Assembly (NCBI RefSeq): GCF_003201105.1
Contig: NZ_QICJ01000004.1
Span: 1 to 64,000 of the forward strand
Direction: 5' to 3'
Source: Dyella sp. AtDHG13
GTDB lineage: Bacteria > Pseudomonadota > Gammaproteobacteria > Xanthomonadales > Rhodanobacteraceae
Length of the DNA: 64,000 bases
Shown: positions 1 to 64,000 of the stretch, in pieces
Numbering within the stretch: position 1 is the stretch's first letter
Layout of the letters: every line of letters starts with the position of its first letter
Notes under the pieces: generated by a model
Told to the model about the DNA's origin: nothing
Database searches by the model: none
What the model saw: the letters and a program-made list of their open reading frames with translations, nothing else
Position numbers and translations under genes: made by a program

Positions 1-1
1 G

Positions 2-205
2 TGCCTCAACGAAAACTGGTTCGTCTCGCTCGAACACGCCAAGGCAACGATTACGGCGTGGCGACGCGACTACAACGAAGTGCGTCCGCACAGCTCGCTC
101 GGCAATCGCACGCCTTCCGCGTTTGCGGCCACACTTCGCGATCAAGGAACCCTTGCCAACCCATCACCGAGCGATAAGCTCGCAACCTTGGACTCTACGA
201 AATAG
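2..205 (+). CDS. IS3-family transposase OrfB, C-terminal end (cut by window edge)
   Basis: The reading frame from base 2 gives 67 residues ending at TAG 203-205. It carries the signature of the end of the IS3-family integrase core: a YNEVRPHSSLGNRTP stretch (rve_3 type), followed by the usual short basic/polar tail. The enzyme is a DDE transposase that moves the element. Only its 3' end is in the window, so whether the gene is intact cannot be judged. Base composition is visibly lower in GC than the chromosome further right. The element's end follows at 211-234. Confidence 0.85.
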   Translation, partial: CLNENWFVSLEHAKATITAWRRDYNEVRPHSSLGNRTPSAFAATLRDQGTLANPSPSDKLATLDSTK

Positions 206-210
206 GTTTT

Positions 211-234
211 GGCCCTAAGCCCGGGGGCAGGTCA
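211..234. repeat. Probable terminal inverted repeat (right end) of the IS3-family element
   Basis: Six bases after the transposase stop lies a stretch whose complement begins TGACCTGCCCCCGGG. It resembles the TGA(A/C)C-G/C-rich ends of IS407-group IS3 elements. The other end lies outside the window, so the pairing and any target duplication cannot be confirmed. The histidine-kinase remnant begins immediately after it, which fits insertion of the element into, or deletion up to, that gene. Confidence 0.55.
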
Positions 235-655
235 AAGGGACCCCGGGCCATTAATTTCTGTAGCGACCCAATTGGCGGTGTTTGACCCCAATGGAACCGA
301 AACACGAAGGCGCACACTCATGCTCGCATCCAACCGCATCGATAGCGCTGTCAGATACAGCGGTTGGGCCAGCAATATCTACATCAGCTGCACTCAGATC
401 AGCCATGAAGTCGTTTTATCAGTGCGGGACGATGGCCAGGGCGTTGCAGCTTCCGAAGTCAACAAGTTATTTGAGCGGTTCTTCCGCAGGACGTGAATAA
501 GCGAGTGCGGGAGCGGTATAGGTCTTTCATTGACGAGGCGGATTGCCAGAGCCCATGGCGCCACGATCACCGTCGTACCTGGCTTGGATGAACGTGGATT
601 CAGGGCAGAAGTTCTCCTTGCCGCTAAAGGCTTTCCGGATGAAAGCGATGCCTAG
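235..655 (+). pseudogene. Sensor histidine kinase, C-terminal remnant with internal stop
   Basis: One frame (that of base 209) encodes the ATP-binding HATPase_c half of a sensor kinase. It has an N-box-like NRIDSAVRYSG, a G1 box RDDGQG, an F-box-like KLFERFFRR and, after a stop at 494-496 (TGA), the G2 box GSGIGLSLTRRIARAHG, ending at TAG 653-655. Because both halves are in the same frame, the interruption is a nonsense change rather than a frameshift. The sensor, HAMP and HisKA parts are missing; the IS end abuts the 5' side. The product would be inactive. No cognate response regulator is visible. Confidence 0.75.
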
Positions 656-788
656 TTAGAGAAACTAGAGAAAGGTATGCAAGCACGTTCTTTGTAACTT
701 CACTTCGAAGAGCTTTTTCTTCTTCAAATTAGTGACCTCTCTGTGCGCGACAAATGTGTTTTCTAGGTGCTGCTTCAAGGGGAACTAC

Positions 789-2312
789 ATGAGAACAAAA
801 ATAATGGCAGCGCTACTTGCCACTTCAGCAACGTTCAGTGCTGGCGCGCAGGAAGGGAAGGTTTCACCCGACATGGTCCAACATGGCAGCGACATACCCA
901 TCAAGTGGAATGCGCCGGCAAGCCCGAAAGACTACGACAAGCGCGAAGTCATGATCCCGATGCGGGATGGGATAAAGCTCCATACGGTCATTCTGATTCA
1001 TCACGGGGCCCATGATCAGCCCATCTTGCTTGAGCGTACTCCGTACAACGCATCCGGCCTGGTGGCAGACAAGCCGCACATGCGGGATGCTGTGTTCGAA
1101 GCAGATCGTGAGTGGGTCGACGATGGTTACATCATCGTCATGCAGGATATTCGCGGTAAGTATGGTTCGGAGGGCGACTATGTCATGTCGCGGCCGTCCA
1201 TCGGCCCACTCAATCCAACGAAAACAGACGATACAACCGACGCCTATGACACCGTCGATTGGCTCGTCAAGAACGTCGCGGAGAGCAACCACAAGGTTGG
1301 CATGATTGGCTCCTCCTATGACGGTTGGACCGTCACGATGGCCCTGCTCGGACCGCATCCAGCGCTTAAGGTCGCAGCACCTGAAAGTCCCATGATCGAT
1401 GGGTGGCTGGGCGATGATTGGTTCCACTACGGCGCATTTCGCCAGTTCCAACTCGACTACATCACCAAGCAGACCAGCGTAAAGGGAGAAGGTGACGACG
1501 TTCCTCGCGATGGCGTTGACGACTATCAGATCTTCCTCGATGCTGGCTCCGCGGGTGCTTATGCAGAAGCGCATGGTCTTAAGCAGCTGGCCTGGTGGAA
1601 TCGCATGTCGGCACATCCCGCCTATGACGCCTTTTGGCAGCTTCAGGCCCTGGACAAGAAAGTTGCTCAGCAACCGTCCAACGTTCCCACGATGTGGCTC
1701 CAGGGGCTTTGGGATCAAGAAGACATGTACGGCGCTGTGCATAGCTGGGCAGCCCTCAAGGCAGCGGGTCACGCTGACAACAACCACCTCGTTATGGGCC
1801 CGTGGTACCACAGTCAAATCAACGGCGTTGCGCGGAATTTAGGGCCCCTCGAATGGAACGGCGATACAGCCACCACGTTCCGTCGTGATGTGATGATCCC
1901 GTTCTTCAATGTCTATCTCAAAGACAAACCGACTGCGCATCCGTTGCCTCCCGTGCTCATCTACAACCCGTCCGAGAACCATTGGGATGCGTTCTCCGAC
2001 TGGCCGGGTACGCAGACCCCGGCGTGCGCGCGCTTTCGCGACCTGTCGCAGATCGTCGGCAGCGTGCTGCAGGTGGCCTTCTACCTCACGCCCATCATGT
2101 GGCTGCCGCGTAGCTTGCCGGCCAACGTGTCGGTGTATCTGCTGGATTTCAACCCGGCCTATCACCTGCTTGAAATCGTGCGCGCGCCGCTGCTCGGCCA
2201 ATGGCCCAGCGCCATGAACTGGGGCGTTTCCGCGGCGCTGGCGGTGGTCGGCTGGGCGCTGGCGCTGTTTATCTACGGCCGCTACAAGCGGCGCATCGCT
2301 TACTGGTTGTAA
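789..2312 (+). CDS. Chimeric ORF: alpha-amino-acid ester hydrolase fused in frame to an ABC-2 exporter permease tail
   Basis: Residues 1-20 form a signal peptide; the start at 789 is chosen for the AAGGGGA ribosome site six bases upstream. Residues ~25-400 match the S15/CocE clan, and closest the alpha-amino-acid ester hydrolases (secreted serine esterases of beta-lactam-type amino esters). The complete triad is visible: Ser176 in GSSYDG, Asp309 in WDQED and His341 in GPWYHS. The jelly-roll C-terminal domain is absent. From about residue 412 (nt ~2022-2034) the sequence instead reads ARFRDLSQIVGSVLQ and onward, the last two membrane segments of a Wzm-type polysaccharide exporter permease. GC content rises at the same point. 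This is a deletion/rearrangement junction; the hybrid is probably not a working hydrolase. An assembly join is the alternative. Confidence 0.8.
   Translation: MRTKIMAALLATSATFSAGAQEGKVSPDMVQHGSDIPIKWNAPASPKDYDKREVMIPMRDGIKLHTVILIHHGAHDQPILLERTPYNASGLVADKPHMRDAVFEADREWVDDGYIIVMQDIRGKYGSEGDYVMSRPSIGPLNPTKTDDTTDAYDTVDWLVKNVAESNHKVGMIGSSYDGWTVTMALLGPHPALKVAAPESPMIDGWLGDDWFHYGAFRQFQLDYITKQTSVKGEGDDVPRDGVDDYQIFLDAGSAGAYAEAHGLKQLAWWNRMSAHPAYDAFWQLQALDKKVAQQPSNVPTMWLQGLWDQEDMYGAVHSWAALKAAGHADNNHLVMGPWYHSQINGVARNLGPLEWNGDTATTFRRDVMIPFFNVYLKDKPTAHPLPPVLIYNPSENHWDAFSDWPGTQTPACARFRDLSQIVGSVLQVAFYLTPIMWLPRSLPANVSVYLLDFNPAYHLLEIVRAPLLGQWPSAMNWGVSAALAVVGWALALFIYGRYKRRIAYWL
2022..2312 (+). pseudogene. Wzm-like O-antigen/capsule ABC exporter permease, C-terminal remnant
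   Basis: The last ~95 codons of the chimeric frame encode the end of an ABC-2 type permease: the ARFRDLSQIVG helix, a YLTPIMWLP membrane segment, the NPAYHLLEIVRAPLLG motif and a final transmembrane helix ending in KRRIAYWL. An intact family member has ~260-280 residues and six membrane segments, so roughly two thirds is missing. The ATPase gene of the same transporter starts 50 bases downstream, the standard wzm-wzt order. Without another permease copy elsewhere, the exporter could not work. Confidence 0.75.
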
Positions 2313-2362
2313 CGGGAAGAGACGTGGACCGTCTCTCGCCTTCCTGCAGGGGTTGAACTGAC

Positions 2363-3130
2363 ATGGCGATCATCGAATTTGAAAACGCGACCGTCGATTT
2401 CGCGATCTACAACGCGACCGGCCGTTCGCTGAAGAAAAACCTGCTGCGCGTGGCGACGGGTGGGCAGATCGGCGCCGACGAGCGCGGCCGCGTGGTGGTG
2501 CGCGCACTGGAAAACCTGACCTTCACCCTGCGCAAGGGCGATCGCGTGGGTTTGCTCGGCCACAACGGCGCGGGCAAGAGCACCCTGCTGCGCGTGCTCA
2601 GCGGCGTGTACGAGCCTTCGGCCGGACGCGCCCGCATCGAGGGCAAGGTCGGTTCGCTCATCGATATCTCGCTGGGCATCGATCACGAGGCCACCGGCCG
2701 CGAGAACATCTATACGCGCGGCGCGCTGCTTGGCATGACGCGGGCGAAGATGAAGGGACACATCGACGAGATCATCGAGTTCTCCGAGCTTGGCGACTTC
2801 ATCGACATGCCGGTGCGCACGTATTCCACCGGCATGCACATGCGCCTGGTCTTTGCCGTGTCCACCATCCTTCGGCCGGAAATCCTGCTGATGGACGAGT
2901 GGCTCTCGGTGGGCGACGAAGGGTTCCGGCATCGCGCGGAAGCTCGCCTGTCCAGCATGGTGGAGGCCACGCACATCCTGGTGCTGGCTTCGCATTCCCG
3001 CGAGCTCATCCTCAACACGTGCAACCGCGTGATCTGGCTGGAGCACGGCAAGATCCGCATGATGGGCGACGTGCGCACCGTTACCGACGCCTACTTCGGC
3101 GTCGCGCCGAGCGAGCTGCACGCCGCCTGA
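2363..3130 (+). CDS. wzt: ABC transporter ATP-binding protein of polysaccharide export (Wzt/KpsT/TagH type)
   Basis: 255 residues. The nucleotide-binding subunit energises export of an undecaprenyl-linked O-antigen or capsule chain across the inner membrane. Visible motifs are Walker A GHNGAGKST at ~66-74, the family-typical degenerate signature YSTGMHMRL at ~154-162, Walker B ILLMDE at ~174-179, and a late H-loop around LASHSRE. The long N-terminal extension before the Walker A is typical of polysaccharide exporters. The C-terminal carbohydrate-binding domain of longer Wzt proteins is absent, so this is the short type. Its permease partner directly upstream survives only as a tail fused to another gene, so this gene may be an orphan. 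Confidence 0.85.
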   Translation: MAIIEFENATVDFAIYNATGRSLKKNLLRVATGGQIGADERGRVVVRALENLTFTLRKGDRVGLLGHNGAGKSTLLRVLSGVYEPSAGRARIEGKVGSLIDISLGIDHEATGRENIYTRGALLGMTRAKMKGHIDEIIEFSELGDFIDMPVRTYSTGMHMRLVFAVSTILRPEILLMDEWLSVGDEGFRHRAEARLSSMVEATHILVLASHSRELILNTCNRVIWLEHGKIRMMGDVRTVTDAYFGVAPSELHAA

Positions 3131-3216
3131 GCATGTCGGTGGTCGGGGCGGAAGGCGACTTTCGCGGCAAAGCGGCCATTGCGAAGCGCACACCCCACGC
3201 AAACCATGCGCGACAC

Positions 3217-3338
3217 GTAGCCCGGATGAAGCCATCGGCGGAATCCGGGTTCACTCCGTGCCACATGTTCCCATATCTGAACCGGCAGCGCTTTCGCACG
3301 GCCATCCCGGATTCCGCCGTTGGCTTCATCCGGGCTAC
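3217..3338. repeat. REP-like inverted repeat pair (33-bp arms)
   Basis: Arm one (3217-3249) begins GTAGCCCGGATGAAGCC; arm two (3306-3338) is its reverse complement with a single mismatch, ending GGCTTCATCCGGGCTAC. The 56-bp spacer carries no gene. Shorter relatives of the same element lie at 3963-3993 and 29824-29844. They resemble the REP/BIME palindromes that RAYT transposases mobilise in gammaproteobacteria. The pair sits between the wzt-like gene and the secreted protein at 3358. Confidence 0.8.
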
Positions 3339-3357
3339 GAACTCCTGGGAGGTCAGC

Positions 3358-3951
3358 ATGTATCGCATGACATGGCAAGCCTTGAAGGTCGCGTTTGTCG
3401 TGGTCGTGAGTGCGGTTTCGCTATCCGCGATGGCGGCGGATGATTCCCCGGCAAACCCGACCGCCGTCTTCGCTACACCGCCGCGCGATGGCTCCCACGA
3501 CTTCGATTTCCTTATCGGCAACTGGAAGGCGCACGTCCGCCGTCTGCCGGATCGGCTGAACAACTCCCACGATTGGGTCGTGTACGACGGCATTTCCAAT
3601 CATCACAAGCTGATCGACACCAACGCCAATTTCGAGCAGTTCGACGTGACCAGCACGGACGGGAAGCTGCACATGCGCGCGCAGACGCTGCGCATGTACA
3701 ACCCGGACACGCATCAATGGAGCATCTATGGGTTGGACCTGGACAAGGGCGAGCTCGATGCGCCCGTCATCGGCGAGTTTCACGGCAACCGCGGCGAGTT
3801 CTACAACCACCAGACCTGGAAGGGGCGCTCGGTGCTGGTGCGCTGGATGTGGCTGAACATCTCACCCCATGCGGCGCGGATGGAGCAGTCGTTCTCGCCC
3901 GATGGCGGGCAGCATTGGGAAGTGAACTGGATTTGCGAGTTGAGCCGATGA
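3358..3951 (+). CDS. Secreted protein, DUF1579-like
   Basis: 197 residues. Residues 1-26 are a classical Sec signal peptide ending in AMA-AD, so the product should be periplasmic or extracellular. The mature part has the HDFDFLIGNWK motif that opens DUF1579/lipocalin-like small-molecule-binding folds, and it ends with a cysteine near the C-terminus. Function unknown. The start at 3358 is placed after an AGGTCAG ribosome site; a longer frame upstream runs through the REP arms and is not credible. The gene is bracketed by REP-like palindromes on both sides and looks monocistronic. Confidence 0.7.
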   Translation: MYRMTWQALKVAFVVVVSAVSLSAMAADDSPANPTAVFATPPRDGSHDFDFLIGNWKAHVRRLPDRLNNSHDWVVYDGISNHHKLIDTNANFEQFDVTSTDGKLHMRAQTLRMYNPDTHQWSIYGLDLDKGELDAPVIGEFHGNRGEFYNHQTWKGRSVLVRWMWLNISPHAARMEQSFSPDGGQHWEVNWICELSR

Positions 3952-3962
3952 TGTTGAGGGAT

Positions 3963-3993
3963 CCCGGATTTCGCTGCGCTGCATCCGGGCTAC
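3963..3993. repeat. Single REP-like palindrome
   Basis: A compact copy of the element at 3217-3338: CCCGGAT, an internal GCTGCGC loop and ATCCGGGCTAC form a hairpin. It lies 12 bases after the stop of the secreted-protein gene and before the convergent SDR gene, where it could also stabilise or end transcripts. Confidence 0.7.
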
Positions 3994-4078
3994 GTGTGGC
4001 GTGATGGTGGGGGCAGGTTGATCCTTGGGTTCACGTGGCGCGTGGCGGGCCACGAAGCACGCCACGCGCCGGCAAGGC

Positions 4079-4828
4079 TTACAGCTGGCTCATGCCGCCG
4101 TCGGCGATCACTTCGGTGCCGACGATAAAGGCGGACTCGCGCGCGGTGAGGTGCAATACCGTGGCGGCGATTTCTTCCGGCGTGCCGAAGCGGCCCAGCG
4201 GCACCTGTGCCTGGATCTGCGCGGCCACCGCATCCAGCGCCGCGGCATCCACGCCAAGCTTGTTGTAGAGCGGCGTGCTCACGGGGCCGGGGCTCACCAC
4301 GTTAACGCGCACGCCGCGCGGCAGCAGTTCGGCGGACAGCGTGCGCGCCAGGCTCACCAGGGCGGCCTTGCTGGCGGCGTAGATCGAGGTATCCGGCATG
4401 CCGATGTGCGCGTTGATCGAGCCGTTAATGACGATGGCCGCGCCCGGGTTGAGCAAGGGCAGCAGGGCCTGCAGCTGGAAGTACGGGCCCTTCACGTTGG
4501 TGTCGAAAATCTGGTCCCACAGCGCGACGTCCGCGTTTTCCAGCGAAGCGAATTTGGCGACGCCGGCGTTGATGAACACGGCGTCCAGGCGCAGGCCGCG
4601 ATGGGCGAGTTCATCGGCCAGCGCCTTGGCGGCCGGCAGCGAGCCGGCGTCGTTGGTCAGCGCCACGGCCTGCGGGCCGATGCTCTCGGCCGCTTGGGCC
4701 AGTGCCGCCCCGTCGCGGCCGGTGATGACCACGCGGGCGCCTTCGGCGGCGTAGGCCCTGGCGGCGGCCAGGCCAATGCCGCTGCTGCCGCCGGTGACGA
4801 GTACGGTCTTGTCTGCGAAACGTTTCAT
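4079..4828 (-). CDS. SDR-family NAD(P)-dependent oxidoreductase
   Basis: 249 residues, classical short-chain dehydrogenase length. The cofactor motif TGGSSGIG is at 12-19, an INAG variant of the NNAG motif is near 86-89, and the active site Ser137-Tyr150-x3-Lys154 is complete (YAASK). The substrate cannot be told; this class reduces or oxidises secondary alcohols/ketones. GRD near residue 37-39 suggests NADP(H) preference. The gene is divergent from the LysR regulator at 4928 with a ~100-bp shared region, the classic arrangement for a LysR target gene. Confidence 0.9.
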   Translation of the reverse strand: MKRFADKTVLVTGGSSGIGLAAARAYAAEGARVVITGRDGAALAQAAESIGPQAVALTNDAGSLPAAKALADELAHRGLRLDAVFINAGVAKFASLENADVALWDQIFDTNVKGPYFQLQALLPLLNPGAAIVINGSINAHIGMPDTSIYAASKAALVSLARTLSAELLPRGVRVNVVSPGPVSTPLYNKLGVDAAALDAVAAQIQAQVPLGRFGTPEEIAATVLHLTARESAFIVGTEVIADGGMSQL

Positions 4829-4927
4829 GGTGGTGACTCCGAGTTGGTGGGAACGGTTGCCATGCTGCGCGCCATCCCGGGCTTTGCCGTACGATGCGTT
4901 TGGCCCAGACGTTCGAAGGTATCGAAC

Positions 4928-5845
4928 ATGTTATCGGACGACGAACTGGCCTTGCTGCAGGCCATCCACAGCAGCGGCAGCCTGACCCGCGCGGCCGCCC
5001 TGCTGGGCAAGGCGCCCTCTACCGTTTCGCACGCAGCGCGGCAGCTGGAGGCGCGCTTCGACGCCCTGCTGTTCGACCGGCGCCGCTATCGCCTGCAGCT
5101 CACCCCGGCAGGGCGTTTGCTGGCGCAGGAATCCGCGCGCCTGGCGCAGGACGTGTCGCGGCTCACCCGTCGCGTCAAGCAGGTGGCCGGCGGCTGGGAG
5201 GACCGGCTGTGGATCGTCACCGACGAACTGCTGGAGTTCGACACGCTGGTGCCGGTGATCCGTGCCTTCGACACGCTGAAATCCGGCGTGCTGCTGCGGA
5301 TCACTCACGAGGTGCTCAACGGCACCTGGGAAGCGCTGCGCGACGGCCGCGCGGACCTGGTGGTCGGCGCCACCAATGCGCCGCCGGTGATCCCCAACCT
5401 GCGCTGGGAAGAGCTGGGCGTGATGGAGTGGGTGTTCGCGGTGTCGCCGCGCCACCCGCTGGCCAAGGCGGCCGAACCGCTGGAGCAGGAGCAACTGCTG
5501 CCGTATCGCACGGTGGTGGTGGCCGACACCGCGCGCAGCCTGGACAGCCGTAGCTTCGGCATCCTTGGCGGCCAGACCACGCTGGCCGTACCCAGCATGC
5601 GCGCCAAGATCCTGGCCCAGCGCGAAGGCCTGGGCGTGGGCTGGCTGCCCCGCCAGCGCGTGCAGTCGCTGCTCAAGCGCGGCGAACTGGTGGAGAAACG
5701 CATGGCGGCGCCGCGCGACCCGAACCGGCTGTTCGTGGGCTGGCGCGGCGATCATCACGGCCGCGCGCTGGACTGGTGGCTGGAGCAACTGCGCCAGCCG
5801 CGCCTGGCGAAGAAGTTGCTGCTGGGTATCGACGCGTGGGGTTGA
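4928..5845 (+). CDS. LysR-family transcriptional regulator
   Basis: 305 residues. The N-terminal winged helix-turn-helix (residues ~1-60, GSLTRAAALLGKAPSTVSHA) is followed by a periplasmic-binding-like effector domain (~90-300). The start at 4928 follows the GTATCGAAC leader; longer in-frame extensions would run into the divergent gene. It probably controls the divergent SDR gene and itself from the ~100-bp intergenic region. The effector is unknown. Confidence 0.9.
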   Translation: MLSDDELALLQAIHSSGSLTRAAALLGKAPSTVSHAARQLEARFDALLFDRRRYRLQLTPAGRLLAQESARLAQDVSRLTRRVKQVAGGWEDRLWIVTDELLEFDTLVPVIRAFDTLKSGVLLRITHEVLNGTWEALRDGRADLVVGATNAPPVIPNLRWEELGVMEWVFAVSPRHPLAKAAEPLEQEQLLPYRTVVVADTARSLDSRSFGILGGQTTLAVPSMRAKILAQREGLGVGWLPRQRVQSLLKRGELVEKRMAAPRDPNRLFVGWRGDHHGRALDWWLEQLRQPRLAKKLLLGIDAWG

Positions 5846-6065
5846 GCATGCGTGCCTGACGGCGCGCGGATGTCATTCGCCCAAAGGCCGGCCGCGGCCG
5901 CTTAGTGTGACAGCTTGTTGACGAGCGCGCCGCGACAATCCTCCGCTCGCCGGTGACGGTTCCATCTCGCGGCACGGCGCCGCCGGGGGTTGATTGTCGG
6001 CGCGCTTGGGTGCTTCATGGCAGGACGGCCGCGCATCAGCGGGCCAGGGCCTAAAGGAGTGGATT

Positions 6066-7112
6066 GTGCCTTCCATCGTTTCGCAGCCGGTTGCGGAGAA
6101 ACTCACGCAATCGGCCATCTTTCTCGTGGTGACGCTGTCGCCGCAGCCGCAGACCGACGTGGCGGTGCGCCAGCTCTGCGCGGACATGTCCTCGCTGCTG
6201 CGCGGCATCGGCTTCCGTCACCCCACGCGGCGCCTGTCGTGCACCATGGGTTTCGGCTCGGAGGCGTGGGATCGCCTGTTCGGGCAGCCGCGCCCCGCCG
6301 ATCTGCATCCCTTCATCGAGATCAAGGGCGAACACCACGCGCCGTCGACGCCGGGCGACCTGCTGTTCCATATCCGTGCCACGCATATGGACCTGTGCTT
6401 CGAGCTGGCGTCGCAGATCATGTCGCGCCTTGGCGATGGCGTGACCTCCGCCGACGAAGTGCATGGCTTCAAGTACTTCGATGAACGCGACTTGCTGGGC
6501 TTCGTCGACGGCACCGAAAACCCCTCCGGCCAGGCCGCGCTGGATGCCGTGCTCATCGGTGAGGAGGACCCCGATTTCATCGGCGGCAGCTACGTGATCG
6601 TGCAGAAATACCTGCACGACCTGGCGGCGTGGAACAAGCTGCCGGTGGAGCAGCAGGAGCGCATCATCGGGCGGCACAAGCTGTCGGACATCGAGCAGGC
6701 CGAGGACGCCAAGGCGAGCTACGCGCACAACGTGCTCACCAATATCGAGGAGAACGGCGAGCAGTTGCAGATCGTCCGCGACAACATGCCGTTCGGTGAC
6801 GTGTCCAAGGGCGAGTTCGGCACCTACTTCATCGGCTATGCGCGCTCGCCGGCGCGCACCGAAAAGATGCTCAACAACATGTTCGTCGGCAACCCGCCCG
6901 GCAATTACGACCGACTGCTGGATTTCAGCAAGGCGGTGACGGGGTCGCTGTTCTTCGTACCTACCGCCAGCTTCCTCGACGACGTGGATCCGCAAGGCGC
7001 GCCCGCGCCGGTCGCGGCGATCGAGGACGCATCCCATGCGAGCGCGCCCGCGCCTTCGCCGGACGGTTCGCTCGGTATCGGTTCGCTCAAAGGAGAACCC
7101 GCACATGAATAA
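6066..7112 (+). CDS. DyP-type heme peroxidase, encapsulin cargo
   Basis: 348 residues; GTG start chosen because AAAGGAG lies six bases upstream. A haem peroxidase of the dye-decolourising family: GFVDGTENP (the GxxDG motif, ~145-153) supplies the catalytic Asp, His221 in YAHNV is the likely proximal haem ligand and Arg238 in VRDNMPFGD the distal Arg. It has no Tat or Sec signal, so it is cytoplasmic. After the peroxidase domain comes an Ala/Pro-rich linker (~306-332) and the C-terminal peptide DGSLGIGSLKGEPAHE (333-348), which matches the known encapsulin cargo-loading peptide of DyPs. The next gene, overlapping by 8 bp, is the encapsulin shell, so the enzyme is packaged in the nanocompartment. 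Confidence 0.95.
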   Translation: MPSIVSQPVAEKLTQSAIFLVVTLSPQPQTDVAVRQLCADMSSLLRGIGFRHPTRRLSCTMGFGSEAWDRLFGQPRPADLHPFIEIKGEHHAPSTPGDLLFHIRATHMDLCFELASQIMSRLGDGVTSADEVHGFKYFDERDLLGFVDGTENPSGQAALDAVLIGEEDPDFIGGSYVIVQKYLHDLAAWNKLPVEQQERIIGRHKLSDIEQAEDAKASYAHNVLTNIEENGEQLQIVRDNMPFGDVSKGEFGTYFIGYARSPARTEKMLNNMFVGNPPGNYDRLLDFSKAVTGSLFFVPTASFLDDVDPQGAPAPVAAIEDASHASAPAPSPDGSLGIGSLKGEPAHE

Positions 7113-7908
7113 TCTTCACCGGAAGCTTGCGCCCATTTCCACCGGGGCGTGGGAGCAGATCGAGCAGGAAGCGGCACGCACCTTGAAGCGCCATCTGGCC
7201 GCGCGCCGCGTGGTGGACGTGATCGGGCCCAAGGGCACGGAGTTCTCCTGCGTGGGCACGGGCCATCAGGAAAAGATCAAGTCGCCGGACAACGGCATCG
7301 AAGCGCATCTGCGCGAGGTGAAGCCGGTGGTGGAGTTGCGCGTGCCGTTTGAGCTCTCGCGCAAGTCGCTGGATTCGGTGGAGCGCGGCGCAAACGATCC
7401 CGACCTGCAGCCGCTCAAGGACGCCGCGCGCAAGATCGCCTTCGCCGAGGATCGCGCGGTGCTCGAAGGCTACGAGCAGGCGCATATCGAAGGCATCCGC
7501 AAGGGCAGCAGCAACCCGGCCATCGCCTTGCCGAAGGAAGCCACCGGCTATCCCGCCGTGGTGGCGCAGGCGGTGAGCCAGCTGCGCGAGATGGGCGTCA
7601 ACGGGCCGTACACGCTGCTGCTGGGCGAGCAGTCGTACACGGCGGTGAGCGCGGCGACCCAGCACGGCTATCCGGTGGCGCGCGACATGCGCAACCTGGT
7701 GGACGGCGACATCATCTGGGCGCCAGCCATCAGCGGCGGCGTGGTACTGAGCACGCGCGGCGGGGATTTCGAGCTGCATCTGGGGCAGGACATCTCCATC
7801 GGTTACCTCAGCCACAACGAAAGCACGGTGCAGCTGTACCTGCAGGTGTCCTTCACCTTCCTGCAGCTGACGGCCGAAGCCGCGGTGATGCTGTCGCCCA
7901 GCAAGTAG
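7105..7908 (+). CDS. Family 1 encapsulin shell protein (linocin M18-like)
   Basis: 267 residues, the usual length for the HK97-fold shell protein formerly annotated as bacteriocin linocin/CFP29. Characteristic parts are the N-terminal NNLHRKLAPIS...W segment, the E-loop region with VELRVPFELSR, and a C-terminal half containing LLLGEQSYTAV and an SIGYLSH strand. It self-assembles into a protein cage enclosing DyP peroxidase. The ATG overlaps the end of the DyP gene by 8 bp, and its ribosome site AAAGGAG (7089-7095) lies inside the codons for the cargo-loading peptide, so translation of cargo and shell is physically coupled. Confidence 0.95.
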   Translation: MNNLHRKLAPISTGAWEQIEQEAARTLKRHLAARRVVDVIGPKGTEFSCVGTGHQEKIKSPDNGIEAHLREVKPVVELRVPFELSRKSLDSVERGANDPDLQPLKDAARKIAFAEDRAVLEGYEQAHIEGIRKGSSNPAIALPKEATGYPAVVAQAVSQLREMGVNGPYTLLLGEQSYTAVSAATQHGYPVARDMRNLVDGDIIWAPAISGGVVLSTRGGDFELHLGQDISIGYLSHNESTVQLYLQVSFTFLQLTAEAAVMLSPSK

Positions 7909-7938
7909 AACCTTGCCTGTCGAAGAGGAGGGCTCCGC

Positions 7939-8136
7939 GTGGACGAGTTCGATCTCTACATCAACCCCAAGAAGCCGACGCTCGGTCTCTACGTGAGAAA
8001 GGGCGCCGGCCTGCCCGACCTGGCCGACGCCAGCCAATGGCAGCTCGAAGGCCACGTGTGGGCCAACGAGCTGCCGCCGGCCATCCTGCAGGGGCTGGAG
8101 GCCAACGGGCACGCCTTCCAGGAACTGGGCAGCTGA
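7939..8136 (+). CDS. Small protein of unknown function in the encapsulin operon
   Basis: 65 residues from a GTG at 7939, with a good AGAGGAGG ribosome site upstream (7924-7931). The sequence is acidic and soluble, with LGLYVRKGAGLPDL in the middle and no signal peptide, membrane segment or cysteine. I do not recognise the family. It starts 30 bases after the encapsulin stop on the same strand, so it is probably co-transcribed with peroxidase and shell. A role in shell loading or regulation is only a guess from position. Confidence 0.65.
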   Translation: MDEFDLYINPKKPTLGLYVRKGAGLPDLADASQWQLEGHVWANELPPAILQGLEANGHAFQELGS

Positions 8137-8157
8137 TCGCGTCGCGAGGACAAGGCC

Positions 8158-8430
8158 ATGCTCAAGGGCAAGCTGAAAGTCGCGGTACCCATGCCACCAC
8201 CGCCGGGAGACGACGATCTGGCCGCATGGGATGTGATCGACTCCACGCCGTGTGGGGTGGAGATCGATGGCGCCGATTTCAGTCCGGTGCCGGGGCAGGC
8301 GGGTGTTTTCCGCGCATCGGCGCCGGCGGAGTTCAAGCTGACCGTGACGGCGACGGTGTCGAGCGGCGGCAGCGTCGCGCTGGCGTTTTCGCGTTATGTG
8401 GATGATGTGGAGAATGATTTGAGCGTGTAG
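8158..8430 (+). CDS. Small protein of unknown function, last gene of the encapsulin operon
   Basis: 90 residues; ATG 21 bases after the previous stop with a weak AGGACAAGG ribosome site. It has a proline-rich PMPPPPGDDD segment at ~12-21, then a beta-rich region with alternating hydrophobics (FKLTVTATVSSGGSVALAF) that looks like a small beta-sandwich. There is a single cysteine (~32) and no signal peptide. Family not recognised. Same-strand tight spacing suggests it belongs to the DyP-encapsulin transcript; the repeat at 8461-8607 closes the operon. Confidence 0.6.
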   Translation: MLKGKLKVAVPMPPPPGDDDLAAWDVIDSTPCGVEIDGADFSPVPGQAGVFRASAPAEFKLTVTATVSSGGSVALAFSRYVDDVENDLSV

Positions 8431-8460
8431 CGGTTCTTCACGGTTGCTGTGAGGAACATT

Positions 8461-8607
8461 CCCCTCACCGTCATTCCGGCGCAGGCCGGAATCCAGTGAC
8501 TTTAGTGTTGGGTTTTCGCGGAACGCCTCACAAAAGATGGTGCCTATCGCGACAACCTACCGTCATCGCTACTGGATCCCGGCCTGCGCCGGGATGACGG
8601 TGAGGGG
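8461..8607. repeat. Dispersed intergenic inverted repeat, copy A (37-bp arms)
   Basis: Arms 8461-8497 and 8571-8607 are reverse complements apart from two changes; each contains the compact palindrome CCGGCGCAGGCCGG next to CGTCAT. The 73-bp centre is unique. Related copies in this window are at 32929-33049, 38958-39120, 52001-52030 and 61140-61264. The stretch 8431-8759 holds no gene apart from this element. Confidence 0.8.
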
Positions 8608-8759
8608 CTAGGTGGGCATGTGGCACGCTGGCGATGCGCGAGTTCGCTGAATCATATCCGTCCCGACATCATAAGCTCCCTCACCCCAGCCATGCGGCCA
8701 CCCGGTTTGTGTATAAAGACCGCCTACGTGACCCAGATCAGGCTGCAGGACTTCGCTTC

Positions 8760-11039
8760 ATGGCTGACCAAGACATTCCCGGCATCCGCACCTACGACAA
8801 GCCCGCGGGCGGATGGGGCGCGCTGCGCGCCACGGCGCGTGCGGTGCGTGAGCAGATGGATGCCGCCGAGGCGACCGTCACGCTGCTGCGCACCAACAAG
8901 CCCGATGGCTTCGATTGCCCGGGTTGCGCGTGGCCGGACAAGAAGCACACGTCCACCTTCCAGTTCTGCGAGAACGGCGCGAAAGCCGTCACCTGGGAAG
9001 CCACGCACAAGCGCGTGCCGCCGACCTTCTTCAGCGCGAACACGGTGAGTTCGCTGTGGCGCTGGAGCGACTACGAGCTGGAGGACGAAGGGCGCCTGAC
9101 GCACCCCATGGTCTACAACGCTGACAAGGACATCTACGAAGCCATCGGCTGGGACGAGGCCTTTGCGCGCATCGGCGAGATCCTGCGCGGCATGGATGAC
9201 CCTGACACAGTGGAGTTCTACACCTCGGGCCGCGCGTCCAACGAGGCGGCGTTCCTCTATCAGCTGTTCGCGCGCGAGTTCGGCACCAACAACTTCCCCG
9301 ACTGCTCCAACATGTGCCACGAAGCCACCAGCGTGGGCCTGCCGCCGGCCATCGGCATCGGCAAGGGCACGGTGTCGCTGGACGATTTCGACCACTGCGA
9401 ACTCATCATCGCGATGGGCCACAACCCCGGCACCAACCACCCGCGCATGATGGGCACGCTGCATGAGGTAGCCCGGCGCGGTGCACCCATCATCGTGTTC
9501 AATCCGCTGAAGGAACGCGCGCTGGAACGCTTCGCCGATCCGCAGGATGCGCTGGAGATGGCCACGTTAGGCTCCACGCCGATCGCCTCGACCTACCTGC
9601 AGGTGAAGATCGGCGGCGACGCGGCGGCGCTCAAGGGCATCATGAAGGCGTTGCTGGAGATGGACGCCGCGGCCGGGCCGGATTCCACCGTGCTCGATCA
9701 CGCCTTCATCCGCGAACACACCCAGGGTTTCGACGCGCTGGCCGGCGACCTGCGCGCCACCGCATGGGCGGATATCGAGGCGGCGTCGGGCCTTGCCGAA
9801 AGCGATCTGCGCGACGTGGCGGCAGCCTATGCGCAATCCAACGCCACCATCATCACCTACGGCATGGGCATGACCCAGCACCGCACCGGCACGCAGAACG
9901 TGCAGCAGGTGGCCAACCTGCTGCTGCTGCGCGGCAATTTCGGCAAGCCGGGCGCGGGCATCTGTCCGTTGCGCGGGCATTCGAACGTGCAGGGCGACCG
10001 CACCGTCGGCATCACCGAGAAGCCGGCCGCCGCGCAGCTGGACCGCATCGAGCAGGCATTCGGCTTCCGCCCGCCGGCGAAGCACGGCCATGATGCCGTG
10101 GCGGCGATGCAGGCGATCATCGATGGCCGTTCGAAAGCGTTGCTCTGCCTGGGCGGCAATCTCGCCGTGGCCCTGCCCGATCCGGAGGCCTGCCTGCCCG
10201 CCATGCGTCGCCTGGAATTGCAGGTGCACGTGGCGACCAAGCTCAACCGCTCGCACCTGCTGACCGGCAAGCACACCTTCCTGCTGCCCTGCCTGGGGCG
10301 CACCGAGCGCGACATGCAGGCCAGCGGCCCGCAATCGGTGACGGTGGAAGATTCGATGTCCATGGTGCATGCCTCGCGCGGCAAGCTCACGCCCGCGTCC
10401 GAAGCGCTGCGTTCGGAGCCGGCGATTGTCGCCGGCCTCGCCAAGGCGACCTTGCCGCATACGCGCGTGCCGTGGATGGAACTGATCGCCGATTACGACC
10501 GCATCCGCGATGCCATCGCCGCCGTCTTTCCGGATTTCGGCAACTACAACGAACGCATCCGCGTGCCCGGCGGTTTCCGCCTGCCGCTGCCGCCGACCGA
10601 GCGCGTGTGGAAGACGCCTTCCGGCAAGGCGCAGTTCCTGCTGTTCCGTGGCGTGGAGGAAGATCCCGTCGTTGCCGGCGAAGGCGTGCTCAAGCTCACC
10701 ACCATCCGCAGCCACGACCAGTACAACACCACCATCTACGGTTACGACGACCGCTATCGCGGCGTGTTCGGCCGCCGCGACGTGGTATTCATGAACAAGG
10801 ACGACCTTGCCGAGCTGGGCATCCGCGAAGGCGATGCGGTGCGCGTGGAAACGGCGTTCGGACAGGGCAGGGAACGTCGCCTCGACAAGGTCATCGCGGT
10901 GGCCTACGAGATCGCCCGTGGCGCTGTGGCGACCTACTACCCCGAGGGCAACTGCCTGGTGCCGCTGGACTACCACGACAAGGTCAGCGGCACGCCGTCC
11001 TACAAGTCGGTGCCGGTGCGGGTAACGCGGGCGACATAA
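8760..11039 (+). CDS. FdhF/YdeP-family molybdopterin oxidoreductase
   Basis: 759 residues, the length of E. coli YdeP. It has the molybdopterin-binding fold of formate-dehydrogenase-alpha-like enzymes but belongs to the YdeP subgroup: an N-terminal FDCPGCAWPD motif (Cys53, Cys56) and NMCHEATS in place of the active-site Cys/Sec segment. The C-terminal molydop-binding domain is at ~640-750 (LTTIRSHDQYNTTIYG). Family members are cytoplasmic; YdeP is linked to acid resistance in E. coli, but the reaction is unknown. The start at 8760 excludes an upstream extension without homology. The HVA1-like gene follows after 20 bp. Confidence 0.85.
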   Translation: MADQDIPGIRTYDKPAGGWGALRATARAVREQMDAAEATVTLLRTNKPDGFDCPGCAWPDKKHTSTFQFCENGAKAVTWEATHKRVPPTFFSANTVSSLWRWSDYELEDEGRLTHPMVYNADKDIYEAIGWDEAFARIGEILRGMDDPDTVEFYTSGRASNEAAFLYQLFAREFGTNNFPDCSNMCHEATSVGLPPAIGIGKGTVSLDDFDHCELIIAMGHNPGTNHPRMMGTLHEVARRGAPIIVFNPLKERALERFADPQDALEMATLGSTPIASTYLQVKIGGDAAALKGIMKALLEMDAAAGPDSTVLDHAFIREHTQGFDALAGDLRATAWADIEAASGLAESDLRDVAAAYAQSNATIITYGMGMTQHRTGTQNVQQVANLLLLRGNFGKPGAGICPLRGHSNVQGDRTVGITEKPAAAQLDRIEQAFGFRPPAKHGHDAVAAMQAIIDGRSKALLCLGGNLAVALPDPEACLPAMRRLELQVHVATKLNRSHLLTGKHTFLLPCLGRTERDMQASGPQSVTVEDSMSMVHASRGKLTPASEALRSEPAIVAGLAKATLPHTRVPWMELIADYDRIRDAIAAVFPDFGNYNERIRVPGGFRLPLPPTERVWKTPSGKAQFLLFRGVEEDPVVAGEGVLKLTTIRSHDQYNTTIYGYDDRYRGVFGRRDVVFMNKDDLAELGIREGDAVRVETAFGQGRERRLDKVIAVAYEIARGAVATYYPEGNCLVPLDYHDKVSGTPSYKSVPVRVTRAT

Positions 11040-11059
11040 ACGGCTGCAGGAGTCATGCG

Positions 11060-11275
11060 ATGGCCAGAGCGTTCAAGGTAGGCGACCACGTCAGCTGGAA
11101 TTCCGAGGCGGGCCGGGTGAGCGGCACGATCACCGCGGTACACACCCATGACTTCGACTACAAGGGCCACACCCACCACGCGACGGACGACGATCCGCAG
11201 TACGAGATCAAGAGCGACAAGACCGATCACGTCGCCGCGCACAAGGGCGCGGCGCTTCGCTTGCTGTCGCGTTGA
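11060..11275 (+). CDS. HVA1-type TUDOR domain protein (DUF2945)
   Basis: 71 residues. The whole protein is one small beta-barrel domain: FKVGDHVSWNSEAGRVSGTI, then histidine-rich YKGHTHHATDDDPQYEIKSD and the closing HVAAHKGAALRLL. It matches the hypervirulence-associated TUDOR/DUF2945 family, a short cytoplasmic protein of unknown role. It lies 20 bp behind the YdeP-like gene with an AGGAG ribosome site at 11048-11052, so the two are likely co-transcribed. Confidence 0.8.
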   Translation: MARAFKVGDHVSWNSEAGRVSGTITAVHTHDFDYKGHTHHATDDDPQYEIKSDKTDHVAAHKGAALRLLSR

Positions 11276-11294
11276 GCCTGGATGGCGGCATCGT

Positions 11295-12323
11295 CTAGCG
11301 ATGCCTGCCGCCCGATGCGCAGGTGAGATAGCCCTCGTACGCCGCATCCAGCGCGGCGCGTGAATCGCGGGGAAGATAGGCGTTACCGCCATGAGGTGCA
11401 TCGCTCGCGGCTGCGCCTAGAAACTCCAGCGTCTTCCCGATCACCAACGGCTCGCGCAGCAGGCGCCGGTGGCCCAGTCCGCGCGTCACCATTAGCTGAG
11501 ACGCCGGCCACGATGCGGCCACCGCACGCGCCTGCGACAGCGGCACGTCGCGGTCGTCCTCGTCATGGATCACCAGCAGGCGCCGCCACTTGTGCGTGTC
11601 TTCCAGCGTGGCGATGTCCAGATACGACCAGGGATGCCCGAGCCAGCGCTGCACGTCGGTACTGAAGGCCGCAACGACGCGCTCGTTCGCGCCGATGGCG
11701 CGGGCGAAGCCGTCCACGGCGGCGAAGGGCTGGGCGAACGGCGCGATGAAGACGATATTCGCCGGCGCCTGCCATCCCGCGCGCAAGGCCAGCGACAGCG
11801 CGGTGCAGCCACCGGAGTGCGCGACGATGCCGGCCACCGACGTTTCGGCCGCCGCCACCGTGGCCAGCGCATCGGCAAACTCGAAGAAGGTCACCTGTCG
11901 GCCGCCGTGCCGGCTGGCGTCGGATGCGCCATGCGCCGGCGCGTCGAATGCCACCACGCGGAAACCGGCCGCGTGCAGCGGCTCCACGAACGCCTGCCAA
12001 TGGCCCGCGTAACCGCCCCAGCCATGCAGCAGCAGGATGGCCGGGCCTTGGTTATCCCAGGCCCACGCGGCCACGCGGCGCCCGTGCACGTCGAACGACA
12101 GCCGCGTGGCGCTCTCCAGCACCGCTTGTTCCGACGCACGGGGCCGCAGGCGCGGCGCGGAAAACCACAGCCGTTTCATCACGGCGGCGGCGGATGGCGG
12201 GTGAATCGCTCCCAGCACGCGCATGCCTGAGCGCAGCAGGCGTTGGCTGGTGGATATGCGGACAGGTTTATCCGCGCGTGGCGTCGATGCGTTCGATGAC
12301 GCATGCAAGCTCATGCTGTCCAT
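11295..12323 (-). CDS. Alpha/beta hydrolase
   Basis: 342 residues. The start at 12323 has AGGA four bases upstream; a longer frame is possible. Visible hydrolase elements are an oxyanion region LLLHGWGG, the nucleophile elbow AHSGGC (G-x-S-x-G variant with His in the first place), a late acid in DEDDRDVP and catalytic His in GLGHRR. There is no clear signal peptide, although ~60 residues precede the domain. Substrate unknown. It is convergent with the HVA1-type gene and on the same strand as the GlxA-like regulator upstream (112-bp gap). Confidence 0.8.
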   Translation of the reverse strand: MDSMSLHASSNASTPRADKPVRISTSQRLLRSGMRVLGAIHPPSAAAVMKRLWFSAPRLRPRASEQAVLESATRLSFDVHGRRVAAWAWDNQGPAILLLHGWGGYAGHWQAFVEPLHAAGFRVVAFDAPAHGASDASRHGGRQVTFFEFADALATVAAAETSVAGIVAHSGGCTALSLALRAGWQAPANIVFIAPFAQPFAAVDGFARAIGANERVVAAFSTDVQRWLGHPWSYLDIATLEDTHKWRRLLVIHDEDDRDVPLSQARAVAASWPASQLMVTRGLGHRRLLREPLVIGKTLEFLGAAASDAPHGGNAYLPRDSRAALDAAYEGYLTCASGGRHR

Positions 12324-12435
12324 GGGTCCTGCTCGTGGTGTCCAAGTCAGGGGGGACGTTAGCAATCGCTTTCATCCACGGCAGCGGGCGCCACGGCCAG
12401 AATGATGGGCGCATTCGCCAACCTTCGGCGTGTTG

Positions 12436-13419
12436 TCAGAACACCGTGATGTCGGCGCTGTGGAAGCGTTTGCGAAAGGCGGCGGGCGTGAGCTGCGTGC
12501 GCCGCGTGAACAACCGCGAGAACGTCGCCACGTCGAGATAGCCCACTTCACCGGCGATCTGCGCCACGCTCAGCGTGGTGTTTTCCAGCAGCAGCTTGGC
12601 CTTCTCCACGCGCAGGTCGTGCAGCAGGTCGAGCGGCGAGCGACCGGTTTCGGCGTGGAATTTCCTGAGCAGCGTGCGGCTGGAAAGGTTGAACGCATCA
12701 GCCAGCGCGTCCAGCCGGTAACGCTGCGCCAGGCGTTGCTCGAACCACGCGCTTACCGCGCGCGCGAACGATTCCTTGCGCTTGTGGCTGAAGCGATGGT
12801 CAAGGTATGCAGCCTGGCTGCGCCGGCTGTGATCGATCAGGCTGAAGCGCCCCACGGCGCGCGCCAGGCTGGTGCCGGCACAATCGCGGATCAGCTGCAG
12901 CGCGAGATCGCCATAGGCGGTGAATGCGCCGCAGGTGACGATTTCCCCATCGCGGATCAGCAGCGCATCGGGGATCACCTCCACGCGCGGATAGCGCCGC
13001 GCCATTTCCCCGGCCAGCGCCCACGCGGTCGTCGCCTGGCGTCCATCCAGCACGCCGGCCTCGGCGAGCAGCAGGCTGCCGCCGCAGATGGAGGCGATCT
13101 TGCGCTGTTCGGCCGCGTGGCGGATCAGCCGCTTTTCCTCATCCAGGCCGGCGAGCGCGGTGCCGATGTCCTCGGCGCTGTTGAAGTCGAACGCGGGCAC
13201 CACCAGCAAGTCGAACGGCACCGGCGCCGCCACGCTCAGTTGCGCGCCGCCGGCCAGCCGCACCTGCCCGGCCCGCGTGCCGATGATCGACACCGCGAAC
13301 GGCACCGGCGCCTCCGGTGCGCGCAGCAGGCTGATGCGGTTGGCGACCAGCAGCACGTCCGACAGCCCAAGGACTTCGGCGCCCATGCATCCGTCGTAGG
13401 CGAGTATGGCGACGCGCAC
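12436..13419 (-). CDS. GlxA-family transcriptional regulator (DJ-1/PfpI + AraC HTH)
   Basis: 327 residues. Residues ~1-165 form a DJ-1/PfpI-like amidotransferase fold with the Cys-containing elbow SICGGSLLLAEAG; residues ~215-320 form the AraC-type double helix-turn-helix (LSVAQIAGEVGYLDVATFSRLFTR). Members sense small nitrogenous or aldehyde-type metabolites through the N-domain. The ~330 bp upstream (13420-13749) contain no gene and no clear site I could identify. The hydrolase downstream on the same strand is one candidate target. Confidence 0.9.
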   Translation of the reverse strand: MRVAILAYDGCMGAEVLGLSDVLLVANRISLLRAPEAPVPFAVSIIGTRAGQVRLAGGAQLSVAAPVPFDLLVVPAFDFNSAEDIGTALAGLDEEKRLIRHAAEQRKIASICGGSLLLAEAGVLDGRQATTAWALAGEMARRYPRVEVIPDALLIRDGEIVTCGAFTAYGDLALQLIRDCAGTSLARAVGRFSLIDHSRRSQAAYLDHRFSHKRKESFARAVSAWFEQRLAQRYRLDALADAFNLSSRTLLRKFHAETGRSPLDLLHDLRVEKAKLLLENTTLSVAQIAGEVGYLDVATFSRLFTRRTQLTPAAFRKRFHSADITVF

Positions 13420-13749
13420 GTTCGTTCCCTTCGATCACGGCGATACGCCAAGCGTGGCGATTTTGCCCTGTGCGTCAAGCGCCACTTGGCCTGGCGGAGT
13501 TGGCTTTATGCAGCCAGTGGTGGCGCGCATTCGCTAGCGTTATCAAGGTCATGCGCGATCATCGCCACGATTTTCCGGCGGCGCGGGTGGCGGGCGAGGC
13601 GTCAAGATTGGCGGGATCGCACACGGTATCCGCGAATGGGCGGCGGCATTGCCCATCGATCTGTCGCCGCCGCCCAGTGACCGGGCCCTGGCGCCAACCT
13701 AGGCTGCGCTCATCTTCCCCATCCCCGTGCTTTCCTGCCGGAGCCACGC

Positions 13750-14160
13750 ATGCCTGAGCGTCATGTGGTCGATACCTTTGTTTCCCTGGTGGAGAACGGG
13801 CGCTTTATCGAAGCGCTGCAGCGCTACTACCACCCGGCCGCCGTGGTCTGGGAAAACCGGCAGACGTCGCGCAACGGGCTCGATGTGCTGATCGAGAACG
13901 AGCAGCGGGTGCTCAATGCCTTCACTGCGGTGGATGGACGCGCGTTGCAGGTGATGGTCGATGGCGATCGCGTCGCCATCCAGTGGCGCTTCGAGTTTTC
14001 GAACGATGCCGCCCACGTGTCGCTGGACGAAATGGCCGTGCAGCAATGGAACGACGGCAAGATCCTCCACGAACGTTTCTACTATGATCCCGCGCAGCTG
14101 CAGCCGCAGGGCGTTGCGCCCGCGGCGGCCGATACGTCGACGGAGGCGTCAACCCCATGA
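13750..14160 (+). CDS. SnoaL/NTF2-like protein
   Basis: 136 residues. The cone-shaped NTF2 fold is suggested by VDTFVSLVENGRFIEALQRYYHP at the start and the paired strands VAIQWRFEF and VQQWNDGKILHERFYYDP at the end, as in SnoaL-like polyketide cyclases and small isomerases. The last ~20 residues are Ala/Pro-rich. Catalysis is uncertain. Its stop overlaps the start of the LysE-family gene by 4 bp (ATGA), so the two form a translationally coupled pair. Confidence 0.75.
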   Translation: MPERHVVDTFVSLVENGRFIEALQRYYHPAAVVWENRQTSRNGLDVLIENEQRVLNAFTAVDGRALQVMVDGDRVAIQWRFEFSNDAAHVSLDEMAVQQWNDGKILHERFYYDPAQLQPQGVAPAAADTSTEASTP

Positions 14161-14768
14161 GCCTTGCCTTTCTGATCACCGCGCTGCTGGTGGTGGCCTC
14201 GCCCGGCACGGGCGCGATCTACACCATTTCAAGCGGCCTCACGCACGGCGTGCGCGGCGGGCTGGTCGCCGCGCTGGGCTGCACGGTCGGCATCGTGCCG
14301 CACATGCTTGCCGCCGTGCTCGGGCTGGCGACGGTGTTCCGCGCCAGCGCGCTGGCCTTCGAAGTGCTCAAGATCGCTGGCGGCGCCTACCTGCTGTACA
14401 TGGCGTGGCAGGCGCTGAGGGACACGCGCATGCTGCAGGCGAACGGCGCGGACAAGGAGCGGAGCGCGGCGAAGATCATCGCCTCCGCCGTGCTGGTCAA
14501 CCTGCTCAATCCCAAGTTGCCGGTGTTCTTCCTGGCGTTTCTTCCGCAGTTCGTGCCGGCCGATGATCCGTCGCCCATCGCGCACATGTTCGGGCTCAGC
14601 GCGGTGTTCATGGCGATGACCTGGGTGGTGTTCGTGCTCTACGGTTGCTTCGCGGCGCGCATGCGTGTGCATGTGCTGTCGCGGCCCGCCGTGCTGGCCT
14701 GGATGCGGCGCGGTTTTGCGGCGGGCTTTGCCTTGCTCGGTGTGCGCCTGCTGACCAGCCAGCGCTAG
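14157..14768 (+). CDS. LysE/RhtB-family amino-acid exporter
   Basis: 203 residues, about six hydrophobic helices. The N-terminal family signature is ASPGTGAIYTISSGLTHG (residues ~14-31) and the conserved LLNPKLPVFFLAF lies in the middle. It exports amino acids or similar small metabolites across the inner membrane. ATGA overlap with the NTF2-like gene upstream implies co-expression. Convergent with the membrane-protein gene at 14765 (stops overlap by 4 bp). Confidence 0.85.
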   Translation: MSLAFLITALLVVASPGTGAIYTISSGLTHGVRGGLVAALGCTVGIVPHMLAAVLGLATVFRASALAFEVLKIAGGAYLLYMAWQALRDTRMLQANGADKERSAAKIIASAVLVNLLNPKLPVFFLAFLPQFVPADDPSPIAHMFGLSAVFMAMTWVVFVLYGCFAARMRVHVLSRPAVLAWMRRGFAAGFALLGVRLLTSQR

Positions 14769-15238
14769 CTCGCGGGCTGGCGCATGGCGCGGCTCGCCAT
14801 CCATGCGATCGGCAGGCCGACCAGCACGGTGTGGCTGAAGATCTGCTCGCCGAACGACAGCGCGGTGAAATGCGGAAACAGCGCCGGCCAGCGCAGCGGC
14901 AGCACGATCAGGTTCATCACTGCCCACAGCAACAGGCCATAGAGCAGGCCGGAGGCTATGGGCCTGGCGGTAAGCCACGGAACCCGGCGCGCCACGGCGA
15001 GAAACGCGGCAACCATCGCCAGCATGATCAGGAAATGCAGCAGCACGCCGACCACGAGCGCGGGCGCACCGGCTTTCACCGCGCCCGGCCAGATGCCCGA
15101 AGCGATGCCCACGGGTATCGCGAGCGGGTTCTTGCTTGCCAGCGCCGCGTAGCTCAGGGCCGAGATCAGGTCGAGTGTGCCGGCCACCAGGGTGGCGCGA
15201 ACGAGTGGGCTCTTGGGTGTGGCGGGAAGGCTGTTCAT
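14765..15238 (-). CDS. Small integral membrane protein of unknown function
   Basis: 157 residues from ATG 15238. Four predicted transmembrane helices: LVAGTLDLISALSYAAL, APALVVGVLLHFLIMLAMVA, ASGLLYGLLLWAVMNLIVL and FSHTVLVGLPIAWMAS. The pattern resembles inner-membrane YagU-like/DUF1440-type proteins, but I cannot name the family securely. An upstream in-frame extension of 67 codons is poor in hydrophobicity and unlikely to be translated. Divergent from the LytTR regulator at 15464. Confidence 0.7.
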   Translation of the reverse strand: MNSLPATPKSPLVRATLVAGTLDLISALSYAALASKNPLAIPVGIASGIWPGAVKAGAPALVVGVLLHFLIMLAMVAAFLAVARRVPWLTARPIASGLLYGLLLWAVMNLIVLPLRWPALFPHFTALSFGEQIFSHTVLVGLPIAWMASRAMRQPAS

Positions 15239-15463
15239 GGCATCTCTTGGTGGCCGTCGAACGGATCGATGCGGCCAGACACTAGAAGGCGATGGCGCGA
15301 TGGAAAAGCGGTTTTCGACAAGCGGACCGTTCTTGCCCGTCGTGCGGCACGGAAGACGTGGAGCGATAGGCCGTGACGCCAGCATCGTATGGACGGCCAA
15401 ATCGCCACGGGAAAAGGTTGGCCTTGATCGAGATTCCAAATCCGTTCGTCATGGAGCACCTGC

Positions 15464-16222
15464 ATGATCCGCGCCTTGATCGTCGACAATGAGCCGCAGG
15501 CGCGCCACGGCGTGCGCACGCGCCTGCATCGCGCCCCGGATATGCGCGTGGTGGGCGAGGCAGCCTCGGGCGAGGCGGGACGGCGAATGATCGAGGCGCT
15601 GCGTCCCGATGTGGTCTTTCTCGATATCCAGATGCCGGGTATGGACAGTTTCGGCCTGCTGACCGGCTTCGATGGCGCCGAGCCGCCGCTGGTCATTTGC
15701 CTTGCCCCGCACGGTGGCTATGCGCTGCGCGCCTTCGGCGTGCATGCGGTGGATTATGTGATGAAGCCCATCGACGACACCCGTTTCGACCATGCCGTGC
15801 ACGCGGTACGCCAGCGCGTGGAGGAGCGCCGCGCGCATCAGGTGCTCCGTGCCTCAGGCAACGTCGTGGCGCCGCCTCGCGCTTCGTGGGAAACGCGTGT
15901 GTCGGTGAAGCAAGGCGGGCGAACCCTTTGGGTCAGCGTGAACGAGATCGACTGGATACAGGCCAGCGGCGATTACGTGACGCTGCATGTGGGAACACGC
16001 AGCCACATGATCCACGAGAGCATGGATGGCATCGAGCGGCGGCTCGACCCACTGTGCTTCGCACGGATTCACCGCTCCACCATCGTTGCGCTCGATCGCG
16101 TGCACTGCCTTCGCCTGCTGCCCACGCGCGACGCGCTGGTCACGCTGCGGGACGGCACCGCGCTGCGCGTCAGCCGCCGTTTCCGGCATCGCCTGGGCCA
16201 GGATCGCCTGCGCCTGCCGTAG
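15464..16222 (+). CDS. LytTR-family response regulator with an atypical receiver
   Basis: 252 residues. A receiver domain (~1-115) with phosphoacceptor Asp54 (FLDIQMPGMD) and Lys101 (VMKPID) is joined to a LytTR DNA-binding domain (~145-245, WIQASGDYVTLHV and FARIHRSTIV). Two positions are unusual: the acidic pair has Asn9 (VDNEP instead of VDDEP), and the switch Thr is replaced by Ala81 (ICLAPHGG). It may therefore signal without normal phosphorylation. No sensor kinase is adjacent, whereas typical LytTR regulators sit beside a LytS/AlgZ-type kinase. GGAGCACCTGC precedes the start. Confidence 0.85.
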   Translation: MIRALIVDNEPQARHGVRTRLHRAPDMRVVGEAASGEAGRRMIEALRPDVVFLDIQMPGMDSFGLLTGFDGAEPPLVICLAPHGGYALRAFGVHAVDYVMKPIDDTRFDHAVHAVRQRVEERRAHQVLRASGNVVAPPRASWETRVSVKQGGRTLWVSVNEIDWIQASGDYVTLHVGTRSHMIHESMDGIERRLDPLCFARIHRSTIVALDRVHCLRLLPTRDALVTLRDGTALRVSRRFRHRLGQDRLRLP

Positions 16223-16237
16223 CGGGCGCGCGCGGGT

Positions 16238-17017
16238 TTACTTCGATGGCGCGATGGCCTGCACGGCCGCGCGGGTCAGTGGCTCCATCACGGCATAGCC
16301 GCGCTTGGTCGGATGCACGCCGTCATCCGCCAGGCCGGGTTTCATGCCGCCCTGCGCGTCGGCCAGTGCGCCGTAGTAGTCCACGTAGGTGTGGCCGTGG
16401 CGCGCGGCATACGCCTTGATCCATGCATTGAGGGTGCGGATCGTGTCGACCGGCTGCACGCCGGGCCGCCAGGGAAAGCGCGCGGCCGGCGGAATCGAGC
16501 CGAGGATGATGCGAATGCCCTGCGCATGGGCGAGCTCCGCCATCGATGCGATATTGCCCTCGACCTGTTCCAGCGTGACCGGGCCGGTGTTGCCGGCGAC
16601 GTCGTTGGTGCCGGCGAGGATATGCACGGCCTGCGGATGCAGGTCGATCACGTCCTGGCGAAAGCGCAGCAGCATCTGCGAGGTGGTCTGCCCGCTGATG
16701 CCGCGGTCGACATAGCCGTGGGTGAAGAAGTTCGGATCCTGCTTGCCCCAGAATTCCGTGATGGAGTCGCCCATGAAGACGACGCGCGGCGCCTGGCCCG
16801 ACTTGGCCAGCGCGGCGTTCTGCGCGCGGTACTGGCACAGCTTGCCGAAATCACGCGCGAGTATGTACGAGGTCCATTGGCCCTCCGGCACCTGATCCGG
16901 CGTTTTCTCCGTGGCGCAGGGATCGGCCACGACGCCGGTGGCGTCGTCCTGCGCATGGGCAGGCAACACGGCGAGGCACAGCAGAGGAGCAAGCACGGCG
17001 GTGATCCAACGGGTCAT
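16238..17017 (-). CDS. Secreted SGNH/GDSL hydrolase
   Basis: 259 residues with a Sec signal peptide (1-22, ...LPAHA). All four SGNH blocks are visible: block I FMGDSITEF (Ser85), block II Gly109 in GISGQT, block III GTND (Asn138) and block V DDGVHPT (Asp232, His235). The family removes ester-linked acyl groups (lipids, acetylated sugars). Being exported, it probably acts on periplasmic or external acyl esters. It lies 48 bp downstream of the DUF5329 gene on the same strand. Confidence 0.9.
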   Translation of the reverse strand: MTRWITAVLAPLLCLAVLPAHAQDDATGVVADPCATEKTPDQVPEGQWTSYILARDFGKLCQYRAQNAALAKSGQAPRVVFMGDSITEFWGKQDPNFFTHGYVDRGISGQTTSQMLLRFRQDVIDLHPQAVHILAGTNDVAGNTGPVTLEQVEGNIASMAELAHAQGIRIILGSIPPAARFPWRPGVQPVDTIRTLNAWIKAYAARHGHTYVDYYGALADAQGGMKPGLADDGVHPTKRGYAVMEPLTRAAVQAIAPSK

Positions 17018-17065
17018 CGTGGTTCTTCCTGCGGGTTGAGAAGTGGAGGCGGAAGGCGTCGTCGT

Positions 17066-17458
17066 CTAGGGGCCGGCTTTTCGCAGGCGCTGCAGTTCGT
17101 CGGTGAGCCAGCTGGCGGACGGTTGTTCCTTGCCCTGGCAGCGCACGAGATACGGCTTGCCGCTGAGGCTGCTTTCGGTGGCGGCGAGGCGGATGAAGTC
17201 CTCCGCTGAATGTATCTTGCCGTGCTGCTGCAGGTAGTGCAGCTTGTCTTCGAGATGACTTTCGGCCTGCGCGCCGCCGTAGTCGGTGCCGTTGCGCACG
17301 AAGGTGCAGGGGCTATGGGCAATGAAGGAAAGCAGCGCGGCGATCTCGCGTTGGCTGGTGTCGTCGGGGGCGGCGAGCACAGCCATGGATGAAACAAGGC
17401 CGACGCCGGCGAGCAGTGCCGCCAGAATGGTTCGATGGCGTTTCGCGGTCTCGTCCAC
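17066..17458 (-). CDS. DUF5329 family secreted protein
   Basis: 130 residues, signal peptide ~1-29 (...SSMAVLAA). The mature part shows the family pattern: ALLSFIAHSPCTFVRNGTDY, AESHLEDKLHYL, DFIRLAATESSLSGKPYLV and a second Cys before the end, so a disulfide between Cys51 and Cys107 is plausible. Function unknown; periplasmic. Same strand as the SGNH hydrolase downstream. Confidence 0.75.
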   Translation of the reverse strand: MDETAKRHRTILAALLAGVGLVSSMAVLAAPDDTSQREIAALLSFIAHSPCTFVRNGTDYGGAQAESHLEDKLHYLQQHGKIHSAEDFIRLAATESSLSGKPYLVRCQGKEQPSASWLTDELQRLRKAGP

Positions 17459-17526
17459 GTATCGGTGCTCCGCGCGTGCCGGCCCGGCACCGGGCGAGTA
17501 TGACAGTGGCGTCGCTCAGGGGAAAA

Positions 17527-17551
17527 GGCGCGCCCGTCACGCGGGCGCGCC
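17527..17551 (-). terminator. Rho-independent terminator of the small Cys-rich gene
   Basis: Ten-base arms GGCGCGCCCG and CGGGCGCGCC with a 5-base loop, followed on the minus strand by CTTTTCC. It lies 6 bases after the stop of the 47-residue gene at 17558. Confidence 0.7.
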
Positions 17552-17557
17552 CTGGTT

Positions 17558-17701
17558 TCAGCCGGCTGCCTTGGACTGCGCTTCGCGCAGCTGCTGCGCG
17601 CACTCCTCGCAGCACACCTCCACCACGCGCTGGCCGATGGTGACTTTGATGGCGTTTCCGTCCAGCGGGTAATCGCAGGCGGCGCAGGTTTTCTCGCTCA
17701 T
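17558..17701 (-). CDS. Small Cys-rich protein, probable metal-binding (TRASH/YHS-like)
   Basis: 47 residues, a gene short enough to be missed by default gene callers. The sequence has an N-terminal CAACDYPLDG (CxxC) and a central VCCEECAQQL (CCxxC) separated by a hydrophobic strand, the spacing of small treble-clef, heavy-metal-binding TRASH/YHS-like domains. It ends in a charged helix. An AGAAAACC leader precedes the ATG, and a strong hairpin terminator follows, which supports a real transcription unit. Ligand (Zn, Cu or Fe) cannot be told. Confidence 0.7.
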   Translation of the reverse strand: MSEKTCAACDYPLDGNAIKVTIGQRVVEVCCEECAQQLREAQSKAAG

Positions 17702-17909
17702 GGTTTTCTCCAGTGGTCACCCGATCGTGGGTGCATTCAGAAGACCACGGGTGTGCGGGAAGGCGCTGTCGAATTCTTTAGTCGTTTCGCCGGCGCGCGG
17801 CATCGCAAGCCGGGACGGATCGCCGCGCAAACTCGGAGTCGTCTTATGTTGATGGCCGGGAGCGGCTTTTTAAGCTGTGCACCTCGTTTTCCGGCTTGTG
17901 CAGACTCCC

Positions 17910-18179
17910 GTGTTCAATATCGATTCCCGCCCCATCAGCGGCTCCAGGCATCACGCCGGTGACGTGCGCGCACTCAAGGCCTGGGCGCGCGGCGGCGGTG
18001 TGCTCTTTGCGCTGGCGACGGCGCTGTCCATGGCGTATTCCGCCGAATGGAAACTGGGCCTGATGCTGCTCGATCCCCTGGTGTGGATGATGTTGCTGGT
18101 GGCATTGGCGGCCGGCTCGGTGTGTGGCTGCGCCGTGGGCGTGCGGCGGGTGGAGCGCGCGGGCGGGCGGATCAGGTAG
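17910..18179 (+). CDS. Small membrane protein, unknown
   Basis: About 89 residues from GTG 17910 (GTG 17877 would add 11). It has two hydrophobic segments, GGGVLFALATALSMAYSA and LLDPLVWMMLLVALAAGSV, separated by a short EWKLG loop, then a basic tail RRVERAGGRIR. No known family. The C-terminus overlaps the end of the convergent AraC gene by 8 bp. The lack of a clear ribosome site lowers confidence. Confidence 0.45.
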   Translation: MFNIDSRPISGSRHHAGDVRALKAWARGGGVLFALATALSMAYSAEWKLGLMLLDPLVWMMLLVALAAGSVCGCAVGVRRVERAGGRIR

Positions 18180-19014
18180 CCGGCGCTTCGCCGCGCGACG
18201 AGCGCCGGAATTCGGCGGGCGAGCGGCCATACGCCTGCCGGAACGCGTGAGTGAAATGGCTGTGGCTGGAGAAGCCCAGCTCGGCGGCCAGCGCGGAAAG
18301 ATCATCCATCCGGCCCAGCAGGTCGAGCGCGCGCGCCAGCCGCAACTGCAATTGGTAGCGATAAAGCGGCACGCCTTCCACCTGCTTGAACACCTGGGTG
18401 AGATAGACCGGCGAACTGCCGACTTCCTCGCCGATGTCGGCGAGTGTCCAGCGGCGTGAAAGGTCGCTGGCGAGCAGCATCTTCACCCGGTCGGCCAGGC
18501 GTCGCCGCGCGTGGGTGGAACTGGGCGTGCGCGAAGTGCGCGGCCCCAGGCTGCGGCACACCAGGGTGAGCGCCAGCGCCTCGGCTTCCAGCGCTTCGAT
18601 GCTGCCGTTGTGCAGGCTGTGCCGCAGCAGCGCGACCAGCGCCTGCGCGCGGGCATCGATGCGCTGCGATTGCGCGCGGAAGGTCAGGCCGTCTTCGGCG
18701 TGGACGAGCGCCTTCGGCGCGAGTTCGGCCAGCAAGGGTTCGGCCAGGTTCATCGACAGGCAGGCGTCGCCGCCGTCGAGCGGATGGCTCACCTGATAAC
18801 CCTGCTCGCGGTTGAAGAACAGCACGTGGTTGGCGTCGGCCACCGACTGGTCAGACGCCACGTGACGCAGATAGAGCCCGCGATAGGGAAACACCAGCTG
18901 CGTGGAGCGGGCGCATTCCTCCGCGCTGCGGTGACGGCAGGTGCCACTGCAATGCACGTCGCGCAGCGTGAGGGTTTCCGTCGACAGCAGGACGTGGCTG
19001 GTGATGGTCGACAT
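18172..19014 (-). CDS. AraC-family transcriptional regulator
   Basis: 280 residues from ATG 19014. The C-terminal ~100 residues are the AraC double helix-turn-helix (WTLADIGEEVGSSPVYLTQVF and LSALAAELGFSSHSHFTHAF); the N-terminal part is a cupin-like sensor region with two Cys (CSGTCRHRSAEEC). Divergent from the PEP mutase-family gene at 19183 with 168 bp between, so that gene is its likely target. Confidence 0.85.
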   Translation of the reverse strand: MSTITSHVLLSTETLTLRDVHCSGTCRHRSAEECARSTQLVFPYRGLYLRHVASDQSVADANHVLFFNREQGYQVSHPLDGGDACLSMNLAEPLLAELAPKALVHAEDGLTFRAQSQRIDARAQALVALLRHSLHNGSIEALEAEALALTLVCRSLGPRTSRTPSSTHARRRLADRVKMLLASDLSRRWTLADIGEEVGSSPVYLTQVFKQVEGVPLYRYQLQLRLARALDLLGRMDDLSALAAELGFSSHSHFTHAFRQAYGRSPAEFRRSSRGEAPAT

Positions 19015-19182
19015 GGACGCGTGGCCGGCAAGGCTCGGGCGGGATATGGGCCGAGCATAACAAGGCGCCTGGCCCGGAACCTGTGCCGAGGAAGGGATAG
19101 CTAAAGATTCTGACAGCGCCAAAGAGGCGCGGATGGTCCCATGACGCTGCCCGGAGTGCGGGCGCCTTCACGGATCACCGTC

Positions 19183-20064
19183 ATGAGCAACGAACAGCAC
19201 ACGGCCCGCGCGCAGGCGTTCCATCGGCTGCATGCCGGCAGCGCGCCGCTGATTTTGCCCAATGCCTGGGACGCGGCCAGCGCCCGGGTCATCGAAAAGG
19301 CCGGCGCGCCCGCTATCGCCACCAGCAGCGCCGCCATGGCCTGGGCGCTGGGCTACCCGGATGGCGAGCAACTGGGACTGGACGACCTGCTCACCGCCAG
19401 CCGCCGCATCATCGATGCGGTCTCGGTCCCAGTGAGCGTCGACGTGGAACGCGGCTACGGCCGTGACGCCGACGAGACCGGCGAGCTGGTCGGTGCGCTG
19501 ATCCAGCTCGGCGCCGTGGGCATCAACATCGAGGATGGCAAGGATCCCGCTACCGGCCGTCTGGCCGACGCGCGCATTCTGCGCGACCGCATCGCCAGCA
19601 TTCGCGCGGTGGCGGAGCACCACGGCGTGCCCTTGTTCATCAACGCGCGCACCGACGCGTACATCACGCCCGGCCTTTCCGGCGAGGCGCGTTTCAAGGA
19701 GGCACTGGATCGCGCGAGGTCCTTCGTTGAAGCGGGCGCGGATGGCATCTTCGTTCCCGGATTGGCCGACTCCACCGAAATCGCCCGCTTCGCCACGGCG
19801 CTGCCGGTGCCGCTCAACGTATATGTGGGTTATCCAGGCGCGCCGGATGCGAACACGCTGCGCGAATTGGGCGTACGCCGCATCAGCCTCGGCTGCGGCA
19901 CCATGCAGGCCGTGCTTGCGCATCTGGCGCGCATCGCGGAAGAAGCACTCGCGCAGGGACGCTTCGAGCTGATGGGCGAGCACATGCTCACCGTGGCGGA
20001 AGCGAACGGCCTGTTCACGTCGTCCTCGCCGCGCATGTTGCCCGAGACGCGCCGCACCGCATGA
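19183..20064 (+). CDS. Isocitrate lyase/phosphoenolpyruvate mutase family enzyme
   Basis: 293 residues. A TIM-barrel of the ICL/PEPM superfamily, with metal and substrate loops SVDVERGYG (~86-94) and INIEDGKD (~116-123) and FINARTDAY. It lacks the KKCGH of true isocitrate lyase, so it is one of the C-C/C-P bond lyases or oxaloacetate-hydrolase-like members; the substrate is unknown. The start at 19183 begins MSNEQHTARAQAF. Divergent from an AraC regulator that probably controls it. Confidence 0.85.
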   Translation: MSNEQHTARAQAFHRLHAGSAPLILPNAWDAASARVIEKAGAPAIATSSAAMAWALGYPDGEQLGLDDLLTASRRIIDAVSVPVSVDVERGYGRDADETGELVGALIQLGAVGINIEDGKDPATGRLADARILRDRIASIRAVAEHHGVPLFINARTDAYITPGLSGEARFKEALDRARSFVEAGADGIFVPGLADSTEIARFATALPVPLNVYVGYPGAPDANTLRELGVRRISLGCGTMQAVLAHLARIAEEALAQGRFELMGEHMLTVAEANGLFTSSSPRMLPETRRTA

Positions 20065-20066
20065 AT

Positions 20067-20981
20067 TCAAGGCTTGCCTGATGCATTGCGTGCCTTGATG
20101 AAATCCACGAAGGCGCGCAGTGGCGTCGGCAGGTTCTGTCGGCCGGGGTAGTAGAGGAAAGGGCCGCTGAAGTTTTGCCACCACGGTTCCAGGATGGCTT
20201 CGAGCGCGCCGCCGTCGATGTGGGCGCGCAGCAGGTCTTCGTACATGTGCGCTACACCGAGGCCCGCGAGTGCGCCGTGGATGAGCAGATCGAGCGCTGC
20301 GCCGGGACGGGTGCGCAGCGGGCCGGACGGTTCGATGCGCACGATCTCGCCATCGCGTTCGAATTCCCACACCGGCATGGCGCCGCTGGCGAACTGGCCG
20401 CGCAGGCAGGCGTGTTGCAGCAGGTCGCGTGGATGTGCCGGCCGGCCGTGCGCATCGAGGTACGCAGGCGTGGCGGCGGTGGCGAAGCGCTGCACGCGCG
20501 GACCGATGGGAATGGCCACCATGTCCTGCTCCAGCCGCTCGTCGTAGCGGATGCCGGCATCGCAGCCGGCGGAGAGCACGTCGACAAAGCTGTCCTCAAC
20601 CATCACGTCGACCACGATGTCCGGATACAACGCGAGGAAGTCGGCGAGGATGGCCGGCAGCACCACGCGCGCCACGCCGGCCGGCACGTTGAGCTTCAGC
20701 GTGCCCGTGGGCTTGTCGCGGAACACGTTGAGCACGTCCAGCGCCGCTTCCATTTCCGACAGCACCGGCGTCAGGCGCTCGATCAGGCGTTGGCCGGCCT
20801 CGGTGGGCGCCACGCTGCGGGTGGTGCGGTTGAGCAGGCGAACGCCGAGTGCGGCTTCCAGCCTGCGCACCGCCACACTGAGTCCGGAGGCGGACACGCC
20901 GCTGGCGCGCGCGGCATCGCGGAAGCCGCCGGCCCGGGCGACGGCGAGGAAGGCGGCAAGATCGTTGAATTCCATGGCCAT
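20067..20981 (-). CDS. LysR-family transcriptional regulator
   Basis: 304 residues from ATG 20981 (an internal ATG at 20975 is equally possible). HTH residues ~15-45 (GFRDAARASGVSASGLSVAV); the C-terminal effector domain is of the Xanthomonadales/Burkholderiales group that controls aldo/keto reductases and NADPH oxidoreductases. It is divergent from the aldo/keto reductase gene at 21077. A perfect 18-bp palindrome touches its start codon (20982-20999), consistent with autorepression. Confidence 0.9.
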   Translation of the reverse strand: MAMEFNDLAAFLAVARAGGFRDAARASGVSASGLSVAVRRLEAALGVRLLNRTTRSVAPTEAGQRLIERLTPVLSEMEAALDVLNVFRDKPTGTLKLNVPAGVARVVLPAILADFLALYPDIVVDVMVEDSFVDVLSAGCDAGIRYDERLEQDMVAIPIGPRVQRFATAATPAYLDAHGRPAHPRDLLQHACLRGQFASGAMPVWEFERDGEIVRIEPSGPLRTRPGAALDLLIHGALAGLGVAHMYEDLLRAHIDGGALEAILEPWWQNFSGPFLYYPGRQNLPTPLRAFVDFIKARNASGKP

Positions 20982-20999
20982 TGTGCAAAGTTTTGCACA
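20982..20999. promoter_or_regulatory. LysR operator candidate
   Basis: TGTGCAAAGTTTTGCACA is a perfect inverted repeat (8-bp arms, 2-bp centre) in the 95-bp divergent region between the LysR gene and the aldo/keto reductase. It abuts the LysR start, so binding could block LysR expression and activate the reductase. Confidence 0.65.
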
Positions 21000-21076
21000 G
21001 CCTGTGCGCATTGGCATGGATTCTCCAACAGGCGGACCGCGCGCATAGTGATGCCACCCCATCGAGGACCTTCGCC

Positions 21077-21955
21077 ATGACGCATTCCCACCAGACCTCC
21101 CCCTTCGCCGGCCACGCCGTGAACCGCATGGGCTACGGCGCCATGCAGCTGGCCGGACCGGGCGTGTTCGGCCCGCCGAAGGATCATCAGGCCGCGCTCG
21201 CCGTGCTGCGCGAGGCGGTCGATGCCGGCGTCAACCACATCGACACCAGCGATTTCTACGGCCCGCACGTCACCAACCGGCTGATCCGCGAAGCGCTGCA
21301 TCCGTATCGCGATGGTCTGGTCATCGTCACCAAGGTGGGCGCCATCCGTGGCGACGACGCCTCCTGGCTGCCGGCGCAGGAGCCGGCGGAGCTGGAACGC
21401 GGCGTGCACGACAACCTGAGGAACCTCGGCCTGGACGTGCTGGACGTGGTGAATATCCGCATCATGGGCGACGTGCACGCGCCGAAGGAGGGCTCCATCG
21501 CCCGCCAGGTGGAAGCGCTGGCGGAGCTTAAGCGCCGTGGGCTCGTGCGCCACGTGGGCCTGAGCAACGTCACGACGGCGCAGGTGGCCGAGGCGCAGCG
21601 CATCACCGAGATCGTCTGCGTGCAGAACCACTACAACCTGGTGCATCGCGCGGACGACGCCCTCGTCGATGCGCTGGCCTCGCAGGGCATCGCCTATGTG
21701 CCGTTCTTTCCGCTGGGTGGCTTCACGCCGATCCAGTCGTCGGCGCTGTCGGACATCGCCACTTCGCTGGGGGCGACGCCGATGCAGGTCGCGCTGGCGT
21801 GGCTGCTGCATCGCGCGCCGAACATCCTGTTGATTCCCGGTACGTCCTCGCTCGCGCACCTGCGCGAGAACCTGCAGGCCGCGACGCTTGCGCTGTCCGA
21901 CGACGTGCTGGCTGCGCTGGATGGCCTGGCCTCGCCAGCAGCTTCCGTGGCCTGA
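21077..21955 (+). CDS. Aldo/keto reductase (YdbC-like)
   Basis: 292 residues, one (alpha/beta)8 barrel. The N-terminal NRMGYGAMQLAGPGVFGPP and HIDTSDFYGP (catalytic Asp and Tyr) match the YdbC-type oxidoreductases; catalytic Lys sits in VIVTKVG. The fourth tetrad position, usually His, is Arg in VVNIRIM, as in the YdbC/pyridoxal-reductase branch. The NADPH site is near PGTSSLAHLREN. It reduces carbonyls, perhaps pyridoxal-like aldehydes. Divergent LysR at 20981 is its probable regulator. Confidence 0.85.
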   Translation: MTHSHQTSPFAGHAVNRMGYGAMQLAGPGVFGPPKDHQAALAVLREAVDAGVNHIDTSDFYGPHVTNRLIREALHPYRDGLVIVTKVGAIRGDDASWLPAQEPAELERGVHDNLRNLGLDVLDVVNIRIMGDVHAPKEGSIARQVEALAELKRRGLVRHVGLSNVTTAQVAEAQRITEIVCVQNHYNLVHRADDALVDALASQGIAYVPFFPLGGFTPIQSSALSDIATSLGATPMQVALAWLLHRAPNILLIPGTSSLAHLRENLQAATLALSDDVLAALDGLASPAASVA

Positions 21956-22065
21956 AGGGAACGGCGCGCCCGCCACGGATCGGCGGGTGCGCCGCCGCGC
22001 ATGTCATGCACGGTTCCGGGGCGGGCCGGCATACTGCGCGCCTGAATCCACGCAAGGAAACACGG

Positions 22066-24027
22066 ATGTTCAAGCGCATCATGGACCGCCTGTCGGGCAA
22101 GAATGCCGACCAGGCCACGGCAACCGCGTCCGCGCCGGACGAGCAGGAACTCATCACCGTCTACGACGCCTACGGCCGCGAGATGCGCATCACGCGGGCG
22201 GACTGGCGCGACCGGTTGTTCCTGCCCCAGCTCCAGTCCAGCTGGGACCAGCCGGATGCGCTGTACTCGTTGATCGTCAATGGCATCAACGACGGCATGG
22301 TGGAAGAGGTCAAGCCGGCATCCGCGCGCCTGCTGACGATCGATCCCATCCCCGAACGCAGCGGCACCGTGCGCGCCATCGTGCTGCTCAAGCTCGGCCA
22401 TCTCGACGATGCGGAAGCCGTGTTGCGCGAGACCATGCAGAAGGTCGGCGACACCGGCACCTTGCTCACCAACCTCGCGAAAGTGCATGCCGCACGCGGC
22501 GAACACGAGAGGGCCGAAGCCACCCTGTGGACGGCGATCGAGCGCGAGCCCAACCTCGACAACGGCCTGATGTGGTGGGCCGCCATGCACAAGGAGCGCG
22601 GTGGCGACGAAGCCTATGCGGCCGCATTGCAACGCGTGGCGGCACTGCTCGGCAGCTGGCGCGCGCAGCTGTGGCTGGCGCGGCGGCATCTCGAACGCGG
22701 CGAAGTGGACGACGCGCGCGCGTTGTACGAACAGTGGCTGGCGAGCGAAACACTCGATGGCGATGCCTTGATGATGGTGTCGGGCGACCTTGGCAACCAC
22801 GGCCAGGTGCCGCTGATGATCGAACTGATCGCGCCCGCGCTGGATCTGCAGCGGCACGATCCGCGCGCCGCCATGAATGTGGTGCAGGCCTATCTGCAGC
22901 TGGGCAGGGTGGAAGAGGGCGAGGCCCTGCTGTCCCGGCTCTACGCGCTGAACCTGCCTCCGTTCAAGCAGCACCTGGATCGCTATGCGGCGCAGTTCCA
23001 GCAGCTGCGCACGCAGGAGGCGAAGCCCACGCCCATCGTCGAGCAGGCCATGGACGTCGCCGGCGTGCCCTACAGCGGGCCGATCTGGACTTACGGCCTG
23101 CGCGATCCGCAATGGTTGTTCAGGCCCAAGCCCCAGGATGCGAAGAAGGTGCTGTTCCTGTGCCTCGCCAAGAAGCTGACCGGTGGCGAAGTCGCGCAGC
23201 AGGAGCGCGAGAACGCCATCGGTCGCCTGAGCCGCGCCTTGCCGCTGTACTTCGCCGAATCCGTGCATGGCTGGACCGATGCCGAAGGCCAGGCGGTGAT
23301 CCCAGTGGTGCGCGGCGGCGGGCCGGTGTTGTTCGGCGCATCGGAGGATGAGGACGAAACCATCGCCGCGTTCAAGTCGCATGGCGATATCGTGGTGTGC
23401 GGCACCATCGACGACAGCGACGGCCGCTGGCGCATCGCTTGCAGCGCGTGGTCCGCGGAGAAGAACGACTGGATCGCCCGCGAGCGGGTCGACGTGCCCG
23501 TCGCCGAACTGGCGCAGGGCGTGCTCGCGCTGGAGCAACGCCTGCTGGCCGCGATCGGCGGCACGCGCGACACGCCTTGGGACGACGGATACACGCGCCC
23601 CACGCCGGAGGCGATGGACGTCTATCTCACCGGCCTGTCCCAGAGCCTGATGCTGTCGCTGGTGTCCCATGGGCTGGTGCCCAAGGAAAACCTGTGGGGC
23701 GAACGCAACATGCTCGAGTGGTGGTTGCGCATGGCCCTGCAGTGGCCATCGTGGGCGGTGCCCCGCATGGCCTACCTGGCGGCGTTGTCGAATGCGGCGC
23801 GTTACGCATCGCCGGTGCTGGAAGAATTCCGCGAACGCACGTTGGCTCTGCTCAAGAGCATCAAGGACGAGCAGCCGATGCTGGCGCGACTGGCGCCTCT
23901 CGCCTGGCATTGCTTCGGCATGAACGATGCGCTGGACGATGTGCGCCGGCACGCTGCCGACGACGAAGCCTATACACAGTGGCTGGATCGCGTGGCGCGC
24001 GGCGGACAGCGGAGCGTCGACGCCTAG
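22066..24027 (+). CDS. Large TPR-like protein of unknown function
   Basis: 653 residues from ATG 22066 with AAGGAAAC upstream. No signal peptide. Residues ~95-300 are alpha-helical repeats of TPR type (LLKLGHLDDAEAVLRETMQ, VHAARGEHERAEATLWTAI, RRHLERGEVDDARALYEQWL). The C-terminal half (~340-560) looks like a mixed alpha/beta domain with YGLRDPQWLFRPK and a repeated VLFLCLAKKL-type strand. I do not recognise the full architecture; it may be a cytoplasmic scaffold. It stands alone between the reductase and the MFS gene. Confidence 0.75.
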   Translation: MFKRIMDRLSGKNADQATATASAPDEQELITVYDAYGREMRITRADWRDRLFLPQLQSSWDQPDALYSLIVNGINDGMVEEVKPASARLLTIDPIPERSGTVRAIVLLKLGHLDDAEAVLRETMQKVGDTGTLLTNLAKVHAARGEHERAEATLWTAIEREPNLDNGLMWWAAMHKERGGDEAYAAALQRVAALLGSWRAQLWLARRHLERGEVDDARALYEQWLASETLDGDALMMVSGDLGNHGQVPLMIELIAPALDLQRHDPRAAMNVVQAYLQLGRVEEGEALLSRLYALNLPPFKQHLDRYAAQFQQLRTQEAKPTPIVEQAMDVAGVPYSGPIWTYGLRDPQWLFRPKPQDAKKVLFLCLAKKLTGGEVAQQERENAIGRLSRALPLYFAESVHGWTDAEGQAVIPVVRGGGPVLFGASEDEDETIAAFKSHGDIVVCGTIDDSDGRWRIACSAWSAEKNDWIARERVDVPVAELAQGVLALEQRLLAAIGGTRDTPWDDGYTRPTPEAMDVYLTGLSQSLMLSLVSHGLVPKENLWGERNMLEWWLRMALQWPSWAVPRMAYLAALSNAARYASPVLEEFRERTLALLKSIKDEQPMLARLAPLAWHCFGMNDALDDVRRHAADDEAYTQWLDRVARGGQRSVDA

Positions 24028-24208
24028 GCATCGCTGGATCGAGGCGGCGTCCATCGTTCCGCGCCGGCGTTCGTTGCGGGATCACGCCCGCTTGCTGTTA
24101 TGGTTCACGGGCAAGGGCGCGCGGCGAGTAGCGCGCGGCCGATCGACAGCACGTGTTGCGGCTCGCGCCAGCGCCGCAGGGGCGTGCGCAACCCGACGGA
24201 GGATGCCG

Positions 24209-25483
24209 ATGACGAGCGCTGTGCAGGGCCATGCACCCATCACGCGTGCGTCGATGGTGATCGCCGCGCTTTCCACCGTGGTCGAGTGGTACGACTTCAC
24301 GCTCTACCTGTATTTCGCCACGGTGCTGTCGCGCGTGTTCTTCGGCGGCGGCGAGCATTCGCTGCTGGCCACGCTGGCGGGTTTCGCCATTTCCTATGCG
24401 ATGCGTCCGCTGGGCGCGCTGGTGTTCGGCGTGATCGGCGACCGCCTCGGCCGACGGCACACGCTGCTGTTGTCGATGGCGCTGATGACGGTGGCGATGC
24501 TGGTGACGGCGCTGCTGCCGGACTATCGCCATATGGGCATGACCGCCGGTTACCTGTTGCTGCTGTTGCGCTGCCTGATGGCGTTCTCCGTGGGCGGCGA
24601 ATACACCGGCGTGGTGGCCTATCTGCTCGAAGGCGCGCAAAAGCGCCATCGCGGCCTGGTGACGTCGCTGGCGTCGGCGGCCAGCGAGATCGGCGCGCTG
24701 CTGGCGGTGGGCGTGTCGGCGCTCACAGTGGCGCTGGCCAGCCGCGCGCAGCTGGATGCGTGGGCCTGGCGCATACCGTTCTTCGTTGGCGCGGCCCTGG
24801 CCGGCAGCATCTGGATCGCGCGTTCGGCCATGCAGGAGTCCCCGGACTTCCGGCGGCAGCAGGCGCGCGGCAGCGTGCCCGAGACGCCGGTGCGCGACAC
24901 GCTGGCCCATCATCGCCTGGCGATCTGGCGCACCTTTGCCATCTCCGCGCTGGGGTCGATCACCTACTACGTGGGCATCACCTATGTGCCCGCCTTCCTG
25001 AGCACCACCGGCACGATGGGCGAAGGCGAATCGCTGGGGCTGTCCACGCTGGCGGCGGTGGCGGTGATCTTGGTCACGCCGTGGGTGGGCTCGCTTTCCG
25101 ATCGCGTGGGGCGCAAGCCGGTGCTGGCATGGCTGGCCTTGCTGAGCGCCGCGCTGCCGTCGGCGATGTTCGCCCTGATGGCGCATGGCTCATCGGTGCA
25201 AATCGTGATCGCGGCGGTGGTGCTGGCCTGCGTGGCCGGCGGCGTCAGCGCGGTGGGCGCACCCGCCACGGCGGAGCAGTTTCCGGGCGAAGGCCGCCTG
25301 AGCGGGCTGGCGCTCGGCGTCACCGTGGCCACGGCGATCTTCGGCGGGCTTACTCCGTTTCTTGCCGAACTGTTGATCGGCCTGACCGGCTGGGCGGCTG
25401 TGCCGGGCGCGATGATCGCGGTGATCGCGCTCGCGGTGCTGCCGGTGTTGCTGACCATGCCCGAGACCCGGCCGGAGAGTTGA
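24209..25483 (+). CDS. MFS transporter, metabolite:H+ symporter (ProP/ShiA) type
   Basis: 424 residues, twelve hydrophobic segments. The start at 24209 lies six bases after GGAGG (24198-24202). MHS-subfamily motifs are VVEWYDFTLY in helix 1, GDRLGRRHTL in loop 2-3, the FSVGGEYTGVVAYLLEGA loop 4-5 and SDRVGRKPVL after the central loop. Members import proline/betaine, shikimate, citrate or related acids with protons. Substrate unassigned. The hairpin at 25540-25565 separates it from the convergent receptor gene. Confidence 0.85.
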   Translation: MTSAVQGHAPITRASMVIAALSTVVEWYDFTLYLYFATVLSRVFFGGGEHSLLATLAGFAISYAMRPLGALVFGVIGDRLGRRHTLLLSMALMTVAMLVTALLPDYRHMGMTAGYLLLLLRCLMAFSVGGEYTGVVAYLLEGAQKRHRGLVTSLASAASEIGALLAVGVSALTVALASRAQLDAWAWRIPFFVGAALAGSIWIARSAMQESPDFRRQQARGSVPETPVRDTLAHHRLAIWRTFAISALGSITYYVGITYVPAFLSTTGTMGEGESLGLSTLAAVAVILVTPWVGSLSDRVGRKPVLAWLALLSAALPSAMFALMAHGSSVQIVIAAVVLACVAGGVSAVGAPATAEQFPGEGRLSGLALGVTVATAIFGGLTPFLAELLIGLTGWAAVPGAMIAVIALAVLPVLLTMPETRPES

Positions 25484-25539
25484 TGGCGGGTTGCTGTGCC
25501 ACCACTCGCTTCCACCGCCTGAAGTCCGTACATAAAAAG

Positions 25540-25565
25540 GCCGGGACCCCTTGCGAGGTCCCGGC
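25540..25565 (-). terminator. Terminator of the TonB-dependent receptor gene
   Basis: GCCGGGACC and GGTCCCGGC arms with an 8-base loop; on the minus strand the hairpin is followed by CTTTTTATG. It lies 31 bases beyond the receptor stop codon and could also slow read-through from the convergent MFS gene. Confidence 0.8.
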
Positions 25566-25595
25566 AATTTCTAGCGGGGAGGGTGAGTGCCCTGC

Positions 25596-28490
25596 TTAGA
25601 ACTGCTGGTTGTACTGCAGGTAGATGTAGCGACCCAGGTCCAGCGTCGGATCGACCGAGCCCGAGGAGTTGTAGCCCAGCGCATAGGCGTTGACCGTGTT
25701 CGGCGCATGCTTGTCGAAGATGTCACGCATGCCGAAGGCGATCTGGCCCTTCCACGGCAGCTGGTAGCGCACCTGCGCGTCGTTGAACACGGCGGCGCCC
25801 ATGCGGTCCGCACCGGTGCCGTAGCCCCAGTTCACGCTGGTGTAGTTGGGCTTGTTGCAGTGGATGCCGGCGGTGGCGTCCCAGCACTGGTCGAGGAACG
25901 CGCCGTAGTAGCGGATGCCCCAGGTGGCGCCCCAGTTGCCCAGCGTCCAGTCCAGGCCCAGGTTGGCGCGCCAGTGGTTGTAGCCGTACTGGCCGGCGTA
26001 GTTGATCGCCGGGGCGTCGTTGGTCGAAGCCTGGTTCCAGTCGTCCAGGTAGTTCACGTTCGCGTTGAACACGAACTTGCCGAACGAGAACGCCGGCAGG
26101 CGATAGTTCACGCCCAGGTTGTAGCCGGTGGTCTCCAGCCAGCCCAGGTTGGCGTTGCCGCGGTGCAGGTTCACCACCTGGCCGTTGGCATCGCGCTGGA
26201 ACGCCGAGCAGAATTCCTGCACCGAGTACTGGTAGCACTGGTCCAGCACGTAGTTGGCATCGATCGCCGTGATGACGTTGGTGATCTTGATGTCGTAGTA
26301 GTCCAGCGTCATGTCCAGGCCGTCGACATAGTGCGGGCTGTACACGAGGCCGAGCGTGCGGGTGGTGCTGTGCTCCGGCTGCAGGTACGCGTTGCCGGCG
26401 CCGGCCACGAACGGTGTGGTGCTCTGCTGGTTCGGGCCCGCGACCGGGTTGCCGGCGGTATCCGTCTGACGGAACGTCGACGCCAGGCCAGCGGCCTTGC
26501 AGTTGGCGGCCACCGTCGGGTTGCTGGTGCTGCCGTACTTGGCATCGCAGGGGTCGGTGTAACCGTCGAAGGTCTGCGAACCGCCGCCGAACAGGTCGCC
26601 CAGCGTCGGCGCGCGGAAGCCCTTGGCGAAGGTGCCGCGCACCATCAAGTCGTCGAACGGCGACCAGGTGAAGCTGTACTTGTTGTTGGTGGTGCTGCCG
26701 AAATTGCTGTAATGCGAGTAGCGGCTGGCGACGTCCACGGCCAGCGACTTGGCGCCCGGCAGGTCCTTCAACAGCGGCGCGTTGAGTTCGAGGTACGCTT
26801 CGTTGGTGGTGTAGGAGCCCGAGGTCGGGCCGGCGGCGAGGTCGGTGGTGTAGCCGGCGCTGGCCATTTCGTCCGGCTGGTCATAGCCGCTTACGTTGCG
26901 GTGTTCGACACCGGCCGCGAAGCTGAAGGTGCCGGCCGGCAGCTCGAACAGGCCGCCCGTAATGTTGGCCGTGAAGTCCTTCTGTACGCTCTGATCGGTG
27001 GCGTGCTCGCGCGCCATGATGTAGTTCAGCGCTTCCTTGGTCGACGCGCTCGGGCCACCCAGGATGTTGAACGGCACGCACTGGCTGAGCGCGATCGGGT
27101 TGGCGGCGGTGCCGCACTGCACGACGCCCTGGCTGTTGAGGAACGACGGGCCCAGCGCCTGCTGCAGGTTCAGCAGGTTGATGTTGCCGGTGTTGGTGGT
27201 GTCCACGTCGTACTTGTTGTAGCCAAAGCCCGCATCCCAGTTCCACGCATGGTCGAGGAACTCGAAGTTGCCTTCGAAGCCCGCATCGAAATGCAGCGAC
27301 TTGGCGCTTTCGCTGCTCACGCGCGGCAGCTCCACGATGCGGCGGGCGAACGACAGGTCGGTGCCCGGCACCGGGTTGTAGTAGCTCTCGCCGCTGAGGT
27401 AGACCGGGAAGTTCGGCTGGCTGGTGCTGGTCAGCGGATAGCCGGCCACCTGCGTCGACGAGTTGCGCTCGGCGTACATGCCGGTCGCCTTGAACGTCAC
27501 GTTGTCGCTGAAGTTGTAGGTGCCTTCGGTGAAGATGGACTTCAGCTCGCTCGGCAGCTGCTCCATCATCTGGTTGGTGGCGTTGAAGTAATCGTTGTCC
27601 TGCACGCCGACGTGGTAGTTGCTCAGCTGCGTCGCATCCGCGCCCACGCCGATGTTGTTCGGATCGCCGGTGTGGTTGAGCACATAGGTCTTGCCGTCGT
27701 ACGAGAAGCGGCCCCACGGGCCGGTGCCGCTGTAACCGGCGGAGCGATCGAAATCGCCGAAGGTGTACTTGGTGAAGTCACGATCCTTCGCCCACACGGT
27801 GCCGGTCTTGTTGTACGTCGCGGCGAACACGATGGAGGACTTGTCCGTGGTGGTTCCCACGGTGAACGAGTAAGCCTGCTGCGTGCCGTCGTTGCCGCTT
27901 TCGTTCTGGCCGACATAGCCGCTCACGGCCGCGCCGTTGAAGCGGTCCTTGAGGATGATGTTGACCACGCCGGCCACGGCGTCGGAACCGTAGATGGAGG
28001 AAGCACCGTCCTTGAGGATTTCGATGCGGTCGATCAGCGCCACCGGGATGGTGGAAACGTCGGTGTAGCCGTTGAGGCTGGTCATCCAGCGCTTGCCGTT
28101 CACCAGCACCAGCGTGCGGTTCTCGCCCAGGCTGTACAGGTTGACGTACTGGCCGCCTTCCTCGGTGTTGCTGGTCAGCACAGCCGCCTTGGAGAAGGTT
28201 GGCTGGCCGGTGATGGTCAGGTTCTGCAGGATGTCGCCCACATTGGTCAGGCCGGTTTTCTGGATGTCGGCCTGCGACAGCGTGATGACGGGCTGCGCCG
28301 TTTCCACGTCCACGCTGCGGATGCGCGAACCGGTCACGGTGATGGTTTCGAGCTTCTTGGCCGACTCGGGCGTGGGCGTGGTGCTGGTGCCGGCGTCCTG
28401 CGCCAGCACGGAACCGGAGGCGGCGAATGCGCCGACGACAAGGCCAAGGCGAATGGCCGCAGACAGCTTGCTGTTTCGATAATGCTTCAC
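25596..28490 (-). CDS. TonB-dependent receptor, large 'TGSRI' type
   Basis: 964 residues. Signal peptide ~1-31 (ends SVLAQ), TonB box and start of the plug in LETITVTGSRIRSVD (~47-61), a plug domain with GLTNVGDILQNL and NRTLVLVNGKRW, then a 22-strand barrel ending in aromatic YLQYNQQF, the outer-membrane insertion signal. The TGSRI type typically takes up oligosaccharides, peptides or other polymers from plant or microbial debris; substrate unassigned. It has its own promoter (28654-28683) with a ~160-nt leader and a terminator (25540-25565), so it is monocistronic. Confidence 0.9.
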   Translation of the reverse strand: MKHYRNSKLSAAIRLGLVVGAFAASGSVLAQDAGTSTTPTPESAKKLETITVTGSRIRSVDVETAQPVITLSQADIQKTGLTNVGDILQNLTITGQPTFSKAAVLTSNTEEGGQYVNLYSLGENRTLVLVNGKRWMTSLNGYTDVSTIPVALIDRIEILKDGASSIYGSDAVAGVVNIILKDRFNGAAVSGYVGQNESGNDGTQQAYSFTVGTTTDKSSIVFAATYNKTGTVWAKDRDFTKYTFGDFDRSAGYSGTGPWGRFSYDGKTYVLNHTGDPNNIGVGADATQLSNYHVGVQDNDYFNATNQMMEQLPSELKSIFTEGTYNFSDNVTFKATGMYAERNSSTQVAGYPLTSTSQPNFPVYLSGESYYNPVPGTDLSFARRIVELPRVSSESAKSLHFDAGFEGNFEFLDHAWNWDAGFGYNKYDVDTTNTGNINLLNLQQALGPSFLNSQGVVQCGTAANPIALSQCVPFNILGGPSASTKEALNYIMAREHATDQSVQKDFTANITGGLFELPAGTFSFAAGVEHRNVSGYDQPDEMASAGYTTDLAAGPTSGSYTTNEAYLELNAPLLKDLPGAKSLAVDVASRYSHYSNFGSTTNNKYSFTWSPFDDLMVRGTFAKGFRAPTLGDLFGGGSQTFDGYTDPCDAKYGSTSNPTVAANCKAAGLASTFRQTDTAGNPVAGPNQQSTTPFVAGAGNAYLQPEHSTTRTLGLVYSPHYVDGLDMTLDYYDIKITNVITAIDANYVLDQCYQYSVQEFCSAFQRDANGQVVNLHRGNANLGWLETTGYNLGVNYRLPAFSFGKFVFNANVNYLDDWNQASTNDAPAINYAGQYGYNHWRANLGLDWTLGNWGATWGIRYYGAFLDQCWDATAGIHCNKPNYTSVNWGYGTGADRMGAAVFNDAQVRYQLPWKGQIAFGMRDIFDKHAPNTVNAYALGYNSSGSVDPTLDLGRYIYLQYNQQF

Positions 28491-28653
28491 GTTTTAGCTC
28501 CCCTAACGACGTGATCGACTAGAAAGTGAGGGGCCGGGCGTCGTCCCGGCTTCTTTTCAGGCACGCAGGTACCCGCAACGCCATCGGCAGAGATGGCGCC
28601 GTAACTCTATGAGTCAGCAGGAATTTACGATTCCCCCCTGCGACCTGTCACCG

Positions 28654-28683
28654 AACTTAGACGGCGCAATCACGAAAAGTCAA
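28654..28683 (-). promoter_or_regulatory. Sigma-70-type promoter of the TonB-dependent receptor
   Basis: On the minus strand TTGACT (-35) is separated by 18 bases from TAAGTT (-10), within an AT-rich stretch unusual for this genome. It would give a leader of ~155-160 nt before the receptor ATG at 28490. The rest of the 473-bp gap 28491-28963 shows no gene. Confidence 0.6.
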
Positions 28684-28963
28684 CGAATTTTGTAAGTTTC
28701 CAGCAAGCTTCAGTAAAATCCGTGGCTTACGTGTTCGGCACAGCCGTTTTTGATAGCCGTTACTGAGAACCCGGGCTCAATCCTTGCGCGAAGCTGTGGT
28801 GAATCTGGTGTCAGCTTGGCGAAAGATTTTGCGATTTGGCGTTGATGGAACCAGGGCGACGCCGCTTGGTGGACGGATACCTTGAAGCCGCAAGGGCGGC
28901 CGATCGGCCGCCGCGTGCCATCGCCAATAAAATGCCGGGGTTTACCCTCAAGGATTTCACCGC

Positions 28964-29800
28964 GTGGCGCATTATTCCGGCCCCCTGCTTGTCCGCTCCG
29001 CCGGCGAGTCCCTACTTGCCGCGCGCGACGCGGGCAAGACCGAATGGTCCGGCTCGATGGATCTGGACCGTTCCGGCGGCCGAGCGCAGTTGCAGGCGGA
29101 CGGCTGGCTGTGGAACGGACAGCGCTATCCCTATCCCGGCAAGTTGAAGGACCGCACCATCTACTACTGGGATGGGGAGGATTTCTCCTCGGTGTCGTGC
29201 TTCTCGACGTCGCTGATCAAGCTGGTGCCCACCGAGTGGGGCGCGCCCACGTTCGAGATCGACGGCATCAAGATGCTGCCCACGTCCAGGGAATCGCCTG
29301 TGGACGACGCGCGCCGCAAGGTGGCCCTGGTGGAGCCGCGCGGCAAGGTCGTGCTCGATACCTGCGGCGGCCTGGGCTATTTCGCCGCGTGCTGCCTGGA
29401 GGCCGGCGTGGCGCGCATCCAGTCGTTCGAAAAGAACGCTGACGTGTTGTGGCTGCGCACGCTCAACCCGTGGTCGCCTGATCCGGAAGCCAGCGGCGGC
29501 CGCCTGCAACTCGCGCACGCGGACGTGTCGCAGGCGATCGCGCAGATGCCGGACGCATCGGTGGATGCCGTGCTGCACGATCCGCCGCGCTTCGGCATTG
29601 CCGGCGAGCTGTATGCGCAGACGTTCTACGACCAGCTCGCACGCGTGCTGCGGCGGGGCGGCCGGATGTTCCATTACACCGGCAGCCCCAATAAGCTCAC
29701 CAGCGACCGCGACGTGCCACGCGAGGTGGCGAAGCGCCTGGAGAAGGCGGGCTTCAACGCGCAGCTAGCGCTGGATGGCGTGCTGGCGATGAAGCGGTGA
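28964..29800 (+). CDS. SAM-dependent methyltransferase (COG2521-like)
   Basis: 278 residues from a GTG at 28964, with AAGGA nine bases upstream. The Rossmann SAM site is VVLDTCGGLGYFA (~128-140) and motif IV is LHDPPRF (~207-213), a (D/N)PP(F/Y)-like signature of amino/nucleotide methyltransferases. The N-terminal ~110 residues contain YYWDGEDFSSVSCFS. The pattern resembles the COG2521 methyltransferases, whose substrate is unknown. Single gene, followed by a REP-like palindrome. Confidence 0.75.
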   Translation: MAHYSGPLLVRSAGESLLAARDAGKTEWSGSMDLDRSGGRAQLQADGWLWNGQRYPYPGKLKDRTIYYWDGEDFSSVSCFSTSLIKLVPTEWGAPTFEIDGIKMLPTSRESPVDDARRKVALVEPRGKVVLDTCGGLGYFAACCLEAGVARIQSFEKNADVLWLRTLNPWSPDPEASGGRLQLAHADVSQAIAQMPDASVDAVLHDPPRFGIAGELYAQTFYDQLARVLRRGGRMFHYTGSPNKLTSDRDVPREVAKRLEKAGFNAQLALDGVLAMKR

Positions 29801-29823
29801 GCACCGCGCAAGTCGTCGCGTAA

Positions 29824-29844
29824 CCCGGATTTCATCCGGGCTAC
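29824..29844. repeat. Short REP-like palindrome
   Basis: CCCGGAT, a TTC centre and ATCCGGG followed by CTAC, the minimal form of the element at 3217-3338. It lies between the methyltransferase and the convergent epimerase gene. Confidence 0.7.
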
Positions 29845-29852
29845 GGGGTGAC

Positions 29853-30740
29853 TCAAGCCGTGAAGTAATGGCCCTGCTCGAGGTCGTCGAGCAGCGTCAC
29901 CTGTTGCGGCTCCCAGCCCAGTTGCGCGCGCGTCTTCGCGCTCGATGTGTGGTTGTCGATCTGGGTGAAATGAGCGAACCAGCCGAAATGTTCCGCCGCT
30001 TCCTCGGGTGACTGGCTCACCACCGGCACGTCGAGATGCTTGCCGATAACGGTCGCGATGGCGCGGAACGACACGCCTTGCTCGGCCACGGCGTGATAGC
30101 GCACGCCGCCGGCCGCCTTTTCCAGCGCAAGGCGATACAGGCGCGCCGCGTCGAGGCGATGCACGGCCGGCCAGCGGTTGTCCCCGTTGCCCACATACGC
30201 CGACACGCCCTTCTCGCGCGCCAGCTTGATGAGGATAGGCACGAAACCGTGGTCGCCCTTGCCGTGCACCGTGGGCGGCAGGCGCAGCACGGAGGCATTG
30301 ATGCCGCGCGCGGCCAGCGCTTCGGTGGTCTTTTCCGAGACCACGCGCGGGAAGGAGGATTCGTTGGCATCGTCTTCCGTGGCCAGGCGCCCGGGTGCGA
30401 GCAGGCCCGTGCCCGAGGTGACCAGCAGCGGACGGTTCGAGCCGGCCAGGGCATCGCCGATGGCGCCGAGCGCCACGCGCTCCACTTCGCAGCTTTTCTC
30501 GAACTGTGTAAAATCGTGGATAAACGCCGTATGGATCACGCCGTCCGCCTCGTCAACGCCGCGGCGCAGGCTGTCCAGATCCTCCAGCGAACCGCGATGT
30601 ACCTGGGCGCCGGTGGCGGCGAGCGCTTCGGCGGAGGCATCGGAGCGCGCCATGCCCAACACCTGGTGACCTGCATCCAGCAATTCATGAACCACGGCAG
30701 AACCCACGAAACCCGTGGCGCCGGTGACAAACACACGCAT
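29853..30740 (-). CDS. NAD-dependent epimerase/dehydratase (extended SDR)
   Basis: 295 residues. The cofactor motif VTGATGFVGSAV is at 5-16; the catalytic Ser/Tyr-x3-Lys typical of epimerases is not obvious (a SEKTTEA segment replaces YxxxK), as in atypical SDR families. C-terminal half: GNGDNRWPAVHRLDAARLYRLAL, conserved in this group. It probably reduces or epimerises a small molecule; substrate unknown. Divergent from the MmyB-type regulator at 30822, with 81 bp between. Confidence 0.85.
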   Translation of the reverse strand: MRVFVTGATGFVGSAVVHELLDAGHQVLGMARSDASAEALAATGAQVHRGSLEDLDSLRRGVDEADGVIHTAFIHDFTQFEKSCEVERVALGAIGDALAGSNRPLLVTSGTGLLAPGRLATEDDANESSFPRVVSEKTTEALAARGINASVLRLPPTVHGKGDHGFVPILIKLAREKGVSAYVGNGDNRWPAVHRLDAARLYRLALEKAAGGVRYHAVAEQGVSFRAIATVIGKHLDVPVVSQSPEEAAEHFGWFAHFTQIDNHTSSAKTRAQLGWEPQQVTLLDDLEQGHYFTA

Positions 30741-30821
30741 GATAAAGTCCCTGAGTGATTCAACCGACTTCGATGATCGGCGCAGGGCGCATCGGCGATG
30801 AAGCCGTGACGTTATACCGGT

Positions 30822-31685
30822 ATGGCGACTGACAGGCTGAGCATGGTGGGCAACGAGGAGAATCCGCTGGCGCTGTTCCTCAGGGATCGGCGCGCGCGGC
30901 TTGATCCGGCCGCGTACGGATTCTCGCCATCGCGCCGTCGCACGCCCGGCCTGCGACGCGAGGAAGTGGCGCAGCGCGCCAACGTCAGCGCCACCTGGTA
31001 CACCTGGCTCGAACAGGGGCGCGGCGGCTCGCCGTCGGCCGAGGTACTCGATCGCCTGGCGCGCGCATTGGAACTCAACCCGGTCGAGCGCGAGCACCTC
31101 TTCCTGCTGGCGCAGCATCGTCCACCGCAGGTGCAGTACGAAGCTCCGCAGGGTGTCACGCGGCGCCTGCAATGCGTGCTCGATGCCATGACCTACAGCC
31201 CGGCCTTCGTGCGCACCGTGCGCTGGGACATCGTGGCGTGGAATCACGCCGCCACCAAGGTGCTGGGCGATTACGCCGAGCTGCCGCCGGATCAGCGCAA
31301 TTCGCTGCGGCTGATCTTCGGCAACCGCCGGGTGCGCGAACGCATGACCGAGTGGGAAAGCGATGCCCGCGGCATCGTGGCGACCTTCCGCGCGGAGATC
31401 GCGCGCCTGGGCGCATCGCGCGAAGTGGAAACCTTCGTGGCGGAGCTGTGCGAACAAAGCCCGGAATTCGCGGCCATGTGGCGCGACCACGACGTGCGGC
31501 GCTACGGCGAAGGCACCAAGCACATGCGCCATCCCGTGGTGGGCCACATCGCGCTGGATTATTCGGTGTTCGCGGTGAACGAACAGCCCGGGCTGAGCAT
31601 GGTGGTCTACAGCCCGGCGACGCCGGAAGACGCCACGCGCGTGCGCCGGCTGGTGGATGGCCCTGCGGGCTCCGGCGTGACCTGA
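30822..31685 (+). CDS. MmyB-type XRE-family transcriptional regulator
   Basis: 287 residues. An N-terminal helix-turn-helix (RRRTPGLRREEVAQRANVSATWYTWLEQGRG family motif, ~30-60) is followed by a PAS-like MmyB ligand-binding domain (~105-270, with WNHAATKVLGDY). Family members regulate a divergently encoded SDR/oxidoreductase, exactly the layout here, so the epimerase at 30740 is its likely target. ATG 30822 or the internal ATG at 30843 could be the start. Confidence 0.85.
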   Translation: MATDRLSMVGNEENPLALFLRDRRARLDPAAYGFSPSRRRTPGLRREEVAQRANVSATWYTWLEQGRGGSPSAEVLDRLARALELNPVEREHLFLLAQHRPPQVQYEAPQGVTRRLQCVLDAMTYSPAFVRTVRWDIVAWNHAATKVLGDYAELPPDQRNSLRLIFGNRRVRERMTEWESDARGIVATFRAEIARLGASREVETFVAELCEQSPEFAAMWRDHDVRRYGEGTKHMRHPVVGHIALDYSVFAVNEQPGLSMVVYSPATPEDATRVRRLVDGPAGSGVT

Positions 31686-31711
31686 CGAACGACATCTCCA
31701 CGGAGGTTGGC

Positions 31712-32116
31712 ATGTCCAGCAGAACGGCATCCTGCTTTTGCGGCCAGTTGCGGATCGAAGTGCAAGGCGAACCCCTGGGCGTTGGCGTCTGCCATTGCCT
31801 GGCCTGCCAGCAACGCACCGGCAGCGTGTTCGCCGCACTGGCCAGCTATGCTGCGCCGTATACGGTCACCGGCAAGGCCACGGAATTCGTGCGCACGGGC
31901 GATCATGGCGCGCAATTCCGCTTCCGCTTCTGCCCCATCTGCGGCAGCACCGTATTCCACACCGAAGAAGGCGTGGAAGGACGCGTCTCCGTCGCGGTGG
32001 GCGCGTTCGCCGATCCCACGTTTCCGCCGCCGGAGGACTCGGTCTACGAGCATCGCCGGCATGCCTGGGTGAGGCTGCCGGAAAACGTCACGCGCTACGG
32101 CACGGATCCGTCGTAG
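31712..32116 (+). CDS. GFA family protein (glutathione-dependent formaldehyde-activating enzyme fold)
   Basis: 134 residues with all zinc ligands of the GFA/CENP-V fold: SCFCGQLRI near the start, VCHCLACQQRTGS (~27-39) and FCPICGSTVF (~73-82). GFA proteins bind glutathione adducts; most members are of unknown function, and only a few speed formation of S-hydroxymethylglutathione. Ribosome site GGAGG at 31702-31706. It follows the regulator gene by 26 bp on the same strand. Confidence 0.85.
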   Translation: MSSRTASCFCGQLRIEVQGEPLGVGVCHCLACQQRTGSVFAALASYAAPYTVTGKATEFVRTGDHGAQFRFRFCPICGSTVFHTEEGVEGRVSVAVGAFADPTFPPPEDSVYEHRRHAWVRLPENVTRYGTDPS

Positions 32117-32228
32117 CGCGCGGCGGCCTTGAGTTGGCGCCCGCCACGCCCCATGGGAGCCGGGCATGCGTGTTTCAAGAGGTATGCGACACGGTTTTGG
32201 ATGGCTAAACGCCAGCTGAAAAGATCGG

Positions 32229-32257
32229 CTTGAATCCCAAAAAAGACAGCCACATTT
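32229..32257 (+). promoter_or_regulatory. Sigma-32 (heat-shock) promoter of the hsp20 gene
   Basis: CTTGAAT (-35, 32229-32235) and CCACATTT (-10, 32250-32257) with a 14-base spacer fit the RpoH consensus CTTGAAA-N13-15-CCCCATNT. Transcription would start near 32264, giving a ~75-nt leader before the ATG at 32339. Confidence 0.8.
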
Positions 32258-32263
32258 CCCCGT

Positions 32264-32339
32264 CACCGGTCGCTTCGGGGCCGGTGCGCCGCTGCATGTC
32301 GCGCGGCGTCTACCTGTTGCTCATAGGAGAATATGGTTA
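32264..32339 (+). promoter_or_regulatory. ROSE-like RNA thermometer in the hsp20 leader
   Basis: The leader can fold into two stable hairpins (CACCGG/CCGGTG at 32264-32286; CGCCGC/GCGGCG at 32287-32308) and a weak third one in which UUGCU (32317-32321) pairs across a CAU loop with the ribosome site AGGAG (32325-32329). The pairing includes a central G-G mismatch, the hallmark of ROSE elements in bacterial small heat-shock genes. At high temperature the weak hairpin would open and free the ribosome site. Confidence 0.75.
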
Positions 32340-32812
32340 TGCGTACTGTTCTGGATTTCTCGCCGCTGCACCGTTCCAGCATCGGCTATGATCGTGTGTT
32401 CGATCTGCTGGAGGCGGCCGCCCGCACGCAGACGAACGACAACTGGCCCCCGTTCGATTCCGTGAAGCTGAGCGAGGACAAGTACCGGATCACCATGGCG
32501 GTGGCCGGCTTCAGCCGCGGGGACATCAACATCACCGTGCAGGGCAACATGCTCACCGTCACCGGCGAGCGCAAGGGCGAGCAGGAAGGCGAAGTGCTGC
32601 ACCGTGGCATTGCCAACCGTCCGTTCAACCGCCGCTTCGAGCTGGCCGACCACATGCAGGTGACCGGCGCGCACATGGAGAACGGCCTGCTGGTGATCGA
32701 CCTCAAGCGCGAGATCCCCGAGGCGTACAAGCTGCGTCGCGTGGAGATCGGCGAGGCTGTGGCGACGACTGCGACGCCGGCTGCGGAGTCGATCCAGAGC
32801 CAGGCGGCGTAA
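32339..32812 (+). CDS. Small heat-shock protein Hsp20/IbpA type
   Basis: 157 residues; start 32339 is preferred over 32333 because AGGAG lies nine bases upstream. The alpha-crystallin domain spans ~35-135 (YRITMAVAGFSRGDINITV, LLVIDLKREIPE); the C-terminal part has no clear IxI motif, ending instead in an Ala/Thr-rich tail. An ATP-independent holdase that binds unfolding proteins. Controlled by a sigma-32 promoter and a ROSE-like thermometer; closed by the terminator at 32849. A single-gene unit. Confidence 0.9.
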   Translation: MRTVLDFSPLHRSSIGYDRVFDLLEAAARTQTNDNWPPFDSVKLSEDKYRITMAVAGFSRGDINITVQGNMLTVTGERKGEQEGEVLHRGIANRPFNRRFELADHMQVTGAHMENGLLVIDLKREIPEAYKLRRVEIGEAVATTATPAAESIQSQAA

Positions 32813-32848
32813 TGCCTGTTCCGCGATTCGTCGCGAGTGATGCTTCGG

Positions 32849-32880
32849 GAGGGCGGCGAATTTCGCCGCCCTCTTTCGTT
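32849..32880 (+). terminator. Rho-independent terminator of hsp20
   Basis: GAGGGCGGCGAA and TTCGCCGCCCTC form a 12-bp stem (32849-32860, 32862-32873) followed by TTTCGTT, 37 bases after the hsp20 stop. Confidence 0.8.
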
Positions 32881-32928
32881 GTAAGCGGAATTGCGTGTTC
32901 CTGAAGAAGTCTCGCAGCACTACATATT

Positions 32929-33049
32929 CGTCATTCCCGCGAAGGCGGGAACCCAGCGACTTTGACCTTCAACGGGAGAAAGGCACTGGATGACCAGCCT
33001 TCGGCTGTTGATGAAGCGCCTCCCGCCTTCGCGGGAATGACGGTGAGGG
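32929..33049. repeat. Dispersed intergenic inverted repeat, copy B
   Basis: Left arm 32929-32956 starts CGTCATTCCCGCGAAGGCGG; right arm 33021-33049 is its reverse complement and ends GACGGTGAGGG. Same family as 8461-8607 with a different inner sequence. Confidence 0.75.
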
Positions 33050-33081
33050 AGCATGCGTGTTCCAGCAGAGCCGTGAACTTC

Positions 33082-33519
33082 TCAATCGTCCGCCCGCTCC
33101 CGCACGCGATCCATCAGCTCCCGCAGCTGCTTCTGCTCACCCGTACTCAGCACGCCAAACAATTGCTCCACCGCCTGGCGCTTGGGGCCTTGCACCTCGT
33201 CCAGCTTGGCCTGGCCCGCGGCGGTGATGTCCACCAGCTGCGCGCGACGGTCGGTGGGATGCGGCGTGCGCTCGATCCAGCCGTTTTCTTCCAGCGCGTC
33301 CAGCGCGGTGGTGACCGTGCGCGGCGCGTAGCCCATCTGCGTGGCGATGTCGCTGGGGCGGCAGGGGGCCAGCCGGGCGACCAGCGCCAGCAGCTTGGAC
33401 TGCGAAAGCGACAGGCCGGCGGCCGTCATGGCGGCGTCGACGCGCTTGCGCACCAGGTGATGCAGGGCCAGGAAAGCGTCGGCCAGTTCGACGGTGGTTG
33501 ACTTGCGGGGCGCGGTCAT
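33082..33519 (-). CDS. MarR-family transcriptional regulator
   Basis: 145 residues from ATG 33519. A winged-helix fold with ARLAPCRPSDIATQMGYAPRTVTTALDALEENGWIERTPHPTDRR as recognition helix and wing (~52-97). Family members are repressors released by small ligands or redox signals. It is divergent from a siderophore-interacting protein gene, and a 12-bp palindrome lies just upstream of the start (33530-33541); it likely regulates that gene and itself. Confidence 0.85.
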   Translation of the reverse strand: MTAPRKSTTVELADAFLALHHLVRKRVDAAMTAAGLSLSQSKLLALVARLAPCRPSDIATQMGYAPRTVTTALDALEENGWIERTPHPTDRRAQLVDITAAGQAKLDEVQGPKRQAVEQLFGVLSTGEQKQLRELMDRVRERADD

Positions 33520-33529
33520 GGAAAAGTAT

Positions 33530-33541
33530 TGAGCAAGCTCA
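33530..33541. promoter_or_regulatory. MarR operator candidate
   Basis: TGAGCAAGCTCA is a perfect palindrome except for its two central bases, located 10 bases upstream of the MarR start and 56 bases upstream of the SIP start. Position fits joint control of the divergent pair. Confidence 0.55.
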
Positions 33542-33597
33542 CTATGAGTTTCATCCATTATAGCGGCGCGACCCGGCCGTCGCCAGCGAGGTTCCCC

Positions 33598-34398
33598 ATG
33601 TCCCCTGTTTCCCCCGCGATCCGGCGCGTCCGGCATCCATTGAAAATCCGCGAGCTGACGGTCAAGCGCCTCACGCCGGTATCGCCCCGCCTGTTGCGCG
33701 TAACGCTCACCGGCGACCTGGCCGACTTCGTCTCGGCCTCATTCGACGACCACGTAAAGCTATTCCTGCCCGCCGAAGGCGAATCGCGGCCGTCGCTGCC
33801 CACGGTGACCGAGCAGGGCATCGCGTTCGATCCCACCCGCCCGCGCCCCGCCGCCCGCGACTACACGCCGCGCCGGTTCGATCCGGCCGCCAACGAGCTG
33901 GACATCGAGTTCGTGCTGCATGGCGAAGGCCCGGCCGTATCGTGGGCCCGCCGCGCGCGGGTGGGCGACGTGCTGGCGCTGGGCGGGCCGCGTGGCTCCT
34001 CCATCCTTCCTTCCGGGTTGGACTGGTATCTGCTGGTGGGTGATGAGACCGCGCTGCCGGCCATCGCGCGCCGCCTGGAAGAAGCCACGCCAGAGGAATG
34101 CATCCTCGCCCTCGTCGAGGTCGAGGACGGCGATGCCGTGCTGGACCTGCCCACTGCCGCGCAGGCCAGCGTGACCTGGCTGCGTCGCGAAGCGGGCCAG
34201 GGCGGCCTACCCGATGCCGTGGGTGAACTGATCCTGCCGGAAGGCGACGGCTTTGCCTGGGCCGCCGGCGAGTACGCCAGCATCCGCCAGGTGCGGCAGC
34301 GGCTGATCGAGGTTCACGGCCTGGACCGACAGCGCATCCGGGCATCCAGCTACTGGAAGCAGGGCGAAATCGCCTCCCACGAGGCGCTCGACGACTAG
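33598..34398 (+). CDS. Siderophore-interacting protein (FAD-dependent ferric-siderophore reductase)
   Basis: 266 residues, ATG 33598. FAD-binding barrel with ARDYTPRRFD (the RxYTxR flavin motif, ~86-92) and a C-terminal SIP domain with EYASIRQVRQRLIEVHGLDR and the terminal SYWKQGE motif. It reduces Fe(III)-siderophores in the cytoplasm using NAD(P)H, releasing iron. The MarR gene is divergent. No siderophore receptor or permease is adjacent. Confidence 0.9.
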   Translation: MSPVSPAIRRVRHPLKIRELTVKRLTPVSPRLLRVTLTGDLADFVSASFDDHVKLFLPAEGESRPSLPTVTEQGIAFDPTRPRPAARDYTPRRFDPAANELDIEFVLHGEGPAVSWARRARVGDVLALGGPRGSSILPSGLDWYLLVGDETALPAIARRLEEATPEECILALVEVEDGDAVLDLPTAAQASVTWLRREAGQGGLPDAVGELILPEGDGFAWAAGEYASIRQVRQRLIEVHGLDRQRIRASSYWKQGEIASHEALDD

Positions 34399-34528
34399 CC
34401 CTTTTCGCGGCGTGAGCCGCTTGCGGACGTACGTAGTTTTACGATTCCCCTTTGCGGAGCGCGGGCGTCAAATGCACCCCTGATGCGACTTCCGTGGGCA
34501 TCCCGGTGCCCCGTCACGAGGTGCAACC

Positions 34529-36007
34529 ATGTCGAGAACGTCGGACGAACGCGCTCCCAAGGTGGTCCGCAGGTCGGTCAAGCCGACGGCGGAGGAGAAG
34601 GCCTCCGCGGCCCGGCGAGCGCACCGCGAGGGCGCGCCGCTCTCGCAGGTCACCTTGCTCGAGCGCGCGGCCGAACGGCAGGCGATGGCGCGCGCGATTC
34701 GCGAGAAGGTGCCGCGCAAATCGCTGGGCGGCTGGAAGGCACCCAAGGACCGATTCGATCCCGTCGATCTGCTGGTCGAGACCTCCAGGGGCCGCGTGCC
34801 GTCGCTGGTGCCCATCCGCTACGGCCGCATGATGGCTTCGCCGTTCGCTTTCTACCGTGGCGCGGCGGCGATCATGGCGGGCGACCTCGCCACGACCGCG
34901 CGCACCGGCGTCAACCTGCAGATCTGCGGCGACTGCCATCTGGTGAACTTCGGCGGCTTCGCCACGCCGGAGCGCAAGCTGGTGTTCGACATCAACGACT
35001 TCGACGAAACCGCCATCGGCCCGTGGGAATGGGACATCAAGCGCCTGTGCGCGAGCCTGCTGGTGGCCTCGCGCGCCAACGGCTTCAGCGAAAGCGACGC
35101 CAAGGACATCGCCTGGGAAGCCGCGGCGGCGTACAAGGCGCATCTCGCCGAATACGCCGAGATGCCGCTGCTGGACGCCTGGTACGACCACATCGACCTG
35201 CAGGACGTGATCGACCTCATGCAGGACGCGGAGATGAAGAAGCTCGCCACCAAGAGCGTGCGCAAGGCGGTGGAGTTCACGGCGCATACCAAGGAATTCA
35301 TCAAGCTCACCGTGGCCGGCGGCTCGCCGCCGCGCATCCAGGACGAGCCGCCGTTGATCTACCACGACGAGGAACTGGCCAATCACATCACGCTGGAAGA
35401 ACGCCAGCGTGCGTATGACGATTACCGCGATTCGCTGTCTCCGGAGCGGCGCGTGTTGCTGGACCGCTTCGAAACCGTGGATTCGGCGGTGAAGGTGGTG
35501 GGCGTGGGCAGCGTCGGTACCTACTGCGGCATCATCCTGCTGGTGTCGGGCAGCGGCGATCCGCTGTTCCTGCAGTTCAAGGAAGCGCGACCGTCGGTGA
35601 TCGAGCCGTACATCGGCATCGTGCCGTACAAGCATTCCGGCCAGCGCGTGGTGGCGGGCCAGCGCCTGATGCAGGCCGCCAGCGACATGTTTCTGGGCTG
35701 GACGCAGGGGCCGACACGCCAGTTCTACGTGCGCCAGCTGCGCGACGCCAAGGTGTCGCCGCAGGTGGAGGTGATGCGCGTGCCCAACCTTCGACGTTAT
35801 GGCCGCCTGTGCGCGCATACCCTGGCGCGTGCGCATGCGCGTTCGGGCGACGCGGTGTTGTTGTCCGCGTACCTGGGCAAGAGCGATGCGTTTGCCGATG
35901 CCATCGCGTCGTTCTCGGTGGGCTACGCCGACCAGAACGAGCGCGACCACGCCGCGCTGGTGAAAGCGGTGCGCTCGGGCAAGGTGGAGGCGGTGTCGCT
36001 GGACTAA
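34529..36007 (+). CDS. DUF2252 family protein
   Basis: 492 residues, AGGTGCAACC before the ATG. The N-terminal ~60 residues are charged, followed by the DUF2252 core with PFAFYRGAA, GDCHLVNFGGF, DINDFDET and WDIKRLCASL. GD.H..N and D..DFDE echo the catalytic loop and DFG-like region of kinase-fold phosphotransferases, but biochemical function is unknown. Cytoplasmic. Its stop overlaps by 4 bp with the convergent hydrolase gene. Confidence 0.85.
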   Translation: MSRTSDERAPKVVRRSVKPTAEEKASAARRAHREGAPLSQVTLLERAAERQAMARAIREKVPRKSLGGWKAPKDRFDPVDLLVETSRGRVPSLVPIRYGRMMASPFAFYRGAAAIMAGDLATTARTGVNLQICGDCHLVNFGGFATPERKLVFDINDFDETAIGPWEWDIKRLCASLLVASRANGFSESDAKDIAWEAAAAYKAHLAEYAEMPLLDAWYDHIDLQDVIDLMQDAEMKKLATKSVRKAVEFTAHTKEFIKLTVAGGSPPRIQDEPPLIYHDEELANHITLEERQRAYDDYRDSLSPERRVLLDRFETVDSAVKVVGVGSVGTYCGIILLVSGSGDPLFLQFKEARPSVIEPYIGIVPYKHSGQRVVAGQRLMQAASDMFLGWTQGPTRQFYVRQLRDAKVSPQVEVMRVPNLRRYGRLCAHTLARAHARSGDAVLLSAYLGKSDAFADAIASFSVGYADQNERDHAALVKAVRSGKVEAVSLD

Positions 36008-37038
36008 GGCGTGGCCTGCTGCAGCCGCGCCGCCAGCTCCACGCTGCGCGGCGCGGCCAGTCCGCCGTAGCGCTGGTCGATTGCATCCAGCTGCTGCTTT
36101 GCATCGTCGCTGCGTCCGCCCTCCATCGATGCGCGAACCTTGTCGAGTTCGCCGTCAAGCGCCTTGGCGATGCGCGAGCGACAGGCGTCGAGTTTCGACG
36201 CGTCCGGCGGGTGATGCGTTTCCAGCGAAGTCAGCGCGCGATCCAGTGCGGTGGGCCCCGCCAGCACGTGGCCTGTCCACGGCATCTCGCGCGTGTCGAT
36301 ATCCTCGATGCACCACTCGCGCAGCGACTGCCGGCTGACGCGATCCGACTCCAGGTTCGCCGTATCCCTCTGCCCGGTGAGGTAGACGACGCGCGTGCCT
36401 GTCTGGAACTGCGCGAGCAAACTCGCCGGTGGCAGCGGCACGGTCTTGCCGAGGGGATCGCTGCCGGCCTCCAGCAGCACGCCGTGAAACAGATCCGTAT
36501 AACCCAGCGCGAGCCGCTGCGCGACGCGCGAACCACCGGAAAGGCCCGCGACGTACACCCGCTGCGGATTCACGTGGTAAGTCGCCATGACGTTGATGGC
36601 CGCGAGCAGCGATACCGGATCGCGCCGGTCGAGCAGGCTGGTGTCGTTGCCGATGCGCGCGGCGGTGACGAAGATCATGCCGTGCCGATCCAGCACGGGC
36701 GTCCAGTCGGCGGGCACCTTCGCGTCATCCCAGGGCGGCACGAACACCAGCAGCGCGTAGCCGTCCGGCGGCATCTGCGCGGGCACGTACAGGGCGAAGC
36801 GCTCCTGCGTGAGGTCCACGGGCTGGTCCTGGATGGCGATGCCGCTGGCCGACGCGTGCTGCTGCAGCCGCCACGCATTGAGTGGCGTGACCAGTCGCCG
36901 CACCAGCTCCGCGCTGCCCGAGTCCTTGCTGTAGTGGGAGAAAGTGACGTCATTGCGCACACCCGTGGGCGCTTCATCCGCGGATGCGCTGGCACCCAGC
37001 CACGCGAGGCACGCCAACAGAAGGGCACGAGCGTTCAT
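36004..37038 (-). CDS. Secreted alpha/beta hydrolase, PHB-depolymerase/esterase-like
   Basis: 344 residues; signal peptide 1-20 (...ASASA-DEA). Strand LLVFVPPWDD leads into a fold with nucleophile elbow AGLSGGS (~166-172) and a later Asp in TGQRDTANLE; His near MPWTGHVLA. The resemblance is to the esterase/PHB depolymerase group acting on polyester or acylated substrates; substrate unknown. The C-terminal ~70 residues are helical (KLDACRSRIAKALDGELDK). Divergent from the alkaline phosphatase gene at 37143. Confidence 0.75.
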   Translation of the reverse strand: MNARALLLACLAWLGASASADEAPTGVRNDVTFSHYSKDSGSAELVRRLVTPLNAWRLQQHASASGIAIQDQPVDLTQERFALYVPAQMPPDGYALLVFVPPWDDAKVPADWTPVLDRHGMIFVTAARIGNDTSLLDRRDPVSLLAAINVMATYHVNPQRVYVAGLSGGSRVAQRLALGYTDLFHGVLLEAGSDPLGKTVPLPPASLLAQFQTGTRVVYLTGQRDTANLESDRVSRQSLREWCIEDIDTREMPWTGHVLAGPTALDRALTSLETHHPPDASKLDACRSRIAKALDGELDKVRASMEGGRSDDAKQQLDAIDQRYGGLAAPRSVELAARLQQATP

Positions 37039-37142
37039 GGCGGCAGGCTAACACCCGTCATTCGCCGGCATTGTCACAGCAAGTTCTTGCGGAGTGGCTA
37101 GGATCGCCGGCTTACTGTGCGAAACCACTGAAGGGGTTGCCG

Positions 37143-38888
37143 ATGTTCCATCCGTCGCCGCGGGCGCGCCGTGCCGCGTTGCTTGCTTCGTTTTCCCTGC
37201 TGACGGCCTGCGCCAGCGAGGCCGTTACGCCGCCCGCCGCCACGGCGTCCATCGAGGTGCCGGCCATCCAGCGGCCGGATGGCGAGACGCCGCAGTGGTG
37301 GTTTCGCCAGGGCGCAGCGTTGGCGGCGCAGCTGTCGGCGCAGTCGAACAGCGGCGGGCAGCGCGCGAAGAACGTCATCGTGTTTCTCGGCGACGGCATG
37401 AGCCTGCCGACCATCGCGGCCGCGCACGTGCGCGCGGGACAGCTGAAGAGCGTGGACGGCGAAAGCTATCGCCTGAGCTTCGAGCGCTTTCCGTTCAGCG
37501 CCTTGAGCCGCACCTACGAAACCGATCAGCAGACGCCGGATTCCGCCGGCACCATGACGGCCATCATGAGCGGTGTGAAGACACGCGGCGGCTTTATCGG
37601 CGTATCGCAGGTGCCGCGCCGGCAGGATTGCGCCGCCTCGCACGGGCAGGAACTGGTGAGCACGCTGGAACTCGCCGCGGCGGCCGGCATGAGCACGGGC
37701 GCCATCACCACCACGCGCATCACGCACGCCACACCCGCGGCAACCTATGGCCATCTGCCCGAACGCAACTGGGAAGTGGATGCGGACCTCACTGCGGAGG
37801 CCAAGGCGCAGGGCTGCAAGGATTTCGCCGCTCAGCTGATCGATTTTCCTGGCAACGGCCTCACCGTGGCGATGGGCGGCGGACGCACCGAATTCATGGT
37901 GGCCGGCGAGGACGACCCCGTGGAGCAGGGCAAGGTGGGCCAGCGCCTGGATGGGCGCGACCTGATCGCCGAATGGAAGCGCAAACATCCCGATGGCGCG
38001 TATGTGTGGAATGCGCAGCAGCTCAAGTCGCTGGACATGGCGAGCACAAAACAGCTACTCGGCCTGTTCAACAGCTCGCATCTGAACTACGAACACGAGC
38101 GCGTGCACGACAAGCTTGATGAGCCCAGCCTGGCCGAGATGACCAGCCGCGCCATCGACGTGCTCAAGCAGAACCCGAACGGCTTCTTTCTGATGGTGGA
38201 GGGCGGGCGCATCGATCATGCGCTGCATGCCGGCAATGCCTACCGCGCGCTGGACGAAACCATCGCCATGGCCGCCGCGGTGGAGGCCGCACTGCAGCGT
38301 ACCGACCCGCGCGACACGCTGATCGTGGTCACCGCCGACCACAGCCACACCATGACGTTCGCGGGCTACCCGAAGCGCGGCAACGACATCCTCGGCCTGG
38401 TGCAGGGCCATAACGACAGCTACGACGAGGAAGGTGGCGCCGGCCTCGCCCGCGACGCCGCCGGCAAGCCGTACACCACGCTGGGTTTCGCCAACGGCCC
38501 CGGCTACACCGGCGCCAGCGACACGCAGCCGGAAGGCAGCAAGACCTTCCCGCACGCCGCGCATGATTACTCGTACGCCACCAAGGGCCGCCCGGACCTC
38601 GCCAAGACGAAGACCAGCGACCCCGATTACCTGCAGGAAGCCATCCTGCCGATGAAGGCGGAAACGCACGGCGGCGAAGACGTGGCGATCTTCGCCAGCG
38701 GGCCGGGCGCGGCGGCCTTCCACGGCGAACTGGAACAGAACGCCATCTTCCACGTGATCGTGCAGCACACGCCGCGCATTCGCGAGGAGCTGTGCAGGCT
38801 TGGCAGTTGCAACAGCGAAGGCGTGCCGTTGGACAGGCCGACGTATCGGGCGTGGTTGCGGGAGGTGGAGGGGCAGGCGGCGCGGTGA
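37143..38888 (+). CDS. Alkaline phosphatase lipoprotein
   Basis: 581 residues, ATG 37143. Lipobox SLLTAC (Cys ~23) predicts a lipid-anchored periplasmic or surface enzyme. The phosphatase core has VIVFLGDGMSLPT (metal Asp), the nucleophile serine in PDSAGTMTA, a GGGRTEFM loop, VEGGRIDHALHAG and VTADHSHT (metal ligands). It hydrolyses phosphomonoesters, providing phosphate or freeing organic groups. It is first in a run of phosphate-ester genes with two TonB-dependent receptors (39307-48240). I could not find a convincing Pho box in the 100 bp upstream. Confidence 0.9.
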   Translation: MFHPSPRARRAALLASFSLLTACASEAVTPPAATASIEVPAIQRPDGETPQWWFRQGAALAAQLSAQSNSGGQRAKNVIVFLGDGMSLPTIAAAHVRAGQLKSVDGESYRLSFERFPFSALSRTYETDQQTPDSAGTMTAIMSGVKTRGGFIGVSQVPRRQDCAASHGQELVSTLELAAAAGMSTGAITTTRITHATPAATYGHLPERNWEVDADLTAEAKAQGCKDFAAQLIDFPGNGLTVAMGGGRTEFMVAGEDDPVEQGKVGQRLDGRDLIAEWKRKHPDGAYVWNAQQLKSLDMASTKQLLGLFNSSHLNYEHERVHDKLDEPSLAEMTSRAIDVLKQNPNGFFLMVEGGRIDHALHAGNAYRALDETIAMAAAVEAALQRTDPRDTLIVVTADHSHTMTFAGYPKRGNDILGLVQGHNDSYDEEGGAGLARDAAGKPYTTLGFANGPGYTGASDTQPEGSKTFPHAAHDYSYATKGRPDLAKTKTSDPDYLQEAILPMKAETHGGEDVAIFASGPGAAAFHGELEQNAIFHVIVQHTPRIREELCRLGSCNSEGVPLDRPTYRAWLREVEGQAAR

Positions 38889-38957
38889 TATTGAAAGATA
38901 GCTCGTTGAGGAGCTTGTGGTCTACGGACCTGCATATTTCCGCGTAGCGCCGCTTCT

Positions 38958-39120
38958 CCCTCACCGTCATCCCCGCGAAAGCGGGGATCCAGCGACTTTC
39001 GCTTTGCCACGTGCCCAAAAGACACTGGATGACTCGCTTCGCTCGCCCCTTCGGGGCCGTCCTTCGGGCGTTCTGCGCGCTTCGCGCTTGTCCCGCTTTC
39101 GCGGGGATGACGGTGAGGGG
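38958..39120. repeat. Dispersed intergenic inverted repeat, copy C
   Basis: Arms 38958-38992 and 39091-39120 (CCCTCACCGTCATCCCCGCG and its complement) flank a ~100-bp centre rich in CGCTTCGC-type short palindromes. Same family as 8461-8607. It lies between the phosphatase and receptor genes in the otherwise empty stretch 38889-39306. Confidence 0.75.
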
Positions 39121-39213
39121 CGACGGACGCAGAGGGGCCGAATGGCAAAACTCGGAACTGCTGAGTGGGAAACTGCATAGTCATCCCTGCACAACACCTC
39201 ACAAACCTGACGC

Positions 39214-39242
39214 GTGAAATTCCCATGTAAACGTAATTTCAC
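39214..39242. promoter_or_regulatory. Inverted repeat upstream of the first phosphate-locus receptor
   Basis: GTGAAATT and AATTTCAC are separated by 13 bases, 65 bases before the receptor start. The arms are AT-rich against the genome background, so an operator or upstream promoter element is plausible. The bound protein is unknown. Confidence 0.4.
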
Positions 39243-39306
39243 ACGACGGCCGCAGGATCGGGATATCCGCCTCACGCGGATTCCCCATCCCCTGGAGTTC
39301 ACGCTC

Positions 39307-41640
39307 ATGAAGAAGCACGTGCTTGCTGCCGCTGTCGCGGCGGCCTTGGTCGTTCTGTTGCCCAGCGCTTTCGCCGCCGAGAATCCGCAGCCTGCCGACG
39401 CCGCAGCCGCAGCGCCCGCCAATGCCGATGGTGCCAAGAACCTCGAAAGCATTTCGGTGATCGGCCAGGGCGAAACCCGCCAGGTGCAGCGCGTCACCGT
39501 GCAGGACACCAAGGTGCTGCCGGCCGGCACCAGCATCCAGAAGGTGCTCAACCGCATTCCCGGCGTGAACGTGCAGTCCAACGATGCGTTCGGCGCCAAC
39601 GAGGAATCGCAGACCATCAGCCTGCGCGGCTTCAACACCGTGCGCCTGGGCTACACGCTCGATGGCCTGCCGTTGGGCGACAACGCCTACGGCAACTACA
39701 ACGGTCTGAACATCAGCCGCGCCATGCTGGCGGAGAACTTCGGCGGCGTGGAACTGGCCTCGGGCATCGGCAGCCTGGGTACGGCCTCGACCAGCAACCT
39801 CGGCGGCACCATCCAGTACTACACGGACGATCCGTCCACCACGTTCGGCGGCCGCATCAGCCAGACCTTCGGCAGCGACCAGAACCGCCGCACCTACCTG
39901 CGCCTGGATAGCGGCGATTACCACGGCTTTTCCATGTACGTATCCGGCGTGCGCGCCACCGCCGACATGTGGGCGCCGCCGGGTTCGCCGACCACCACCA
40001 AGCAGTACAACACCAAGGCCGTGTACCAGTTCGATGGCGGCAAGATCACCGCCTACGCCGACAACTCGCGCACCTCGCAGGCGGACTATGCGTACCTGTC
40101 CAAGAGCGGCATGGCGCGCGGCCTGGGCTGGGACTGGAACCTGTACGCGCCGGACTGGAACCGCGCCGTGGCCGCCGCCTATTGCGCGCCGATCTACACC
40201 AAGGGCGGCAAGCGCGATGCGCGCTGCGGTTTCTCCGGCGGCGTGGACAACATCGACGATGCCTACTACCAGAGCCGCGCGTTGCGCCGCGACGACCTGT
40301 ACTACCTCGCGGGCGACTTCTTCCCCAGCGACACGGTGACCCTGCACGCGCAGGTCTATCACCATGAAAACGGCGGTCAGGGCCACTGGTGGGCGCCGGG
40401 CCAGCCGTCGTATCCGGGCACCGCGCAGGAGCTGCCGATCTCCATCCGCAGCACCAACTACACCATCAACCGCAATGGCGCGATCGCGTCGGCCACGTGG
40501 GACGTGGGCGGCCACCATGTGGAAGGCGGCGTATGGTACGAGAACAACCATCACTCGGTGCAGCGCAACTTCTACTGGATCACCGGCCCGGTCAATGACG
40601 ACAACTACCTCAGCGATCCGAACCGCCGCCTGTTCTACCAGAAATACACCATCATCACGCGCCAGGCCTATCTGCAGGACAGCTTCAAGCTGCTGGACGA
40701 TCGCCTCAGCATCGACGTGGGCGTGAAGAGTCCGCACGTGAGCATGGGCGCGCAGGAAGTGCCGGGCGTGAAGGTGGAGTCGCCGGTGGCCAACGGCCGC
40801 CTCAACGCCAGCAAGGCGCTGCTGCCGGAAGCGGGCATTGGCTATCAGCTCGGCGCGGGGCAGGAAGTGTTCCTGTCGTACGCCAAGAACATCGCCGCGT
40901 TCCAGGGCGGCGGCGCCAGCGGTCCGCTGCTGGTGACGCAGGCCGCGTTCGACGCCACGCGCGGCAACCTGAAGCCCGAGCAGTCGCGCACCATCGAAGG
41001 CGGCTACCGCGTGGTGCAGAAAGAGTTCGAGGCTTCCGTCGCCGTCTACGACGTGAACTTCAACAACCGCCTGCTCTCGCTCAACCCGTGCCCGAGCATC
41101 CAGCAGGGCACCACGCCGGCCTGCACCACGCGCTTCTACAACGTGGGCTCGGTGAGCAGCCACGGCACGGAACTCACCTTCATCTGGAAGCCGTTCGAAC
41201 ACTTCGAGTGGTACAACTCCGCCTCGTTCAACCGTTCCACCTACGACAACAACTACCAGCAGAACGGCGTGACCGTTCCCACCCGCGGCAAGATCACGGT
41301 GGATACGCCCAACAAGCTGTTCGCCAGCGAAATCAGCTGGGTGTATGGCCCGTGGAACGTCGGCTTGCGCGGCAAGTACACCGGCACGCGCTACTACACC
41401 TACACCAACGACCAGGGCTTCGGCGGCTACACCTCGTTCGACTTCGGCGCGGGCTACGACTTCGGCGCGTTGTATGGCCTGACCGATGTGAAGCTGTCGC
41501 TCAATGTGACCAACCTCACCGACAAGCGCTACGCCTCCAACCTCACGGCCTTCACCAACGCCGACCCGGCGGGCCGTGCGCTGGCGTTCCATGCAAGCGC
41601 GCCGCGCCAGAGCTTCCTCACGCTGGACGTGAAGTTCTGA
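39307..41640 (+). CDS. TonB-dependent receptor, phosphate-ester locus, paralogue 1
   Basis: 777 residues, ATG 39307. Signal peptide ~1-23 (...PSAFA-AE), TonB box SISVIG (~49-54), a plug with LNRIPGVNVQSND and SLRGFNTVRLGYTLDGLPLGD, then a beta-barrel ending FLTLDVKF. The phrases GETRQVQ, TSNLGGTIQYY and DSGDYHGFSMYVSG recur almost unchanged in the receptor at 45934, so the two are duplicates. It takes up a substrate through the outer membrane with TonB energy; the neighbours suggest a phosphate-bearing organic compound. Confidence 0.9.
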   Translation: MKKHVLAAAVAAALVVLLPSAFAAENPQPADAAAAAPANADGAKNLESISVIGQGETRQVQRVTVQDTKVLPAGTSIQKVLNRIPGVNVQSNDAFGANEESQTISLRGFNTVRLGYTLDGLPLGDNAYGNYNGLNISRAMLAENFGGVELASGIGSLGTASTSNLGGTIQYYTDDPSTTFGGRISQTFGSDQNRRTYLRLDSGDYHGFSMYVSGVRATADMWAPPGSPTTTKQYNTKAVYQFDGGKITAYADNSRTSQADYAYLSKSGMARGLGWDWNLYAPDWNRAVAAAYCAPIYTKGGKRDARCGFSGGVDNIDDAYYQSRALRRDDLYYLAGDFFPSDTVTLHAQVYHHENGGQGHWWAPGQPSYPGTAQELPISIRSTNYTINRNGAIASATWDVGGHHVEGGVWYENNHHSVQRNFYWITGPVNDDNYLSDPNRRLFYQKYTIITRQAYLQDSFKLLDDRLSIDVGVKSPHVSMGAQEVPGVKVESPVANGRLNASKALLPEAGIGYQLGAGQEVFLSYAKNIAAFQGGGASGPLLVTQAAFDATRGNLKPEQSRTIEGGYRVVQKEFEASVAVYDVNFNNRLLSLNPCPSIQQGTTPACTTRFYNVGSVSSHGTELTFIWKPFEHFEWYNSASFNRSTYDNNYQQNGVTVPTRGKITVDTPNKLFASEISWVYGPWNVGLRGKYTGTRYYTYTNDQGFGGYTSFDFGAGYDFGALYGLTDVKLSLNVTNLTDKRYASNLTAFTNADPAGRALAFHASAPRQSFLTLDVKF

Positions 41641-41648
41641 CGATACAT

Positions 41649-41680
41649 AACGGCGTCGCGGTTTCGGCCGCGGCGCCGTT
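41649..41680. terminator. Hairpin between the receptor and the convergent hydrolase
   Basis: AACGGCGTCGCGG (41649-41661) pairs with CCGCGGCGCCGTT (41668-41680), one T-G wobble, loop TTTCGG. It is positioned to end the receptor transcript and, in reverse, that of the hydrolase gene ending at 41679. Confidence 0.65.
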
Positions 41681-42986
41681 ACGGCGTGATCTCCTCCGGG
41701 CCGACCACCTTGCTCGCGCCGTAGGGCGGGTGGAAGGCGCCCTTCGCGTAGTCGATGGTCATCGGCATGTAGCCCGCCGAATAACGTGTGCTGACGCGCT
41801 CGCCATCCGGCTTCAACTCATACTCCGTCATGCCGTGCTCCGCGTGCGGAAACAGCGCGGTGGTGATCGGCAAACCCTTCGCCTGCAGCGACGCAAGCCG
41901 CCGCAGCGTTTCGCCGCTCGGCGCGTCGATGTCGTCCTCGCCCAGCTCCCACAGCTGCGGCGTGTGCAGCTTCTCCAGCACCGCCATGGAGTCGTAATGC
42001 CAGGGCGTGTTCCATGAGGCGAACGCCTTGCCCTTCTCGCGGATCTCCTCGTCGCTCATCGGCAGCACCATGTAGCTGAAGTCGCCGCGCACGTCCTTGT
42101 ACCAGGGCTCCTTGGCGTACTTCGCCTTCGCCGCATCGAGCTGGTCGAAGCCCTTGGCGAAGTGGCTGGACAGGATCAGGCCGATCGCGTCGGAGAGCTC
42201 CCAGGCCTTGTCGATCACCGACTGGTCGTAGCCTTTCTGCTTGAGATAGAACGCGACCGCCTCGCGATCCTCCTCCAACGGCGAGATGGCCAGCCCGTAG
42301 CCGACGATGACGAAGTCCACCTTCGTGCGCGTGGCGGCGAGCGGCGCCACCCAGCCGCCCTGGCTGCCACCGCGATAACCCACGCGCCCGGCCCGTGCTC
42401 CCGCCAGCCGCCGCGCTTCGGCCACGGCGGCCACCGCGTCGTTCGCCAGCACGTTGTAGTCTTGCGTATAGGTGCCCTCGGATGCGCCGGTGCCACGCTT
42501 GTCGTAGACGAACGCGCCGACGCCTTCGGCCGGCAGCTCGCGCTGCATGAAGTCGAACTGCCGGGCGGAGTCGTGTTCCGCGCCGTGGATCAGCACGACC
42601 ACCGGCACTTTCGCATGGCCGGGTGGAAGGAGGAGCCGGCCCACCAGCTTCGTGCCGCCGTCGCCGGTGAAGGTGGTCTCCTGCACCTGCAGCGGAATGC
42701 GCTGCGCGGCCATGCCGTCGAAGCTGAGCTTTCCGCTGGCGCAGTCGCCGAAGCGCACGTCCTTGCCGTCGGGGCGGTCGGTCCAGCCGAACGTGCTGGT
42801 CCACACGTCGTTGGCGCCGCGCGTCAGCTTGCCGGTGCTGCCGTCGATGCGCCGCCAGCGCAGCGCGTCGCTGTCGGTGGGGGCGATGTCCAGCGTGCTG
42901 CCGTCGCTGAGTCGATACGCGCCGACGTGGCAGTCCGTGGCGGGCGCGGCCGTGGCCAGCAGGGCGGTAAGCAAGGTGGCGAGCAT
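41679..42986 (-). CDS. Secreted alpha/beta hydrolase family protein
   Basis: 435 residues from ATG 42986, signal peptide ~1-15 (...LLATAAPA). The N-terminal ~120 residues form a beta-rich module with a Cys pair; the hydrolase fold then shows VVVLIHGAEHDSARQ, YDKRGTGASEG and the nucleophile elbow GYRGGSQGGW, an acid in LGEDDIDAP and His in FPHAEHGM. An ester or peptide hydrolase of unknown substrate, close to acyl-esterases of the prolyl oligopeptidase clan. It lies inside the phosphate locus on the opposite strand, divergent from the phosphodiesterase at 43204. Confidence 0.8.
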   Translation of the reverse strand: MLATLLTALLATAAPATDCHVGAYRLSDGSTLDIAPTDSDALRWRRIDGSTGKLTRGANDVWTSTFGWTDRPDGKDVRFGDCASGKLSFDGMAAQRIPLQVQETTFTGDGGTKLVGRLLLPPGHAKVPVVVLIHGAEHDSARQFDFMQRELPAEGVGAFVYDKRGTGASEGTYTQDYNVLANDAVAAVAEARRLAGARAGRVGYRGGSQGGWVAPLAATRTKVDFVIVGYGLAISPLEEDREAVAFYLKQKGYDQSVIDKAWELSDAIGLILSSHFAKGFDQLDAAKAKYAKEPWYKDVRGDFSYMVLPMSDEEIREKGKAFASWNTPWHYDSMAVLEKLHTPQLWELGEDDIDAPSGETLRRLASLQAKGLPITTALFPHAEHGMTEYELKPDGERVSTRYSAGYMPMTIDYAKGAFHPPYGASKVVGPEEITP

Positions 42987-43203
42987 GGGCGTTCCGCATC
43001 CGGATGATGATGGTCCACACGCTAACAGGCCGCGGCCGGGCCGCCACTGGCCGCAAGTCACGCGGGTGCCACCAGTCATGGCTGTCGCGCGGCTTGCGTT
43101 CAAACGCCGTGGCGCCATCCTGTCAATGAATCGACATGCGCGGCCGTCACGATGTGCGGTCACCGCGCCGAGTAGGCGTGTCCCGATATGCAGAGGAGTC
43201 GCC

Positions 43204-44298
43204 GTGGGTCGTTTATGCTGGGCCATCATGATGGCGGGTGCACTGGTGATGGCTGCCAATAGTCAGGCGAACGAAGCGCCGCTGGCGAAGAAGGTGCTGG
43301 TGATCGGCCACCGCGGCGCGAGTGCGCTGCGGCCGGAGCACACGCTGGCGTCCTACGGCAAGGCCATCGCCGATGGCGCGGATTTCATCGAGCCGGACCT
43401 GGTGATGACCAAGGATGGCGTGCCGGTGGCGCGCCACGAGAACGAGATCAGCGGCACCACCGATGTGGCGCAGCATCCGGAATTCGCGGCGCGCAAGACC
43501 ACCAAGACCATCGACGGCGAAAAAGTCACCGGCTGGTTCACCGAGGATTTCACGCTCGTCGAACTGAAGACGCTGCGCGCCCGCGAGCGCCTGCCGCAGT
43601 TCCGCAGCACGGCGTACGACGGCCAGTTCCAGATCCCCACGCTGGACGAGATCATCGACTTCGTCGCCACCGAGGCGGCCACGCAGGGCCGCGTGATCGG
43701 CATCATTCCCGAGATCAAGCACGGCACCTACTTCAAGCAGGCGGGCCTGCCGATGGAAGACCGCGTGCTCGCCATCCTCGCCGATCATGCCTATACGCGC
43801 ACCGCGCCGGTGGAGATCCAGTCGTTCGAGATCGCCAACCTGCGCTACCTGCGCGGCAAGCTCGGCAAGGATCACCCGAACATCCGCCTGCTGCAGCTGC
43901 TGGGTGATGCCAAGGAAGAGCCGTACGACGTGGTGGCGGCAGGCAAGCATCTGAGCTTCGCGCAGATGATGACGCCGGCCGGCCTGCGCGACATCGCCGG
44001 CTACGCCGACGCCATCGGCCCGAGCATCCGCTCGATCATCCCGCTGGCCGCCGACGGCACGCTGGGCAAGCCGACCTCGCTGGCGCACGACGCGCACGCG
44101 GTGAAGCTGGAACTGCATCCGTACACGTTCCGCCCGGAAAACTTCTTCCAGGCCAAGAACTTCTGGCAGGGCAGCGACCCGAAGACGTTCAACGAAGCGG
44201 GCTCCATCGCGGAGATTCGTGCGTATCTCGATGCCGGCGTGGATGCGTTCTTCACCGACGACCCCGCCATCGGTCGCAAGGCCGTCGACGGCCGCTGA
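43204..44298 (+). CDS. glpQ: Periplasmic glycerophosphodiester phosphodiesterase (GlpQ/UgpQ type)
   Basis: 364 residues; GTG 43204 chosen for AGAGGAG five bases upstream, giving a signal peptide ~1-26. GDPD signatures: IGHRGASALRPEHT, the metal pair in DFIEPDLVMTKDG and HEN in VARHENE. Longer than the ~240-residue cytoplasmic UgpQ and close to periplasmic GlpQ (~355). It hydrolyses deacylated phospholipids to sn-glycerol-3-phosphate plus alcohol. Followed after 101 bp by another phosphodiester hydrolase on the same strand. Confidence 0.9.
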   Translation: MGRLCWAIMMAGALVMAANSQANEAPLAKKVLVIGHRGASALRPEHTLASYGKAIADGADFIEPDLVMTKDGVPVARHENEISGTTDVAQHPEFAARKTTKTIDGEKVTGWFTEDFTLVELKTLRARERLPQFRSTAYDGQFQIPTLDEIIDFVATEAATQGRVIGIIPEIKHGTYFKQAGLPMEDRVLAILADHAYTRTAPVEIQSFEIANLRYLRGKLGKDHPNIRLLQLLGDAKEEPYDVVAAGKHLSFAQMMTPAGLRDIAGYADAIGPSIRSIIPLAADGTLGKPTSLAHDAHAVKLELHPYTFRPENFFQAKNFWQGSDPKTFNEAGSIAEIRAYLDAGVDAFFTDDPAIGRKAVDGR

Positions 44299-44399
44299 GC
44301 CCGCCGACCCCGCCGTGTTCGTCCGTCATCCCGCATCGGGCCGGGTGACGGAGAGCGCTGTCCACGTATCCATGCATTCACACCTGCGACGACCTGACA

Positions 44400-45728
44400 A
44401 TGCGCCTGTCCACTCTTCTTTGCGCCACCGGTTTGCTGTCCATGGCCGCCAGCCTGCCCGCTGCCGCGGCGCCGGTACTGATGATCTCCATCGACGGCCT
44501 GCGGCCCGCCGATGTGCTGCAGGCCGAGCAGCGCGGCCTGCACCTGCCCAACCTGCAGGCCTTCCTGCACCAGGGCAGCTATGCGCAATCCGTGCGCGGC
44601 GTGTTGCCCACGCTGACCTATCCCAGCCACACCACGTTGATCACCGGCGTGTCGCCAGCGCTGCACGGCATCGGCGGCAACCTCACGTTCGATCCGTACA
44701 ACAAGAACCAGCAAGGTTGGGACTGGTACGCCAGCGACATCAAAGTGCCCACGCTGTGGGACGCCGCACATGCCGCGGGCCTGCACACCGCGAACGTGCA
44801 CTGGCCGGTGAGCGTGGGCGCGCAGGTGGACTGGAACCTGCCGCAGATCTGGCGCACCGGCACGGCGGACGATCGCAAGCTGCTCGCGGCGCTCGCCACG
44901 CCGGGCCTGCTGCCTTCGCTGGAGCACGATCTGGGCCCGTATGCGGACGGCATCGACGAAAGCATGGCCGGCGACCGCACGCGCGCGCACTTCGCGGTGA
45001 AGCTGCTGGAAACACGCAAGCCGGATTTCATGACGGCTTACCTCACCGCGCTGGATCACGAACAGCACGTCAGCGGTCCGGATACACCGCAGGCCAGGGC
45101 GGTGCTGGGCCAGATCGACGAACTGGTCGGCGAGCTGGTGGACGCTGCCCGTCGCGTGCATCCCGACGGCGTCGTGGTGGTGGTGTCGGACCACGGCTTC
45201 CTGCCGGTGCAGCACGACGTGAACCTCTACGCACCGTTCATCGCGGATGGACTGGTTACCCTCAAGGACGGTGCCGTGACCGACTGGAAGGCCATGCCGT
45301 GGAACGACGGCGGCAGCGGCGCCATCGTGCTGCGCGATCCGAAGGATGCCGCCGTGCGCGACAGGGTCCAGGCCTTGCTGGCGCGATTGCAGAACGACCC
45401 GGCCTACGGCATCGCCAGCGTGCTGGACAAGACACGCGTGGACGAGGATGGCGGTACGCCGCTGGCCCAGTGGTTCGTGATGTTCAAGCCCGGCTTCGAA
45501 ATGGGCATCAAGCCCGATGCGCCGATGCCATCGCCCGGCCATTACCTGGGCATGCACGGCTACGATCCCTCGCTCGCGCAGATGCGTTCGACGCTCCTGA
45601 TGCGGGGCAAGGGCGTGCCGTCGAACAAGAACCTGGGCGACATCGACATGCGCGACATCGCGCCGACGGTTGCGCGCCTGCTTGGTGTCAGTCTGCCGCA
45701 AGCGCAAGGCAAGTCGCTGCTGCCCTGA
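44400..45728 (+). CDS. Nucleotide pyrophosphatase/phosphodiesterase (NPP, alkaline-phosphatase superfamily)
   Basis: 442 residues, signal peptide ~1-24. The NPP core: ISIDGLRP (metal Asp32), nucleophile Thr73 in TLTYPSHTTLITG, DHEQHVSGPD, VVSDHGFLP and GMHGYDPS as metal ligands. The enzymes cleave phosphodiesters and pyrophosphates (nucleotides, lysophospholipid head groups). Exported, so it acts in the periplasm with GlpQ and the phosphatase. A 30-bp perfect palindrome follows its stop. Confidence 0.9.
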   Translation: MRLSTLLCATGLLSMAASLPAAAAPVLMISIDGLRPADVLQAEQRGLHLPNLQAFLHQGSYAQSVRGVLPTLTYPSHTTLITGVSPALHGIGGNLTFDPYNKNQQGWDWYASDIKVPTLWDAAHAAGLHTANVHWPVSVGAQVDWNLPQIWRTGTADDRKLLAALATPGLLPSLEHDLGPYADGIDESMAGDRTRAHFAVKLLETRKPDFMTAYLTALDHEQHVSGPDTPQARAVLGQIDELVGELVDAARRVHPDGVVVVVSDHGFLPVQHDVNLYAPFIADGLVTLKDGAVTDWKAMPWNDGGSGAIVLRDPKDAAVRDRVQALLARLQNDPAYGIASVLDKTRVDEDGGTPLAQWFVMFKPGFEMGIKPDAPMPSPGHYLGMHGYDPSLAQMRSTLLMRGKGVPSNKNLGDIDMRDIAPTVARLLGVSLPQAQGKSLLP

Positions 45729-45734
45729 GCGCTG

Positions 45735-45764
45735 GCGACAACGCGTGTGCACACGCGTTGTCGC
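45735..45764. terminator. Perfect 30-bp palindrome after the NPP gene
   Basis: Arms GCGACAACGCGTGTG and CACACGCGTTGTCGC, no unpaired loop beyond the innermost bases, 6 bases after the stop. A strong hairpin followed by ATTTCG; terminator-like but without a real T-run, so rho-assisted ending or RNA stabilisation is possible. Confidence 0.6.
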
Positions 45765-45799
45765 ATTTCGCCGCATCTTCGCGCGTGTTTTAAATATCG

Positions 45800-45817
45800 G
45801 TGTAACCGCTGTTACAC
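45800..45817. promoter_or_regulatory. Operator-like palindrome upstream of the second receptor
   Basis: GTGTAACCGCTGTTACAC: 7-bp perfect arms around CGCT, 116 bases before the receptor start, in an AT-rich promoter-like stretch (TTTTAAATATCGG just upstream). The spacing and symmetry fit a dimeric regulator. No such regulator is encoded nearby. Confidence 0.6.
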
Positions 45818-45933
45818 ACGAAGCCTTCACGATTTCCTAATGCCGTACGAAAGGTTCGGACGGCTATTTCCCTTTTGAACTTTCCACTAGAGAACGTGCG
45901 GATTCACGGCGAATCCGCGCGCAAGGATTCGTC

Positions 45934-48240
45934 ATGCCCAAGCTTACCCTTCGCAGGACCGCGATCGCGCTGGCAACACTGGCATCGGTACACGGCGGCA
46001 TCGTGCTCGCCGACGACCTGAATCCGGCCGTTGCCGCGGCACCCGCCGCCGATGCCTCGGCCAACGGCAGCCGCGACAAGGCCAAGACCATGGAGGCCGT
46101 GTCGGTGGTGGCTTCCGGCGAAACGCGCCAGGTGCAGAAGGTCACCAGCGAGGACCTGCAGCAGCTCGCGCCAGGCACCAGCCCGCTGAAGGCCATCGAC
46201 AAGCTGCCGGGCGTGAATTTCCAGGCGGCCGACCCGTGGGGCGATTACGAGTGGTCCACGCAGATCACGCTGCACGGTTTCGACCAGAGCCGCCTGGGTT
46301 TCACGCTGGACGGCATTCCGCTGGGCAACATGAGCTACGGCACCACCACCGGCCTGCAGGTGACGCGCGCGATCAGCAGCGACAACCTGAGCACGGTGGA
46401 ACTCGCGCAGGGCGCGGGCGCGCTGGGCACGGCGTCGAACACCAACCTCGGCGGCACCATCCAGTTCTACTCGGCCGATCCGGATACGGTGGCCGGCGCG
46501 CGCATCAACCAGGTGATCGGTTCGGATTCCACCACGCGCACCTTCGTGCGCCTGGACACGGGCGACTACCACGGCTTCTCGATGTACGTGTCGTATGACC
46601 ATGCATCGACGGACAAGTGGAAGGGCTACGGCGACCAGCGCTCCGACCAGGTGAACCTGAAGTCGGTGTACCAGTGGGATGGCGGCAGCGTGAGCCTGTT
46701 CTTCGACAACTCGCGCCGCAAGGAATACGACTACATGGACCTGTCCCTGGCCAGCCAGAAGGCGCTGGGCTGGAACTGGGACTACCTGCAGCCCGATTGG
46801 GGCACGGCGGTGCAGATCGCCAATGCGTACAACGGCAAGGGTGCGTACCCGTCGGTGCTGTCGCCGCTGCCAGCCGGCTATGACCTGGTGGACTCCACCT
46901 ATTACGCGGGCGGCGGCATCCGCCGCGACAACCTCGCGGGCCTGAGCGGCACCTTCAACCTCAACGACCACGCCACGCTGAACATCGGCACGTACTACCA
47001 CGACAATCGCGGCGAGGGCCAGTGGGCCACGCCGTACGTGGCGTCCTCGCCCACCGTGCCGCTGGCCATGCGCACCACCGACTACGGCCTGGACCGCTAC
47101 GGCGGCACCGGTTCGTTGAATTACACCATCGGCAACAACGACATCGAAGTGGGCTTCTGGGCGGAGAACGCCAAGACCAACCAGGAGCGCAACTACTTCT
47201 ACCTCACCGGCGCGTACAACTACCTCAGCAACTTCTACGAGAACGAGGAACCGTTCCTGCGCGGCTTCTTCCAGCACTACGTCACGCAGACGCGCATGGC
47301 CTATGCGTCGGACACCATCCACCTGATGGACGACCGCCTCACCCTGAACTTCGGCGCCAAGGCGCTGGGCGTGACCAACGCGGCCGATTCCTTGGTGGCG
47401 AGCAGCGCGCTGGCGGCGGGCCGCATCCGCGCCAGCGATGGCTTCCTGCCGCAGGCCGGCGTGAACTACAAGATCGACGCCAACCAGGAGGTGTACGCCT
47501 CCTACAGCAAGAACCTCTCGGCGTACGGCTTCCTGCCCTTCAGCCAGTCGCAGGCGGCGTTCAACGCCAGCAAGAGTTCGCTCAATCCAGAGCAGTCGCA
47601 GACCTTCGAGCTGGGCTATCGCGTGCATGGCGACACCATCGAAGCCTCGGCCGATGCGTACTACACGCGCTTCACCAACCGCCTGCTGGCCGTGTCGCCG
47701 TGCAGCGCGGTGCAGACCTGCTCGGCCATCCTCAACAACGTGGGTTCGGTGAAGAGCACCGGCGTGGATCTGGCGGTGATCTGGCGTCCGGTGGAGCACC
47801 TGCGCTGGCTCAACTCGGTGTCGTACGACAACTCCAAGTACCAGGACGACTACCTCAACAACGGCGTGGTGGCCACCGATGGCAAGTACGTGGTGGGCAT
47901 TCCCACCTGGATGTTCACCAGCAACGTCAGCTACAGCTTCGGCGGCTTCACCGCGACGCTGGACGGCAAGTACACCGGCCGCCGCTACATTACCTACATC
48001 AACGATTCCCAGGTGCCCTCGTACTGGCTGTTCAACGCCGGCGTGAACTATGACGTGGGCGCGCTGTCCTTCGTGAAGGACCTGAGCCTGGGGCTCAACG
48101 TGACCAACCTGCTCAACAAGCGCTACTACGCGACCACGGGCACGAACGGTTACGTGGCCTCGGACCCGCAGGGCTGGAACCAGACGCTGATGGCCGGCGC
48201 CCCGCGCCAGGTGTTCTTCAACATCAACGCGAAGTTCTAA
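45934..48240 (+). CDS. TonB-dependent receptor, phosphate-ester locus, paralogue 2
   Basis: 768 residues. Signal peptide ~1-26, a TonB-box-like SVVASG, plug with IDKLPGVNFQAADP and TLHGFDQSRLGFTLDGIPLG, and a barrel ending FFNINAKF. It shares blocks with the receptor at 39307 (ETRQVQKVT, TNLGGTIQFYSADP, DTGDYHGFSMYVSY), indicating duplication around the phosphodiesterase genes. Probable outer-membrane uptake of a phosphorylated or lipid-head-group compound; substrate inferred only from neighbours. A strong terminator follows at 48328. Confidence 0.9.
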   Translation: MPKLTLRRTAIALATLASVHGGIVLADDLNPAVAAAPAADASANGSRDKAKTMEAVSVVASGETRQVQKVTSEDLQQLAPGTSPLKAIDKLPGVNFQAADPWGDYEWSTQITLHGFDQSRLGFTLDGIPLGNMSYGTTTGLQVTRAISSDNLSTVELAQGAGALGTASNTNLGGTIQFYSADPDTVAGARINQVIGSDSTTRTFVRLDTGDYHGFSMYVSYDHASTDKWKGYGDQRSDQVNLKSVYQWDGGSVSLFFDNSRRKEYDYMDLSLASQKALGWNWDYLQPDWGTAVQIANAYNGKGAYPSVLSPLPAGYDLVDSTYYAGGGIRRDNLAGLSGTFNLNDHATLNIGTYYHDNRGEGQWATPYVASSPTVPLAMRTTDYGLDRYGGTGSLNYTIGNNDIEVGFWAENAKTNQERNYFYLTGAYNYLSNFYENEEPFLRGFFQHYVTQTRMAYASDTIHLMDDRLTLNFGAKALGVTNAADSLVASSALAAGRIRASDGFLPQAGVNYKIDANQEVYASYSKNLSAYGFLPFSQSQAAFNASKSSLNPEQSQTFELGYRVHGDTIEASADAYYTRFTNRLLAVSPCSAVQTCSAILNNVGSVKSTGVDLAVIWRPVEHLRWLNSVSYDNSKYQDDYLNNGVVATDGKYVVGIPTWMFTSNVSYSFGGFTATLDGKYTGRRYITYINDSQVPSYWLFNAGVNYDVGALSFVKDLSLGLNVTNLLNKRYYATTGTNGYVASDPQGWNQTLMAGAPRQVFFNINAKF

Positions 48241-48327
48241 GCGTCCAACGCATGTGGAGGGCCTTCCCCCGCTTGGGGAAGGTGGGAGAGGGCAACGCCG
48301 TCCCGCCGGCGTACCCGCTTCTTGCAA

Positions 48328-48363
48328 GCCCTCTCCCGGTGATCCGGGGGAGGGCATTTTTTT
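48328..48363 (+). terminator. Rho-independent terminator of the second receptor
   Basis: GCCCTCTCCCGG and CCGGGGGAGGGC with a TGAT loop, followed by an A and seven T. It closes the phosphate locus before the ether-lipid-type pair. Confidence 0.9.
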
Positions 48364-48434
48364 GCGCTGCGACAGGGCCGCGGAAGCCGTTGGCTCTACC
48401 ATCGGCGAAGCTTGATGGATCGGGGAATCCATGC

Positions 48435-49145
48435 ATGGTTGTTTCAAACGCAACGGCGGGCCTGGGTCCGTCGCGCGGTATCGAGGGCGTCATCGCGCTG
48501 CTGGCGGTTGGCGCCATCGCGGGCATCACGTTCGCAGCGCCGGGTGAGATCGATGGCTGGCGCTGGCTGCACTGGGTCTGCAAGCCGCTGACCACGGCGC
48601 TTATCCTCGGCATGGTGCTGCGCACGCAGCCGGCGGTATCGCCGCGCTACCGGCGCTGGATGGCGGCCGGCATGGTGTGCTCGCTGGCGGGCGACGTGTT
48701 CCTGATGCTGCCGCAGGACGCCTTCGTGGCGGGGCTGGTGTCGTTCCTGCTGGCGCATCTGTGTTTCATCGTGGCCCTGCTGGGCGACAGCCGCTTCGCC
48801 GAACGGCCCTGGGGCATGCTGGCCTGCGTGGCCTATGGCGCGTTCAACCTGTGGGCGCTGTGGCCCTCGCTGCCGGACGCGCTGCATGCGCCGGTGGTGG
48901 TCTACGTGCTGGTGCTGTCCGGCATGGGCGGGCAGGCCGTGGTGCGGGCGAACCGGCATGCGCGGGATGCGCTGGCCGGCTCGGCGCAATGGTCGATGGC
49001 CGGCGCGCTGCTCTTCATGCTCAGCGATACACTGCTGGCCTGGGACCGCTTCCGCTTCGTCATTCCGTTGTCGGGGCTGTGGGTGCTGGCGACGTACTAC
49101 GCGGCGTTGTGGTGCCTGGCGCGTTCGGTCCGCGGGAGTCGTTGA
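48435..49145 (+). CDS. YhhN/TMEM86-family membrane protein (lysoplasmalogenase-like)
   Basis: 236 residues, ATG 48435. About eight hydrophobic segments; family marks are WVCKPLTTALILGMVL, GMVCSLAGDVFLMLP (GDxxL) and LFMLSDTLLAWDRF (SD..LA). Eukaryotic TMEM86B cleaves the vinyl-ether bond of lysoplasmalogens, and bacterial YhhN relatives are known or suspected to do likewise. It is 6 bp upstream of an alkylglycerol-monooxygenase-like gene, so a two-gene operon is likely. Confidence 0.8.
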   Translation: MVVSNATAGLGPSRGIEGVIALLAVGAIAGITFAAPGEIDGWRWLHWVCKPLTTALILGMVLRTQPAVSPRYRRWMAAGMVCSLAGDVFLMLPQDAFVAGLVSFLLAHLCFIVALLGDSRFAERPWGMLACVAYGAFNLWALWPSLPDALHAPVVVYVLVLSGMGGQAVVRANRHARDALAGSAQWSMAGALLFMLSDTLLAWDRFRFVIPLSGLWVLATYYAALWCLARSVRGSR

Positions 49146-49151
49146 AGCGCG

Positions 49152-50420
49152 ATGAATACGCAGGAAATCATCATCACCTGGGCCACGCCGGTGTTCTTCG
49201 CGCTGATCGCGCTGGAACTGCTGGTGGCGAAGCTGCGCGGCCGCTGCGTGTACCACAGCAGCGATGCGATCAACAGCCTCGGCCTGGGCGTGATCTCGCA
49301 GATCGTCGCGGTCTTCAGCAAGCTGCTCACGCTGGGCATCTATGCATGGTGCGTGCAGCATCTTGCCCTTTTCGCGTTGCCGGCGAACAGCGTGTGGGTA
49401 TGGGTCACGGCGCTGGTGTTCTACGACTTCTGTTACTACTGGCTGCATCGCGCGGGCCACGAGGTGAACATCCTCTGGGCCGCGCACGTGGTGCATCACC
49501 AGAGCGAGGACTACAACCTCTCCACCGCGCTGCGCCAGACCGGCAGCGGCGTGCTGCTGGGCTGGTTGTTCTACCTGCCGATGGCCGTGGTCGGCTATCC
49601 GCTGGAAGTGTTCGTGGTGGTGGCGCTGATCGACCTGCTGTACCAGTTCTGGGTGCACACGGAACTGGTCGGCCGGCTGGGCTGGTTCGACCGCGTGTTC
49701 TGCTCGCCGTCCAACCATCGCGCGCACCACGCGGTGAACGACCGATACCTGGATCGCAATTACGGCGGCATCCTGATCCTGTGGGACCGTCTGTTCGGCA
49801 CCTTCATCGAGGAAGACGACAGCGACCCGCCGGTGTACGGCACGCGCTCGCCGCTGCGCAGTTGGAATCCACTATGGGCCAATGCCGAGGTGTACTGGGC
49901 GACAGCCAAGGACGCATGGCACGCGCGCCGTTGGCGCGACAAGCTCCTGGTGTGGATCAAGCCACCGGGCTGGCGGCCGGCGGATGTGGCGCAGCGCTTT
50001 CCGAAGCCGGCGTTCGACATCGGGCGCGAGCGTTACCTGCCGGTGCTGTCGCGCGGCCTGACCGTCTACAGCCTGCTGCAGTTCGCGCTGCTGCTGGGCA
50101 TGGCGGTGCAGTTCCTCGATCTCGCCAAGCACCTGGCGGCGGTTGAGCTGGTGGGCTACGCGGTGTTCCTGGTACTGAGCCTTTCGGCGCTGGGCGCGCT
50201 TACGGAAGGGCGGCGCGTCGGCGTTGCCTTGGAGCTGGTGCGCTTGCTCGTTACGGCGGCCATTCCGTTGCTTACCGGCGGGTGGTTTGGCGTGCCTAGG
50301 CTGGATGGTCATGTGGTGGCGGCGCTGGTGGCCGTTCCCTTGCTCAGCGCCCTGGTGCTGGGCTGGCTGGCCATCTCCACGGCCACTCGCGAAGGCTCCG
50401 AAAAAGCCATCCCAGGCTAG
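49152..50420 (+). CDS. Sterol desaturase/fatty acid hydroxylase superfamily protein (alkylglycerol-monooxygenase-like)
   Basis: 422 residues, several membrane segments. The three di-iron histidine boxes are present: HRAGH, HVVHH and HRAHH; the surrounding words WLHRAGHEVNILWAAHVVHH and EDYNLSTALRQ closely echo animal alkylglycerol monooxygenase (TMEM195). Such enzymes oxidise the ether-bonded carbon of alkylglycerol lipids, using a pterin cofactor in animals. The C-terminal ~120 residues add four more helices. Paired with the TMEM86-like gene, it suggests ether-lipid turnover; substrate is inferred. Confidence 0.8.
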   Translation: MNTQEIIITWATPVFFALIALELLVAKLRGRCVYHSSDAINSLGLGVISQIVAVFSKLLTLGIYAWCVQHLALFALPANSVWVWVTALVFYDFCYYWLHRAGHEVNILWAAHVVHHQSEDYNLSTALRQTGSGVLLGWLFYLPMAVVGYPLEVFVVVALIDLLYQFWVHTELVGRLGWFDRVFCSPSNHRAHHAVNDRYLDRNYGGILILWDRLFGTFIEEDDSDPPVYGTRSPLRSWNPLWANAEVYWATAKDAWHARRWRDKLLVWIKPPGWRPADVAQRFPKPAFDIGRERYLPVLSRGLTVYSLLQFALLLGMAVQFLDLAKHLAAVELVGYAVFLVLSLSALGALTEGRRVGVALELVRLLVTAAIPLLTGGWFGVPRLDGHVVAALVAVPLLSALVLGWLAISTATREGSEKAIPG

Positions 50421-50504
50421 GACGAATGGCACTACCGCGCAGCTGCAGCATGGCAGGGGCGGGGGCATTCGTTATGATCGCGGCTCACGTCTGGGGATGA
50501 GCTG

Positions 50505-51941
50505 ATGGGTTTCTTCGATAAGTTGTTGCGCCACAAGCCAGTGGAGGTGCTACAGGCCGAGGCCGGCAAGCGTGGCGATTTCCGTCGCGTGCTGGGTCTG
50601 TGGCAGCTCACCGCCATCGGTATCGGCGGCATCATCGGTGTGGGCGTGTTCGTGCTGGCGGGCAAGCAGGCCGCCATCAATGCCGGCCCCGCCGTGGCCA
50701 TTTCCTTCCTGATCGCCGGCATCGCCAGCGCGGCGGCGGCGCTGTGCTACGCCGAATTCGCCGGCATGATTCCCGTCACCGGCAGCGCCTATACCTACGG
50801 TTACGCCGTGCTCGGCGAACTGGCCGCGTGGCTGATCGGCTGGGACCTGCTGCTGGAATACGCGCTGATCGTCGCCGTGGTGGCCATCGGCTGGTCCGGC
50901 TACGTGCAATCGGCGCTGACCAGCATGGGCATCCACATACCCGTATGGGCGCAGGGCGCGATAGGAACCGGCGAAGGCCACGTGTTCAACGTCATCGCCG
51001 CGCTGGTGACGCTGGGCGTGTCGGCGCTGCTGATCTTCCGCACCGAGTGGGGCGCGCGCTTCAACACGCTGGTGGTGGCGATCAAGGTGGCCGCGGTGGC
51101 GCTGGTGATCGGCATCGGCGCGTTCTACGTCAAGCCATCCAACTGGGTGCCCTTCATTCCCGAGCATGTGATCGGCCCCGATGGCGTCGGCCACTTCGGT
51201 TTCCAGGGCGTCGCGGCGGCGGCGGCCGTGGTGTTCTTCGCGGTGTTCGGCTACGACACGCTGACCACGGCGGCGGAAGAATCGAAGAACCCGCAGCGCG
51301 ACCTGCCGCGCGCGGTGCTGCTGTCGCTGGGCATCTCGATGACGATGTATCTGGCCGTGTCGATGGTGCTCACCGGCATCGCGCACTATTCCACGCTCAA
51401 CACCGACGCACCCGTGGCCGACGCCTTCAAGGGCCTGGGCCTGCAATGGGTGGCGCTCACCGTGTCGGTGTCGGCCGTGTTCGGCCTGATCAGCGTGCTG
51501 TTCGCCTTCATGCTGGGCGCCACGCGCATCTGGTATGCGCTGTCGCGCGACGGCTTGCTGCCGGGCTGGTTCGCCCATGTGCATCCGCGCTACGGCACGC
51601 CGCATCGCCCCACCATCGTACTGGGCGTGTTCACCGCACTCGTCGCCGGCCTGCTGCCGATCGAGGAAGTGGCGAAGCTGGTGAACATCGGCGTGCTGTC
51701 CGCCTTCATCGTGATCTGCACGTCGGTGATGATCCTGCGCAAGCGCAAGCCCGACCTGCATCGTTCGTTCCGCACGCCGCTGGTGCCGCTGGTGCCACTG
51801 ATCGGTATCGCGTTCTCCATCTGGCTGCTGGCGGAGCTGCCGCTGATCACATGGAAGGTGTTCCTGATCTGGGTGAGCATTGGCCTCGTGATCTACCTGC
51901 TCTATGGCATGCATCACAGCAAGCTGGAGAAGCAGGCGTAA
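50505..51941 (+). CDS. APC-superfamily amino-acid permease (CAT/YfnA type)
   Basis: 478 residues with 12 hydrophobic segments; the N-terminus is cytoplasmic. The APC signature GIGGIIGVGVFVLAG lies in helix 1, followed by the motif PAVAISFLIAGIASAAAALCYAEF; VFFAVFGYDTLTTAAEESKNPQRDLPRA in helix 6 is typical. Imports amino acids or choline-like cations with protons. GGGGATGAGCTG precedes the ATG. Shares the bidirectional terminator at 52081 with the outer-membrane protein gene. Confidence 0.85.
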   Translation: MGFFDKLLRHKPVEVLQAEAGKRGDFRRVLGLWQLTAIGIGGIIGVGVFVLAGKQAAINAGPAVAISFLIAGIASAAAALCYAEFAGMIPVTGSAYTYGYAVLGELAAWLIGWDLLLEYALIVAVVAIGWSGYVQSALTSMGIHIPVWAQGAIGTGEGHVFNVIAALVTLGVSALLIFRTEWGARFNTLVVAIKVAAVALVIGIGAFYVKPSNWVPFIPEHVIGPDGVGHFGFQGVAAAAAVVFFAVFGYDTLTTAAEESKNPQRDLPRAVLLSLGISMTMYLAVSMVLTGIAHYSTLNTDAPVADAFKGLGLQWVALTVSVSAVFGLISVLFAFMLGATRIWYALSRDGLLPGWFAHVHPRYGTPHRPTIVLGVFTALVAGLLPIEEVAKLVNIGVLSAFIVICTSVMILRKRKPDLHRSFRTPLVPLVPLIGIAFSIWLLAELPLITWKVFLIWVSIGLVIYLLYGMHHSKLEKQA

Positions 51942-52000
51942 AAGGGCAGCCGCTGTTGCAAGAGGCAATTCAAATCTCGCGCGAGTGCCCAATGTCCTCA

Positions 52001-52030
52001 TCGTCATTCCGGCCTGCGCCGGAATGACGA
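52001..52030. repeat. Minimal single-arm copy of the dispersed repeat (copy D)
   Basis: A compact 30-base hairpin: TCGTCATTCCGGC and GCCGGAATGACGA flank a four-base centre. Same core as 8461-8607, without a second arm. Confidence 0.75.
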
Positions 52031-52080
52031 GCGGGACCGAGGATCTTGAACAGGCATCCAAGGATGCCGGTGACATTAAA

Positions 52081-52108
52081 GAAAACGGCCGCTTGCGCGG
52101 CCGTTTTC
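52081..52108. terminator. Bidirectional rho-independent terminator
   Basis: GAAAACGGCCGC and GCGGCCGTTTTC with a TTGC loop. T-runs follow on both strands, so it serves the permease (plus) and the outer-membrane protein gene (minus). Confidence 0.9.
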
Positions 52109-52133
52109 CGTTTCCACTCTGGAAAAGCGACGC

Positions 52134-52721
52134 TTAGAAGCGCACTTCCACCGAAGCGGAGTAGGTCGCCACATTGGCGTTGGTCTGCGGCTGGTCGGAA
52201 CCGCCGCGGCCGTACTTGATGTGGTAGTTGTCGTAGTTGATGCCCAGGGCGACGTTCTTGGTCAGGTCGTAGCCCACGCCGGCACCGGCGTACCAGCCGT
52301 TGTTCCAGCTGCGCTCGGAGGCGGTGACGTTGCCGACGGTCACGCCGCCGGTGGTGCGCGAGCGCAGGTAGCCGCCGTGGCCGGTGACGAACCAGTTGTT
52401 GTAGAAGTTGTACTTGGCGTTCACACCGAGCTGGGCCACGCGCGGCTTGGCCGAGACGCTGGCGAAGTCGAAGTCGTTCTTCACCTTGCCGAGGTAGGCG
52501 TAGCCGATTTCGGCGCCCACGATGTTGTTCCAGCGCCAGCCGAAGCGCACGTTCTGGAACACGTCGGTCTTGTCGGACACGCCGCCGATGCGGTAGTTGC
52601 TCTGGCCCAGGTTGCCGGCCACGAAGAAGTTGTCGAGCTGGTTGGTGTTTTCGTCAGCCTTGGCAGCGAAAGGCGCAACAGCGACGACGGCCAAGGCGGC
52701 CGCAATAAGAGTCTTGTTCAT
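52134..52721 (-). CDS. Outer-membrane beta-barrel protein
   Basis: 195 residues; ATG 52721 chosen over 52733 because GGAG lies eight bases upstream. Signal peptide ~1-21 (...PFAAKA). The mature part is an eight-stranded barrel of OmpA/OmpW-like type: alternating aromatic strands (FFVAGNLGQSNYRIGG, VGAEIGYAYLGKV, NNGWYAGAGVGYDL) and the closing YSASVEVRF with C-terminal Phe. Role unknown (porin-like or adhesion). Divergent from the M61 peptidase gene. Confidence 0.8.
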   Translation of the reverse strand: MNKTLIAAALAVVAVAPFAAKADENTNQLDNFFVAGNLGQSNYRIGGVSDKTDVFQNVRFGWRWNNIVGAEIGYAYLGKVKNDFDFASVSAKPRVAQLGVNAKYNFYNNWFVTGHGGYLRSRTTGGVTVGNVTASERSWNNGWYAGAGVGYDLTKNVALGINYDNYHIKYGRGGSDQPQTNANVATYSASVEVRF

Positions 52722-52980
52722 GGAGTGCTCCATCTCTTTTTGTGATCCGCAGCGACAACAAGGGGGAATGTCGCTGGGGTCCGCGCGGGGATCGCGGTAA
52801 GAAAAGGATACGGGTTTTTAACTCTTGTAAAACCCTTGACATGTTTTGCGGATAGGCGAAGTTCAGGCACTTCCATGACCAATGGCAGGGGGTGCGGCAT
52901 GTCAACGCACACTAGCATCGGAGGTTCATGTTTCGTGCAGCTACGCGCCTTGCACGAATCGAAGTCCACAGGAGAACCTC

Positions 52981-54879
52981 TTGAAAGTTTCGCGCCTCGC
53001 CTCCGCCACGCTCGCCACGGTCCTTGGCCTGGGCAGTTTTGCGGCACTCGCCGACGTTCCTGCGCCGCAGGATGTTCCGTTCAACGGCACGCTGAAGATC
53101 AACGTCGACGCGACCGACATCGCGCACCGCGTGTTCCGCGTGCATGAAACGGTGCCGGCGCAGGCGGGCCCACTGACCCTGCTGTATCCGCAGTGGTTGC
53201 CGGGCAACCATTCGCCGACGGGTTCGATCGACAAGCTCGCCGGCCTGGTGGTGAAGGCGAACGGCAAGGTCATTCCGTGGAAGCGCGATCCGCTCAACGT
53301 GTTCGCCTTCCACGTCGACGTGCCGCAGGGCGCGAGCGAAGTGGAGGTGGAGTTTCAGTTCCTTTCCGCGCAGGACACCCGCCAGGGCCGCGTGGTGATG
53401 ACGCCGGAAATGCTCAACCTGCAGTGGAATTCCGTGTCGGTGTATCCGGCCGGTTATTTCGCGCGCCAGATCAAGGCGGAAACCCGCGTGACCTTCCCGG
53501 CTGGCTGGCAGTACGGCAGCGCGCTGGAAATGGCCTCACGCGATGGCGACACGGTGAGCTTCAAGCCTATCGATTACGAAAACCTGGTCGACTCGCCGAT
53601 CTACGCCGGCAAGTACTTCAAGCGCGTGGACCTGGACCCGGGCGCGAAGACGCCGGTGTTCCTCAACATCGTGGCGGACGATCCGAAATACCTGGAGATC
53701 AAGCCCGAGCAGCTGAAGCTGCACCAGAACCTGGTGCAGCAGATGTACAAGCTGTATGGCGCACACCATTACGACCATTACGACTTCCTGTTCTCGCTGA
53801 GCGACAAGATGTCGGGCAATGGCCTGGAGCATCACCGCTCCAGCGAGAACGGCGTGGGTCCCGGCTATTTCACCGAATGGGACAAGAGCACGATCATGCG
53901 TGACCTGCTCCCGCATGAGTTCAACCATTCCTGGGACGGCAAGTACCGTCGCGGCGCGGATCTGTCCACACCGAACTTCAACGTGCCCATGCAGGACAGC
54001 CTGCTGTGGGTGTACGAAGGCCAGACACAGTTCTGGGGCTACGTGATGGCCGCGCGCTCGGGCCTGTGGAAGCAGGACCAGGCGCTGGACATGCTGGCCA
54101 ACGTGGCCGCCACCTACGATCGCGGCCGCCCGGGCCTGCAGCAGTGGCGCAACATCCAGGACACCACCAACGACCCGATCATCGCCATGCGCCGGCCGCT
54201 GCCGTACCGCAATTACCAGATGAGCGAGGACTACTACTCCGGCGGCCAGATGATCTGGCTGGATGTGGACGGCAAGCTGCGCGACCTCACCGGCGACAAG
54301 CGCTCCATCGACGATTTCGCCAAGGCCTTCTTCGGCATGAAGAACGGCGAGTGGGACGTCAACACCTACACCTTCGAGGACGTGGTGAAGACGCTCAACG
54401 GCATCACGCCGTACGACTGGGCCACCTACCTGCGCGAACGCCTGGACGGCCACGGTCCGCTGATCGGCGGCTTCGAGGCGAATGGCTGGAAGCTGGTCTA
54501 CAACGACAAGGCCTCCGATGTCGCCAAGGCGGTGGAGACCCGCTACGGCGGTCCCAACCTCACTTATTCGCTGGGCCTGTCGATGGGCAAGAGCGGCGAC
54601 ATCGTCGACGTGCTATGGGATGGCCCCGCCTTCAAGGCCGGCCTGTCGCCCGGCATGAAGATCGTCGCCGTCAACGGCAAGGAGTATTCCGGCGACGCCA
54701 TCAAGGACGCCGTGACCGCCGCCGCGAAGGACAAGAACCAGCCGGTGGAACTGCTGGTGAAGAACTTCGACGAGTACAAAACGCTGCGCATCGACTACCA
54801 CGATGGCCTGAAGTATCCGCACCTGGAGCGCATCAGCGGCAAGCCGGACCGCCTCTCGGAGCTGCTCAAGGCGCGCTGA
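52981..54879 (+). CDS. M61-family glycyl aminopeptidase with PDZ domain
   Basis: 632 residues. TTG at 52981 with AGGAG six bases upstream gives a Sec signal peptide (~1-24, ...FAALA); a longer ATG frame has no such signal. The catalytic domain has the zinc motif HEFNH (312-316) and further metal ligand Glu in LWVYEGQTQFWG; PDZ domain ~515-600 (LDVLWDGPAFKAGLSPGMKI-like fold). Family members remove N-terminal Gly/Ala from peptides in the periplasm. Monocistronic. Confidence 0.85.
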   Translation: MKVSRLASATLATVLGLGSFAALADVPAPQDVPFNGTLKINVDATDIAHRVFRVHETVPAQAGPLTLLYPQWLPGNHSPTGSIDKLAGLVVKANGKVIPWKRDPLNVFAFHVDVPQGASEVEVEFQFLSAQDTRQGRVVMTPEMLNLQWNSVSVYPAGYFARQIKAETRVTFPAGWQYGSALEMASRDGDTVSFKPIDYENLVDSPIYAGKYFKRVDLDPGAKTPVFLNIVADDPKYLEIKPEQLKLHQNLVQQMYKLYGAHHYDHYDFLFSLSDKMSGNGLEHHRSSENGVGPGYFTEWDKSTIMRDLLPHEFNHSWDGKYRRGADLSTPNFNVPMQDSLLWVYEGQTQFWGYVMAARSGLWKQDQALDMLANVAATYDRGRPGLQQWRNIQDTTNDPIIAMRRPLPYRNYQMSEDYYSGGQMIWLDVDGKLRDLTGDKRSIDDFAKAFFGMKNGEWDVNTYTFEDVVKTLNGITPYDWATYLRERLDGHGPLIGGFEANGWKLVYNDKASDVAKAVETRYGGPNLTYSLGLSMGKSGDIVDVLWDGPAFKAGLSPGMKIVAVNGKEYSGDAIKDAVTAAAKDKNQPVELLVKNFDEYKTLRIDYHDGLKYPHLERISGKPDRLSELLKAR

Positions 54880-54887
54880 TCGGCGCG

Positions 54888-54977
54888 CCCCTTCTCCCTC
54901 TCCCCTTCGGGGCGCGCGGGGAGCAGCCAAGGATGGCTGCAGCTTTGAGGAGCGCGGAGAGGGCTGGGGCGAGGGGC
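54888..54977. repeat. Imperfect intergenic palindromic element
   Basis: CCCTTCTCCCTCTCCCC near 54888 faces GGAGAGGGCTGGGGCGAGGG near 54956 in inverted orientation, with an inner hairpin GCAGCCAAGGATGGCTGC. The layout resembles the short non-coding palindromes found between genes in Xanthomonadales. Confidence 0.55.
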
Positions 54978-55044
54978 CAATTTCGCCCCAGGCCGCCTCT
55001 TTGCCCAGCCGACCCACGACATGGGCGCCGGCCCCCAACTCCGC

Positions 55045-55050
55045 TATACT
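55045..55050 (+). promoter_or_regulatory. Probable -10 element of the tRNA-Arg promoter
   Basis: TATACT followed by a GC-rich discriminator (GCGCGTCC), as in stringently controlled stable-RNA promoters; ~54 bases before the mature tRNA. The -35 is not clear. Confidence 0.5.
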
Positions 55051-55103
55051 GCGCGTCCGCCGTGCGCCGGACCTACCGGTCCAGCCCACGCGCCAACGCT
55101 CAA

Positions 55104-55180
55104 GCGCCCGTAGCTCAGCCGGATAGAGTAGTGGCTTCCGAAGCCATTGGTCGGGGGTTCGAATCCCTCCGGGCGCGCCA
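55104..55180 (+). tRNA. tRNA-Arg (anticodon CCG)
   Basis: 77 bases with encoded CCA. Acceptor stem GCGCCCG/CGGGCGC, D-loop GCTCAGCCGGATAGAG, anticodon loop TTCCGAA giving CCG (reads CGG), T-arm GGGGGTTCGAATCCCTC and discriminator G. CGG is a common Arg codon in this GC-rich genome. Confidence 0.95.
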
Positions 55181-55354
55181 TGTCATGCATCAAACCCTTC
55201 CCATCGCCGGGGAGGGTTTTTTGTTTGCGCGATGGGCGAGACGTTTCCCCCATGCCATGCGCCGATCACGCCGATGCCTGAAACCAGGCCCGGGCGGCTG
55301 GCGTCGTCGCGGCCGATGCGCTTCAATCGGGCCTCTTCACCTGGGGCACTCGCG

Positions 55355-56221
55355 ATGCAGCGACCTGACGTCAAGGCCTTCTTCGACGAGGCGACCAACA
55401 CTTTCAGCTATGCCGTGTGGGATCCCGCGACGCAGAAGGCCGCCGTGATCGACAGCGTGCTGGACTACGACCCTGTCTCGGGCCGCACACGCCGCGATTC
55501 GGCCGACGCCTTGATCGACTTCGTGCAGGCGCAGGGGCTGACGGTACAGTGGATCATCGACACGCACGTGCACGCAGATCATCTTTCCGCCGCGCCCTAC
55601 GTGCAGTCCCGGCTGGGCGGCGCGCTCGCCATCGGCGAGCACATCCGCGACGTGCAGGAAACCTTCGGCCGCATCTTCAACGTGGGCAGCGAGTTCCAGC
55701 GCGACGGCAGCCAGTTCGACCACCTGTTCAAGGACGGCGAGCATTACCGGCTGGGCAGCATCGAGGCGGTGGCCCTGCACACGCCGGGACACACGCCGGC
55801 CTGCATGACGCACGTGATCGGTGATGCCGCCTTCGTGGGCGACACCTTGTTCATGCCCGACTTCGGCACGGCGCGCTGCGACTTCCCGGGCGGCGATGCG
55901 CGCACGCTGTACCGCTCCATCCAGCGCATCTTCGCCCTGCCGGACGACACCCGCGTGTTCCTCTGCCACGACTACAAGACGCCGGGCCGCGACGGCTTCG
56001 TGCACGAAACCAGCGTGGGCGCGGAACGGCGCGAGAATATCCATGTGCGCGAAGGCACGGCGGAGGAAGAATTCGTGCGGATGCGCAGCGCGCGTGATGC
56101 GACGCTCGCCATGCCGCGCCTGCTGCTGCCCTCGGTGCAGGTGAATATGCGCGGCGGAAAATTTCCGCCCGCGGAAGACAACGGCGTGGCCTACCTCAAG
56201 ATACCACTCGACGCGCTGTGA
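55355..56221 (+). CDS. MBL-fold metallo-hydrolase (ETHE1/BlhB-like)
   Basis: 288 residues, ATG 55355. Metal motif THVHADH (70-76; His71, His73, Asp75, His76), second ligand His in HTPGHTPACM and FVGDTLF; CHDY near the C-terminus. Family members with this pattern are glutathione-persulfide dioxygenases (ETHE1) or related hydrolases, acting in sulfide detoxification. No rhodanese or sqr neighbour is visible, so assignment stays at family level. Confidence 0.85.
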   Translation: MQRPDVKAFFDEATNTFSYAVWDPATQKAAVIDSVLDYDPVSGRTRRDSADALIDFVQAQGLTVQWIIDTHVHADHLSAAPYVQSRLGGALAIGEHIRDVQETFGRIFNVGSEFQRDGSQFDHLFKDGEHYRLGSIEAVALHTPGHTPACMTHVIGDAAFVGDTLFMPDFGTARCDFPGGDARTLYRSIQRIFALPDDTRVFLCHDYKTPGRDGFVHETSVGAERRENIHVREGTAEEEFVRMRSARDATLAMPRLLLPSVQVNMRGGKFPPAEDNGVAYLKIPLDAL

Positions 56222-56251
56222 CAGCCGGGCTCAAGCGCTGACGCCATCGGC

Positions 56252-56287
56252 GGCGCGCCCGCCTCTGTCGAAGCGGGCGCGCCTTTC
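56252..56287. terminator. Hairpin between MBL and CsbD genes
   Basis: GGCGCGCCCGC and GCGGGCGCGCC (11-bp stem, 10-base loop) followed by TTTCCC. Located between two convergent genes. Confidence 0.7.
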
Positions 56288-56309
56288 CCGATGCGTCGGA
56301 GGTACTCCG

Positions 56310-56516
56310 TCAGTGATGCTTGATCTCTTTCTCGAAGGCCTTGACCTGTTTCATGGCCTCGTCGCGTGCGATGCCGTAGCGCTCCTGCAGCTTGCCTGAC
56401 AGGTACTCGGCATTGCCTTCGGCGACCTTGAGGTCGTCATCGGTGAGCTTTCCCCAGTGCTGCTTGATCTGGCCGCTGAGCTGTTTCCAATGCCCCTGGA
56501 TGGTGTCTTGATTCAT
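56310..56516 (-). CDS. CsbD-family stress-response protein
   Basis: 68 residues, four-helix CsbD/YjbJ-like: [19 protein letters not shown] and [22 protein letters not shown] match the family. Members are general-stress proteins of unknown molecular role, strongly induced in stationary phase. Divergent, across ~295 bp, from the HdeD-like gene. A palindrome lies at 56545-56560. Confidence 0.85.
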
Positions 56517-56544
56517 GACTGATCCTCATTGGGTGTCGGAGAGA

Positions 56545-56560
56545 CGCAATGCGCATTGCG
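56545..56560. promoter_or_regulatory. Perfect 16-bp palindrome upstream of csbD-like gene
   Basis: CGCAATGCGCATTGCG, 29 bases before the CsbD start in the divergent region; a candidate operator. Nothing else clear in 56517-56811. Confidence 0.45.
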
Positions 56561-56811
56561 AGGATCGATTCGAGCAGCGCGCAGGTTAAGCGCGCGTACG
56601 CATCGTGTCGTGGATGTGCGTATCGTTCACGCACACCTGACGCGGCGGCCTTCGCGTGTCCTCCACATGCAAGATGCGTCGATGGTGTCTCGCCTGTTTG
56701 TGCGACGAAAACGAGAGAGTCCCTTATGGCCGGCCCCGGAGCCATGGTGTCTACTCGCGGTGCGCGCGAGCCACTTGCGGCCCGACCGTCAACTCAAAGG
56801 AGAGTCATGTC

Positions 56812-57363
56812 ATGAGTTCCATACTGCAGCGTGGCGTCAGCCGCACCGGCTGGCTGCTGGTGATCTATGGCGTCATCTCCATCCTGTTCGGCCTCAGCGC
56901 CATGCTGTGGCCCGGCAGCACGGTGGTCGCACTGGCCTGGGCGTTCGGCGTCATGGCGCTGGCCGAGGGCATCATCAGCGTGTTCGCTCTGTTCAACCGC
57001 CACGTCGCCGTGTCGCGCGGCTGGCTGGTGCTCTACGCGCTGGCGTCGATCGTGTTCGGCCTGCTGGCCATCATGCACCCGCTGGCGGTGGTCAACGTGC
57101 TGCTGATCTTCCTGGCGGCGTGGCTGATCGTGGCGGGCGTGTACCGCATCGTGTTCGCCATCCGCGTGCGCAAGGAGATCCAGGGCGAATGGCTGATCGC
57201 GCTGAGCGGCGTGCTGGCCATCGTGCTCGGTGGCCTGCTGCTGGCGTATCCGGTGGCCGGCGTGCTGACCCTGGCCATCTGGATCGGGGCGGCGGCGCTG
57301 GTGTACGGCATCCTGCAGGTGGCGGCCGGCGTGCGCATGCATCGCTGGAAGCGCGTGCTCTGA
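56812..57363 (+). CDS. HdeD-family membrane protein
   Basis: 183 residues, six membrane segments arranged as three repeated hairpins (GWLLVIYGVISILFGLSAML, GWLVLYALASIVFGLLAIM, GEWLIALSGVLAIVLGGLLL), the three-fold repeat of the HdeD/DUF308 family. In E. coli HdeD is an acid-resistance membrane protein. AAAGGAG precedes the ATG; a two-codon ATG-TCA-TGA sits just before and overlaps it, which could reduce initiation. Ends at a bidirectional hairpin. Confidence 0.85.
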   Translation: MSSILQRGVSRTGWLLVIYGVISILFGLSAMLWPGSTVVALAWAFGVMALAEGIISVFALFNRHVAVSRGWLVLYALASIVFGLLAIMHPLAVVNVLLIFLAAWLIVAGVYRIVFAIRVRKEIQGEWLIALSGVLAIVLGGLLLAYPVAGVLTLAIWIGAAALVYGILQVAAGVRMHRWKRVL

Positions 57364-57381
57364 TCCAGGCATGCAACGCGA

Positions 57382-57412
57382 CGAAAAAGGCGCCCAGCGG
57401 GCGCCTTTTTCG
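57382..57412. terminator. Bidirectional rho-independent terminator
   Basis: CGAAAAAGGCGCCC and GGGCGCCTTTTTCG, three-base loop, T-runs on both strands. Serves HdeD (plus) and the lipoprotein gene (minus). Confidence 0.9.
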
Positions 57413-57430
57413 TGTGGAACGTAGAGAAGA

Positions 57431-58027
57431 TCATCCGCGCACTTCGAAGCCTTCCGACGCCACCGGTTTGCCGTTGAGCGAAATGACCACCTTGTACTTG
57501 CCCTTGGGCCATGCGTTCGGGTTCTGCACCTTGAACGTGGTCACGGCCGGGCCATCGGTGGCGATGGATTCGGTGGTGGTGCTGAAGGTTTCGTCCTTGC
57601 CTTCGAGATAGCTCCACTGCGCATTCAGCGTGGCGTTGTCGGAGGTGCCGATGGTGGCGACGCTGGCGTAGATGGCCTTGTCTTCCGGCGCGAACTGCCG
57701 CTGCTCCTTGCTGATCGCCAACCCCGCATCGACCTGGCTGCCGATGGTCACGGCGGCCACACGGATGGCGCCGCCGTTCACGCTGGCGGATTTTCCGGTG
57801 GTCTGGGCGGGCGCCGGCGCAGTGCTGGTGGGCGAGGGTGCGCTGCGTTCGGGCGCCGGTGCCGTGGCGGGCGGCACGGGTGCCGGCACCGCCGGCGCGG
57901 GCGCGCTGGACGTGGGCGCGGTAGGTGTGGTGTTGGACGCTTCCTGGTTCTTGCCGCACGCGCTGAGCACAAGCAGGCCGGCAAGGGTCGCGCAGTACAA
58001 AGCCGTTTTGCGTGGCTGGATATTCAT
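57431..58027 (-). CDS. Lipoprotein with Pro/Ala-rich linker, unknown
   Basis: 198 residues. Signal peptide with lipobox VLSAC (Cys ~24), then ~55 residues rich in Ala, Pro, Thr and Ser forming a linker, and a C-terminal beta-sandwich domain ~85-198 (AIRVAAVTIGSQVD, ATLNAQWSYLEGKDETFSTT, YKVVISLNGKPVASEGFEV) resembling small immunoglobulin-like or invasin-type folds. Envelope-anchored; function unknown. Single gene. Confidence 0.75.
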   Translation of the reverse strand: MNIQPRKTALYCATLAGLLVLSACGKNQEASNTTPTAPTSSAPAPAVPAPVPPATAPAPERSAPSPTSTAPAPAQTTGKSASVNGGAIRVAAVTIGSQVDAGLAISKEQRQFAPEDKAIYASVATIGTSDNATLNAQWSYLEGKDETFSTTTESIATDGPAVTTFKVQNPNAWPKGKYKVVISLNGKPVASEGFEVRG

Positions 58028-58173
58028 GACTGACCCCGTGGCTGGTGGCGACTCACACCCGGCCGGCTGTTGGGTCGGTGCCGGGCGGCGATCCCGTGCA
58101 GGCTAGCCCCGGCGATATGAAGCTGCGATTACTGCGCCATGCCGTGGACGCGCACTTAACGCGCCAGTTCACG

Positions 58174-58998
58174 CTACTGGCGCGCGCCGCGCGGATTGCC
58201 GGGGCGCTCGGTGCCCGTGCTGCGATAGGGGTTGATGTCCAGCCCGCCGCGCCGCGTGTAGCGCGCGTACACGTTGAGTTGCTCCGGCCGGCAGCGCTGC
58301 ATCACGTCCACGAAAATGCGCTCCACGCACTGCTCGTGGAACTCGTTGTGATTGCGGAACGACACCAGGTAGCGCAGCAGTCCGGCGCGGTCGATGCGCG
58401 CGCCGCGGTAATGGATCTGCACGCTGCCCCAATCCGGTTGTCCGGTGACGGGACAGTTGGAGCGCAGCAGGTTGGACACCAGAGCCTCTTCCATCACCGG
58501 CTTGGTGCTGTCCGCCGTGAGGTAGTCGGCGCGCGGCGGGCCGTAGTCGTCGATGTCGATGGGGAGATCGTCGATCAGCGTGCCCATGAGGTCGATCACC
58601 GCGTGGCCGCGTGCGCGCGCATCGGTCAGCGCCACATCCACGGTGGCGCCCGCCGCGGCGGAAAGATCCTTCGCCAGCGTCGCGCTCAACTGCTCGCGGC
58701 TGTCGACGCGCTCCTGCGAAAAACCGTTGAGATAGAGCTTGAACGATTTGGACTCGATGATGTTCGGCGAGCTGGCCGGCACGCGGAACTCGGCCAGCGC
58801 CACCACCGGCTTGCCGCGCGCGTCGAGCCAGGACAGCTCATAGGCGTTCCAGATGTCCTCGCCGTGGAACGGCAGCGGCGCGGACACGCCGATCTCGTCG
58901 CGCTTGGCCTGGCGCGGGATGGGAAACAGCAGGGAAGGGTCGTAGCGGTCGGCGTAGACCGTGGTCTTGCCGAGCGGGGAGTGTTCGGGAGTGCTCAT
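58174..58998 (-). CDS. queF: NADPH-dependent 7-cyano-7-deazaguanine reductase QueF (bimodular)
   Basis: 274 residues, the bimodular gammaproteobacterial form. Catalytic Cys182 in [15 protein letters not shown], with Asp189; NADPH-region [14 protein letters not shown]. Catalyses the last step making preQ1 before insertion into tRNA as queuosine precursor. ATG 58998; a longer frame runs into the divergent M1 gene. No other queuosine genes adjacent. Confidence 0.95.
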
Positions 58999-59147
58999 GC
59001 GCCCATTGTACCGTCTCGGCGGCATCGGCCCGCCGGGGCTCTTCGCATGAAGCTGCGGGGCCGCCCATGACCACTGGCCCGGTTCATGCCCGGACCCGCC
59101 GCCTATAGTGTCCGGTGAAACCTGGGGAGCCTTGAGGAATACGCCTG

Positions 59148-61115
59148 ATGAAGAAACTCGTCCTGGCCTGCGCCGTTGCGGCGGGCCTGCTTGCGGCTGG
59201 CGCAGCGAGCGCACCGGCCTTCGCCGATGGCACGGACGCCGCTTTCGATCCCCAGGCGCTGTTCGCGCCGCTCTCGCTGCCCGATGCGCCCAACGCCTTC
59301 CGCGACGGCGCCGGCAAGCCCGGCCCGCAGTTCTGGCAGAACCGCGTGGACTACGCCATCCAGGCGGCCATCGAGCCCGCCACGCATACGCTGCGCGGCG
59401 ACGAAACCATCACCTACACCAACCACAGCCCCGACGCGCTGGACGTGCTGTGGGTGCAGTTGGACCAGAACATCTACCGCCGCGATTCGCGCGCCTCGCT
59501 CGGCTCGCCGCGCCCGCGCAACGACTTCACCGACGGCTACCAGATCGACGCGGTGGAAGTGGACGGCACGCCCGTGCATTTCCTCGTCGACGACACGCGC
59601 ATGCGCGTGGACCTGCCGCAGGCGCTGGCGGCCGGCGGCAAGCAGGCGAAGCTGCGCATCCGCTATCACTACACGGTGCCGGGCACCTGGGGCGGGCGCA
59701 CCGCCGTGACGCCGACCAAGAACGGCGACATCTACGAGATCGCCCAGTGGTTCCCGCGCATGGCCGTGTACGACGACCTGCGCGGCTGGGACACGCAGCC
59801 TTATCTCGGCTCGGAGTTCTACCTGGAATACGGCAACATCGACTATGCCGTGACCGTGCCGTGGAATTACATCGTCGCCGGCTCCGGCGCGCTCACCAAC
59901 GGCAGCGAGGTGCTCACCGCCACGCAGCAGAAGCGCCTTGCGCAGGCCGCGCAGAGCGACAGCACGGTGATGATCCGCTCGCCGCAGGAAGTGAACGACC
60001 CGGCCAGCCATCCGAAGCAGGCTGGCACGCAGACCTGGCGCTTCCACATGGAGCACACGCGCGACGTGGCCTTCGCCGCCTCACCCGCCTTCGTGTGGGA
60101 CGCCGCGCGCATCAACCTGCCCGAGGGCAAGCACGCGCTCGCCATGTCGGTGTATCCGGTGGAAGGCGTGGGCAAGGATGCGTGGAATCGTTCCACCGAA
60201 TACGTGAAGGGCGCGATCGAGCACTTTTCCGCCAAGTGGTACGCGTACCCGTGGCCGGTCGCGGTGAACCTGGGCGGGCACGGCGCGGGCATGGAATACC
60301 CCGGCATCGTGTTCGACGGCTACGACGACAAGGGCCCGATGCTGTTCTGGATCACCGCGCACGAACTCGGCCACGGCTGGTTCCCGATGATCGTGGGCTC
60401 CAACGAGCGCCGCCACGCCTTCATGGACGAAGGCTTCAACACCTTCATCGACGTCTATGCCTCCGACGCCTTCAACAAGGGCGAGTTCGCGCCCAAGCGC
60501 GACAGCGAATACGCGCCCAAGGGCGGCAATCCGGTGGACGAAATCCTGCCCGTGCTCGCCGATGCCAATGCGCCCACGCTGATGGCGCACGCCGATTCGG
60601 TGTCGGAGAAATACCGGCACTCAGTGAGCTACTTCAAGGGCGCGCTGGGCCTGGTGCTGCTGCGCGAGCAGATCCTCGGGCCCGAGCGCTTCGATCCGGC
60701 CTTCCGCAAATACATCGCCACCTGGGCGTATCACCACCCCACGCCGTCGGATTTCTTCCGCTTCATGAGCAGCGAGGCGGGCGAGGATCTGTCGTGGTGG
60801 TGGCGCGGCTGGTACCTCAACAACTGGCAGCTCGACATGGGCGTAAGCGGCGCGAGCTACGTGGACAACGATCCGGCCAAGGGCGTGCAGGTGTCGCTCG
60901 TGAGCAAGCAAAAGCTGGTGATGCCGGCCACGCTGCGCGTCGACTACGCCGACGGCAGCCACGAGGACGTGCGCGTGCCGGTGGAGGCGTGGCGGCAGAG
61001 TGCGACGCCGAAGCTGGCCTTGCATACGGGCAAGCGCATCAAGGCGGTGACGCTGGATCCGGAGCACAAGTTGCCGGATGCGGATCGGGCGAATAACAGC
61101 TATACGATGCCTTGA
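59148..61115 (+). CDS. Exported M1-family metallopeptidase
   Basis: 655 residues; signal peptide ~1-26 (...PAFA-DG). Catalytic zinc motif HELGH (405-409) and Glu428 (DEGF) give HExxH-x18-E; the exopeptidase GxMEN loop is GAGMEYPG. A two-domain aminopeptidase with ~250-residue N-terminal beta-saddle. Periplasmic peptide trimming. Divergent from queF, ~150 bp between. Confidence 0.9.
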
Positions 61116-61139
61116 TCTACGCCTCTACCTTACCTAGAA

Positions 61140-61264
61140 CGTCATTCCGGCGAAGGCCGGAATCCAGTGTCGTCAGTGCTCGGTTTTCGCCTCTGATCAC
61201 CCGGATGCTCAGCGCGAAAACCGAACTTCTCGGCCACTGGATCCCGGCCTGCGCCGGAATGACG
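61140..61264. repeat. Dispersed intergenic inverted repeat, copy E
   Basis: Left arm from 61140 (CGTCATTCCGGCGAAGGCCGG) and right arm 61235-61264 (CACTGGATCCCGGCCTGCGC and beyond) are reverse complements with changes. Same family as 8461-8607. Confidence 0.75.
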
Positions 61265-61323
61265 CTTTAGGAAATTCGGCGCTAGCGTGAGCGCTGCGTA
61301 TCTTCAATGAGAGACAAACAACC

Positions 61324-63516
61324 GTGACGATCCAGACATCGAAGCGCCTGCTTTCCCTGTCCCTGCTGCTTGCGCTATCTGGTGCATCGCTTGCCCATGC
61401 GGCCTCCAACGACGAAGCCCGCTGGAAGTCCGAAGCCGCCGCCGTCACCATCACCCGCGACGACTGGGGCATCGCCCATGTGCACGGCAAGACCGATGCG
61501 GACGCGGTGTTCGGCATGGCCTACGCGCAGGCGGAAGACGACTTCAACCGCATCGAGACCAATTACCTCAACTCGCTCGGCTGGCTGGCGAAGGCCGAGG
61601 GCGAGAAGGCGATCTGGTCCGACCTGCGCCAGCAGCTGTGGATCGATCCGGTCGAGCTGAAGCGGCTCTACGCCAAGAGTCCGTCGTGGCTGCGCGAGTT
61701 GATGGATGCCTGGGCGGACGGCCTCAACGCCTACCTCGCCGCGCATCCCGATGTGCATCCGCGCGTGATCACGCACTTCGAGCCGTGGATGGCCCTGAGC
61801 TTCAGCGAAGGCAGCATCGGCGGCGATATCGAGCGCGTGTCCCTGAAGGAGCTGCAGGCGTTCTACGGCAAGCCTACGGAGAGCGTGGCCTTTGCCGATA
61901 CGCCGTCCAGCTGGGTGGAACCCACCGGTTCCAACGGCATCGCCATCGCGCCGAAACTGACGGCGGACGGCCACGCGCTGCTGTTGATCAATCCGCACAC
62001 CTCGTTCTTCTTCCGTTCCGAGCTGCAGATGTCCAGCGATGCGGGATTGGACGTCTATGGTGCGGTGACCTGGGGGCAGTTCTTCATTTATCAGGGCTTC
62101 AACAGGCACATCGGCTTCATGCACACCTCGACCACCGCCGACGTGGTGGACGAGTTTGCCGAGACCATCGTGCGCGATGGCGGCAAGCTCGGCTATCGCT
62201 ACGGCAAGGAAACCCGGAGCGTCACCACGCGGCCCATCACCATCGACTACCGCAAGCCGGATGGCTCGATGGGGCAGCGCAGCTTCACCACCTATGCCAC
62301 GCACCACGGTCCCATCGTGCGCGAGCAAGATGGCAAGTGGATCGCCACCGCGCTGATGAACAAGCCGATGGAAGCACTGGAACAGAGCTGGCTGCGCACC
62401 AAGGCCACCGATTTCAAGAGCTTCATGAAGATCGCCGAGTTCAAGGCCAACTCGTCCAACAACACCATCTACGCGGACGACAAGGGCGACATCGCGTACC
62501 TGCATCCGCAGTTCATCCCCAAACGCGACAACCGCTTCGATTACACCAAGCCGGTGGATGGCAGCGACCCGGCCACCGACTGGCAGGGCTTGCTGCCGCT
62601 GGATGCCGCGCCGCATCTGCTCAATCCCGGCAACGGCTGGATCATGAACACCAACAACTGGCCGTATTCGGCCGCCGGCCCGGACAGTCCGAAGCGCGAG
62701 GATTACCCGCGCTACATGGACAGCGTGGGCGAGAACCCGCGCGGCATCCACGCCACCCAGGTGCTCAGCGGCAAGCGCGACTTCACGCTGGCGTCGTTGA
62801 TCACCGCCGCGTTCGATTCGTATCTGCCGGCGTTCGCGCGGCAGATTCCGATCCTGTTGAAGGACTACGACGCGCTGCCGGCCAATGATCCGCTGAAGCC
62901 CAAACTCGCCGGCCCCATCGCCCTGCTGCGGGGCTGGGATTACCGCTGGGGCATCGCCTCCATGCCCACCTCGCTGGCGGTGTTCTGGGGCGACACCTTG
63001 TGGGACAAGGTCGACAAGTCCGACGTGTCCGAAGGGCTGTCGGTCTACGACATCATGGCCGAGCGCGCCGGCCCCAAGGCGCGGCTCGACGCGCTGGTGG
63101 AAGCATCCGATCGGCTGCAGAAGGATTTCGGCAGCTGGGGCGTGCCGTGGGGCGAGGTGAACCGCTACCAGCGCATCAACGGCGACATCCAGCAGCCGTT
63201 CGATGACGGCAAGCCCAGCATCCCGGTGCCGTTCACTTCGTCGCGCTGGGGTTCGCTCGCCTCGTTCGGCGCCCACCGCTGGCCCAGCACGCGGCGCTAC
63301 TACGGCACCAGCGGCAACAGCTTCGTGGCGGTAGTGGAGTTCGGCGACAAGGTGCGCGCACGCGCCATCACGGCCGGTGGCGAAAGCGGCCACTCGGAGT
63401 CGCCGCACTTCAACGACGAGGCCGAGCGCTACACCACCGGCAACCTGCGTGCCGTGTACTTCTGGCCGGAGGATCTGCAAGGCCACATCGAGCGCACTTA
63501 CCACCCGGGAACGTAG
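61324..63516 (+). CDS. Secreted penicillin-acylase-family Ntn hydrolase
   Basis: 730 residues from GTG 61324; signal peptide ~1-26 (...SLAHA). A precursor of penicillin G acylase/AHL-acylase type: alpha chain ~27-190, and the beta chain should begin at Ser203, in EPTGSNGIAI, the residue that becomes the N-terminal nucleophile after self-cleavage; ALLLINPHTSF follows. Hydrolyses amides such as acyl-homoserine lactones or beta-lactams; substrate unresolved. Single gene, hairpin 28 bases after its stop. Confidence 0.85.
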   Translation: MTIQTSKRLLSLSLLLALSGASLAHAASNDEARWKSEAAAVTITRDDWGIAHVHGKTDADAVFGMAYAQAEDDFNRIETNYLNSLGWLAKAEGEKAIWSDLRQQLWIDPVELKRLYAKSPSWLRELMDAWADGLNAYLAAHPDVHPRVITHFEPWMALSFSEGSIGGDIERVSLKELQAFYGKPTESVAFADTPSSWVEPTGSNGIAIAPKLTADGHALLLINPHTSFFFRSELQMSSDAGLDVYGAVTWGQFFIYQGFNRHIGFMHTSTTADVVDEFAETIVRDGGKLGYRYGKETRSVTTRPITIDYRKPDGSMGQRSFTTYATHHGPIVREQDGKWIATALMNKPMEALEQSWLRTKATDFKSFMKIAEFKANSSNNTIYADDKGDIAYLHPQFIPKRDNRFDYTKPVDGSDPATDWQGLLPLDAAPHLLNPGNGWIMNTNNWPYSAAGPDSPKREDYPRYMDSVGENPRGIHATQVLSGKRDFTLASLITAAFDSYLPAFARQIPILLKDYDALPANDPLKPKLAGPIALLRGWDYRWGIASMPTSLAVFWGDTLWDKVDKSDVSEGLSVYDIMAERAGPKARLDALVEASDRLQKDFGSWGVPWGEVNRYQRINGDIQQPFDDGKPSIPVPFTSSRWGSLASFGAHRWPSTRRYYGTSGNSFVAVVEFGDKVRARAITAGGESGHSESPHFNDEAERYTTGNLRAVYFWPEDLQGHIERTYHPGT

Positions 63517-63543
63517 CAACGTTCGAGCCGCCCAATCGCGCAC

Positions 63544-63579
63544 GCGCCACTTGTGTGAACTGACGCACATAAGTGGCGC
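63544..63579 (+). terminator. Long hairpin after the acylase gene
   Basis: GCGCCACTTGTGTG and CGCACATAAGTGGCGC form a ~14-bp stem (one G-U pair) with an 8-base loop. No T-run. The following stretch to 63970 shows no gene that I can support. Confidence 0.6.
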
Positions 63580-63970
63580 ATGCCTGTCATGGCATCGGCA
63601 AATTTTTGCGGTTCCTTCACTTCTGCCGTGAATCAATGGCCCTCGTCGCGAATTCATGCGACGTGCCGCGCCAGGGGTGAGGATTCGCGCGGCGCCCCAT
63701 GAATGACCTGCCCACCGCCAGCCTTCGGGTCTGGCGGGCGGAGGGGTGTACGCGTCGGTTCGGGTTTGTCCGGCTACGTCGATTCGGGTCGCTGCGTCTC
63801 GCGCGGCGTGGGCCGGTGCGTGCTCGCGGAGGGTCAGGGACGACTCCCGCGATCCAGGAAACATCCACGTCGAAGGCCCGATGCCATCGGGCAGCCGGCA
63901 CATTGCCGCGGCCCGGTCCTGGCGGGATGCCGGAGGATCGCTCGACCCAACTTGGTTATGGGGAGCTCGA

Positions 63971-64000
63971 ATGGAACGTCATACGTACAAGCGTCTGCTG
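63971..64000 (+). CDS. Start of an unidentified gene, cut by window edge
   Basis: ATG 63971 after TTATGGGGAGCTCGA gives ten codons, MERHTYKRLL, to the window end. The ribosome-site-like GGGGAG six bases upstream supports a real start. Too short for identification. Confidence 0.4.
   Translation, partial: MERHTYKRLL

Follow-up and report, generated by a model that had tools for sequence, protein, structure and literature searches.

Does an open reading frame that runs from an ester hydrolase into the end of a polysaccharide-export permease encode a working hybrid, mark the loss of an exporter, or record an accident of recombination? This question is raised by a locus near one end of contig C4 in the draft genome of Dyella sp. 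AtDHG13 (5.1 Mb, 32 contigs). The window analysed here is the first 64 kb of that contig, and all coordinates refer to it.

The fused reading frame and the position of its join

The open reading frame (ORF) at 789-2312 encodes 507 amino acids and is free of stop codons throughout. Residues 1-411 (789-2021, + strand) resemble alpha-amino acid ester hydrolases, with the catalytic triad kept and the C-terminal domain absent. They are followed in frame by the last 96 codons and the stop of a gene for a Wzm-type ABC-2 permease (2022-2312, + strand). In NCBIfam, residues 57-410 of the fused protein match TIGR00976 (CocE_NonD) with an E-value of 8e-41 and 140.6 bits (cut-off 66.3), while residues 414-507 match positions 174-272 of the 272 in NF050109, the profile of the galactan Wzm/RfbD permease (E 5e-25). 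The Pfam model Peptidase_S15 lies on residues 60-343. PF01061 did not match the fused protein at E 0.001, whereas the intact permeases of two relatives, genomes G013 and G003, do match it. The GC content at third codon positions (GC3) rises in a step at the join, from 0.66 in the hydrolase part to 0.885 in the wzm tail; the wzt gene behind it has a value of 0.878. A first-pass annotation had described an in-frame fusion with no stop at the join, a retained triad and a lost C-terminal domain, and the reading frame, the split of the NCBIfam and Pfam domains and the GC3 step all bear this out.

When the two halves were compared separately, they met at the same place, at approximately 2019-2022. 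Hydrolase relatives can be aligned as far as the motif WPG..TP, which ends at fusion residue 411. The DNA match to the closest intact wzm-wzt pair found (genome G013) extends from base 2020 to 3108 with 83.7% identity, and there is none upstream. At the join, the fusion reads WPGTQTPACARFRDL, whereas the hydrolase relatives have WPG..LTPLYLQ there, indicating by alignment that the last hydrolase residue is approximately Pro411 and the first permease residue approximately Ala412. The latter is equivalent to residue 171 of the 266 in the Wzm of G013. Within the assembly, the 161 bases around the join have a long match only to themselves; the 12 other matches are 16-46 bases long (E ≥0.016), and no long repeat or copy of an insertion sequence (IS) was found at the join. 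A GC-rich direct repeat of 11 nt occurs at 2023 and 2177, with both copies inside the wzm tail.

We then asked whether the fused protein belongs to a conserved family. A hydrolase ORF was present at 134 loci, four of which turned out to be overlapping copies of the present locus, leaving 130 others (128 distinct); four more were added later. The permease tail was absent from every one of the 134 other hydrolase ORFs checked (130 + 4). No second fusion was seen in the same genus (20 genomes, including the present one) or among the matches listed for the same family (233 genomes including the present one, 163 of them with a match, at E 1e-20). In GTDB contigs, considering the best 80 of 246 loci, the best segments stop at query residue 430 or earlier. 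Eleven of the listed hydrolase matches reach residues 444-446 and were considered as candidates for homology across the join. None of the 11 has the permease tail, so these matches are gapped over-extensions. Plasmids were considered as a source as well: 69 of 72,556 plasmid records matched, none of them covering 80% of the query, and where annotations exist, the 15 plasmid matches listed fall on a hydrolase gene or on an ABC-transporter gene, not on the two together. A narrow literature search on CocE-permease fusion pseudogenes returned no match. Relatives with the same fused protein, which would have counted against the annotation, were not seen among the matches listed and the loci checked.

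The hydrolase part, the permease tail and wzt

The first part of the fusion resembles the alpha-amino acid ester hydrolases (CocE/NonD; PDB 1mpx, 2b4k and 1ryy), residues 44-415 matching 1mpx with an E-value of 1.5e-153, and shares their Ser-Asp-His columns. It differs from them in having permease sequence where the C-terminal domain, presumably a jelly roll, should stand. Ser176, Asp309 and His341, which we take from motif reading to be the triad, are kept in the fusion and are identical in all 128 distinct homologues aligned. Among 141 columns conserved at 95%, the fusion breaks four; the mean for the homologues is 1.6, and 18 of the 128 break at least four. The hydrolase part is thus free of clear decay, which would fit a recent event or, less likely, a retained function.

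The C-terminal domain is found within the same ORF in 133 of 134 relatives (129 of 130, and all four fetched later), and the ORF of the single relative without it reaches the end of its contig. In the 64-kb window, the best match to this domain had an E-value of 3.9 and was located far from the fused gene. With the domain of a relative as query, the sole match in the assembly was an intact gene on contig C13, which encodes a hydrolase paralogue of 640 aa.

The nearest hydrolases, with 73-76% identity, come from Acidobacteria, Sphingomonas and Duganella (best 80 of 246 loci in GTDB contigs), and identity to the homologues of the 19 other genomes of the same genus is 60-62%. Judged by these values, the gene was probably acquired horizontally. 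Homologues in other genera of the same family are up to 69% identical (among the matches listed), which makes a source inside the Rhodanobacteraceae possible too; a foreign origin is not firm.

The second part of the fusion corresponds to the end of a Wzm-type export permease (NF050109, galactan_ABC_perm, profile positions 174-272; PDB 9qfx, which the intact G013 relative matches at E 7e-55). Unlike such a permease, the fusion lacks approximately 170 N-terminal residues. A complete ABC-2 membrane domain comprises about 260-270 residues, of which only the last 96 are present, and the hybrid is therefore without most of a permease. Leaving aside the distant Wzm of contig C7 (28% identity), only residues 170-266 of a G013-type Wzm are encoded in the assembly. 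Indeed, a search of the assembly with the first 169 residues returned nothing but this distant protein. The annotation was thus right that wzm is broken here: its N-terminal half was not found in the assembly.

Directly behind the fusion lies an intact wzt-like ATPase gene (2363-3130, + strand) with no intact permease gene beside it. The 255-aa product matches NF050108 (E 7e-89); ABC_tran is its sole Pfam match, and there is no match to Wzt_C. It is identical to the Wzt of G013 at 230 of 254 residues, and the wzm tail is identical to the Wzm of G013, from residue 171 onwards, at 85 of 96. With G003 as outgroup, private amino-acid changes number one in wzt compared to 15 in G013, and two in the wzm tail compared to five. 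These low numbers give no sign of long relaxation. An unrelaxed Wzt would fit a recent event; a Wzt still in use would fit too.

O-antigen export

The annotation had concluded that the O-antigen exporter is probably broken. If so, the main exporter of the strain would be lost and the cells would make rough LPS. In favour of this, a truncated Wzm adjoins an intact Wzt. However, an intact wzm-wzt pair is present elsewhere in the genome, on contig C7, where it encodes a Wzm of 270 aa (ABC2_membrane) and a Wzt of 463 aa with a Wzt_C domain. Its neighbours encode Glycos_transf_2, Glyco_trans_1_4 and WsaF-type proteins and an RmlB-like dehydratase, and ORFs named by eye as RmlA-, RmlD- and ManC-like also belong to the cluster. 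Such a gene set is the usual make-up of a cluster for ABC-dependent O-polysaccharide. When nine proteins of the C7 cluster were searched against the window (tblastn, E ≤0.01), Wzt alone found a match, at the wzt gene starting at 2363. For the glycosyltransferases, RmlA/B/D and ManC of the C7 type, the window, with the contig start about 2 kb to the left, contains no homologue of the C7 queries. Given the intact C7 pair in its sugar cluster, the loss of the main O-antigen exporter is highly improbable, and the fused locus is no ground for predicting a loss of O-antigen export in this strain. Export via the C7 proteins would be unaffected by the fusion.

The broken pair is also of another type than the C7 pair. 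It is galactan-exporter-like, with a resemblance to NF050108 and NF050109 that lies under the curated cut-offs: for NF050109, the intact G013 and G003 relatives score 275 and 289 bits, under the cut-off of 380. In the ORF lists covering about 20 kb around the wzm-wzt pairs of G013 and G003, no glycosyltransferase cluster was seen by eye. Two large membrane proteins encoded 4-7.5 kb from the G013 pair match TPR models only (Pfam). The neighbour genes of the two pairs (L043 in G013, L044 in G003) differ between the genomes.

Origin of the fusion and its surroundings

The contig begins inside an IS3-family element, of which the 3' end, with the transposase tail and the right terminus, occupies 1-234 (+ strand; NF033516 transpos_IS3 and rve_3 on 2-202). 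Five other contig ends, namely both ends of C8 and the starts of C5, C9 and C15, carry this right terminus as far as base 234. In the window, the element is followed by the relic of a histidine kinase C-terminus (235-655, + strand), which is cut at its 5' side by the IS. The relic carries HATPase_c (Pfam, 230-496) and, by eye, a GSGIGLSL-type motif. An in-frame TGA stands at 494-496, and the frame runs past it to a stop at 653-655, with a GC3 of 0.586.

We have good confidence in an origin by illegitimate recombination, in which a lower-GC, probably imported segment was joined to an accessory wzm and a chimeric pseudogene was created. The segment would consist of the kinase relic and the hydrolase gene, with the IS3-family element as its left border. 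Non-homologous recombination would have put it into the middle of wzm, at the cost of the first ~170 residues of Wzm and of the C-terminal domain of the hydrolase, and the reading frame would have been preserved by chance, at a likelihood of about one in three. The hybrid would no longer work as a permease, and as a hydrolase it would probably be inactive or weak; the adjoining Wzt would now be without its partner. Because neither part shows clear decay, the event was probably recent. Chimeric pseudogenes formed by illegitimate recombination are a known class, and the present locus resembles it in having two truncated genes joined in frame, in one genome, with the missing halves absent; we noted no difference. 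The fused ORF is most likely a pseudogene of this kind.

Points against this explanation are the absence of clear decay, which would also fit a retained function, the origin of the hydrolase, which is not firmly foreign, and the position of the join, about 2.0 kb from the contig start. In a draft of 32 contigs, with five other contig ends stopping within the same IS, two unrelated pieces could have been wrongly joined near the end of C4. Such an assembly error is improbable: the join lies outside any repeat, and after a simple mis-join the lost halves should sit on other contigs, where neither the N-terminal half of wzm nor a second C-terminal hydrolase domain was found. The IS itself might have made the join: it could have transposed and then caused a deletion next to it, or copies of it could have recombined. 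The element has at least six right ends in the assembly and borders the segment on the left, and an action of this sort could form part of the history that we favour. As the cause of the join we consider it unlikely: no IS sequence was seen by eye at the join, and in the other IS copies the match to the window ends at base 234-245, with 1.8 kb of other DNA in between. The annotation had linked the event to the nearby IS. The element stops at 234, approximately 1.8 kb from the join, and the kinase relic and the hydrolase part intervene, so any direct role is conjectural.

The fusion could also be a functional protein, namely a periplasmic amino acid ester hydrolase anchored in the inner membrane, with a signal sequence, an exported alpha/beta-hydrolase domain and a permease-derived C-terminal anchor. 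The open frame, the retained triad and the low level of decay agree with this, as do a signal sequence (read by eye) and a single stretch, residues 476-498, that is strongly hydrophobic. Nevertheless, the fusion was seen in one genome only, it is without a domain that 133 of 134 relatives have, and the genome contains an intact paralogue. Moreover, the stretch of permease at the join is cytoplasmic in ABC-2 permeases, so its fusion to an exported domain would invert the topology. Taken together, a working anchored enzyme is very unlikely. If it did exist, we would be seeing a fusion protein soon after its birth, and Wzt would be either silent or reassigned. Under the chimeric pseudogene explanation, the locus shows clearly how a join, probably a recent one, broke an accessory exporter. 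In annotations, the ORF at 789-2312 is best labelled a likely chimeric pseudogene rather than the representative of a fusion family.

On the right-hand side, the first gene common to the relatives G012 and G015 is located at 3358-3951 (+ strand) and forms the right edge of a variable region. In these two genomes (L184 and L185), the match starts at 3347/3348 with 80-83% identity, and nothing further left was detected at E 1e-8 (blastn, in the stretches fetched). For G019, G014 and G005, short repeats aside, the match begins only at 4078-4079. These starting points indicate that the left part is a variable slot. To the left of the conserved gene, the DNA of G012 shows no continuous synteny with the present genome, in which its partial matches are scattered (the best, on C15, reaches 93% over about 620 bases). 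A short repeat at 3216-3339 is similar to its reverse complement (75.6%). A motif at 3961-4001 recurs many times in the genome, and in G019 it occurs at 147-base steps. Further to the right, a gene for a DyP-type peroxidase (5994-7112) is directly followed by an encapsulin gene (Linocin_M18, 7105-7908), which together are a common cargo-shell pair.
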